Below are positions 1 through 40,428 of a stretch of 40,428 nucleotides of DNA, in pieces. Under the pieces are notes generated by a model. It was not told the DNA's origin. It did not search any database and saw only the letters and a program-made list of their open reading frames with translations. The position numbers and the translations under genes were made by a program. The stretch spans positions 1 through 40,428 of the forward strand of contig JADCGK010000013.1 of NCBI GenBank assembly GCA_020249045.1, given 5' to 3'. Each line of letters starts with the position of its first letter. Position 1 is the stretch's first letter. The stretch is from Azospirillum sp. (GTDB lineage: Bacteria; Pseudomonadota; Alphaproteobacteria; CACIAM-22H2).

Positions 1-367
1 ACACCGCGCCATCGATGGGATGCGAGCGCAGAAGCTCCTCGGTCTCCATCGCCAGGAAGTTGCGGTACATCATCGTCGTGGGTTTGACGATCACCTCGCC
101 CAGCGACAACGCGGGCAGTTCGACCGGAAACCCGCCGGCTTGCCAAACGCCGCGCTTCACCGCCTCGGCCCGGTCGCGCAAATGGATGTGGCAGGGCGAC
201 AATTCGCTCCACGTATTCACGACCGCGACGACCGGCTTGCCCATGAAGTCCTGCCGGCGGAATCCCATTTGCTGCGTGCGCTGGCGATGGGCGAAGGCGC
301 GCATGTCCGTCGCCATGTACCAGCGCCGGCTGCGCAACGAATCGCCGTTGGAATCGTCACCCGCCAT
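1..367 (-). CDS. IlvD/Edd-family sugar-acid dehydratase, N-terminal part (truncated by window edge)
   Basis: About 122 N-terminal residues are present and the frame runs open off the left edge. The translation contains SLRSRRWYM, VVNTWSELSPCHIHLRDRAE and PTTMMYRNFLAMETEELLRS followed by PIDGAV. These match the start of the Fe-S dependent dihydroxy-acid/sugar-acid dehydratase family. The early SLRSRRWY block and the PTTMMYRN block look more like the L-arabinonate/pentonate dehydratase branch than biosynthetic IlvD. Its divergent position beside a sugar ABC importer and a GH31 glycosidase fits sugar-acid catabolism (inference). The start is ATG at 367-365, preceded by GGGGAG at a good ribosome-binding distance. 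The substrate cannot be fixed from this fragment; the catalytic core lies outside the window. Confidence 0.85.
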   Translation of the reverse strand, partial: MAGDDSNGDSLRSRRWYMATDMRAFAHRQRTQQMGFRRQDFMGKPVVAVVNTWSELSPCHIHLRDRAEAVKRGVWQAGGFPVELPALSLGEVIVKPTTMMYRNFLAMETEELLRSHPIDGAV

Positions 368-426
368 CGTTCCACTCCCCGCGCGGCCGGCACTTTTTTG
401 GGCCGGAGTTACGCCGCTGGCAATGA

Positions 427-441
427 ATGTTAGCGATACCA
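427..441. promoter_or_regulatory. Operator-like site 1 in the divergent dehydratase/ABC promoter region
   Basis: ATGTTAGCGATACCA is an imperfect relative of the site at 503-517; the two share ATGTTAGCG and then TA one base later. TTAGCG-centred near-palindromes are typical of LacI-family sugar repressors. The site lies about 60 bp upstream of the dehydratase start. A GATAAT box for that gene can be read on the minus strand at 474-469, so the operator would sit just downstream of it. Assignment to a LacI-type regulator is inference; no such regulator gene is in the window. Confidence 0.5.
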
Positions 442-478
442 CGGCGGAAATCCACTAAATTTTTCTAGATTATCGGCA

Positions 479-517
479 TTGACAGCCCCTTACCTGCGTG
501 GGATGTTAGCGCTATCT
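479..517 (+). promoter_or_regulatory. Candidate promoter and operator-like site 2 for the ABC/GH31 operon
   Basis: TTGACA at 479-484 is a perfect -35 box. A 17-bp spacer leads to a weak -10, GATGTT, at 502-507. The second operator-like sequence, ATGTTAGCGCTATCT at 503-517, has the perfect 8-bp palindrome TAGCGCTA at 507-514 and covers the -10 to +1 region. Binding there would be expected to repress. The arrangement is seen directly; regulator identity is not. Confidence 0.55.
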
Positions 518-567
518 AATAAAGAGCGATCGCATCGTCGGTCGCCCAGGGGAGGAGCGGGAAGCCC

Positions 568-1671
568 GTGTCCGACGTCGTTCTGACGAAAGTCGTGAAG
601 GCCTATGGCGCGACCGCCGTGATCCACGGCGTCGATCTGCACATCAAGTCGGGCGAGTTCTGCGTTTTCGTCGGCCCCTCGGGCTGCGGCAAATCGACGT
701 TGTTGCGGATGATCGCGGGCCTGGAAGGCATCACCGACGGCGAAATCCGGATCGGCGACAAGGTCGTCAACGATCTGCCGCCGCGCGAGCGCGACATCGC
801 GATGGTGTTCCAGGACTACGCGCTTTACCCGCACAAGACCGTGTTCGAGAACATGGCCTTCGGCCTGCGCCTGCGCAAACGGCCGGAGAACGAGATCCAG
901 CAGCGCGTCAAGGAAGCCGCGGCGATTTTGCGCATCGAGCATCTACTCGACCGCAAGCCGGGGCAATTGTCCGGCGGCCAGCGCCAGCGCGTGGCGATGG
1001 GCCGGGCCATCGTGCGCAACCCGAAGGCCTTCCTGTTCGACGAGCCGCTGTCCAATCTCGACGCGCTTCTGCGCTCGGAAATGCGGGTGGAGATCAACAA
1101 GCTCCACAAGCGGCTCAAGAACACCGTGATCTACGTCACGCACGATCAGGTCGAGGCCATGACGCTCGCCGACAAGATCGTCGTGCTCTCGGCGGGCCAC
1201 ATCATCCAGGTCGGCCCGCCCGACGAGATCTACAACCGGCCGGCCCATAAATTCGTCGCCGGCTTCACCGGCTCGCCGCCGATGAACTTCCTCGACTGCA
1301 CCATCGCCGACGGCGGCGGCGCGATCGAACTCGCGGGCGGCGTGAAGCTCGCGGTCCCCGAGGCGCGCCGCGCGACGTGCGCCGCGCAAGCGGGCAAAAA
1401 GCTGACCTTCGGCATCCGGCCCGAAAACGTTCTCGCCAACCCCGCCCCGGCCGCCGACGTCGCGGCCGTCGCCGCGCAAGTGCAACTCACCGAACCGCTG
1501 GGCGCGGAAACGCTGGGCCTGTTGCGCGTTGGCGACGGCGAACTCACCGGTCGCTTCTCGCCCGAAGCGGGTTTGCGCGCGGGCGCCCCCCTCGCGGCCG
1601 GCTTCGAAATGCGCAAATTCCATCTGTTCGATCCCGAGTCCGGCGCCGCGATCCGCGGGGCCGGCTGGTGA
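568..1671 (+). CDS. Sugar ABC transporter ATP-binding protein (UgpC/MalK type)
   Basis: A 367-residue ATPase that energises the importer encoded by the next three genes, at the cytoplasmic face of the membrane. Walker A GPSGCGKST is at residues 36-44, the Q-loop FQDYALYPH near 81-89, the signature LSGGQRQR from 134, Walker B FLFDEP at 155-160 and the H-loop His at 192. The roughly 130-residue C-terminal extension, with GIRPENV in it, is the TOBE-type regulatory domain of the MalK/UgpC group, and total length is normal for that group. The start is GTG, chosen because GGAGGAG lies at 551-557. It is the first gene of the operon, ahead of the binding protein, which is a less common order. The transported sugar is not evident from the ATPase. 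Confidence 0.93.
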   Translation: MSDVVLTKVVKAYGATAVIHGVDLHIKSGEFCVFVGPSGCGKSTLLRMIAGLEGITDGEIRIGDKVVNDLPPRERDIAMVFQDYALYPHKTVFENMAFGLRLRKRPENEIQQRVKEAAAILRIEHLLDRKPGQLSGGQRQRVAMGRAIVRNPKAFLFDEPLSNLDALLRSEMRVEINKLHKRLKNTVIYVTHDQVEAMTLADKIVVLSAGHIIQVGPPDEIYNRPAHKFVAGFTGSPPMNFLDCTIADGGGAIELAGGVKLAVPEARRATCAAQAGKKLTFGIRPENVLANPAPAADVAAVAAQVQLTEPLGAETLGLLRVGDGELTGRFSPEAGLRAGAPLAAGFEMRKFHLFDPESGAAIRGAGW

Positions 1672-1715
1672 ACCCGAAGACGATCCAACGAACGAAACCA
1701 GGGAGGAAGACCACG

Positions 1716-2987
1716 ATGACGAAATTCCGCGCCTTGTTCGCCTCGGCCGCTTTGGCCTTGCCGCTGGCGCTCGCCGCCCCGCCCGCGGACGCCCAGCAGA
1801 CGACGCTGCGCGTGTTCGTCGGCGGCCAGCAGCGCCCCGACGTGATGCGCCAGATCCTGGACCTGTTCCAGCAGCGCAATCCCGGCATGCGCGTCGACGT
1901 CGAGGTGGGCGGCGCCACCTCCGACCAGCAGCAGCAATACCTGAACACGGTGCTGACGAGCCGCGATTCGGTCATCGACGTGATGCTGATCGACGTGATC
2001 CGCCCCGCGCAATTCGCGGCCGCCGGCTGGGCCGAACCGCTCGATTCGTACCTCGGCGCCGAGCGCGACGCGGTCATGGGCCGCTATCTGCCCGCCTATC
2101 GCGAGGCCAACATCGTGGGCGGCCGTGTGATCGCGCTGCCCTATTTCGCCGACGCCCAGTTCCTCTACTACCGCACCGATCTGCTGCAGAAGTACAATCT
2201 GCAACCGCCGCGCACCTGGGACGAGCTGATGTCGCACGCCCGCACGGTCATGCAGGGCGAGAACAACCCCAACCTGCGCGGCTTCTCGACGGCGGGCGCG
2301 CCGATCGAAGGCACGGTCTGCACCATGCTGGTGCCGATGTGGGGTGCGGGCGGCCAATTCCTGAACGCCCAGGGCCGGCCCAACGTCAACTCGCCGGAGA
2401 TCCGCCGCTCCTTCCAGCTGTGGAGCGACATGAAGGCGCAGAACGTGACGCCGCCCAACCTCGCGGAAATTCCGACCGACCGCATCCGCGTGGACTTCCA
2501 GGCCGGCAACCTGCTGTTCGCCATGCAGTGGGGCTACGCCTGGAACCGCTTCCAAAACGATGCGGACAGCCAAGTGAAGGACAAAACGCGCGTGGCGCCG
2601 TTGCCGGCCTTCGCGGGCAACCAACCCGCCACCTGCATCGGCGGCTGGCAGGTCGCCGTGTCGGCCTTCTCGCGCAACAAAGCGCAGGCCGTGCAACTCG
2701 TGCGCTTCCTCTCCTCGCCGGAAGTCTCGAAGATGCAGGCGATCCTCGCCTCGCATCTGCCGGTGTTCCCCGAGGTCTACTCGGATCCGGACGTGCTGCG
2801 CGCCAATCCGTGGTTCGAATTCGCGCGCAATTCGGTCGTGACCGCCCGGTCGCGTCCGGTGTCGCCCGACTATCCGGAGATCTCGGAAATCCTGCGCACC
2901 AACATGAACGCCTTCCTGGCCGGCACGCGCACCGCCGACCAGGCGATCGCGGACATGAACTCGCGCCTCGCGCGGGTCTATCGCTGA
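1716..2987 (+). CDS. Extracellular sugar-binding protein of a CUT1 ABC importer
   Basis: A 423-residue periplasmic solute-binding protein that captures the sugar and presents it to the two permeases. It begins with a clear Sec signal peptide, with a basic start, a hydrophobic run and a probable cleavage after ADA at residue 26; no lipobox Cys is present. The mature part has the family-1 extracellular solute-binding pattern (LFQQRNPGMRVDVEV, a DVMLIDV block, the LPYFADAQFLYYRTDLL block, and NLRGFS). Such proteins usually bind oligosaccharides or glycosides. The start has GGGAGGAAGA at 1701-1710. The gene lies 44 bp after the ATPase and is followed by a strong hairpin, which fits the usual excess of binding protein over membrane subunits. 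Confidence 0.92.
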   Translation: MTKFRALFASAALALPLALAAPPADAQQTTLRVFVGGQQRPDVMRQILDLFQQRNPGMRVDVEVGGATSDQQQQYLNTVLTSRDSVIDVMLIDVIRPAQFAAAGWAEPLDSYLGAERDAVMGRYLPAYREANIVGGRVIALPYFADAQFLYYRTDLLQKYNLQPPRTWDELMSHARTVMQGENNPNLRGFSTAGAPIEGTVCTMLVPMWGAGGQFLNAQGRPNVNSPEIRRSFQLWSDMKAQNVTPPNLAEIPTDRIRVDFQAGNLLFAMQWGYAWNRFQNDADSQVKDKTRVAPLPAFAGNQPATCIGGWQVAVSAFSRNKAQAVQLVRFLSSPEVSKMQAILASHLPVFPEVYSDPDVLRANPWFEFARNSVVTARSRPVSPDYPEISEILRTNMNAFLAGTRTADQAIADMNSRLARVYR

Positions 2988-2994
2988 CGACGAC

Positions 2995-3029
2995 GGGGGC
3001 GGGTCCGAAAACCCGCCCCCTCCTTTCTT
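2995..3029 (+). terminator. Hairpin between binding-protein and permease genes (attenuator/terminator-like)
   Basis: A perfect 10-bp stem (GGGGGCGGGT at 2995-3004 pairing with 3011-3020) closes the 6-nt loop CCGAAA and is followed by a pyrimidine-rich TCCTTTCTT. It starts 7 bp after the binding-protein stop codon. It probably stabilises the 3' end of the binding-protein message, causes partial termination, or both. Confidence 0.75.
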
Positions 3030-3039
3030 GCGCGCGACG

Positions 3040-3969
3040 ATGGGGGCTTCCGTGACCGCAACGACCGGCGCCAAACGCTACAAGCTCAGCAAGCTGGAGA
3101 AATCCGAGCGTCTGCTGGGTATCGCGCTGCTGACGCCCGCGGCCTTGCTGCTGCTGGCGGTGGTCGTCTATCCGATCGTCGAGCTGCTTATCAACTCGCT
3201 CTACTCCTACCGCCTCACCCGCCCCGGCTATCGCTTCATCGGGCTGGAGAACTACGCCTACGCGTTGTTCGAGGACGATCGCTTCTGGCACGCGACGCTC
3301 AACACCGTCATCTTCGCCGTCGTGACCGTGCCGGGCGCGCTGGTCGTCGGGCTCGGCCTCGCACTGCTCGCCAACCAGCCTTTCAAGGTCAAATGGCCGG
3401 TGCGCCTCGGTCTGTTGCTGCCCTGGGCGCTGCCGCTGGTGTTCGCGGGCCTGATCTTCCGCTGGTTCTTCGAATACCGTTCCGGCATCGTCAACGCCGC
3501 GTTCGAGTTCGTCGGCTTGCCGCCGCAGAATTGGATCACCGATCCCAACCTCGCCTTCTTCGCGGTGTGCGTGGCGATCGTCTGGAAATCCTCGTCGTTC
3601 ATGGCGTTGATCCTGCTGGCGGGGCTGCAGACGATCCCGAAGTCGCTGTACGAGGCCGCCGAGGTCGACGGTGCGTCGAAATTCCAGCAATTCGTCGAGA
3701 TCACGCTGCCGATGCTCAAGCCCGCGATCGTCGTGGCGTTGATCTTCCGCACCATCACCGCGATCCAGACCTTCGACATCCCCTATGCGATGACGAATGG
3801 CGGCCCGGGCAACGCCACCGAAACGATGGCGATGTACATCCACAAGACCACGATCGACTTCCTCGATCTGGGCTACGGTTCGGCGCTGGCGGCGATCATG
3901 TTCGTGGTTTCGGCGATCGCCACGTCGGTCTATCTGCGCCATACGCGGCGCGATACGGGAAGGAACTAG
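3040..3969 (+). CDS. Sugar ABC transporter permease, MalF-like
   Basis: A 309-residue integral membrane permease with about six hydrophobic segments; the first is LLGIALLTPAALLLLAVVVY near residues 28-47. The cytoplasmic EAA loop that docks to the ATPase reads YEAAEVDGASKFQQFVEITLPMLKP, characteristic of MalF/UgpA-type subunits. ATG at 3040 was chosen. A TTG 12 bp upstream and a GTG at 3052 are alternatives, because no clear Shine-Dalgarno sequence is visible and the hairpin lies just upstream. It pairs with the following MalG-like subunit to form the channel. Confidence 0.92.
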   Translation: MGASVTATTGAKRYKLSKLEKSERLLGIALLTPAALLLLAVVVYPIVELLINSLYSYRLTRPGYRFIGLENYAYALFEDDRFWHATLNTVIFAVVTVPGALVVGLGLALLANQPFKVKWPVRLGLLLPWALPLVFAGLIFRWFFEYRSGIVNAAFEFVGLPPQNWITDPNLAFFAVCVAIVWKSSSFMALILLAGLQTIPKSLYEAAEVDGASKFQQFVEITLPMLKPAIVVALIFRTITAIQTFDIPYAMTNGGPGNATETMAMYIHKTTIDFLDLGYGSALAAIMFVVSAIATSVYLRHTRRDTGRN

Positions 3970-3972
3970 GCC

Positions 3973-4803
3973 ATGATCGCCAATCTGGGCAAGCGCAAGA
4001 CCACGATGCTGGCCGGCGCCATCGTCGCCATCAACGGCTTCTTCCCGGCGCTGTGGATCTTCTTCACCTCGCTGAAGACGGAAACCGAATTGCTGCGCTA
4101 TCCGATCACGATCGTGCCCGAGGACCCGACGCTGCAGAACTACACGCGCGTCTTCGTCGACCAGCCGATCCTGCTGTTCATGTGGAACAGCGTGGTCGTC
4201 GCCTCGCTCTCGACGCTGCTGTGCATCTTCGTCTCGGCCCTCGCCGCCTACGCCATCGTGCGCTTGCGCATCCCGGGACGGAACATCGTGCTGTCGCTGC
4301 TGCTGGCCGTATCGATGTTCCCGTTGATCTCGCTGATGGTGCCGCTGTTCCAGACCATGCGCACGCTGGGCTGGCTGAACACCTATCCCGCGCTGATCTT
4401 CCCGTACGCGGTGCTGTCGATGCCCGTCTGCACGCTTGTGATGGCGAGCTTCTTCCAGGACATCCCCGCCGATCTGGAGAACGCCGCGATGATCGACGGC
4501 TGCTCGCGCCTGGGCGCGTTGTGGCACGTCGTGGTCCCGCTGGCGGCACCGGGCGTGTTCACCGCCGCGATCCTCGCCTTCGTCAACGCGTGGGACGAGT
4601 TCCTGCTGGCGCTGACGCTGTCGAGCCGCGTGGCGAGCCGCACGCTGCCCGTGGGAATCACGCTCTATCAGGGCGAGTTCGCCTTCCCCTGGCCGATCAT
4701 TTCGGCCGCCCTCGTCGTCGCGATCGTGCCGATCTGCGTCCTGATCGCGATTTTCCAAGAACGCGTCGTCTCCGGCCTCACGGCGGGCGGCGTAAAAGGC
4801 TAA
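3973..4803 (+). CDS. Sugar ABC transporter permease, MalG-like
   Basis: A 276-residue second channel subunit. Its N-terminal membrane segment (residues about 11-32) is followed by the FTSLKTETEL block typical of MalG/UgpE subunits. The EAA-type loop reads ENAAMIDGCSRLGALWHVVVPLAAPG. The gene begins 3 bp after the first permease, with AAGGAA upstream, so the two are certainly co-transcribed. Its stop is 15 bp before the GH31 gene, which ties import to intracellular hydrolysis of the imported glycoside. Confidence 0.92.
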   Translation: MIANLGKRKTTMLAGAIVAINGFFPALWIFFTSLKTETELLRYPITIVPEDPTLQNYTRVFVDQPILLFMWNSVVVASLSTLLCIFVSALAAYAIVRLRIPGRNIVLSLLLAVSMFPLISLMVPLFQTMRTLGWLNTYPALIFPYAVLSMPVCTLVMASFFQDIPADLENAAMIDGCSRLGALWHVVVPLAAPGVFTAAILAFVNAWDEFLLALTLSSRVASRTLPVGITLYQGEFAFPWPIISAALVVAIVPICVLIAIFQERVVSGLTAGGVKG

Positions 4804-4818
4804 GTCCGTAAGGCACCG

Positions 4819-7050
4819 ATGACACCCGATTTCACGAAATTCGTCCGCGCGGAGACGCTGAAACCCGCCGCGCACGGCCCGCACGACCTGGCGTTCGATA
4901 CCGAGATCGGCCGCCTTGCGGTCGCCAAGAAGGGCGGCGATTGGCGCCTGACCTGGGGTACGCGCACGCGGCCCGATTACGATCTGATCGACGCGGCCGG
5001 GTTCGCGGCACCCGCGGCGGTCGAGATCGCCCCCGGCCATTGGCGGTTCGGCGACGCGAACGAATGGCTGGAATTGACGTCGAACCCCGTGCGCGTGCGC
5101 ATGGGCCGAAAGGACTGGCTCGACGATCCGCTGACCTCGCCCACGGACGAGCATTTCCGCGGCTGGACGCGTTTGCCCTGTTTCGCGCGCGGGCCCGAGG
5201 GATGGCTCGCGTCCTTCGCGTTGGAATCGGGCGAGCCGGTCTACGGGCTGGGCGAGAAGTTCGGGCCGCTCGACAAGCGCGGCCAACTCGTGACCAACCG
5301 GATCGAGGACGCGCTCGGCGTCAACACCGAACTGTCCTACAAATCCATTCCCTTCGCCTGGGGGCTGAAGCCCGGCGGCGGATGCTGGGGCGCGTTGGTC
5401 GCCACGTCGCATCACGTCCATCACGCCGTCGGCTACGGCCAGTGGTCCCACCGGACCTATTCGATCCTGGGCGAGGACGAAATCCTCGATCTGTTCCTGT
5501 TCGCCGGGCCCGATCCCGCGCATGTCCTTGCGCGCTGCGGCGAGATCACCGGCCGGCCCGTGTGCCCGCCGTTGTGGTCGTTCGGCGTGTGGCTGTCGCG
5601 CGCCTATTATCGGACGGAGGCGGAAATCCTCGCCGCCGCGGACGAATGCCGCGCGGAGGGCTTTCCCGCCGACGTCATCACCTTCGACGGCCGCGCGTGG
5701 ATGGAAGTGCGCACGCGCGCCACGCTCGATTTCGATCCCGCCCGCTATCCCGATCCGAAGGCCACGATCGGCAAGCTCAAGGCCAAGAACTTCAAGATCT
5801 GCTGCTGGGAATACCCGCTGATCTCGATCCACAACCCGATTTACGCGGAGCTGGAGAAGAAAGGCTATTTCCTGCGCGAGCCCGACGGAAGCCCGCACGT
5901 CTTCCACTGGGACACCGCCCCGGGGACATCGCCCTTCGGCAACGTTCTGACGCCCTTGCCGCCGTCCGGCATTCTCGACTTCACCAATCCCGAAGCGGCG
6001 GCATGGTGGAAGACGCGCCACGACCGGCTGTTCGACGTCGGCGTGGACACGCTCAAGACCGATTTCGGCGAGCAGGTGATGGATCACGTCGTTGCCGCCA
6101 ACGGCGATACCGGCCGCCGGCTGCACAACGTCTATCCCCGCCTCTACAACCAAGCGGTCTACGAAGCCTGCCGCGCGCGCTACGGCGAGGATGCCGTTTT
6201 GTGGGGCCGCGACGGCTGGATCGGCGCGCAGAAATTCCCCATCCAATGGGGCGGAGACCCGCAGACCGACTGGGAGGGGCTTGCCGCCTCGATCCGTGGT
6301 GCGCTGTGCTACGGCCTATCGGGCGTGCCGTTCTATTCCAGCGACGTGGGCGGGTTCTACGGCTCCAAACAACCCGACCCCGAGCTTTACCTGCGTTGGG
6401 TGGGCGCTTCGATTTTCGGGTCGCATTTCCGCTTCCACGGCATCGGCGTGCGCGAACCCTGGGCGTTGGGCGACGCGGTCAAGCGGCACGCGCGCGCGTG
6501 GATGACGTTGCGCTACCGGCTGCTGCCCTATCTGTGGGCGTGCGCGCGCGACGCGGTGCGCACGCAATTGCCGGTGATGCGCGCGATGGCGCTGGCCTTC
6601 CCGAAGGACCGCGCGGCGCGCGCCTTCGAAGAGCAATTCATGTGCGGCCCGTCGCTGCTGGTCTGCCCGATCCTGAAGCCGGGCGACGCGGTCGACGTCT
6701 GGCTGCCCGAGGGCGTCTGGTACGATTTCTGGACCGGCGAGAAGCTAGCCGGTGGCCGCCAGATGCGCGCGGCCAACGTGCCGCTGGACCGGTTGCCGGT
6801 CTATGTCCGCGGCGGCCATGCGATCGCCTTGGGCCGTGCGGTCATGCACACGGGCGAAATCGATCGCAACGATCCGATCGAAGAGATCGCGTTCTACGGC
6901 GAACCCACGATCACGCCGCTGGCCGGCGACGGCGCGCTGACGCTCGACGTCGAACGGGGCCGCCCGATCCTGTCGGGCGCCCCGCGCGCCAAACTCGTCG
7001 GTTACGGCTGCACGCCGCGCCGCGAAGCGGGCCGGATCGTGTTCGGTTGA
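4819..7050 (+). CDS. yicI: Glycoside hydrolase family 31, alpha-xylosidase/alpha-glucosidase (YicI-like)
   Basis: A 743-residue cytoplasmic enzyme (no signal peptide) expected to release xylose or glucose from the non-reducing end of imported alpha-glycosides with retention of configuration. The nucleophile motif LKTDFGE places Asp at residue 415, and WGGD places the acid/base Asp at 480, almost the same positions as in Escherichia coli YicI. The N-terminal galactose-mutarotase-like domain (VYGLGEKFGPLDKRG near 140-155), the barrel, and the C-terminal beta domains are all present at near-family length. It is the last gene of the ABC operon. Alpha-xylosidase is favoured by the KTDFGE motif and the neighbouring sugar-acid dehydratase, but alpha-glucosidase cannot be excluded. 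Confidence 0.88.
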   Translation: MTPDFTKFVRAETLKPAAHGPHDLAFDTEIGRLAVAKKGGDWRLTWGTRTRPDYDLIDAAGFAAPAAVEIAPGHWRFGDANEWLELTSNPVRVRMGRKDWLDDPLTSPTDEHFRGWTRLPCFARGPEGWLASFALESGEPVYGLGEKFGPLDKRGQLVTNRIEDALGVNTELSYKSIPFAWGLKPGGGCWGALVATSHHVHHAVGYGQWSHRTYSILGEDEILDLFLFAGPDPAHVLARCGEITGRPVCPPLWSFGVWLSRAYYRTEAEILAAADECRAEGFPADVITFDGRAWMEVRTRATLDFDPARYPDPKATIGKLKAKNFKICCWEYPLISIHNPIYAELEKKGYFLREPDGSPHVFHWDTAPGTSPFGNVLTPLPPSGILDFTNPEAAAWWKTRHDRLFDVGVDTLKTDFGEQVMDHVVAANGDTGRRLHNVYPRLYNQAVYEACRARYGEDAVLWGRDGWIGAQKFPIQWGGDPQTDWEGLAASIRGALCYGLSGVPFYSSDVGGFYGSKQPDPELYLRWVGASIFGSHFRFHGIGVREPWALGDAVKRHARAWMTLRYRLLPYLWACARDAVRTQLPVMRAMALAFPKDRAARAFEEQFMCGPSLLVCPILKPGDAVDVWLPEGVWYDFWTGEKLAGGRQMRAANVPLDRLPVYVRGGHAIALGRAVMHTGEIDRNDPIEEIAFYGEPTITPLAGDGALTLDVERGRPILSGAPRAKLVGYGCTPRREAGRIVFG

Positions 7051-7060
7051 AACCGCCAAC

Positions 7061-7095
7061 GAAAAACCCCCGCCGGTCGCCCGGCGGGGGTTCGA
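7061..7095 (-). terminator. Intrinsic terminator of the ilv operon, probably bidirectional
   Basis: A perfect 12-bp stem (7065-7076 with 7081-7092) closes the tetraloop TCGC. On the minus strand it is followed by a TTTTTC tract (from 7066 down to 7061), so it should terminate ilvC transcripts. On the plus strand it ends the GH31 operon, though with only a short T run. Confidence 0.88.
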
Positions 7096-7116
7096 CGTCG
7101 GCCGTCCTCGGGACGG

Positions 7117-8674
<1,558 letters not shown>

Positions 8675-8734
8675 GGCTGACTCGTCGGCGGAAGGATCGG
8701 GATCGGGGTTCGGGTCGGGGACGCGAGAGGCGCC

Positions 8735-10564
8735 TCAGACCAGAACCATGCCTTCCTCGGAGATCGGCCCCGTCCCGCCCGGCTTTTCGCCGCCGCCGGG
8801 CTTGTCGTTGGGCCCGAGGATCATTTCGTTGTGCGCGGCACCCGACGGGATCATCGGGAAGCAATTTTCCTTCTGATCGACGGCCATGTCGACCACGACC
8901 GGCCGCTTGACGGCGATCATTTCGCGGATCACGTCGTCGACCTCGGAGACCTTGGTCGCGCGCAGGCCCACGCAGCCGAACGCCTCGGCCAGCTTCACGA
9001 AGTCGGGCAGCGAGTCCATGTAGCTTTCCGAATAGCGCGAGCCGTGCAGCAGCTCCTGCCACTGGCGGACCATGCCCATGTACTGGTTGTTCAGGATGAA
9101 GGTCTTCACCGGCAACCGGTACTGCACGATCGTCGACAGCTCCTGGATGTTCATCAGGATCGAGGCTTCGCCCGCGACATCGACCACCAGCGCGTCGGGA
9201 TGCGCCATCTGCACGCCCATCGCCGCGGGCAGGCCATAGCCCATCGTTCCCAAGCCGCCCGAGGTCATCCAGCGGTTCGGCTTCTGGAACTTCAGGAACT
9301 GCGCGGCCCACATCTGATGCTGGCCGACCTCGGTCGTGATGAACACGTCGTCGCGATGCGCGGTCAGGGCCTGCAGGCGTTCGAGCGCGTATTGCGGCTT
9401 GATGATCGCGTCCGACTTGCGATAGGCGAGGCAATCGCGCTTGCGCCAGGTCTCGATCCGCGCCCACCACGCGGCCAACGCCTTCTTGTCGGGCTTGGCG
9501 CCGGCGGCGAGGCGCTTCTCCCACTCGGCGACCATCGCTTCGAGCACGCGGGTGGCGTCGCCCACGATGGGCACATCCACGCGCACGTTCTTGTTGATCG
9601 AGGACGGGTCGATGTCGGCGTGGATCTTCTTCGACCCGGGCGAGAATGCGTTCAAGCGGCCGGTGACGCGGTCGTCGAAGCGCGCGCCCAAATTCACCAT
9701 CACGTCGCAGCCGTGCATGGCGAGATTGGCTTCGTAGGTGCCGTGCATGCCCAGCATGCCCAGGAACAGCGGATCGGATGCGGGCATCGCCCCCAGGCCC
9801 ATAAGCGTGTTCGTCACCGGAAAGCCGGTCATGTGCGCGAGCTTGATCAGCAATTCCGAGGCGCGCGGACCCGAATTGATCAGGCCGCCGCCGGTGTAGA
9901 GGATCGGGCGCTCCGCCTTGATCATCAGATCGACCGCCGCGGCGATCGCCTTGGGATCCGGATCCAAGCGCGGCGCGTACGACACGCGCTTGAACGTCTC
10001 GGGGCCCTTGTATTCGCCCTTGGCGAGCAGAATGTCCTTCGGCAGATCGATCACGACCGGACCCGGGCGGCCCGAGCGCGCGACATGGAACGCCTCGTGC
10101 ACCACTTGCGCGAGCTTGCCGATGTCCTTCACGAGATAATTGTGCTTGGTCGCGGGCCGCGTGATGCCGGTCGTATCGGCTTCCTGGAACGCATCGTTGC
10201 CGATCAGATGCGTGGGCACCTGGCCGGTCAGACACACGATCGGAATGGAATCCATCAGCGCGTCGACCAGGCCGGTCACCGCGTTGGTCGCACCGGGTCC
10301 CGACGTCACCAGCACCACGCCCACCTTGCCGGTCGAGCGCGCGTAACCTTCGGCCGCGTGCACCGCGCCGCCTTCCTGGCGCACGAGCACGTGTTTGATC
10401 GAGTTCTGCTGGAAGATCGCGTCGTAGATCGGCAGGACGGCGCCGCCGGGATAGCCGAAGATGACGTCGACGCCCTGGTCCACCAGCGCTTTGAGGACGA
10501 TTTCCGCGCCATTCGGCAGCGCGGTGTCCTGAGCAAGCTGGGGGGCGGCGGCGGCGGTCGACAT
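8735..10564 (-). CDS. ilvB: Acetolactate synthase large (catalytic) subunit
   Basis: A 609-residue ThDP-dependent enzyme that condenses two pyruvates, or pyruvate and 2-ketobutyrate, as the first common step to valine, leucine and isoleucine. The N-terminal ThDP-pyrimidine domain shows FGYPGGAVLPIYDAI and VRQEGGAVHAAEGYAR, with the catalytic Glu at residue 64. The C-terminal ThDP-binding block is VAGEASILMNIQEL, followed by ILNNQYMGMVRQWQ. A C-terminal tail rich in Gly and Lys (GPNDKPGGGEKPGGTGP) precedes EEGMVLV. ATG at 10564 follows GGAGAG. First gene of the operon. Confidence 0.97.
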   Translation of the reverse strand: MSTAAAAPQLAQDTALPNGAEIVLKALVDQGVDVIFGYPGGAVLPIYDAIFQQNSIKHVLVRQEGGAVHAAEGYARSTGKVGVVLVTSGPGATNAVTGLVDALMDSIPIVCLTGQVPTHLIGNDAFQEADTTGITRPATKHNYLVKDIGKLAQVVHEAFHVARSGRPGPVVIDLPKDILLAKGEYKGPETFKRVSYAPRLDPDPKAIAAAVDLMIKAERPILYTGGGLINSGPRASELLIKLAHMTGFPVTNTLMGLGAMPASDPLFLGMLGMHGTYEANLAMHGCDVMVNLGARFDDRVTGRLNAFSPGSKKIHADIDPSSINKNVRVDVPIVGDATRVLEAMVAEWEKRLAAGAKPDKKALAAWWARIETWRKRDCLAYRKSDAIIKPQYALERLQALTAHRDDVFITTEVGQHQMWAAQFLKFQKPNRWMTSGGLGTMGYGLPAAMGVQMAHPDALVVDVAGEASILMNIQELSTIVQYRLPVKTFILNNQYMGMVRQWQELLHGSRYSESYMDSLPDFVKLAEAFGCVGLRATKVSEVDDVIREMIAVKRPVVVDMAVDQKENCFPMIPSGAAHNEMILGPNDKPGGGEKPGGTGPISEEGMVLV

Positions 10565-10611
10565 CGGTCTCTCCTCGGTTAAAGATGGGTTGCGGTGCGA
10601 TAAGGCGGCGG

Positions 10612-10640
10612 AAATTAGGGGGCGCCCCCCGCCCCGTCAA
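10612..10640 (-). promoter_or_regulatory. Candidate ilvBNC promoter
   Basis: On the minus strand TTGACG (10640-10635) is separated by exactly 17 bp from TAATTT (10617-10612), about 50 bp before the ilvB start. The -35 box overlaps the miaA stop codon. The leader is too short for a branched-chain attenuator peptide, and I see none. Confidence 0.5.
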
Positions 10641-11575
10641 CCCAAATCTCTAATAAACGAACGAATATCGGGAAGGAGACTTTCCGAAAATTGCGCGTCC
10701 AGCCGATGCGCCGTCTTCATCTGATTGCGGAACCATGTCGTTTGGCGCTTGGAAAACTGCCGTGTCGAGACCTTCAACGCGTTGATAGCGCTTGGTAAAT
10801 CGACGATCCCACGAATATGGGCGGCAAGCTCTGGCACGCCCAGGGCGCGCATTGCGGGCAGCGTATCGGGCAGGTTTTGCGCCAGAAGGCCGCGCACTTC
10901 GTCGACCGCGCCCGTGGCGATCATGCGATCGACCCGGGTTTCGATCGCGGCGACAAGCGTTGCGCGCGGCGGGGCGAGCAACAGCGTGGGCCAGGACGCG
11001 GGCGCCAGCGGCGCGCGCGCCTGGAATGCGGACAACGTCACGCCATGCGCTTCGACCACCTCCCACGCGCGCAGCACGCGTTGGGTGTCGGCCGGCGCCA
11101 GCTTCGCCCCGGCGACCGGATCGCGGCGCGCGAGTTCGGCGTGGAAGGCGTCCGCGCCGAGTTCGGCATGGCGCGCGCGCGCGCGGCGTTTGACGTCCTC
11201 GGGGATCGGCGGCACCGGTGCGAGGCCTTCGACGATCAGCTTCAGATACATGCCCGTGCCGCCGCACAGGATGGGCAAGCGGCCGGCGGCGTGCGCTTGA
11301 TCGATCGCCGCGCGCGCGGCCGCGCGCCACATCCCGACCGTGCCGTGCGCGCGCGCCGGCCATTCGCCGTACAAACGATGCGGCACGATGGCTTCCTCCG
11401 CCGGCGTGGGGCGCGCGCTCAGCACGCGCAATTCGGCGTAGACCTGCATGGCGTCGGCGTTGATCACCGTGCCGTCGAACTCGCGCGCGATCGCGAGCGC
11501 CAGCGCCGACTTGCCCGACGCGGTCGGCCCCGCGACGATCAACGCTTCCTTGCGTTCGCGCCAGCCAGCACCCAT
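10637..11575 (-). CDS. miaA: tRNA dimethylallyltransferase
   Basis: A 312-residue enzyme that adds a dimethylallyl group to A37 of tRNAs reading UNN codons. The P-loop GPTASGKS is at residues 16-23. INADAMQVYAELRVLSARPT, PHRLYG and ILCGGTGMYLKLIVEGL follow in family order, and the C-terminal segment STRQFSKRQTTWFRNQM is the usual signature. The reading frame stays open far upstream, but MGAGWRERKEALIVAGPTASGKS is the proper N-terminus and the upstream part only shadows serB. The start codon lies 12 bp from that of serB on the other strand. Confidence 0.95.
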   Translation of the reverse strand: MGAGWRERKEALIVAGPTASGKSALALAIAREFDGTVINADAMQVYAELRVLSARPTPAEEAIVPHRLYGEWPARAHGTVGMWRAAARAAIDQAHAAGRLPILCGGTGMYLKLIVEGLAPVPPIPEDVKRRARARHAELGADAFHAELARRDPVAGAKLAPADTQRVLRAWEVVEAHGVTLSAFQARAPLAPASWPTLLLAPPRATLVAAIETRVDRMIATGAVDEVRGLLAQNLPDTLPAMRALGVPELAAHIRGIVDLPSAINALKVSTRQFSKRQTTWFRNQMKTAHRLDAQFSESLLPDIRSFIRDLG

Positions 11576-11587
11576 GATCCCGGCCCC

Positions 11588-12484
11588 ATGACCCACGTTC
11601 TCGTCCTTACCTCGGACCCCCAAGCGGGCGCCCTCGACGAAGAGATATACCGGAATCTGGGCGAGGCGCTGGCGGCCGAATTCGGCGCCGCCGCACCGCC
11701 GCGCCGGCTCGACCGCGCCTCGGCGGCGGAATTCGCGCCGCGCGAAGGCGCGCCCGAACGCCTGGCCGAGTTCGCGCGCGCGCTGCTGGGCGCCGCCCCG
11801 GTGGACGTCAACGTCGTCCCGGCCGAGGGACGGCGCAAGAAGCTGCTCGTCGCCGACATGGAATCGACTCTGATCGAAAACGAGATGCTCGACGACATCG
11901 CCCATCTGCTGGGCATCGGCGAACGCGTCGCCGCGATCACGCGCCGGGCGATGAACGGCGAGCTCGATTTCCGCGCGGCGTTGAACGAACGCGTGGGCCT
12001 GCTCGAAGGCCAGGACGCCGGCTTGCTCGAACGCGCGGCCGAAGGCATCAGGACGATCCCCGGCGGGGCCGCGCTCGCGCGCACGATGAAGGCCGACGGC
12101 GCGCTGACCGCGATCGTGTCGGGCGGCTTCACGTTCTTCACGGCGCGCGTGCGCCAGGCGCTGGGCTTCGAGCGCGACTACGCGAACACGCTGCTGCTCG
12201 ACGGCGCCAAACTCGCCGGCGCCGTCGCCGAGCCGATCTTGGGCCGCGAAGCCAAGCTCGCCACGCTCGAACGCCTCGCGGCCGAACTCGGAATCTCCCC
12301 GCGCGACACGATCGCGGTGGGCGATGGGGCCAACGATCTGGCGATGCTCGGGGCGGCGGGCATGGGAGTGGCGTTCCGCGCCAAACCGGTCGTCGCAGCG
12401 CAAGCCAAACTCAGGATCGACCACGGCGATCTCACGGCGCTGCTGTTCCTGCAGGGCTATACCCGCGACGCGTTCGTGACGTAA
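11588..12484 (+). CDS. serB: Phosphoserine phosphatase
   Basis: A 298-residue HAD-superfamily enzyme catalysing the last step of serine synthesis. The nucleophile motif is VADMESTLIENEML with Asp90. The second acidic residue of the DxD signature is Glu92, where most HAD phosphatases have Asp. SGGFTFF (motif II), the Lys in the GREAKLATL region (motif III) and VGDGANDLAMLGAAGMGVAFRAKP (motif IV) are all intact. The first 80 residues form an ACT-like N-terminal domain. ATG at 11588 lacks a visible Shine-Dalgarno sequence, and only 12 bp separate it from miaA, so its promoter must lie inside miaA or the message is nearly leaderless. ubiX follows after 11 bp. Confidence 0.92.
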   Translation: MTHVLVLTSDPQAGALDEEIYRNLGEALAAEFGAAAPPRRLDRASAAEFAPREGAPERLAEFARALLGAAPVDVNVVPAEGRRKKLLVADMESTLIENEMLDDIAHLLGIGERVAAITRRAMNGELDFRAALNERVGLLEGQDAGLLERAAEGIRTIPGGAALARTMKADGALTAIVSGGFTFFTARVRQALGFERDYANTLLLDGAKLAGAVAEPILGREAKLATLERLAAELGISPRDTIAVGDGANDLAMLGAAGMGVAFRAKPVVAAQAKLRIDHGDLTALLFLQGYTRDAFVT

Positions 12485-12495
12485 GCTCGCGCGCG

Positions 12496-13089
12496 ATGGC
12501 CAAGGACCGTCTCATCGTCGGAATCTCGGGCGCCTCGGGTGCGGTCTACGGCATCCGCGCGCTGGAAACCTTGCGCGCGGCCGGGATCGAAACGCATCTC
12601 GTGCTGACCAAAACCGCCGCGATGACGATCGCCTACGAGACCGATCTGACGCTCGCGCAGGTGAAGAAACTCGCCGACGTCGTCCACGCCAACGAGGATC
12701 TGGGCGCTGCCGTCTCCTCGGGTTCGTTCAAGACGCTCGGCATGATCGTCGCGCCGTGCTCGATGCGCTCGGTCGCCGAAATCGCCTACGGCAACACCAC
12801 CACGCTGCTGACGCGCGCCGCCGACGTGCAGTTGAAGGAACGCCGGCGCGTGGTGCTGCTGGCGCGCGAAGCGCCTTTGCATCTGGGCCATCTGCGCGCG
12901 CTGACCCAGGCCGCCGAAATCGGCGCGGTGATCGTTCCGCCCGTGCCGGCGTTCTATTCGCGGCCCAAGACGATCGACGACATCGTGAACCACACGGTCG
13001 GCCGCGCGCTCGACCTGTTCGGGATCGAAACGAAACTCGTCAAACGCTGGGGCGAGGACAGCGGGCCGAAGGCCCGGAAGAAGCGTTAG
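12496..13089 (+). CDS. ubiX: Flavin prenyltransferase
   Basis: A 197-residue enzyme that attaches a dimethylallyl group to FMN, making the prenylated cofactor used by the decarboxylase UbiD in ubiquinone synthesis. VGISGASGAVYGIRALETL is the flavin-binding N-terminus. SSGSFKTLGMIVAPCSMRSVAEIAYG and RRRVVLLAREAPLHLGHLRALTQAAEIGAVIVPPVPAFY are family blocks, and the length is usual. It follows serB closely on the same strand. Its TAG stop overlaps the TAA of the convergent degP by 4 bp (13086-13089). Confidence 0.95.
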   Translation: MAKDRLIVGISGASGAVYGIRALETLRAAGIETHLVLTKTAAMTIAYETDLTLAQVKKLADVVHANEDLGAAVSSGSFKTLGMIVAPCSMRSVAEIAYGNTTTLLTRAADVQLKERRRVVLLAREAPLHLGHLRALTQAAEIGAVIVPPVPAFYSRPKTIDDIVNHTVGRALDLFGIETKLVKRWGEDSGPKARKKR

Positions 13090-14624
13090 CCCGGGCTGAC
13101 CGGCAGCGCCACGGCGCGCTGCGCCCCGCCGCGTTCGACCATCATCAGCACCGACGAACGGCCCGCGTCGCGTTGGGCGCGGATGCGTTCCTGCGCTTGG
13201 GCGGGCGTGCCGACTTCGGCCTGCGCGATCTCGACGATCACGTCGCCGGGCCGGATGCCGCGCTCGGCGGCGACCGATCCGTCGGCGACACCGGTGACGA
13301 CCACGCCGCGCACGCGTTCCTCGATGTTGAAGCGCGCGCGCAGTTCCGGCGTGAGCTGGGCGAGCGTCATGCCCAGGATCGGCGCCGGGGCTTGGCCCTG
13401 CTGGGCGGGGGCACCCGGCTGACGGCCGCCTTGCTGGTTGGACGCCTGCTGCGGCTCGTCCTCGAGTTCGCCCAAGCGCACGTCGAGCGTGACGATCCGG
13501 TTCTGGCGCCAGACTTCGACCTTCACGGTCTTGTCCACCGGCGTTTCGGCCACCAGGCGCGGCAGACGGCGCATATCGGGCACGTCCTTGCCGTCGAACT
13601 TCACGATCACGTCGCCGCGGCGGATTTGCGCGCGCGCGGCGGGGCCGTTCTCGGGCACGCCCGAGACCATGGCGCCGCGCGCCTTGTCGAGGCCGACGCT
13701 TTCGGCGAGTTCGTCGGTCACCGACTGGATGTTCACGCCCAGCCAGCCGCGGCGCACGCGGCCATGGGTGCGCAGTTGATCGACGACGTTGCGCGCGATC
13801 GCCGACGGGATCGAAAAGCCGATGCCGACCGACCCGCCGGTGGGCGAGAAGATCGCCGTGTTGACGCCGATCACCTCGCCCGCGAGGTTGAACAACGGCC
13901 CGCCGGAATTGCCCCGGTTGATCGAGGCGTCGGTCTGGATGAAGTCGTCGTAGGGGCCCGCGTTGATGTCGCGTTGGCGCGCGGACACGATGCCCTGGGT
14001 GACCGTGCCGCCGAGGCCGAACGGGTTGCCGATCGCGACGACCCAATCGCCGACGCGCGCGCGATCGGAATCACCGAAGCGCACGGCCGCCAACGGCCGG
14101 GGCGATTCCACCTTCAGCACGGCCAGATCGGTGCGCTGATCGCGGCCCACGAGCTTGGCCGTCAGCGTCTGGTTGTCGTGGAAGACGACGCGGATTTCCT
14201 CGGCCCCGTCGATCACGTGGTTGTTGGTCACGATGAAGCCGGCCGGATCGATCACGAAGCCCGAGCCGAGCGACTGGCCGCGGCGTTGCGGGGCTTGCGG
14301 GCCCTGGCCTTGCGGGTTCTGGCGGTCGAAGAACTCGCGGAAGAAATCCTCGAACGGCGAGCCCGGCGGAAACTGCGGCGCGTCGGGCCGGCGCTGCTGC
14401 GGGGCTTGCTGGGGCCCGCGGCCGGGGGGGGTCTGCGCGGTTTGAACCGTGGTGGTCTGGATGTTGACGACGGCCGGCAGAAGGCGCTCGGCCAGATCGG
14501 CGAAGGTGTTCGGCGCCAGCGTGTTGGCGACGGGGCGCGGTTGCACGGTCTGGGCGACGGCGGCGGGCGCCGCCAGGGACAGCGCTGCGATCAAGGCGAG
14601 AGCGGCGGCGGACTTCTGGGCCAA
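13086..14624 (-). CDS. degP: Do/DegP-family periplasmic serine protease
   Basis: A 512-residue periplasmic protease/chaperone for misfolded envelope proteins. A signal peptide ends near AVAQ (residue 25). The trypsin-like triad is His136 (VTNNHVIDG), Asp166 (RTDLAVLKV) and Ser240 (NRGNSGGPLF). Two PDZ domains follow (around 295-380, and from about 415 to the end). A Gln/Pro-rich stretch precedes the protease domain, and another (QASNQQGGRQPGAPAQQGQ) links the PDZ domains. It is downstream of hflK-hflC on the same strand, separated by 215 bp; together they form a membrane and periplasmic quality-control cluster. Confidence 0.94.
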   Translation of the reverse strand: MAQKSAAALALIAALSLAAPAAVAQTVQPRPVANTLAPNTFADLAERLLPAVVNIQTTTVQTAQTPPGRGPQQAPQQRRPDAPQFPPGSPFEDFFREFFDRQNPQGQGPQAPQRRGQSLGSGFVIDPAGFIVTNNHVIDGAEEIRVVFHDNQTLTAKLVGRDQRTDLAVLKVESPRPLAAVRFGDSDRARVGDWVVAIGNPFGLGGTVTQGIVSARQRDINAGPYDDFIQTDASINRGNSGGPLFNLAGEVIGVNTAIFSPTGGSVGIGFSIPSAIARNVVDQLRTHGRVRRGWLGVNIQSVTDELAESVGLDKARGAMVSGVPENGPAARAQIRRGDVIVKFDGKDVPDMRRLPRLVAETPVDKTVKVEVWRQNRIVTLDVRLGELEDEPQQASNQQGGRQPGAPAQQGQAPAPILGMTLAQLTPELRARFNIEERVRGVVVTGVADGSVAAERGIRPGDVIVEIAQAEVGTPAQAQERIRAQRDAGRSSVLMMVERGGAQRAVALPVSPG

Positions 14625-14839
14625 GGTGGAATCCTCGGGATTGGGCGGGAACCGTGGAAACGAGTATGCCGGGCCGAACCGATGCGCGCCAGACCGGCCA
14701 CAGCCATCGAGATGGCGGCCGGGCGCGCAACGTCAAGCCCCGCGAACGCTCGATTTCGCGCAAGATTGCGGCGGAATCGAGGTCGCGGGGCCCGTCGTTA
14801 CCGAACGTTACGCGAGCGGTGGCGGAACTTTCCGCGCGC

Positions 14840-15736
14840 TCAACGGCCCGAACGCGGCGGTGCGGCACCGCCCGGGCGTTGCTCGCGGAAATACCGGAAG
14901 AAATCGCTGTCCGGCGACAGGACGATCGTCGAGTTCGATTCCGACAGCGACTTGCGGTAGGCCTCGAGGCTGCGCCAGAACGCGAAGAACTCAGGGTTCG
15001 ACCCGTAGGCCCGCGCGTAGATGTCGGCGGCCTCCTGATCGCCTTGGGCGCGCAGGATCGCCGCTTGACGCTGGGCGTCGGCGATGACGACCGTCCGCTC
15101 GCGATCGGCCTCGGCGCGGATGCGCTGGGCGGCTTCCGCACCCTGGGCGCGCTCGCTGGTCGCCTCGCGCACGCGCTCGGTCTGCATGCGCGCGAAGATC
15201 GCGTTCGAGTTGTCGGGCGGCAGATCGGCGCGCATGATGCGCACGTCCACCACCTCGATGCCGAACGAGCGCGTCTCCGACACGACGCCTTCGGTGATCT
15301 GGCGCATCAACTCGGCGCGCCGCTCGGTCAACAGGGCCGGCAGCGGCACCGTCGCGAAGGTGTTCTGCATGTTCGACTGCACGGCCGTGCCCAAGCGCTG
15401 ACGCATGCCCGCTTCGTTCCGCGCGGTCGTGAAGAACGCCAGCGGATCGACGATCCGGTAGCGCGCGTAGACGTCGACGACCACTCGCGCCCGGTCGCCG
15501 AGCACGATTTCGCGCGGCTGATCGTCGAAATCGAGCAGACGCTTGTCGAAGTAAAGGACGTTCTGGACGAACGGCAGCTTGAACTGCAGGCCGGGCTGCT
15601 GGACGACGCGCACCGGCGCGCCGAACTGCAGGACCAACGCTTGCTGGGCTTGCCCGACGGTGAAGACCGATGCGAGGCCGAGGAACGCGAGGACGCCGAG
15701 GACGACGGCCAGCGCGACGAGTTTGACCTGGTTCAT
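14840..15736 (-). CDS. hflC: HflC, membrane modulator of FtsH protease
   Basis: A 298-residue SPFH-domain protein that forms, with HflK, the periplasmic-facing cage around FtsH. An N-terminal membrane anchor (residues about 5-24) is followed by VGQAQQALVLQFGAPVRVVQQPGLQFKLPFVQ and by DFDDQPREIVLGDRARVVVDVYARYRI, the SPFH core. A long helical region (TERVREATSERAQGAEAAQRIRAEADRE) follows, then YGSNPEFFAFWRSLEAYRKSL. The ATG overlaps the hflK stop as ATGA (15736-15733), so translation is coupled. The C-terminus ends in a short PGGAAPP tail. Confidence 0.95.
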   Translation of the reverse strand: MNQVKLVALAVVLGVLAFLGLASVFTVGQAQQALVLQFGAPVRVVQQPGLQFKLPFVQNVLYFDKRLLDFDDQPREIVLGDRARVVVDVYARYRIVDPLAFFTTARNEAGMRQRLGTAVQSNMQNTFATVPLPALLTERRAELMRQITEGVVSETRSFGIEVVDVRIMRADLPPDNSNAIFARMQTERVREATSERAQGAEAAQRIRAEADRERTVVIADAQRQAAILRAQGDQEAADIYARAYGSNPEFFAFWRSLEAYRKSLSESNSTIVLSPDSDFFRYFREQRPGGAAPPRSGR

Positions 15737-16941
15737 CGGGTGGCTCCCTGTCCGGCGGATTGGCCTGCGGGCTGCTGGCCGGACTGCGCCGGCGCAGGCC
15801 GGCGGTTCAGCAAGTCGTTGAGCGGCAGCAGCGGCACCACGCCTTGGCCCGAGGCGGACCCGCCCGGCTGGTCGATGACGACCTTCTGGTTGCCGCGCAG
15901 GACGTTCTCCATCATTTCGAGATAAAGGCGTTGGCGCGTGACTTCCGGCGCCAAGCGATAGGCGTCGAGCAGCGCCACATAGCCCGCGACGTCGCCCTGG
16001 GCGCGCGCCACGATCTGCTGGCGATAGCCGTCGGCTTCCTGAAGCAGACGCTGCGCCTCGCCGCGCGCGCGCGGCACGATGTCGTTGCGGTAGGATTCCG
16101 CCTCGTTCTGCGCGCGCTCGCGATCCTGCACGGCGCGCTGGACGTCGCGGAACGCGTCGATGACTTGCGCCGGCGGTTCGACGGCGTTGAACTGGACCTG
16201 CTCGACCGTGATGCCCGCGCCGTAGAAATCCAGCAGCTGCTGCATCGAAACCCGCACCCGCTGTTCGACCGCGTTGCGGTTCTGCATGGCGGGCTGCATT
16301 TGGGTTTGGCCGATCGCCTCGCGCATCGCCGCTTCGGCGACCGATTTGACCGTGATTTCGGGCGAAGCGACGTTGAACAGGAATTTCGCCGGATCGACGA
16401 TGCGCCACTGCACGGTGAAGCGAACGTCCAGGATGTTCTGGTCGCTGGTGATCATCAGCGATTCGTCGAGCATCGTGCGGTCGCGCCGCTGCTCCTGCCC
16501 CGGACGGAAGCCGATGCTGAGCTGGTTGACCTGCGAAACGTTCGGCTGGATCACGCTCTCGACCGGATAGGGAATGTGCCAGTTGAGGCCGGGATAGGTG
16601 ATCCGCTCCATCTCGCCGAAACGCAGCACGACGCCGACGTTCGCGGGCTCGACCCGGTAGAACCCTGTCGCAAGCCAGCCCGCGATCAACACGATGGCGC
16701 CCAAGCCGAGCGCGCGCATCGACAAGCCTTGGCCCGCGCCGCCGCCGCCGCCCGGGAAATAACGCCGCAGTTGTTCTTGCCCTTTGCGGACCAGATCTTC
16801 GAAATCCGGCCCCTTCGGCCCGCCGCCACCGCCGCCGCTGCCGCCCGGCGGGCGTCCGCCCCACGGGTTGTTCGGGCGCTGACCGCCACCACCACCGCCG
16901 CCGCCCCACGGGCCGCCGCCGCCACCTTGGTTCCAAGGCAT
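15733..16941 (-). CDS. hflK: HflK, membrane modulator of FtsH protease
   Basis: A 402-residue partner of HflC. The first 45 residues are extremely Gly-rich (long runs of Gly broken by PWGG), as in many HflK proteins but more extended here. A single membrane segment is near residues 76-94, followed by FYRVEPANVGVVLRFGE and the SPFH domain with LDVRFTVQWRI, then a coiled-coil region rich in Gln, Arg and Ala. The C-terminal tail is Pro/Gln-rich. ATG at 16941 was chosen over an open frame reaching 17043 because the upstream part lacks family features and GGAAAGGAAG precedes this ATG. Confidence 0.94.
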   Translation of the reverse strand: MPWNQGGGGGPWGGGGGGGGQRPNNPWGGRPPGGSGGGGGGPKGPDFEDLVRKGQEQLRRYFPGGGGGAGQGLSMRALGLGAIVLIAGWLATGFYRVEPANVGVVLRFGEMERITYPGLNWHIPYPVESVIQPNVSQVNQLSIGFRPGQEQRRDRTMLDESLMITSDQNILDVRFTVQWRIVDPAKFLFNVASPEITVKSVAEAAMREAIGQTQMQPAMQNRNAVEQRVRVSMQQLLDFYGAGITVEQVQFNAVEPPAQVIDAFRDVQRAVQDRERAQNEAESYRNDIVPRARGEAQRLLQEADGYRQQIVARAQGDVAGYVALLDAYRLAPEVTRQRLYLEMMENVLRGNQKVVIDQPGGSASGQGVVPLLPLNDLLNRRPAPAQSGQQPAGQSAGQGATR

Positions 16942-17028
16942 AGTCGAGTACTTCCTTTCCCTCGGGTCCCGCGCGCGGTGCGACAAGCCCTCATTTTTCG
17001 AACGGTTGGCCCGGCGGGCGCGCGCGCT

Positions 17029-17057
17029 TATATAGACGCGCATCGCCCCCAGGGCAA
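17029..17057 (-). promoter_or_regulatory. Candidate hflKC promoter
   Basis: On the minus strand TTGCCC (17057-17052), a 17-bp spacer and TATATA (17034-17029) form a plausible housekeeping promoter about 90 bp upstream of the hflK start. I see no obvious heat-shock consensus. Confidence 0.45.
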
Positions 17058-17110
17058 ATCCGACCCGACGGATTTAAGGACCTTTTCCTCTAATTCAAGG
17101 ACATACCGCC

Positions 17111-18241
17111 GTGAGCGTGACCGAAAGCCAAATTCTGGCCGCCCTCGGGAAGATTCCCGATCCCGACAAACGCCAGGACATCGTCAGCCTGGGGATGATT
17201 CAAGGTCTGGTGGTCAAGGACGGGCATATCGGCTTTTCGATCGAGGTCGAAGCGGCGCGCGGCGCCCATCTCGAACCGCTGCGCAAAGCGGCCGAAAAGG
17301 CCGTCGAGGCGCTGCCCGGCGTGCTGTCGGTCACGGCCGTTTTGACCGCGCAAAAGAAGGACACCGCAAAAGCGCCGCCGCGCGCGCCCGGCGCCGGCCC
17401 TGCGGGCGGCCCCAATTCGCCCGGCGGCAAGCAATTGGTCCCGGGCGTCAAAGCGATCGTCGCGGTCGCCTCGGGCAAGGGCGGTGTCGGCAAATCGACG
17501 ACCGCCACGAACCTCGCCCTCGCGCTGGCGGCCAAGGGGCTGAAGGTCGGCATGCTGGACGCCGACATCTACGGCCCCTCCCAGCCGCGCATGATGGGAA
17601 TCGCCGGCCGGCCCCATTCGCCGGACGGCAAGACGCTGACGCCGATGGCCAATTACGGCGTCAAATGCATGTCGATGGGCTTCCTCGTGCCCGAGGATAC
17701 GCCGATGATCTGGCGCGGACCGATGGTGATGGGCGCACTCGAACAGATGCTGCGCGACGTCGCGTGGGGCGAACTCGACGTGATGATCGTGGACATGCCC
17801 CCGGGCACGGGGGACGCGCAACTGACGATGGCCCAGCGCGTGCCGCTCGCGGGCGCGGTGATCGTCTCCACACCGCAGGACATCGCGCTGCTCGACGCGC
17901 GCAAGGGTCTGAACATGTTCCGCAAGGTCGACGTGCCCGTGCTCGGCATCGTCGAGAACATGAGCTACCACATCTGCTCGAATTGCGGCCATCGCGAGGA
18001 GATTTTCGGCCACGGCGGCGCGCGCAAGGAGGCCGAGAAGCTCGGCACGCCGTTCCTGGGCGAAATCCCGCTGCACATCGCCATCCGCGAAACGTCGGAC
18101 GGCGGGACGCCCATCGTGGTCAGCCAGCCCGACGGCGAGCACGCCAAAGCCTATCGCGCCATCGCCGAGAAGGTCTGGGCGAAGGTCGAGGCGGGGCTGA
18201 AATCCGCCCGCGCCGAAGGCCCGCGCATCGTGATTCAGTAG
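17111..18241 (+). CDS. apbC: Mrp/ApbC Fe-S cluster carrier ATPase
   Basis: A 376-residue cytoplasmic P-loop ATPase that assembles or delivers Fe-S clusters. The N-terminal MIP18/DUF59 domain (residues 5-80, with [19 protein letters not shown]) is joined by a Pro/Gly linker to the ATPase. The deviant Walker A is [10 protein letters not shown] at 121-130, followed by [14 protein letters not shown] and [15 protein letters not shown]. The cluster-binding CxxC is in [16 protein letters not shown]. The start is GTG with AAGGA ten bases upstream. It diverges from hflK across 169 bp. Confidence 0.94.
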
Positions 18242-18292
18242 CGCCGCGCGGCGCGGTACAATCCCGCGTCTTCGCCCGAGTCGGGATTCGCC

Positions 18293-19063
18293 ATGACGCA
18301 GTTCGCCCGCCCCTTCCGTTTGGCCGCAGCCCTGGCGGCGTTGGCCGCTTTGGCCGCGTGCGAAACGCGCGGGGTCGGCGGCCAAGCGCGGGACGCGATC
18401 GTCGTCCCGCCGCCCCCGCCGCCGCCGCAAACGATGCCGCAAATGGCGCCGATGGCCCAGCCCGCCCAGATGGCGCCCGCCCCCATGCAAGCGCCGCCCG
18501 CGCAAAGCGCAGGCCCGACGCTCGCGGGGCATTTGGCGTCGTACCGCACGCCCGAAAGCGCACAAGCGGGCTGGCAACAACTCGTCCGCGCGCAGCCGGC
18601 CTTGCAGACTTTGCGTCCGTATTTCGTGCCGGTCACGATCAACGGCCAGCCCTGGGTGCGCCTGCTGGCCGGCGATTTTCCCAACGCCGAGGAAGTGAAC
18701 CGCTTCTGCAATTGGGCGCGCGCCAATCGGATGTATTGCATGCCGATGCCCGTGCAGGCGGCCGCGCAGCCCAATGCGGCGATGCCCCAGGCCGCGCCCG
18801 CCGCCGCCCAACAACGCCAGCGCCAGCCGCGCGGCACACCGCAGCCGGGCGCATCGGCCCCCGCGATGACGCCGAGCGCGCCGCAAGCGGCGCCAGCCCC
18901 CACCTCCCAAAGTCCGGCCCCGCAAACTCCGGCTCCGCAAAGCGCGGTTCCGACGGCGCCGCCCCCGGCAGCGCCGCAACCGGCGGCGACACAGCCGCCG
19001 CAGCCTCTGGCGCCGCCGCTGCCCGCGCGCCGTCAGCCGACCCAGCCCGGCATTCCGCAGTAA
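18293..19063 (+). CDS. SPOR-domain lipoprotein
   Basis: A 256-residue envelope protein. The N-terminus has a lipoprotein signal with lipobox LAAC and Cys at residue 23. A Pro/Met/Gln-rich linker follows, then residues about 78-155 resemble a SPOR domain (HLASYRTPESAQAGWQQLVRA, then PYFVPVTINGQPWVRLLAG and AEEVNRFCNWARANRMYC), the module that binds denuded septal peptidoglycan. The last 100 residues are low-complexity Pro/Ala/Gln. Its exact partner is not evident. It lies 51 bp after apbC, with which it may share a transcript, and 3 bp before the next small gene. Confidence 0.78.
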   Translation: MTQFARPFRLAAALAALAALAACETRGVGGQARDAIVVPPPPPPPQTMPQMAPMAQPAQMAPAPMQAPPAQSAGPTLAGHLASYRTPESAQAGWQQLVRAQPALQTLRPYFVPVTINGQPWVRLLAGDFPNAEEVNRFCNWARANRMYCMPMPVQAAAQPNAAMPQAAPAAAQQRQRQPRGTPQPGASAPAMTPSAPQAAPAPTSQSPAPQTPAPQSAVPTAPPPAAPQPAATQPPQPLAPPLPARRQPTQPGIPQ

Positions 19064-19066
19064 ACG

Positions 19067-19315
19067 ATGCGAATTTGGATTTTGGCCGCCCTCGACGGCG
19101 GAATCGTCGTCGCGGCGGCTTTGTCTGCGTGGTTGTGGTGGTTCGCCGCCAGCGCGCGGCTGCGCCGCGTCACGCGCGATGAAACGCTCGACGCCGCCGA
19201 CATCAACCGTATCGTTGTCGCGGTCAACCGCGCGCAAATCCGAAGCGCCAGAGCGGCCGCGATGACGGGGATCGCCGCCGCCCTCGCGGGCTTGCGCTGG
19301 GCGTTCACGCTGTAG
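19067..19315 (+). CDS. Small membrane protein of unknown function
   Basis: An 82-residue product I do not recognise. Two hydrophobic segments (about residues 4-27 and 63-80) flank a charged middle (RLRRVTRDETLDAADINRIVVAVNRAQIRSAR), suggesting an inner-membrane hairpin. It starts 3 bp after the SPOR lipoprotein gene, which supports it as a real, co-translated gene. It ends 10 bp from the convergent thyX stop. Confidence 0.6.
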   Translation: MRIWILAALDGGIVVAAALSAWLWWFAASARLRRVTRDETLDAADINRIVVAVNRAQIRSARAAAMTGIAAALAGLRWAFTL

Positions 19316-19325
19316 ACACGCCGCT

Positions 19326-20261
19326 TCAGCGACCGAGGGTTTCCATCAACTCGGTCCACTCGCGCTTGCCGAGGCCGGAGTTCTCCTGCGTGACGTTCTC
19401 GCCCGCGAGCAGGCGCTTGATCACGGCGAGCCCCGGGCCCGACACCGCGACGCCCGTCATCCGGTAATCCTTGAACGCCTCGTAGGCGATCGGGCACCAG
19501 CGTTCGACGATCCCGCAGATCGCCTCCGCGTAGACACGGATTTCGTATTGCGCGTGGGAGTCCGCGCGCAACGAGAGGAAATGGAACAGATTGTTGAGGT
19601 CGATCTTCCAATACCATTGCGTGTAGTAGTTCGTCGGCAGGGTCATCCGCGCGAGTTCGCGCGCAAGGCCGGGGCGCGAAGGATCGATCGTGCGCCCGTC
19701 GCGGGTTTCGTTCAGCAATTCCTCGTAGACGCGATAGGCCTCGGCAGAGAGGTTTTCGATCGCCGACAAGGCGCGCTCGGCGTCGGCGCCTTCGAGCAGA
19801 TCCCCGCGCCCTTGGCGGTTGGTCGTCGACTGCGCCGCAAGCTGGCTCGGCACGGGCACGTAGAATTCGCGGTCGAGGATCGAGTAGCGCGCCGAGTATT
19901 CGTTCACGTTCGCGGTGCGGTGCCGGATCCATTGGCGCGCGACGAAGATCGGCAGCTTCACATGCAGCTTGATCTCGCACATTTCGAACGGCGTCGAATG
20001 GCGATGGCGCATCAGATAGCGGATCAGGTTCCGGTCGTCGGAAACCTTCTTCGTGCCTTTGCCGTACGACACGCGCGCGGCTTGGACGATCGCCGCGTCG
20101 TCGCCGAAATAGTCGATGACCCGGACGAAGCCGCCGTCGAGCACGGGCAACGCGGCGTAGAGGATTTCCTCCAGCGCGGGCACGGTCGGCCGGCGGGTTT
20201 GGGCTTGCGCGGCGCGCGCGGCGTCGATCTCGGCTTGCTGGTCGGGATTGAGGTTGGACAT
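19326..20261 (-). CDS. thyX: FAD-dependent thymidylate synthase
   Basis: A 311-residue flavoenzyme making dTMP from dUMP with methylenetetrahydrofolate and NADPH. The ThyX signature RHRX7S is present as [11 protein letters not shown] at residues 113-123. [31 protein letters not shown] is fully conserved, and [33 protein letters not shown] is the C-terminal family block. The start MSNLNPDQQ was chosen. The open frame extends further upstream to 20465 but there overlaps the tmRNA gene on the opposite strand and has no family similarity. No thyA is in the window. Confidence 0.95.
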
Positions 20262-20372
20262 CGTCGGACGACTCGGGGGCGAAAAACGCGGAGGACGGGG
20301 CGACTCGGGGCCGCGGCGGACAAGGTCACGCAGTTTACCCCCCGCCCCCTTCCGCCGGAACCTTCCTGCGCC

Positions 20373-20378
20373 TATATT
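20373..20378 (+). promoter_or_regulatory. Candidate -10 box of the ssrA gene
   Basis: TATATT stands out in otherwise very GC-rich sequence, immediately upstream of the acceptor piece of tmRNA. The -35 region (TTCCGC, 17 bp upstream) is weak. Confidence 0.45.
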
Positions 20379-20379
20379 G

Positions 20380-20660
20380 GGGGTGCCGGGAAACCGGCTA
20401 TGGCGATAAACGGCTCGCGTAATAGCCGATGCGGACCCGGGGGCAGTGCCCGGCGCCTCCACCATCCACGGGGGCGAACCAGGATCGACGCGCGGGTAAA
20501 GGCCTGTCTTTCGCTCGGCATGGTTCCGCCGTCATCGGGCCATTCTAGAGATGCCAACGACAACGTGGCTCTCGCTTCGGAAGCGCGTCTGGCCGCCTAA
20601 CGGCGTCCAAACGTAGGACCTAAGCGCGGCTCGGGGGGCGCCGGGCAACAGAAGCCCCCC
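20380..20660 (+). ncRNA. ssrA: Circularly permuted two-piece tmRNA (alpha type)
   Basis: tmRNA rescues stalled ribosomes and tags the nascent chain. The order is permuted. The acceptor piece comes first (about 20380-20464) with a GCCGG-GAAA-CCGGC hairpin (20385-20398), a T-arm stem (20437-20441 with 20449-20453) and the acceptor strand CGCCTCC followed by ACCA (20454-20464). Five bases (TCCAC) separate it from the coding piece, which begins GGGGGCG at 20470-20476. The two strands pair over 7 bp and include a G3-U70 wobble, the alanine identity element. The coding piece continues with AACCAGGATCGACG, close to the usual tmRNA 5' region, then the tag frame and a final GGGC-AACAGAA-GCCC hairpin (20643-20657). 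The T-loop GGCAGTG departs from the common TTCAA. Outer ends are approximate. Confidence 0.93.
20553..20600 (+). other. ssrA: tmRNA tag-peptide reading frame
   Basis: GCC at 20553 is the resume codon. The frame encodes ANDNVALASEARLAA followed by TAA at 20598-20600. With the alanine carried by tmRNA the tag would be A plus this peptide. ANDN is the segment recognised by alpha-type SspB and the terminal LAA is the ClpX recognition end (family knowledge). Confidence 0.92.
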
Positions 20661-20721
20661 ACTTCGCGATTTCCCGCCGCCGGGGAATGACGCTACACTT
20701 CGCGCAAAGACGGGGGACGTC

Positions 20722-21234
20722 GTGTCCGAGAACGCCGACAAGCTGCATTACGACCGGATGATGGAAAACGCGCTGCGCGGCGTGGTGCGCGAGGCGTTGG
20801 AGACGGTCGTGGCGACCGGCCTGCCGGGCGAGCATCATTTTTACGTCACGTTTCGAACCGAATACCCGGGCGTGGAGATGCCCGAGCGGCTGCGCCAGCG
20901 CCACCCCGAGGAGATGACGATCGTCCTGCAGCACCAATTCTGGGATTTGAAGGTCGAGGCCGAGCGCTTCGGCGTCACCTTGTCCTTCGATCGGGTGCAC
21001 GAACGGCTGAACATCCCCTTCGCCGCGATCACGGCGTTCGTCGATCCGTCGGTCCAATTCGGCCTGCAATTCCCGACCGGACAAGTCCCCGCGGCGAAGG
21101 CCCCCGTGGCGGCTGCCGCCAAGGTCGAGCCGAAGCCCGCCGCCAAGGCCGATGCGCCCGCGGAAGAACCCGCGCCGCCCGGCGACGGATCGGGCCGCGT
21201 CGTCGCACTCGACGCTTTCCGCAAGAAAAACTGA
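20722..21234 (+). CDS. sspB: SspB-like ClpXP specificity adaptor (alpha type)
   Basis: A 170-residue protein resembling alphaproteobacterial SspB, which binds the ssrA tag and ClpX and speeds degradation of tagged proteins. The core (residues 1-115, with [43 protein letters not shown]) is well conserved. A flexible Ala/Lys/Pro linker follows, ending in [13 protein letters not shown], which corresponds to the C-terminal ClpX-binding tail. The start is GTG with GGGGGA upstream. The gene begins about 60 bp after tmRNA, placing the tag template and the tag receptor side by side. Confidence 0.9.
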
Positions 21235-21325
21235 CCCCGCCCGACGACGCTTTCGAAGGCGTGGCCCGCGCGCGCGCGCGCGGCTAAGATCGGCCTCGTC
21301 GACCTTTGTGACGGGAGCCGTAGGA

Positions 21326-22942
21326 ATGCCGGGTTTCGAGTATCGCGAAATGGTGGAAGTCGCGCACGACGACGTGCCGATGCGCAAACTCGCCGACGGT
21401 CCCGTCGCGAAGGCCAAATTCGACGGCCGGGACGTGCTGAAGGTCGATCCGGCCGCGCTGACGCTGCTCGCCAAACATGCCTTCATGGATATCGCGCATC
21501 TGCTGCGCCCCACCCACCTCGCGCAGTTGCGCGCGATCCTGGACGACGCCGAAGCCTCGCCCAACGACAAGTTCGTCGCCGCCGACCTGCTGAAGAACGC
21601 CAACATCGCCGCCGGCGGCGTGCTGCCGATGTGCCAAGACACCGGCAACGCCATCGTCATGGGCAAAAAGGGCCAGAACGTCTGGACCGGCGGCGACGAC
21701 GCTGCAGCGCTGGCCGAGGGCGTTTGGCAAAGCTACGCCGAACGCAATCTGCGCTATTCGATGGTGGCGCCGCTCAAGATGTTCGAGGAGACGAACACGG
21801 GCGACAATCTGCCTGCGCAGATCGACCTCTACGCGACGTCGGGCGACGAATACGAATTCCTGTTCGTCGCCAAAGGCGGCGGCTCGGCGAACAAGACCTT
21901 CCTGTTCCAAGAGACGCCTTCGCGCCTGACCGAGAAAGGCATGCTCGAATTCCTCGACGCGAAGATCAAAACCCTCGGCACGGCGGCTTGTCCGCCCTAT
22001 CACCTCGGGATCGTGATCGGCGGCACGTCGGCCGAACAGAACCTCAAGACGCTCAAGCTTGCGACCTGCCACTATCTGGATGGGCTGCCTGACCAGGGCA
22101 ACAAGCACGGCCAAGCCTTCCGCGACCGCGAGATGGAGGCGAAGGTCCACAAACTCACGCAGATGAACGGCATCGGCGCGCAATTCGGCGGCAAGTATTT
22201 CTGCCACGACGTGCGCATCGTGCGCCTGCCCCGGCACGGCGCCTCTCTGCCGATCTCGATCGGCGTGTCCTGCTCGGCCGACCGCCAGGCGCTCGGCAAG
22301 ATCACGGCCGAGGGCGTGTTCCTCGAAGCGTTGGAGACCGACCCGGCCAAGTATTTGCCGGCAGTGGACGTCTCGAAGCTCGCGGGCGATCCGGTGAAGA
22401 TCGATCTGAACCGGCCGATGAAGGAAATTCGCGAGATCCTGTCGCGGCTGGCCATCACCACGCGCGTGATGCTGACGGGCACCATCGTCGTGGCGCGCGA
22501 TCTCGCGCACGCCAAATTGCGCGCCGAACTCGAGAAGGGCAATCCGCTGCCCGATTATTTCAAGAACCACGTGATCTATTACGCGGGCCCCGCCAAGACG
22601 CCGAAGGGCTACGCTTCCGGGTCGTTCGGGCCGACGACCGCGGGCCGGATGGACAGCTTCGTCGATCAGTTCCAGGCGGCGGGCGGCAGCTATGTCATGC
22701 TCGCCAAGGGCAACCGATCGAAGGCCGTGACCGAAGCCTGCAAAAAGCACGGCGGCTTCTATCTGTGCTCGATCGGCGGGGAAGGCGCCTTGCTGGCCGA
22801 ACAGTGCATCAAGAAGGTCGAATGCATCGCCTATCCCGAACTCGGGATGGAGGCGATCTGGAAAATCGAGGTCGTGGATTTTCCCGCGTTCCTGGTCGTC
22901 GACGACAAGGGGAACGACTTCTTCGCCAAATGGACGGGATGA
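21326..22942 (+). CDS. fumA: Fumarate hydratase class I (Fe-S type)
   Basis: A 538-residue oxygen-sensitive enzyme interconverting fumarate and malate in the TCA cycle. Candidate 4Fe-4S ligands are Cys103 (PMCQDTGNA), Cys222 ([14 protein letters not shown]) and Cys316 (GVSCSADRQ), matching the spacing in Escherichia coli FumA. The C-terminal domain has [57 protein letters not shown] at 21326 has AGGA close upstream and GGGAG further off. The stop overlaps the next ATG (ATGA). A class II fumarase is encoded 9.5 kb away. Confidence 0.95.
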
Positions 22943-23445
22943 CGGAACCCGCCTGGTCGCGCGAGCCCGAAGACGCGCCGTTCGAGACGGCGGCGTGGCA
23001 ACCGCGTCTTGCGCGCCTTTACGCCTATTGGCGCGCGCGCCGGCCGTCGGACGGCGCCTTGCCGGGACGTCGCCACATCGATCCGGTCGAGATGGTCTGG
23101 GCGCTCGGGAACGTCTGGTTGCTCGATCTACAGCGCGCGCCCTTCCGGCTGCGCTACCGGCTGATCGGTTCGCGGATCACGGCGCATATGGATCGCGATC
23201 CGACCGGCGAATGGCTCGACGTCGCGCGCCCGCAAGTCGTCGCCGACCCCGGCTATTACGCGCGTTATCGCTGGATGGCAGAGGCGCGCCGCGCGACGTG
23301 GCGCTGCGGACCGCCGCGCCTGTCGCACGATCCCTATTGGAAGACCGTCGAGAACGTGATGCTGCCGCTGGCCGCGGACGGAACGAACGTCGACATGTTC
23401 TTGTGCGCGTCCGCCTATCGCCGGCACGACGGCGAGATCGAGTGA
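22939..23445 (+). CDS. PAS_5-type domain protein (1)
   Basis: A 168-residue protein with the pattern [11 protein letters not shown] near residues 27-37, then [46 protein letters not shown] and [20 protein letters not shown]. This resembles the PAS_5 family of small single-domain PAS-like proteins, common and often multicopy in Rhodospirillales. The ligand and output are unknown. The start codon overlaps the fumarase stop (ATGA), so it is translated with the enzyme. It converges on a second protein of the same family and length. Confidence 0.75.
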
Positions 23446-23461
23446 GCCGCGTCGGCGCGGT

Positions 23462-23968
23462 TCAAGCCGTCGAGAAACGCGTATAGGCCATCACCATATC
23501 GACGGTTCGCCCGTCGCCGGCGAGGGGCAGGAACAAGCTGACCCGCGCGATCAAATGGCCACCCATCAGCAAGGCACCGCGATTATCCGCGCCGACGACA
23601 AGACGGTCGCGGAATTGCGGGCGGCCGGTTTCCGCCGCCGCGCGGTAATTGCCCACGACGCGCGCGCGCATGCCAGGAACGCCGCGCCCCATATGGGCCT
23701 CGTCGACCGCCTGGCCGGTGGGATCGTAGCCGCGGGCGGCGACATGGCGCGTGCCAGCGAGGCGATAGCGGAAGAACGGGGGTTCGGGCAGCACGTCGAC
23801 CAGAACAATGTCCGGCAGCAGTTCGCGCAGATCGCCCGGTTCGAGGTCGGCGCGCGCGGGCAGCTTGCGCGCACCCCGCTTTTCGCGCCAATAGTCGTAA
23901 ACGCGCACGCATTCCGGATCCAAAACCGATGGATCGGACAATCCGTCGATGTCCGCGACCAATTGCAT
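23462..23968 (-). CDS. PAS_5-type domain protein (2)
   Basis: A 168-residue protein of the same family and length as its convergent neighbour: RVYDYWREKRGARKLPARADLEPGDLRELLPDIVLVDVL, PFFRYRLAGTRHVAARGYDPTGQAVDE and VSLFLPLAGDGRTVDMVMAY. It keeps the LAGTRHV/DPTG/LPLAGDG-VDM framework of PAS_5 proteins. The two are only moderately similar, so a recent duplication is unlikely. The stop codons are 16 bp apart. Function unknown. It diverges from queC across 71 bp. Confidence 0.75.
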   Translation of the reverse strand: MQLVADIDGLSDPSVLDPECVRVYDYWREKRGARKLPARADLEPGDLRELLPDIVLVDVLPEPPFFRYRLAGTRHVAARGYDPTGQAVDEAHMGRGVPGMRARVVGNYRAAAETGRPQFRDRLVVGADNRGALLMGGHLIARVSLFLPLAGDGRTVDMVMAYTRFSTA

Positions 23969-24039
23969 CGAAAAGGGCCCCCCCTATGGCGTAAATGCTA
24001 CGAGCGCAGGGCTTAACGAAAGGTTAGCGGATACAAATC

Positions 24040-24738
24040 ATGTCGGATGGTGCTCTGGTCCTGTTCTCCGGCGGTCAGGATTCGACCGTTTGCCTCGCTT
24101 GGGCTTTGGCCCGCTACGACCGCGTCGAGACGGTCGCTTTCGATTACGGCCAACGACATCGCATCGAACTCGACTGTCGCAAGGCGGTGCTCGACGGCGT
24201 GCGCGCGCGCTTTCCCGAATGGGCCGCGAAGTTGGGCGAGGACCATGCGGTCGATCTGTCGGCGCTCGGCGCGATCTCGCAAACCTCGCTGACCCGCGAA
24301 ACGGCGTTCGCCTTCGCGCGCGACGGTTTGCCCAACAGCTTCGTTCCGGGGCGCAACCTTCTGTTCTTCGGCTTCGCCGCGGCGATCGCGTATCGCCGCG
24401 ATTTGAAGCGTCTGGTCGGCGGCATGTGCGAAACGGACTATTCCGGCTATCCGGATTGCCGCGACGACACGCTGAAGGCGCTTCAGGTGGCATTGTCGCT
24501 CGGCCTCGACCGGCGCCTGGTCGTCGAGACGCCGCTGATGTGGATCGACAAGGCGGCGACGTGGGCGCTGGCGCGCGAACTGGGCGGGGACCCATTGGTC
24601 GACCTGGTCGTCGAGAGCACGCATAGTTGCTACGCTGGCGACCGGACCAAACGGCACGATTGGGGTTACGGATGCGGCGAATGCCCGGCGTGCGAACTGC
24701 GCCGCGCGGGTTGGGAGAAGTGGCGCGCCGGACGCTGA
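24040..24738 (+). CDS. queC: 7-cyano-7-deazaguanine synthase
   Basis: A 232-residue ATP-dependent enzyme that converts 7-carboxy-7-deazaguanine to preQ0, the queuosine precursor. The PP-loop SGGQDST is at residues 10-16, followed by [29 protein letters not shown] and [25 protein letters not shown] are family blocks. The C-terminal zinc site is Cys197, Cys212, Cys215 and Cys218 (SCYAGDR then [12 protein letters not shown]). The length is normal. No other que gene is in the window. I looked for a preQ1 aptamer upstream and found none. Confidence 0.95.
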
Positions 24739-24743
24739 GCGGA

Positions 24744-25193
24744 TCAGCGATGCGCGTCGAGGTCGGCGCGCAAACGCCGCAGATCGGGCAGGACGCGCTC
24801 GAAGATTTCGGCGCCCAGGCGCGCGCGCAGCGCCTCGATTTCGGGCGCCAACGCCGCAAGGCAGCGCGCGCGCATGCGTCGCCCGGCCTCGGCAATCTCC
24901 ACGCTCGCCGCGCGGCCGTCGGCGGCATCGGCGCGGCGGCGTATCAGGCCCTTGGCCTCCAACCGGGCGAGCGTGCTCGACATCGTGCTTTTCGTGACTT
25001 GGAAGGCGCGGGCCAATTCGCCCGGCCGGCGCGCACCGCCCAGCCGGACGAAATGGTTGAGGACGACGAACTGCGCCAGCGTCATGCCGTCGGGCATCAC
25101 GCGTTCGAAGGCGTTCGCCGACAGCTGGGCGCAGATGCCGATCTCGTTGAGGACGGCGAAGACAGGATCGTCGGCGGGCGGCTGTTGCGTCAT
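24744..25193 (-). CDS. MarR-family transcriptional regulator
   Basis: A 149-residue winged-helix repressor. The DNA-binding region reads LTLAQFVVLNHFVRLG-like, then PGELARAFQVTKSTMSSTLARLEAKGLIRRRADAADGRAASVEIAEAG, the typical recognition helix and wing of MarR proteins. The N- and C-terminal helices would form the dimer. It is the second gene of a two-gene unit: its ATG overlaps the stop of the nitroreductase-family gene (ATGA at 25193-25190). The perfect palindrome upstream of that gene is its most likely operator. The inducer is unknown. Confidence 0.9.
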   Translation of the reverse strand: MTQQPPADDPVFAVLNEIGICAQLSANAFERVMPDGMTLAQFVVLNHFVRLGGARRPGELARAFQVTKSTMSSTLARLEAKGLIRRRADAADGRAASVEIAEAGRRMRARCLAALAPEIEALRARLGAEIFERVLPDLRRLRADLDAHR

Positions 25194-26335
25194 GCCTTCG
25201 TGAGTTTGGCGGCGAGCGGCCAGCGCGGGCTGGGCGGAACCGGGTCAGCATACCCGATCCGCGCGAGCATCTGAACCCGCGCGCCGGGCGCCAGGGCGCC
25301 CGCCTCGGCGCGCGGCCCGGCCATCTCCGGGAACTCCTGCAGCGCTTGGCTGACCGGATGGAGCGACACCCCCATCGCCGTTGCGGCGAGATTGAGGCGG
25401 ACGTACGCGGCACCTGCGGCGAGCTGGTCGGTTCGGGCATTCGCGCGCGTGGCGAGCCAGACGAACCCCATCGACGTCGCGAACATCGCTTCGTAGGCGC
25501 GGGCACCTTCGCGGAACGCGGTCGAGCCCGTGTCGGCCAACGTCGCGCGCGTCACCAGCCGCGCGTGGGACAACGCTTCGAACATCGGACCGCCCAAATC
25601 GATCCCGTCCGGTGCGGCCTCGATCTCCGCCTTGCCGATGCGCATCAAGTCGACCGATTCGCGCCATGCCGTGGGCGTCGCCGCTTCGATCCGCCAGGCG
25701 CGCAGCGCCAAGTCGCGCAACGGCGCGACGCGCGCGGCGTCGACCGTCCCCATGGCGGTCACATCCGGGGCGATACCGGCGCTTGCGAGCAGTCGCGCGA
25801 GCGCTTCGGCCGATACCGGCCGCGCGGGATCGAACGGCTCCTTCACCGAACGGCGCGCCGGTATCGCCGCGAACAGCGGATCGCGGGCGAGCGTCGGATC
25901 GGCGCGGAACGTCAGCCGCGCGATCGGCCGGCCGTCCAAGCGCGGGTCCCCGGCCCCGTCCGGGAACGGGGCGATGTCCAAACGCAGGCCGCGCGCGGCC
26001 GCGGCCAGGCGCGCGAGTTCCAGAAAGCAACCGAACCCGATGACGATTTGCCGGTCGAACGGATCGGTCGCGGGCAGACGCTTGCCGAGATCGCAGCGGA
26101 TTTCGGCCGTATCCGCGTCGATCAAGCGGATCAGCCAGGGTTGCCGGTTGTGCGGATTGGGCGCCAGGATCGCATGCCGGAAGACGCCGATGCGCGGATC
26201 GTCCGCGTCGAGCGCCGCTTCGCGCCACGGGGCGAGTGCCGCAAGCGGTTCGCGCGTAGCGGCCCACCACCCGGCGGCACCGGCGGACGCCAGAATTCCA
26301 CCGGCCGAAAACAACAGCACATCGCGACGTCGCAT
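25190..26335 (-). CDS. Nitroreductase-family (Acg-like) protein with Tat-type signal
   Basis: A 381-residue protein beginning MRRRDVLLFSAGGILASAGAAG, a probable twin-arginine signal or anchor. The mature part shows HAILAPNPHNRQPWLIRLID, the FMN-binding start of nitroreductase-like folds, plus RRSVKEPFDPARPVSAEAL and YVRLNLAATAMGVSLHPVSQALQEFPEM near the C-terminus. This fits Acg-like FMN proteins and Tat-exported nitroreductase relatives. The substrate is unknown; pairing with a MarR regulator suggests response to a reactive or aromatic compound (inference). GGAGG lies 7 bases before the ATG. Confidence 0.8.
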   Translation of the reverse strand: MRRRDVLLFSAGGILASAGAAGWWAATREPLAALAPWREAALDADDPRIGVFRHAILAPNPHNRQPWLIRLIDADTAEIRCDLGKRLPATDPFDRQIVIGFGCFLELARLAAAARGLRLDIAPFPDGAGDPRLDGRPIARLTFRADPTLARDPLFAAIPARRSVKEPFDPARPVSAEALARLLASAGIAPDVTAMGTVDAARVAPLRDLALRAWRIEAATPTAWRESVDLMRIGKAEIEAAPDGIDLGGPMFEALSHARLVTRATLADTGSTAFREGARAYEAMFATSMGFVWLATRANARTDQLAAGAAYVRLNLAATAMGVSLHPVSQALQEFPEMAGPRAEAGALAPGARVQMLARIGYADPVPPSPRWPLAAKLTKA

Positions 26336-26354
26336 GATCCGCCTCCATTTGATT

Positions 26355-26394
26355 CGATATCGAACTATATAGTTCGATATCGCACTTCATTCAA
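26355..26394 (-). promoter_or_regulatory. Promoter with perfect 28-bp palindromic operator
   Basis: A perfect palindrome spans 26355-26382, with half CGATATCGAACTAT. It can also be read as two copies of TTCGATATCG spaced exactly 20 bp apart (26353 and 26373). On the minus strand TTGAAT (26394-26389), a 17-bp spacer and TATATA (26371-26366) form a good promoter, with the -10 at the palindrome centre. This is a classic layout for MarR autorepression (inference). Confidence 0.85.
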
Positions 26395-26408
26395 GGCGAT
26401 CTTGAAAT

Positions 26409-26996
26409 TCAGTTCAAGCGGCGCTTGGCGTCCGATCCCGGTGCGGGCGCCCCCGCCCCCGGCAATCCCGCCCCCCACGCCAGCGGCAAGCCCCATTCGG
26501 CCTTCTCGGCGGCGTCGCGCAGGATGCGCATCAGGCCGAATACGCCGTCATCGGCGAGGCCGAGATCGATGCGCGCATTGTCCACCGCGATGAGCACGAT
26601 CGCCGTTTGGCCGTCGGGCTTGCGCTGGATGTTGAAGCCCCACAGTAAGCGCGGCGGGGCCATCGGCGCGCCGGCAGGCGGGGTGGCGGTCTGCGTCGCG
26701 GGAAGGGGCGCGGTTTGCGTCCCGGGCGGGGCCGCGCGCTCTTCGAACGCGGTGGCGAAGTCGCTTTTGGCGGTCAGGCGCGTTTCGGCCATATCGAGCA
26801 GGAAATCCCGCGCCGCAGGCGATTTAGCATCGGCGACCGACTTGCGCAATTCCCCGGTCAGCGCCTGCCAAAACATCGACAGAAAGCGCCGTGTGATCCA
26901 AAACCGCAAGGTGGGCTGGCCCGAAGCGTTGAGTTTCAGAACCAGGCGGTCTTCGACCGGCATCACGTCGACGCCGAATTGTTGGATTGTCGCCAT
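26409..26996 (-). CDS. Conserved-looking hypothetical protein
   Basis: A 195-residue product I cannot assign. The first 100 residues (MATIQQFGVDVMPVEDRLVLKLNASGQPTLRFWITRRFLSMF...) look like a folded domain. A Pro/Ala/Thr-rich linker (residues about 105-130) precedes a second block, LLWGFNIQRKPDGQTAIVLIAVDNARIDLGLADDGVFGLMRILRDAAEKAEW. No signal peptide or membrane segment is seen. The start MATIQQ was chosen over one 12 codons upstream because the longer form overlaps the divergent methyltransferase start region. The 73 bp on its 3' side hold the promoter of the neighbouring unit. Confidence 0.6.
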   Translation of the reverse strand: MATIQQFGVDVMPVEDRLVLKLNASGQPTLRFWITRRFLSMFWQALTGELRKSVADAKSPAARDFLLDMAETRLTAKSDFATAFEERAAPPGTQTAPLPATQTATPPAGAPMAPPRLLWGFNIQRKPDGQTAIVLIAVDNARIDLGLADDGVFGLMRILRDAAEKAEWGLPLAWGAGLPGAGAPAPGSDAKRRLN

Positions 26997-27031
26997 CCCG
27001 GCTAATGTGGGGCCAATGCGCACGCGATACA

Positions 27032-28012
27032 ATGACCGGCGATAACGCCGATCTCGACTTGCTGTTCGACGCGGCGGCCCCCGCCCCGGAAGCCCGCGCG
27101 TTATTCGTCAACGCGGCGGCGCATCGCGCGCTTGGCGCGTGGGGCGCGCGAATGGATCTGATCCAGCCCTGGAAACCCTTCGCCGATGCGTTGGCGGGCA
27201 CGCCCGCGCGGCTTGTGGCCGCACCGCAAGGGCCGTACGACGCGGTCTTCGTCCGGCTTCAACGACAGCGCGAACGGCATCTGGCCGATCTTGCGCGCGC
27301 GCTGGAGGCGCTGCGCCCGGGCGGGCGCTTCGCGGTTTGCGGCCCCAACGGCATGGGCGGCGCCAGAATTGCCGACGATCTGGCCGCGATGGGCGCAACC
27401 GGCGCGATCGTATCGAAAAGCAAATGCCGCCTCGTCGTTGGGTCCCTCGCCGCCCCGCTCGGTTTGGCGCAATGGACGCGCCTGGATGCGCCCAGGCCGA
27501 TTTTGGACGGCCGCGCGGTCTCAGCACCCGGGCTCTTCGCGTGGGACCGCGTCGATCCGGGCAGCGCTTTGCTGCTCGACGTGGTGCCGCCGCTCGCGGG
27601 TCCGGTCGCCGATTTGGGGGCGGGCTGGGGCGCCCTGACCACGGCCCTGCGCGCGCGCCAACCGGACCTCGCCATCGACGCCTACGAGGCCGATGCCCGC
27701 GCTCTCCCCTGCCTCGAGCGCAACGTGCCGGGAGTGCGCGCGATCTGGCACGACGTGTCGCGCGGCCTGCCCCGGGGCGGCTACGCGGCGATCGTCTCGA
27801 ACCTGCCGTTCCACGATCCGCGCGGCGAGGATAGGGGGTTGGCCGAACGCTTCGCGCGCGCGGCGGCGGCGGCGCTCGCGCCCGGCGGCGCGTTCCACGC
27901 GGTCGCCAATCGGCATTTGCCCTACGAAAAAACGCTCGACGCGGTTTTCGGCCGCGTCGAGCGCCTGGACGAACGGGACGGCTACAAAGCCTTCAGATGC
28001 AGTAGGTCTTGA
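27032..28012 (+). CDS. RsmC/RlmG-like SAM-dependent methyltransferase
   Basis: A 326-residue two-domain protein. The N-terminal half (YDAVFVRLQRQRERHLADLARALEALRPGGRFAVCG near 69-104) has the look of the degenerate methyltransferase domain of RsmC. The C-terminal half carries SAM motif I VADLGAGWG at 192-200, and motif IV reads NLPFH at 257-261 where the family normally has NPPFH. RsmC methylates G1207 of 16S rRNA and RlmG methylates G1835 of 23S rRNA; which applies here is uncertain. The last 20 bp overlap the convergent odc gene. Confidence 0.8.
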   Translation: MTGDNADLDLLFDAAAPAPEARALFVNAAAHRALGAWGARMDLIQPWKPFADALAGTPARLVAAPQGPYDAVFVRLQRQRERHLADLARALEALRPGGRFAVCGPNGMGGARIADDLAAMGATGAIVSKSKCRLVVGSLAAPLGLAQWTRLDAPRPILDGRAVSAPGLFAWDRVDPGSALLLDVVPPLAGPVADLGAGWGALTTALRARQPDLAIDAYEADARALPCLERNVPGVRAIWHDVSRGLPRGGYAAIVSNLPFHDPRGEDRGLAERFARAAAAALAPGGAFHAVANRHLPYEKTLDAVFGRVERLDERDGYKAFRCSRS

Positions 28013-29123
28013 TCGGTTCAAAGCCGTTGAACGCGACCGAGGCGTAGGTCGTGGTGTAGGCGCCCGTCGCGCGGATTTCGAGCCGGTCGCCCGCCTCGAG
28101 ATCGAGCGGCAGACGGTAATCCGCCTTCTCGTACATCACGTCGGCCGAGTCGCAGGTCGGGCCCGCGATCACGACACGGCCCACCGGGCCCTTCTTGGCC
28201 GCCACGATCGGGTATTGGATCGCCTCGTCCATCGTCTCGGCGAGGCCGCCGAACTTGCCGATGTCGAGATAGACCCAGCGCCGCGATTCCTTGCTCGACT
28301 TCTTCGACACCAGCACCACCTCCGTGTCGATCACGCCCGCGTTACCGACCATCTGGCGGCCCGGCTCGACGATGATCTCCGACGGGATGCGGTTGCCGAA
28401 ATGCCGCGCGAGCGAGGCGTGGATCGCCTCCCCGTAGCTTTGCATCGCGGGAATGTCCTTGCGGTAGCGCGTGGGGAAGCCGCCGCCGATGTTCAGCATC
28501 GACAGCTGCACGCCCGCCGCTTCGCACTCGCGGAAGATCCAAGCCGCCTGCGCGACGGCCGCATCCCACGCGTTCGTGTCCTTCATCTGCGATCCCACGT
28601 GGAACGACACGCCATGCGGCAGCACGCCGCGCTTGGCAGCGGCGATCAGCAGATCGCGCGCCATCTCGACCTCGCAGCCGAATTTGCGCGACAGCGGCCA
28701 ATCCGCCCCCTCGCCCGACGTCAGGATGCGGCAGAAAACCTTCGCGCCCGGCGCGGCCTTGGCGAGCTTGTCCAGCTCGGCTTCCGAATCGAAGGCGTAG
28801 AGCTTCACCCCGCGCGCGTGGGCCGCGGCGATGTCGGAGGCCTTCTTGATCGTATTGCCGAACGAGATCCGCCCGCCGTCCACGCCCGCGGCCAGCGCCA
28901 TGTCGATCTCGGCGACCGAGGCCGTGTCGAAGGACGCCCCCATTTTGGCGAGCAACGACAGGATCTCGGGCGCGGGATTGGCCTTCACGGCGTAATAGAT
29001 CCCCGCCTGCGGCACCGCCGAGGCGAGCTTCCGGTAATTGTCCGCGACCACGTCGAGGTCGACCACGAGATAGGGGGTCGGACGTCGCTCGGCGATGAAC
29101 TTCTGGATCTTCTTGGTGGTCAT
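27993..29123 (-). CDS. odc: Ornithine (lysine/ornithine) decarboxylase, fold type III PLP enzyme
   Basis: A 376-residue eukaryote-like decarboxylase making putrescine from ornithine (possibly cadaverine from lysine). The PLP lysine is Lys47 in YYAVKANP. The phosphate-binding loop is NIGGGFPTRY, EPGRQMV binds the cofactor, and the catalytic Cys324 lies in GPTCDSADVMYE. It lies 34 bp downstream of homospermidine synthase in the same operon, so its putrescine is the direct substrate of that enzyme. Its 3' end overlaps the convergent methyltransferase gene by 20 bp. Confidence 0.93.
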   Translation of the reverse strand: MTTKKIQKFIAERRPTPYLVVDLDVVADNYRKLASAVPQAGIYYAVKANPAPEILSLLAKMGASFDTASVAEIDMALAAGVDGGRISFGNTIKKASDIAAAHARGVKLYAFDSEAELDKLAKAAPGAKVFCRILTSGEGADWPLSRKFGCEVEMARDLLIAAAKRGVLPHGVSFHVGSQMKDTNAWDAAVAQAAWIFRECEAAGVQLSMLNIGGGFPTRYRKDIPAMQSYGEAIHASLARHFGNRIPSEIIVEPGRQMVGNAGVIDTEVVLVSKKSSKESRRWVYLDIGKFGGLAETMDEAIQYPIVAAKKGPVGRVVIAGPTCDSADVMYEKADYRLPLDLEAGDRLEIRATGAYTTTYASVAFNGFEPIKTYCI

Positions 29124-29157
29124 TTCCCAGTACCTTTCCGTTTTCCCAGGAAACGCG

Positions 29158-30576
29158 TCAAGCGACGCGGAAATTCTGGAACTGCCAGGGGCAATCGCGG
29201 TCGAGCCGTTCGGGGAACAGCCGTTCGCGATCGTCCAGCGGAGTCCAGTCGGTGTAGACGCCGTGCACCTTGCCCAGGTACGGCCGGCAGATATCCATGC
29301 AGCGCGCGTGATCCATCTCGTCGGCTTCGACTACGCCCGCTTTCGGGTTTTCGATCGCCCAGATCACGCCCGCGAGCACCGCCACCGTGACCTGCAGCGA
29401 CGTCGCGTTGTTGTGCGGCACGAGCTTGCGCGTCTCTTCGATCGACAGATGCGACCCGTACCACAGCGCGCCCTTCTTATGGCCCATGAGCAGCACGCCG
29501 AGTTCGTCCACGCCTGCGACGATCTCGTCCATCATCAGCCGCTTTTCGGGCTGCAGGCGCCAATTCCTGCCGGCGATCTCGTGCAGCGAGAGGACGGCGT
29601 CGTCGCACGGGTGATAGGCGTAGTGGACGGTCGGACGGTAGTTCACCGCCGCGCCGTCGCGCAGCGTGTAGTAGTCGGCGATCGAGATCGATTCGTTGTG
29701 CGTGACCAGGAAGCCGAGGAACGGCCCCTCGCCCGGCGTCCAGGTCCGCACCCGCGTGGCGGCGCCCGGGCGCAGCAGATAGATCGCCGAATCGCAGCCG
29801 AAGCCATGGCGGCGGCCGTCCTCGGGGAAGTGGCGCTCGTGCGTGCCCCAACCGAGTTCGGCCGGCTGGCAGCCTTCGCCGACGAAGCCGTCGATCGACC
29901 AGGTGTTCACGAACTCGCCGCGCTTCTTGGCGTGCGCGGCGACTTGGGTGTCGCGCTCGGCGATATGGATCGTCTTGACGCCCAGATCGCGCGCGAGCGT
30001 CGCCCACGCCTCGCGGGTCTTGGGCGTCGCCCGCGAAACGCCCGTGTCGGCGGCGATCTTCAGCAACGCGTCCTTCACGAAATGCGAGACCAGCCCGGGA
30101 TTGGCGCCGTGGGTCAGCACCGCCGTCGGGCCGCCGGCGAACTTGGCGCGCAGCGCACGCGCGGATTCGCGCAGCGCGTAGTTCGAGCGCTCCGAGGGCG
30201 TCAGGGCCGGATCGGTGTAGCCGCCCGCCCAGGGTTCGATGCAGGTGTCCAGATAATGCGCGCCGCGCGCTTGGGCGAGTTCGATCAGCGCGACCGATTG
30301 CACGTCCACGGACAGGTTCAGCAGGAAATCGCCCTTGCCCAGACGCGGTTCGAGTTCCGCGCGGTAGTTCTCGCGCGTCAACGCGACCTCGACGAACTCG
30401 ATGCCGTACTCGGCCGCGACCTCGCGGCCGCGCGGCTCGGCCGTCACGATGACGATCCGGTCCTTCGGCATGTCGATATGGCGCAAGATGAGCGGCAGCA
30501 CGCCCTGGCCGATGGAGCCGAAGCCCACCATCACCAAGCGGCCGCCGAAACGCACGTGCTTCGTGTTCTCGTTCAT
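29158..30576 (-). CDS. hss: Homospermidine synthase
   Basis: A 472-residue NAD-dependent enzyme joining two putrescines (or putrescine and spermidine) to give sym-homospermidine, the main polyamine of many alphaproteobacteria. The N-terminal Rossmann motif is RLVMVGFGSIGQGVLPLILRH. LLNLSVDVQSVALIELAQARGAHYLDTCIEPWAGGY, THGANPGLVSHFVKDALL and NNATSLQVTVAVLAGVIWAIENPKAGVVEADEMDH are family blocks, and the length is usual. ATG at 30576 was chosen (MNENTKHVRFGG) with GGAG upstream. It leads the hss-odc operon. A strong short hairpin lies just before the ribosome-binding site. Confidence 0.95.
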   Translation of the reverse strand: MNENTKHVRFGGRLVMVGFGSIGQGVLPLILRHIDMPKDRIVIVTAEPRGREVAAEYGIEFVEVALTRENYRAELEPRLGKGDFLLNLSVDVQSVALIELAQARGAHYLDTCIEPWAGGYTDPALTPSERSNYALRESARALRAKFAGGPTAVLTHGANPGLVSHFVKDALLKIAADTGVSRATPKTREAWATLARDLGVKTIHIAERDTQVAAHAKKRGEFVNTWSIDGFVGEGCQPAELGWGTHERHFPEDGRRHGFGCDSAIYLLRPGAATRVRTWTPGEGPFLGFLVTHNESISIADYYTLRDGAAVNYRPTVHYAYHPCDDAVLSLHEIAGRNWRLQPEKRLMMDEIVAGVDELGVLLMGHKKGALWYGSHLSIEETRKLVPHNNATSLQVTVAVLAGVIWAIENPKAGVVEADEMDHARCMDICRPYLGKVHGVYTDWTPLDDRERLFPERLDRDCPWQFQNFRVA

Positions 30577-30593
30577 CGAAAGCAGCTCCGCCG

Positions 30594-30612
30594 CACCGGG
30601 CCCCGCCCGGTG
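30594..30612 (-). promoter_or_regulatory. Perfect hairpin in the hss 5' leader
   Basis: CACCGGGC (30594-30601) pairs perfectly with GCCCGGTG (30605-30612) around a 3-nt loop, ending 18 bp before the hss start and next to its GGAG. It could modulate translation initiation. In GC-rich DNA such stems also arise by chance, so function is only a possibility. Confidence 0.4.
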
Positions 30613-30947
30613 TGTATCGCGCGACCCACCGGCAAAACCCCCAAGGGAGCGGCGGCGCTCGCGCGGTCGTCTCGGTGCTTGTCGGAAAGCCGGTGCTTCG
30701 TGCGCATCCCGCGTCCGCAAACGTGACCCTTATCCGGAGCGCCCCGGCCTTCGTCGGCCGTTTTCATGGCGCCCAAGCGAAACGGCTGACCGCGTCAAGC
30801 GCGGCGCCGCCCCGTGGCGGTCACCCTTGCGTCGTCGGATGGCGCAAAGCCCCGTACTCGGCCGCAACCATTCTCACACCCCTTAAGGACGCCGGCCCAC
30901 ACTCGACCGGCTTGTGCCGAAAAGGACGCTGTCGTTGCTTGACCTCG

Positions 30948-31009
30948 AGCGCTTGGGACCGAGAGACGTGGAGGTTCTTCGCGAACTTCCCGCCCTGCCT
31001 CTTAGCGCT
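30948..31009. other. Candidate structured RNA element
   Basis: An 8-bp stem with one wobble pair (GGAGGTTC at 30970-30977 with 30983-30990) closes the loop TTCGC. It is enclosed by AGAG/CTCT (30962-30965 with 30999-31002) and AGCGCT/AGCGCT (30948-30953 with 31004-31009), which gives a hairpin with two internal loops. No known RNA family was recognised and the strand is unknown. Confidence 0.25.
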
Positions 31010-31153
31010 TGCCTCGTGGGCCTGGGGCACGTGCGTGCGTCGTGAAACGCCAAATAACACAAACGCGCGGGCGCGCAAGAGAAAATCGCGGCGCGACCGA
31101 AGATTCCCGGCGCTGTTGCGCGCGCGCATCGTTCCGCGCGGGACGGCGCGCGC

Positions 31154-31645
31154 TCACTTGAACTTGTTCGAAGCCTCGCGCAACGCCTTGAGCAACTCGG
31201 ATTCGACTTTTCCGCCGAGGCCCGTGATGCGTTGGGCGAGCACGACGTAAAGCGCGTCCACGTGATGGGCGAAGATCACGCCGTGCCAGACGTTCGGCTC
31301 TTTGATCGGCGCGGCGTAGTCGTGGAGCGACTTGGCGATCTGCGTCAGCAGCGGAAACTTGAACGTGCCGCCGAGTCCCTTGATTTCCAGCGCGTCGGCC
31401 GCGACGCGTTCGATCAGCGCCATGTGCGGCGCGCCGCCGTCGGCGAGCCCGGCTAGCGCCGCGCGCAGCGTCTTCAGCTTGGCGGCGATCTGTTTGGCGA
31501 AGTTGTCGGAGGACTTCTCGACGACCGCTTCGAGTTGCGAGGCCTCAGCGGGCGTGAGGATGACGCCGAAGCCCGTCTTGAAATTGACCGCGCGTTTGCG
31601 CAGATCCATCGGCGGCTGGATGATCTGGACTTTGGGCGGCGCCAC
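31154..31645 (-). CDS. HPt-like protein lacking the phospho-acceptor histidine
   Basis: A 163-residue, probably all-helical cytoplasmic protein. Residues 78-110 (LIERVAADALEIKGLGGTFKFPLLTQIAKSLHDY) match the core helix hairpin of HPt domains, whose signature is H-x-L-K-G followed by GTFGFP-like residues. Here the His position is Leu86 (LEIKG), so it cannot act as a normal phosphotransfer protein. It lies 17 bp downstream of a receiver-domain gene that also lacks its canonical phospho-acceptor. The two probably interact (inference). Assignment to HPt rests on motif resemblance only. Confidence 0.65.
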   Translation of the reverse strand: MAPPKVQIIQPPMDLRKRAVNFKTGFGVILTPAEASQLEAVVEKSSDNFAKQIAAKLKTLRAALAGLADGGAPHMALIERVAADALEIKGLGGTFKFPLLTQIAKSLHDYAAPIKEPNVWHGVIFAHHVDALYVVLAQRITGLGGKVESELLKALREASNKFK

Positions 31646-31662
31646 GGCGGGGACTCCGGCGG

Positions 31663-32172
31663 TCAGCTCGGACGGGCGTTGGGATCGACACCCCGACGCT
31701 CGTTGCCGTTGAAGGGCATTTGCTTGCGCCGCCTGTCGGGCCCGAAATAGCCCGGCGCCGAAACGAAGGGCCGGGGATAGGCGATCACCATCGACAAGCG
31801 CTTGTAGAGCGAATCGACCGTGTAGGGCTTGGCCACGAACTCGTTCACCCCGTGATCGCGGGCCTCGACGACGTATTGCTCCTCCGACCGCGCGGTCAGC
31901 AAAATCACCGGCAGCAGACGGTTGCGCGAACTCGGGTCATTGCGGATGTAATCGACGAGCGCGATCCCGCCTTCGGCGGGCAGATCGTGCTCGGTGATCA
32001 CGATGTCGATATTGCCCTCTTTGAGGACGTTCATCGCCTTCTCGAAGTCGTTGACCTTGCGGATATAAGTGGCGCCGAGCATCGACAGGATGTCGTTCAG
32101 CATCGTCAACGACAATGCGTTCGGATCGCAGATCAAAAACCGGACTTTCGAGAAATCGATCTTCTCGGGCAT
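31663..32172 (-). CDS. Receiver-domain protein with Glu at the phospho-acceptor site
   Basis: A 169-residue single-domain response regulator. The N-terminal acidic pair is reduced to ICDPN (Asp16). The phospho-acceptor position, four residues before the conserved Pro, is Glu61 (VITEHDLPAEGG) instead of Asp. The switch Thr93 (LLTARSEE) and Lys115 (FVAKPYT) are kept. After residue 135 a basic tail contains GYFGPDRRR and then GNERRG. No DNA-binding domain is present. Glu may mimic a constantly phosphorylated state. MPEKIDFSKVRF was chosen as the start; the frame is open 30 codons further up. The HPt-like gene follows after 17 bp. Confidence 0.82.
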   Translation of the reverse strand: MPEKIDFSKVRFLICDPNALSLTMLNDILSMLGATYIRKVNDFEKAMNVLKEGNIDIVITEHDLPAEGGIALVDYIRNDPSSRNRLLPVILLTARSEEQYVVEARDHGVNEFVAKPYTVDSLYKRLSMVIAYPRPFVSAPGYFGPDRRRKQMPFNGNERRGVDPNARPS

Positions 32173-32404
32173 ACGCTGCTTCTGCGGCGGAAAGGAAATC
32201 TTCTTTCCTGTCTTACGGGGTGCGGCTTGGCCTGACAAGCCCCCACCCGGCGCCCACGCCACATCGGGAATATTGTTGCCACCCCATTACCCGCCGGAAT
32301 TTGGGTATTGAATCTAGGGTCTTTCGCATGCCTAAATCTAAGGTGCGTCTGGAGTTTCGGGCGCCGGTCCGGGGGGACCTGATATGGGGGGACCGCGCAA
32401 CGTC

Positions 32405-33826
32405 ATGGCGGAACGGGCCGCGACGCGTTTGGAGCGCGACAGCTTCGGACCGATCGAAGTCGCCGCCGACCGATATTGGGGCGCGCAGACCCAGCGCAGC
32501 GTGGAGCTGTTCCGGATCGGCGACGAGCGTATGCCCGAACCCCTGATCCGGGCTTTCGGCGTCCAGAAAAAGGCCGCCGCCCTGGCCAACCTCGCTTTGG
32601 GCGAATTGCCGTCCGAACTCGGCCAACCGATCCTGCGCGCGTGCGACGAAGTCGTGGCGGGCACGCTCGCCGACCATTTCCCGCTGGTGATTTGGCAAAC
32701 GGGCTCGGGCACCCAGACGAACATGAACGTCAACGAGGTGGTGGCCAACCGGGCGAACGAACTGCTGGGCCAGCCGCTGGGCCAGCGCAAGCCCGTGCAC
32801 CCGAACGACCACGTCAATCGCGGCCAGTCGTCGAACGATTCCTTCCCGACGGCCATGCACATCGCCGTGGTGGCGGAGATCCACGATCTGCTGCTGCCGG
32901 CCCTCCAGCGCCTGCACGAAGTCCTGCAGGCCAAGGCGACCGAGGCCGCCGGCACGGTCAAGATCGGCCGCACGCATCTGCAGGATGCGGTGCCGATGAC
33001 GCTGGGCCAGGAGATCGGCGCGTGGGCGCGCCAGGTCGAGCTGGGACTCGCGCGCGTCGAACAGACTTTGCCCCGGCTTTATCGGGTCGCCCAAGGCGGC
33101 ACGGCCGTGGGCACCGGGCTCAACGCGCACAAGCAATTCCCCGCGCGCTTCGCCCAGGAATTGGCCCGGCTGACCAACCTGCCCTTCATGCCCGCCGAGG
33201 ATAAGTTCGAGGCGATCGCCGCGCACGACGCGATGGTCGAGTGTTCGGGCGCGCTCAACACGCTGGCGGCGAGCCTGTTCAAGATCGCCAACGACGTGCG
33301 CCTGCTCGCTTCGGGCCCGCGTTCCGGCCTGGGGGAAATCTCCCTGCCCGAGAACGAGCCCGGCTCCTCGATCATGCCCGGCAAGATCAATCCCACCCAG
33401 GCCGAGGCGCTGACGATGGTCTGCGCGCAAGTCATGGGCAATCATGTCGCCGTCACCTTCGCCGGCGCCAGCGGACATCTGCAGCTCAACGTCTTCAAGC
33501 CGGTGATCGCGCACAACGTGTTGCGGTCGATCCGGCTTCTCGGCGACGCCGCCGCGTCCTTCGCCGAGAATTGCGTGGCCGGTATCGCCCCCAATCCGGC
33601 CGCGATCGCGCGGCACGTCGAAAGATCGCTGATGCTCGCGACGGCGTTGAACCCGCATATCGGGTACGATGCGGCCGCGCGCATCGCCAAACACGCGCAC
33701 GCCCACGACCTGACGCTCAAGGAAGCCGCCGTCGGTCTTGGTTTGGTAACGGAAGCGGATTTCGACCGTTGGGTCCAGCCCATCGATATGCTGGCACCGA
33801 GGGAAAAACGTCAAACAGGGGAGTGA
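32405..33826 (+). CDS. fumC: Fumarate hydratase class II
   Basis: A 473-residue oxygen-stable fumarase. [23 protein letters not shown] is the N-terminal signature, followed by [22 protein letters not shown] and [22 protein letters not shown]. The catalytic loop [11 protein letters not shown] is at residues 320-330. An ATG 21 bp upstream (32384) with GGGGGG at 8 bp spacing is an equally possible start; the shorter form fits the family N-terminus better. It is the second fumarase of the window. An RHH gene starts 4 bp after its stop. Confidence 0.95.
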
Positions 33827-33830
33827 TAGA

Positions 33831-34094
33831 ATGGCAGGATCGATTCGCAAGCGTTCGGTGGTCATCGCCGGCCACCGCACGAGCATCTCGCTGGAGCCGG
33901 AGTTTTGGACCGCGCTCAAGGACATCGCGCGCAAGCGCAACGCCTCGATCAACGATCTCGTGACCGAGATCGACAAGATGCGCGCTGCGCGCGAGCAGGC
34001 GGGCAACCTGTCGAGCGCGTTGCGCGTCTATGTGCTTCAGGCGCTGACCGGCACGCTGCCGGTGGCGGTGGCGGCGGCGCCCAAACCGGTCTGA
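33831..34094 (+). CDS. Ribbon-helix-helix domain protein
   Basis: An 87-residue small protein. KRSVVIAGHRTSISLEPEFWTALKDIARKRNASINDLVTEIDKMRAA fits the RHH_4-type ribbon-helix-helix fold, with a beta strand (RTSISLEP) and two helices. Such proteins usually bind DNA as dimers, but the target is unknown. It is tightly linked to fumC (4-bp gap), an arrangement seen in other alphaproteobacteria. The stop codon overlaps the likely start of the next gene. Confidence 0.85.
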   Translation: MAGSIRKRSVVIAGHRTSISLEPEFWTALKDIARKRNASINDLVTEIDKMRAAREQAGNLSSALRVYVLQALTGTLPVAVAAAPKPV

Positions 34095-34645
34095 GCGCGG
34101 GCCTGCGGCGCCTCTTCGCGTCGCTCGGCCTCGCGTTGATCCTCGCGGCGGGCACTCCCCCCCAAGCCGCGGGTTTCGACCGGGACGCCGAGTTCGCGAA
34201 GGGCGTCGAGGCGTTTCAACGGCGCGATTACGACGGGGCGTGGTTCCATTTCTGGGGCCTCGCGCGCGCCGGCGATCCCGATTCGCAGTACAATCTGGGC
34301 CAAATGTACCGGCGCGGCGAGGGCGTCCCGCGCGATCTGGTGCAGGCGCGGCGCTGGTACGAGGCGGCCGCCAACCAAGGCTTCGAACTCGCCCAGTTCC
34401 AACTCGGCGTGATTTGGGAGACCGGCAACGGCGTCGCCCCCGATTTGGGCGCCGCGCGGCGCTGGTACGCCCTCGCCGCGCGCGCGGGGCACGAAGGCGC
34501 GCGCGAAGCGCTCCGCCGGGTCGAAAGCGCGCTCGCCTCGGGACGCGTGCGCACGGTCATCGAGACGCCGGAGGCGCCCCCGGCCGCCGCGGCGCGGCCG
34601 AACCCGCCGGCGGGACCGCGCCGGCCGCCGCCGGACGCAAACTGA
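34091..34645 (+). CDS. Sel1-repeat (TPR-like) protein, probably exported
   Basis: About 184 residues. A hydrophobic segment (LFASLGLALILAAG) followed by PPQAAG looks like a signal peptide. Three Sel1-like repeats follow: EFAKGVEAFQRRDYDGAWFHFWGLARAGDPDSQYNLGQMYRRGEG, VQARRWYEAAANQGFELAQFQLGVIWETGNG and GAARRWYALAARAGHEGAREALRRV. Sel1 proteins are scaffolds for protein contacts. The start is uncertain: there is no ATG or GTG near the signal, only CTG at 34091 overlapping the RHH stop (CTGA) and TTG at 34136. The Pro-rich 3' end overlaps the convergent AsmA gene by 89 bp. Confidence 0.72.
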   Translation: MSAGLRRLFASLGLALILAAGTPPQAAGFDRDAEFAKGVEAFQRRDYDGAWFHFWGLARAGDPDSQYNLGQMYRRGEGVPRDLVQARRWYEAAANQGFELAQFQLGVIWETGNGVAPDLGAARRWYALAARAGHEGAREALRRVESALASGRVRTVIETPEAPPAAAARPNPPAGPRRPPPDAN

Positions 34646-36635
34646 GGCGCGGACCGCCGATCGGCCCCGCGGCGCCGAGCGCGAAAGCCGGCCGCCCGGC
34701 GAAGGAAAAATCCGCGGCGAGATCGAGCGTCCAATTGCCGATGTCGAACGTGCCCGTCCCGTCGATCCGCGCGCCCGCGCCATCGGCGCGGAATTCGGTC
34801 ACGCGCGCGCGCCCCAAATCGACGCGCACGCCGAGGTCGACCCGGTCGAGCCGCGTATCGCCGCCGCGCGCGACGAGGCGCCCCAGTTCGACGAGATCGG
34901 GCGGCGTTGCGCCTTGCGCGTAGCGGCGGGCGACCGCGGCCAGATCGAGCCCGCGCAATGCCGCCCCCGGTGCGGCGAGCGCGACATCCCCCCGCAGATT
35001 CCCCGCCAGGATCGAGGCCGTCGCGCCGGTGGATTCGAGCCGGCCGCGCGCGTTCGCCGAGCCGTCGAACACCGGTGCGAGGCCGAACGCGGGCAACAGG
35101 CGGCGCAGCGGCACGCCGTCGAGCGCGAAATCCGCAACGAACCCCGGCGCGGGCGGTCCGCGCCAAACGCCGGCGATCTGCGCCCGCCCGTCCAGCAAAC
35201 GGCCGACGAGACGGTGCAGCACGATCCCGTCCCGGCCGAACGCGGCGGCGAGTTCGGCGTTCTCGAAAACGGTTCCTGCCACGCGCAGCGACATGGCTTT
35301 CAAGTCGAGATCGAGCGGCACGGCACCCAACAGATCGAAGCCGAGGGGCGTGCGACTCCACCCACCGGGGCCGGGTGCCGGCGGCTGGGCGGCGCGCACG
35401 GCTTGCGCTTGCTGGCTGCGGGTCAGTAACGGCCCGCGCTGGGCCGGCCTTTGCGGCGACCGGACGAAAAACGGGTCGAGATCGATCGCTCCGCCGCCGA
35501 GATCGGCGTGCAGCCGCCCGTCGCGCCACGCCAGCGTGCCGGCGAAGCGCTGGTCGGCGAGCACGATCGAAACAGGCGAGATTCGCGCCGCGACCGGATC
35601 AAACCGGCCCTGAACCGACACGGCCCCCATGTAGCGATCGATCGGAACGCCGAGCGCGGCGAACAGGCGTTGGGCATCGGCCGCGCGCAGATCGAGCAAC
35701 CCGCCCGCCACACGCAGCGACGCCCCGCCCAGATCGCGCACCGCCAATTCGTCGATCGCCCATGCGTCCCCCTCGCGGCCCGCGACAAGGATCGCCCCCT
35801 CCGCCCGGCCCGAGGGCCACACGAGGGCGCCCGCGCGCGCGCGCAAATCGAGATCGCCGGTCAACGCGCCGGCCCCGCGCGCAAGCAAATCGGCCGCTTT
35901 GGCGAGGTCGATTTCGGCGAGCCGCAAATCCAGCGCCCAGCGCCCGCCTTGCCGATTCAGCGCCGCGCGCCCGGTAGCGAACCGCGCATCGGCAAGGTCG
36001 ATCGCCTCGGCGTCCAAACGCAGCGACGCCTCGAACGCGCCCAAAACCGGATCGACGCCGGTCAACCGGCCCTCCAGCGCGCCGTCGGCCGTCAGTCGGC
36101 CGTCCAAGCGCCACGCGTCACCCGCCAGCGACAATCCACCCGCGGGATCAAGGCCGCCCGCCGCCGTCAAGCCAACGGCTGAAACCCGCAGATCCGCCAC
36201 GCCGCCCATCGCGGCGCGGCCCGAAAACGCGACGGGCAGCCCCGCCGCGATCGCGCGCCCCTCGATCCGGCGCGCGGCACGGACGAATTCGATGCGCGTC
36301 TCGCCGTCCGTGAACACCGCGCGCGCGTCGTCGAATTCCAATGAACCCGCGCGGCCCCACATCGCGGCCCGCGCGACCCCGGTCCCGTCGGCGCCAACGA
36401 CGACGTCTTCGAGCGCGCCCAGGCCCACGATTTCGACGCGCGCGATCGCCAGTCGCGGCCGCCACCAGCCGTCGAGCCGGACCGGCCCCGCGATCGTCGC
36501 CGGCCGTCCGGTTTCGCGCGCCAAACCGGCGGCGAAATCGCGCGCACGCGCGGCGGGGTCGCCGCGCGACAGCGTCAGATACGCGGCGGCCAACGCGACG
36601 AGCGCCAGCGCCGCCAGGAGCGGAGCCCGGCGCAT
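34557..36635 (-). CDS. AsmA-family protein
   Basis: A 692-residue inner-membrane-anchored periplasmic protein. A membrane segment at residues 4-22 is followed by ARDFAAGLARETGRPATIAGPVRLDGWWRPRLAIARVEIVG, the usual AsmA start. A long run of beta-repeat blocks (FDDARAVFTDGETRIEF, SVQGRFDPVAARISPVSIVLADQRFAGTLAWRDGRL) follows, and LLPAFGLAPVFDGSANARGRLESTG near the C-terminus. AsmA-like proteins form grooves thought to move phospholipids between membranes or to influence outer-membrane assembly. It is 10 bp after the DUF4112 gene and overlaps the Sel1 gene at its 3' end. Confidence 0.85.
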   Translation of the reverse strand: MRRAPLLAALALVALAAAYLTLSRGDPAARARDFAAGLARETGRPATIAGPVRLDGWWRPRLAIARVEIVGLGALEDVVVGADGTGVARAAMWGRAGSLEFDDARAVFTDGETRIEFVRAARRIEGRAIAAGLPVAFSGRAAMGGVADLRVSAVGLTAAGGLDPAGGLSLAGDAWRLDGRLTADGALEGRLTGVDPVLGAFEASLRLDAEAIDLADARFATGRAALNRQGGRWALDLRLAEIDLAKAADLLARGAGALTGDLDLRARAGALVWPSGRAEGAILVAGREGDAWAIDELAVRDLGGASLRVAGGLLDLRAADAQRLFAALGVPIDRYMGAVSVQGRFDPVAARISPVSIVLADQRFAGTLAWRDGRLHADLGGGAIDLDPFFVRSPQRPAQRGPLLTRSQQAQAVRAAQPPAPGPGGWSRTPLGFDLLGAVPLDLDLKAMSLRVAGTVFENAELAAAFGRDGIVLHRLVGRLLDGRAQIAGVWRGPPAPGFVADFALDGVPLRRLLPAFGLAPVFDGSANARGRLESTGATASILAGNLRGDVALAAPGAALRGLDLAAVARRYAQGATPPDLVELGRLVARGGDTRLDRVDLGVRVDLGRARVTEFRADGAGARIDGTGTFDIGNWTLDLAADFSFAGRPAFALGAAGPIGGPRLSLRPAAAGAVPPAGSAAPRRPGAPPASR

Positions 36636-36645
36636 GCCGCGCAGT

Positions 36646-37035
36646 TTAGCGCGTCCGGCGCAGATGCTCGCGAAGGATTTCGAAATTGCGGGTGTTGGCC
36701 CTGAAGACGGCGTCGAACAGGTCGCCCGCGATCGGCACCGCGCCGACCGCCGCGTCGATCGCGACGTTGCCCAGCATTCGGGCAAGTTTGCGTTTGGGCA
36801 CGCCTAACCGCGCGGCTTCGAGCACGATCCACGAGGCGAACGCCGCCGAAATCGCATCGCCGATCCCGGGTACGAGACCGATCACGGAGTCGAGGCCCAG
36901 GCGGAAATTCGTGCCCGGCACGCGCACGGCCGTGTCCATCAGCCGGGCGAAGCGTTCGAGCCGGTCGAGTGCCGCGATCCGGTCCGGCGGCACGGTTTCG
37001 CCCGCGCGGGGCGGCATGTCGTCGAAAGGCGCCAT
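36646..37035 (-). CDS. DUF4112 family membrane protein
   Basis: A 129-residue protein. RLERFARLMDTAVRVPGTNFRLGLDSVIGLVPGIGDAISAAFASWIVLEAARLGVPKRKLARMLGNVAIDAAVGAVPIAGDLFDAVFRANTRN is diagnostic of DUF4112, with two membrane-associated hydrophobic parts around Gly-Asp turns (GIGD, IAGD). The function is unknown. It is the first gene of a two-gene unit with the AsmA-family gene and diverges from the TerC-family gene across 109 bp. Confidence 0.9.
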   Translation of the reverse strand: MAPFDDMPPRAGETVPPDRIAALDRLERFARLMDTAVRVPGTNFRLGLDSVIGLVPGIGDAISAAFASWIVLEAARLGVPKRKLARMLGNVAIDAAVGAVPIAGDLFDAVFRANTRNFEILREHLRRTR

Positions 37036-37144
37036 CGCGCGGGGAGATGGGAAGGCCGAACCGGCGATTCAACCCTGGAATTCCAACGCGCTTCCGTTCA
37101 ACAGGCCGGACATGCTATTTGGCGAAGAGTTTGGGGGGAGCCGC

Positions 37145-37795
37145 ATGTTCGAAGACCTGTCGATTTACTTCACCGTGGACGCCGCCTTCGCGCTTTGGCA
37201 GGTCATCATGATCGACCTGGTCTTGGCGGGGGACAACGCGGTCGTGATCGGAATGGCGGCTTCGGGTCTGCCGGCCGACCAGCGCAACAAAGTCGTCATG
37301 GTCGGCATCATCGCCGCGACGGTATTGCGCATCCTGTTCGCGAGCGTGACCGTGCAATTGCTCGCGATCGTCGGGTTGCTGTTCGCGGGCGGCGTGTTGC
37401 TGCTTTGGGTGTCGTGGAAGCTGTGGCGGGAAATCCGCGAACAAGCCACGCACGATGCCGAGGAAGGCGAGCTGACGCTGGAAGGCAAGGAGGCCCCCAC
37501 CGCCGAGCGCAAGAGCTTCCGCGATGCGGTGATCCAGATCATCGTCGCGGACGTGTCGATGTCGCTGGACAACGTGCTGGCCGTCGCCGGCGCCTCGCGC
37601 GACTACCCGCTGATCCTGATCTTCGGGTTGGCGGTGTCGGTCGTGCTGATGGGTGTGGCGGCCGTCTACATCGCGCGGCTGTTGCAAAAGCACCACTGGA
37701 TCGCCTATGTCGGCTTGGTGCTGATCCTTTACGTCGCGCTCAAGATGATGTGGGACGGATGGCCCGAAATCGGCCAGCTGATCGGCATGGCCTGA
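37145..37795 (+). CDS. TerC-family integral membrane protein (YjbE type)
   Basis: A 216-residue protein with about six or seven membrane segments. The two acidic membrane motifs of the family are present: LVLAGDNAVVIGMA near residues 26-39 and DVSMSLDNVLAVAG near 139-152. A hydrophilic loop between them contains EEGELTLEGKEAPTAERKSFRDA. TerC relatives export or handle Mn2+ and help metalate exported enzymes. GGGGGGAG precedes ATG at 37145. No manganese riboswitch of the yybP type is visible upstream. It ends 4 bp from the convergent hydratase gene. Confidence 0.88.
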   Translation: MFEDLSIYFTVDAAFALWQVIMIDLVLAGDNAVVIGMAASGLPADQRNKVVMVGIIAATVLRILFASVTVQLLAIVGLLFAGGVLLLWVSWKLWREIREQATHDAEEGELTLEGKEAPTAERKSFRDAVIQIIVADVSMSLDNVLAVAGASRDYPLILIFGLAVSVVLMGVAAVYIARLLQKHHWIAYVGLVLILYVALKMMWDGWPEIGQLIGMA

Positions 37796-37799
37796 ACGG

Positions 37800-38624
37800 C
37801 TAGACGAATTTCAGCTCGACCTTGCCGAGGCCGGCGAAGTCGGCGACGACCTTGTCGCCGGCGCCGGCCCGGTGAAAACCGGTGGCCGTGCCGGTCGTGA
37901 CGATCTCGCCCGCCTTCAGCCCCTCGGGTACCGGCGGGTTGTCGGCAAGCCAGGCCAGTGCGTCCAGCGGATTGCCCATCACGTCGGCGCCCTTGCCCTT
38001 GCCCACGGTCTTGCCACCCGCCTTCATCGCGACGGCGACGGCGCCCAGATCCTTGCGCCGCCAATTCCTGGCGGGCGCGCCCACGATCAACGCGCCATTG
38101 GCCCCCATATCGGCGACGATTTCGGGCAACGACACGGCGAACATGTCGGTGTAGCGGGGATCGACGATTTCGATCGCCGGATGAAGGTCCTCGACGGCGG
38201 CGAGGATCTCGGCGCGCGTATAAGGTTTTCTGCGCGGCTTCAGATCCTTACCGAGCACGAAGGCAAACTCGCCCTCCAGCCCGCGCGTCCGGTACTGCTC
38301 GGCGGCGATCGCCGTCCCGCTCGGGTAGCAGCGCGGCAGGAACACGCGCCCCGCGAAGGGCCCGTCGGCCCTCAACAACGCGCGCGCGGCCGCAGACGTG
38401 CAGCCGATTTTCCAGCCCGCCCGCTCGAGCCCGAGTTCGGCGGCGAGCAAGGCTTGCACCTTGTAGCCCTCGGCCAGCGTCTTGGGCCGGCAGATCGCGG
38501 GCAGTTCGCGCAGCGTCTGCCCCATGCGCCAGACCTCGGCCAGCACCTCGACGGCGGGCGCGAGACGCCCGCCGGGCTTGCGCTTCGGGGACTTACGCTT
38601 CGCGGATTTGCGGAGGGCGGCCAT
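37800..38624 (-). CDS. 2-keto-4-pentenoate hydratase/fumarylacetoacetase-fold protein
   Basis: A 274-residue enzyme of the MhpD/2-oxopent-4-enoate hydratase and oxaloacetate-type decarboxylase group. GWKIGCTSAAARALL, RGLEGEFAFVLGKDL, DLHPAIEIVDPRYTD and GEIVTTGTATGFHRAGAGDKVVADFAGLGKVELKF are family blocks; the Glu pair and Glu/Asp of the second and third would bind the metal. The N-terminus has a basic repeat (RKSAKRKSPKRKPG). It starts 2 bp after the TRAP permease gene, so it probably acts on the imported acid or a product of it (inference). Confidence 0.85.
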   Translation of the reverse strand: MAALRKSAKRKSPKRKPGGRLAPAVEVLAEVWRMGQTLRELPAICRPKTLAEGYKVQALLAAELGLERAGWKIGCTSAAARALLRADGPFAGRVFLPRCYPSGTAIAAEQYRTRGLEGEFAFVLGKDLKPRRKPYTRAEILAAVEDLHPAIEIVDPRYTDMFAVSLPEIVADMGANGALIVGAPARNWRRKDLGAVAVAMKAGGKTVGKGKGADVMGNPLDALAWLADNPPVPEGLKAGEIVTTGTATGFHRAGAGDKVVADFAGLGKVELKFV

Positions 38625-38626
38625 GC

Positions 38627-40069
38627 TCAATCGGCCTTCGGCGCTTCCTCGGGTTCGTCGAAGAAATTGCCCTCTGGCGCAATGTCTTCGGCCGCGGGCG
38701 GCGGCGGCCCGTCGAGTTCCTGCATCTCGGCCGGCGACAACGCTTCGGGCGCGTAGAGATAGTCGGGCAGCCACAACGCGATCCCCGGGAACATGTAGAC
38801 CATGAACATGCAGAAGACGACGATGTAGATGAACGGCATGACGCCGGCGAAGATGTCTTCCAGCGTCACATGTTTGGGAGCGACGCCCTTCAGGTAGAAG
38901 GTCGCCATCGCGACCGGCGGGGACAGGAAGCTGGTCTGGAGATTGAGCGCGATCATCACCCCGAAGAACAGCGGCGAGACGTCGAAATTGTCGAGCAGGG
39001 GCAGGAAGATCGGCACGAAGATCACGATGATCTCGGTCCATTCCAGCGGCCAGCCGAGAACGAAGATGATCGCCTGCGCGAGCAGCATGAACGTGAACGA
39101 GTTCAGGCTCAACGAGTCGACGAAATTTTCGATGACCTGCTGACCGCCCAGGAAGCCGAACACCGAGGAGAAGATGAACGAGCCCACGAACAGCCAGCAA
39201 ACCATGGCGGACGTGCGCGCGGTCAGCAGCACGGATTCCTTGAGCCGGTCGAACGTCAGCGCGCGATAGCCGGCCGCGAGCAGCAGCGAACCGAGCGAAC
39301 CCATCGCCGCCGCCTCCGAGGGCGTTGCCATACCCATCAGGATGGCGCCGAGCACCATGGCGATCAGGGCCGCGAGCGGCAGGAAAGATGTCGCCAACGC
39401 GACAAGCACGGTGCCCAGCGGCACGTTGCGTTCCTCGGGCGGCAATTTGGGCGCGCGTTCGGGATAGAACACGCCCACCCCGATCGCATAAAGGATGTAG
39501 AGCCCGGCGAGCATCAGACCGGGGATGAAGGCCGCGGCGTAAAGCTGCACGACCGAAACGCCCGCCGTGGCGCCGTAAAGGATCAGCATGATCGACGGCG
39601 GGATCAGAATGCCGAGACAGCCCCCCGCGCATGTGACGCCCGCGGCGAGGCGCACGTCGTAGCCCGCGCGCAGCATCGCCGGGAAGGCGAGCAGCCCCAT
39701 CAGCGTGACCACGGCGCCGACGATGCCGGTCGCGGTCGCGAACAACGCGCAAGTGGCCAGCGTCGCCACCGCCAACGAGCCCGGGATCGCGCCCGAGGCG
39801 AGTTGCAGACTTCGGAACAATCGATCCAGGATGTTGGCCCGTTCGATGATGTAGCCCATGAACACGAACAACGGGACCGAGATCAGAACGTCGTTCGCCA
39901 TCACGGCGTAGGTGCGCTGGACGAACAGGATGAAGACGTTGTCGCCAAGCGAGCCGACGTAACCGAAGAACAGACCCAGCGCCATCAGGCTGAAGGCGAT
40001 CGGGAAGCCCAGCATGATGACGAAGATGAACATCACCAACATGGTGATTCCGAGGGCGGGATCGCTCAT
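38627..40069 (-). CDS. dctM: TRAP transporter large permease, DctM type
   Basis: A 480-residue permease with about 12 membrane segments that forms the ion-driven channel of a TRAP importer for organic acids. The N-terminal LGFPIAFSLMALGLFFGYVG, AMLRAGYDVRLAAGVTCAGGCLGILIPPSIMLILYG, MATPSEAAAMGSLGSLLLA and LNLQTSFLSPPVAMATFYLKGVAP are characteristic. The C-terminus carries about 45 extra hydrophilic residues rich in Pro and acidic residues. The periplasmic binding protein DctP is not in the window and may lie beyond the right edge. Confidence 0.94.
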   Translation of the reverse strand: MSDPALGITMLVMFIFVIMLGFPIAFSLMALGLFFGYVGSLGDNVFILFVQRTYAVMANDVLISVPLFVFMGYIIERANILDRLFRSLQLASGAIPGSLAVATLATCALFATATGIVGAVVTLMGLLAFPAMLRAGYDVRLAAGVTCAGGCLGILIPPSIMLILYGATAGVSVVQLYAAAFIPGLMLAGLYILYAIGVGVFYPERAPKLPPEERNVPLGTVLVALATSFLPLAALIAMVLGAILMGMATPSEAAAMGSLGSLLLAAGYRALTFDRLKESVLLTARTSAMVCWLFVGSFIFSSVFGFLGGQQVIENFVDSLSLNSFTFMLLAQAIIFVLGWPLEWTEIIVIFVPIFLPLLDNFDVSPLFFGVMIALNLQTSFLSPPVAMATFYLKGVAPKHVTLEDIFAGVMPFIYIVVFCMFMVYMFPGIALWLPDYLYAPEALSPAEMQELDGPPPPAAEDIAPEGNFFDEPEEAPKAD

Positions 40070-40121
40070 GGCACGCGGCTTTCTTGGGGTCTGATGGTGG
40101 ATGTTTTCCGGAGCGCCGGAA

Positions 40122-40428
40122 TCAGGCTTTGCCTTCGCGTTCGGCTTCGGCGCGTTCGAGGATCAGCTTCTCCATCTCCTCGACGTCGTGCAGGCGCTGG
40201 GGCCATTCGCCCTCGCGCAGGCACGTCACGCACCGGATGACCTCGGCGATCCCCTGCAGCGCCATCAGGCAGCCGACGAACGGGATCAGGAACTTGAACG
40301 GCCAGATCACCGGCCCTTGCGGGGAGAAAGCGGAGCGTTCGTTCTGGAAATAGCTTTGCGCGAAGAAATCCCAGCCCTTCCAGATCATCGCGATCATCGC
40401 GGGGTAGAAGAACAGGAGCCACAGCGCG
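40122..40428 (-). CDS. dctQ: TRAP transporter small permease, DctQ type (truncated by window edge)
   Basis: About 101 C-terminal residues. The frame runs open off the right edge (ALWLLFFYPAMIAMIWKGWDFFAQSYFQNERSAF is internal sequence). The last two membrane segments, GPVIWPFKFLIPFVGCLMALQGIAEVIR, match DctQ. It is 52 bp upstream of dctM on the same strand, as in normal TRAP operons. The tail EEMEKLILERAEAEREGKA is highly charged. Confidence 0.88.
   Translation of the reverse strand, partial: ALWLLFFYPAMIAMIWKGWDFFAQSYFQNERSAFSPQGPVIWPFKFLIPFVGCLMALQGIAEVIRCVTCLREGEWPQRLHDVEEMEKLILERAEAEREGKA

What the first reader, a model, noticed from the sequence alone, without database searches (positions are those of the whole stretch)
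31154..32172. A two-gene decayed phosphorelay: receiver domain with Asp-to-Glu and HPt-like protein with His-to-Leu
The receiver protein has Glu61 at the phospho-acceptor position while keeping Thr93 and Lys115. Its operon partner has an HPt-like core but Leu86 where the His should be. Both phospho-sites are lost in one operon, so the pair may work by constant docking instead of phosphotransfer. The residue calls are seen in the sequence; the HPt assignment and the proposed mechanism are inference. No sensor kinase is nearby. Of everything in the window, this is the best candidate for an undescribed signalling module.
Basis: partly seen in the sequence, partly recalled or inferred. Interest (0 to 1): 0.62.

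Follow-up and report, generated by a model that had tools for sequence, protein, structure and literature searches.

The report
c-di-GMP-type receiver with dead phosphotransfer partner
Two neighbouring genes of an uncultured alphaproteobacterium make a signalling protein of a class known to listen to the messenger c-di-GMP, and a helper that looks like a phosphate-passing domain but has lost its phosphate site; relatives in several bacterial groups keep both losses, so the pair probably signals by binding rather than by phosphate transfer.

Summary
The receiver (31663-32172, -) has Glu61 at the acceptor and Pro17 at the second Mg site; its operon partner (31154-31645, -) has Leu86 where the phospho-His belongs. 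Both changes are old and kept. In 44 deduplicated relatives the acceptor is always Glu and the partner site is Leu, Phe, Tyr or Ile, never His. They form one clade (support 1.0), while most of the wider alphaproteobacterial family keeps Asp and His. The window's own genome has such an intact second pair.

The partner is a CheA-P1-like HPt (PDB profile E 3e-8; best fold matches CheA P1) and probably belongs to the HmrX family of Caulobacter. [quoted passage not shown] the tail's best PDB match is CleD. The two genes are fused in 21 relatives. In a joint model the partner's conserved N-terminal arm, disordered alone, becomes ordered. I conclude: a Cle-type receiver bound to a non-phosphorylatable HPt-fold partner, gated by c-di-GMP (inferred). 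The receiver class is known; I found no paper on the pairing or the shared double loss. New variant of a known kind.

The parts
31663..32172 (-). CheY-like receiver protein (169 aa) with C-terminal Cle-type arginine-rich region
   Evidence: Pfam Response_reg 4e-18; CheY chains in PDB; tail best matches CleD peptide 6sft
32122..32124 (-). Pro17, where the second acidic Mg-binding residue stands in intact relatives
   Evidence: alignment: D in 101 of 102 D/H pairs, non-D in 43 of 44 E-clade pairs
31990..31992 (-). Glu61 at the phospho-acceptor position
   Evidence: Glu in 44 of 44 clade members
31858..31860 (-). Arg105, taken as the alpha4 Arg that Cle proteins need
   Evidence: Arg in 44 of 44 clade members; role of the alpha4 Arg in CleA/CleD from PMC5677366; the residue correspondence is by motif, not by alignment to CleD
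31729..31749 (-). ARR motif copy 1, YFGPDRR (residues 142-148), fits [YF]XGP[DE][RK]R
31693..31713 (-). ARR motif copy 2, FNGNERR (residues 154-160); one position (Asn for Pro) departs from the published motif
31154..31645 (-). CheA-P1-like HPt-fold partner (163 aa, GTG start)
   Evidence: AF2 model pLDDT 79.1, pTM 0.74; CheA P1 Z 13.8; profile hits to CheA P1
31388..31390 (-). Leu86 at the phospho-His position of the HPt
   Evidence: Leu 26, Tyr 8, Phe 7, Ile 3 of 44 clade members, His 0
31580..31630 (-). conserved N-terminal arm of the partner (residues 6-22, VQIIQPPMDLRKRAVNF), proposed docking element
   Evidence: pLDDT about 43 alone and about 90 for residues 11-30 in the joint model of L002; low entropy in the clade

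Best explanation
The two genes encode a Cle-type, CheY-like receiver that can no longer be phosphorylated and a CheA-P1-like HPt-fold protein that can no longer carry phosphate. SHOWN by sequence and model: both losses, their single origin and long conservation, the c-di-GMP-type arginine-rich tail, the P1 fold of the partner, purifying selection, and fusion of the same two domains in other species. INFERRED: the pair forms a standing complex through the partner's N-terminal arm and the receiver face that once exchanged phosphate; c-di-GMP binding to the arginine-rich tail changes that complex; the output, as for CleA, CleD and HmrX in Caulobacter, is on the flagellar motor or the choice between swimming and attachment. 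Glu61 with the kept Thr93 and Lys115 would hold the receiver in a fixed, possibly active-like state, so that c-di-GMP and not phosphate is the switch.
For: Tail: PDB search finds CleD peptide 6sft first (E 0.0059); motif and biology from PMC5677366 passages and section 11. Loss: 44 of 44 clade members have Glu with a non-His partner site, one clade with support 1.0 although the site columns were left out. Convergence: three Caulobacterales receivers with CleD-like tails (L268, L270, L276) also carry Glu and DP/NP but fall outside the clade. Partner fold. Association: 21 fused genes of 185 pairs; adjacent in 59 of 80 receiver-centred loci and 83 of 109 partner-centred loci. Docking arm. Selection: dN/dS 0.12-0.23 receiver and 0.18-0.40 partner against five genus orthologs. 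Setting: GGDEF in 11 of 11 and FliM in 10 of 11 genus genomes.
Against: No c-di-GMP binding, protein binding or phenotype was measured. The second tail motif of the window protein reads GNERR, not GP[DE]RR. The 6sft match is weak in E-value because the peptide is short. The joint model was made from a read-through of two genes, so the domains are tethered; no PAE or coordinates were available; one of five models scored only 67.6. In 10 of 10 Caulobacterales genomes the partner stands without an adjacent Cle-type receiver, so the two families can act apart. 11 pairs with Asn at the acceptor keep His, so loss in one partner does not always bring loss in the other. The double loss is one ancestral event, not repeated ones.
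Confidence: 0.6

Rival explanations
1. Decoy or antagonist: the dead pair, a paralog of the intact pair B of the same genome, competes for its kinase or receiver and damps that phosphorelay, as the plant pseudo-HPt AHP6 is thought to do (recalled).
For: Nine of the ten other genus genomes show a second match besides pair A, and an intact D/H pair was read for the window genome and for eight genus genomes; in a ninth (L034) only the His-bearing partner lay in the stretch fetched. The HPt fold is kept.
Against: The intact paralog is only distantly similar to pair A (about 29% for the partner); the tail and alpha4 Arg of a c-di-GMP effector are invariant in the clade, which a pure decoy would not need.
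Confidence: 0.2
2. Phosphomimic adaptor without ligand control: Glu61 locks the receiver on, the partner only holds it at a place in the cell, and the tail is a structural relic.
For: Glu 44 of 44, Thr or Ser 44 of 44 and Lys 44 of 44; Glu as phosphomimic is discussed in PMC12632262 (passages).
Against: The tail is as strictly conserved as the receiver core. In CleD, E70A stays functional while the tail is needed (PMC5677366 section 11).
Confidence: 0.13
3. Decaying genes on the way out.
For: Catalytic residues are lost in both.
Against: dN/dS 0.12-0.40; open frames in all 11 genus genomes; one clade spanning several named genera keeps both genes.
Confidence: 0.02

Closest known systems
[quoted passage not shown]
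   Same: Single receiver plus C-terminal tandem [YF]XGP[DE][RK]R region; conserved alpha4 Arg; CleD also has Glu at the acceptor; control by c-di-GMP, not phosphate (for Cle, from the paper)
   Different: Encoded with, and in relatives fused to, an HPt-fold partner; separate clade from the CleD-like receivers of Caulobacterales; c-di-GMP binding not tested here
HmrX (CC_1220), putative HPt of Caulobacter (PMC11481889)
   Same: P1-like fold, same nearest folds; the Caulobacter relative L245 has its site His at residue 81, as HmrX H81
   Different: HmrX has the His and, from its Caulobacterales relatives, stands without an adjacent receiver; its sequence was not compared directly; the window partner has Leu and an adjacent receiver
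CheA P1 domain and P1-CheY complexes (1i5n, 2lp4, 3kyi)
   Same: HPt fold, Z 13.8 over 119 residues; same H-x-x-K-G-x-x-G-T context
   Different: Stand-alone, with an extra N-terminal arm, no His
Plant pseudo-response regulators and pseudo-HPt (AHP6)
   Same: Asp-to-Glu receivers (PMC12632262 passage) and HPt proteins without His (recalled)
   Different: Different kingdom, no c-di-GMP tail, not one operon (recalled)

Membership tests
[quoted passage not shown]
   Pfam 4e-18, CheY chains first in PDB
[quoted passage not shown]
   Copy 1 exact; copy 2 with Asn for Pro; flanking Arg134 present; best PDB hit CleD 6sft
[quoted passage not shown]
   Arg105 in 44 of 44; correspondence to CleD R113 by motif only
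[quoted passage not shown]
   Needs a binding assay
[quoted passage not shown]
   FliM is present in the genome; no interaction test
Phosphorylatable receiver | Acceptor Asp and two acidic Mg residues | tested here: not met
   Glu61, Asp16-Pro17
HPt / CheA P1 fold | Four-helix bundle related to CheA P1 | tested here: met
   Pfam Hpt hit in relatives
HPt phosphotransferase | Phospho-accepting His | tested here: not met
   Leu86; no other His column is invariant in the clade (best 37 of 44)
HmrX family | Homology to HmrX | tested here: inconclusive
   HmrX sequence not held; fit by site position 81, by Ala at His+71 in one of four Caulobacterales relatives (L243; Thr, Gly, Arg in the others), and by nearest folds

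The most novel reading that the evidence does not exclude
Alphaproteobacteria own a widespread two-part module, a Cle-type c-di-GMP receiver with an HmrX-type P1 partner, often as neighbours and sometimes fused. In one old clade, which includes the window, the module has dropped phosphate chemistry in both parts and become a c-di-GMP-gated protein-binding switch. By the same token the unknown partner of HmrX in Caulobacter would be a Cle protein.
Probability: 0.45. Interest if true: 0.72.

Novelty: new variant of a known kind. Interest (0 to 1): 0.55.

Why it matters
How receivers without a phosphorylation site are switched is described as largely a mystery (PMC12632262, abstract in the listing and passages). 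Here nature has removed both phospho-sites of a cognate pair and kept the pair, which separates docking from phosphotransfer. The intact sister pair in the same genome is the natural control. The pairing also predicts an interaction between two Caulobacter regulators of motility and attachment, Cle and HmrX, that the papers I saw treat apart.

Tried and rejected
Neighbourhood: beyond the two genes I saw no neighbour shared between pair-A loci of all families, so context gives no function. The idea that losses come in couples throughout the family was dropped: 11 Asn-receivers keep His partners and 18 Asp-receivers have non-His partners; only the Glu clade shows the double loss throughout. A substitute phospho-His was looked for; no His column is invariant. 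Orthology to CleD was tested and not found: CleD-like receivers fall outside the clade (CleD itself was not in hand, its relatives were picked by their tail). A Foldseek search with the joint model returned only single receiver chains among the 50 rows shown, so it does not test docking. Plasmid records gave one distant hit, Niveispirillum. Pseudo-HPt papers listed are nearly all on plants (listing only). That the pairing is unpublished rests on searches of open-licence PMC papers only; PMC5677366 holds no word beginning 'HPt' in its main text. Viral contigs were not searched.

Sampling limits: loci were fetched mostly as best matches to profiles that include pair A, so the Glu clade is over-represented and the counts are not frequencies. 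Of the match rows listed, the 29 loci it gave and 80 further stretches were read; the rest were not. In the tree, 177 pairs were kept after identical rows were merged and two low-coverage rows (L126, L224) dropped. My two HMMs were built from 26 and 27 aligned sequences.

Full report
What is there. On the minus strand at 32172-31663 lies a 169-aa CheY-like receiver and, 17 bases on, at 31645-31154, a 163-aa partner. The gene upstream is divergent fumC (32384-33823) and the next one downstream is a saccharopine-dehydrogenase-like protein (homospermidine synthase by eye, no call). None of the 39 other window ORFs scanned against Pfam is a kinase or receiver. The receiver hits Response_reg at 4e-18; the partner alone hits no HPt family.

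The residues. Intact relatives read DD or ED, D, T/S, K and mostly H-[DE]-x-[KR]-G. Among 102 deduplicated D/H pairs the second acidic residue is Asp in 101; in the Glu clade it is Asp in 1 of 44 (L145).

The partner is an HPt of the CheA P1 kind. The family profile A1 finds CheA P1 chains (2ld6 3.4e-8, 1tqg 8.4e-8, 1i5n 6.8e-6; the top row, BRIC1 6ff6, is a repeat protein with the same motif). Of eight family members given to Pfam, seven hit Hpt at E up to 0.1, three of them above the curated cut-off (best 1.6e-8); the eighth, a fusion (L021), hit only Response_reg. The AF2 model (19 rows, pLDDT 79.1, pTM 0.74) is closest to CheA P1: Foldseek rank 1 is 1i5n, E 0.02, probability 1.00, with no hit below 0.001; VIA-align Z 13.8, rmsd 3.1, 119 aligned, tied with BRIC1 at 13.9. 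Other HPt proteins score about 8-9, and designed helical bundles reach 9-11, so fold alone would not decide; with the profile hits it does.

How old and how general. The partner gene is found in 33 of 61 relatives' genomes and, by profile, in 154 of 385 genomes of the class. In pairs with an adjacent tail-bearing receiver (185 of 209 receivers in hand), after merging identical rows and dropping two, the acceptor/site table is D/His 102, E/Leu 26, E/Tyr 8, E/Phe 7, E/Ile 3, E/His 0, N/His 11, D/other 18, A/His 1, G/Asp 1. All 44 Glu pairs form one clade with support 1.0 in the joint tree without the site columns, and 0.999 in a receiver-only tree of 221 rows. Named members include Thalassobaculum, Thalassospira, Ferrovibrio, Nisaea and strain BAL199. 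So the simplest reading is one double loss that was kept; the ex-His position drifts among hydrophobic residues while Glu does not move. In a general survey, phospho-sites are missing from 0.9% of Hpt and 2.0% of receiver domains (PMC12632262, passages). The window genome also holds an intact pair (L031).

The tail explains the receiver. PMC5677366 (passages and section 11) describes Cle proteins: CheY-like proteins with a C-terminal arginine-rich region of tandem [YF]XGP[DE][RK]R that binds c-di-GMP; CleA and CleD need it and an alpha4 Arg, but not the acceptor, and CleD has Glu70 there. The window tail YFGPDRRRKQMPFNGNERR fits, with one departure in copy 2, and its best match in the PDB is the CleD peptide 6sft, E 0.0059. 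In the Glu clade the residues GP, RRR, the later G and RR, and the alpha4 Arg are each 44 of 44. Three CleD-like receivers of Caulobacterales (L268, L270, L276) carry Glu with DP or NP but lie outside the clade: an apparently independent path to the same state.

The partner and HmrX. HmrX (CC_1220) is a putative HPt whose deletion lowers spreading and raises holdfast; its nearest folds are CheA P1 8C5V, 2LD6, 1I5N, and its site is H81 (PMC11481889, section 11 and passages). All 10 Caulobacterales genomes examined hold a His-bearing partner homolog, with no Cle-type receiver in the stretch fetched. In L245 its site His is residue 81; in L243 an Ala lies 71 residues on, as HmrX A152 would, but other relatives have Thr, Gly or Arg there. 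In the two loci read out (L243, L245) it follows a gene that looks like NAD kinase, which in turn follows a DUF2336-like gene (DUF2336 tested for L245), and Bradyrhizobium (L090) has NAD kinase, receiver, partner, DUF2336 (NAD kinase named by eye). Membership in one family with HmrX is therefore likely but not shown.

Do they bind? In 21 of 185 pairs receiver and partner are one protein. The partner's N-terminal arm (about KVQIIxPxxDLKRRAVN) is among its most conserved parts in the clade (mean entropy 1.28 bits over alignment columns 8-27, against 2.35 for columns 46-84 and 1.19 around the site), yet has pLDDT near 43 alone. In a joint model of the L002 pair (82% partner and 89% receiver identity to the window; 14 rows) pLDDT is 85.9, pTM 0.82, and the arm rises to about 90 with a new strand at about partner residues 7-9. 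This fits docking that does not use the phospho-sites. The alignments differ between the two models and the tether could help, so it is support, not proof.

Selection. Nei-Gojobori dN/dS against five genus orthologs is 0.12-0.23 (receiver) and 0.18-0.40 (partner): functional genes.

Mechanism. Most likely the pair is a standing complex read out through c-di-GMP. Shown: losses, conservation, tail, fold, fusions. Inferred: ligand binding, complex, output. GGDEF proteins (11 of 11) and FliM (10 of 11) in the genus make it feasible. Rivals: an antagonist of the intact pair, or a ligand-free phosphomimic adaptor.

Novelty. The receiver class is known, and the partner family probably is. In the searches named under Tried and rejected I found no paper on the pairing or the joint loss. 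New variant of a known kind.

Noticed in passing
L031 (G000:C81), receiver in ORF 456-1652, partner 1657-2151: Second, intact pair (Asp and His kept) in the same genome; present across most of the genus.
   Followed up: partly
L015, L019, L150, L152, L154, L159, L206, L215, L218, L226, L233: A different group of tail-bearing receivers has Asn at the acceptor while the partner keeps His (11 of 11; they sit in a 12-tip group of the tree, support 0.99).
   Followed up: partly
L161-L165 (genomes G224, G315, G392): Several extra partner copies without His and without an adjacent receiver; some lie beside similar genes. 7 to 9 partner matches per genome.
   Followed up: partly
L017, L018, L020, L021, L022, L049, L050, L175, L176 and others: Receiver and HPt-like partner fused in one gene (21 pairs); not one clean group on the tree.
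   Followed up: partly
L268, L270, L276: CleD-like Caulobacterales receivers with Glu acceptor and DP/NP, outside the window's clade.
   Followed up: yes
L090, L243, L245: The partner gene lies by a probable NAD kinase gene and a DUF2336 gene in both Bradyrhizobium and Caulobacter.
   Followed up: partly
window 21152-22939 and 32384-33823: Class I and class II fumarases both within the window.
   Followed up: no
window 20372-20691: Permuted-type tmRNA gene reported by ARAGORN.
   Followed up: no
window 23465-23968: Single PAS_5 domain protein, possibly another small signalling protein.
   Followed up: no
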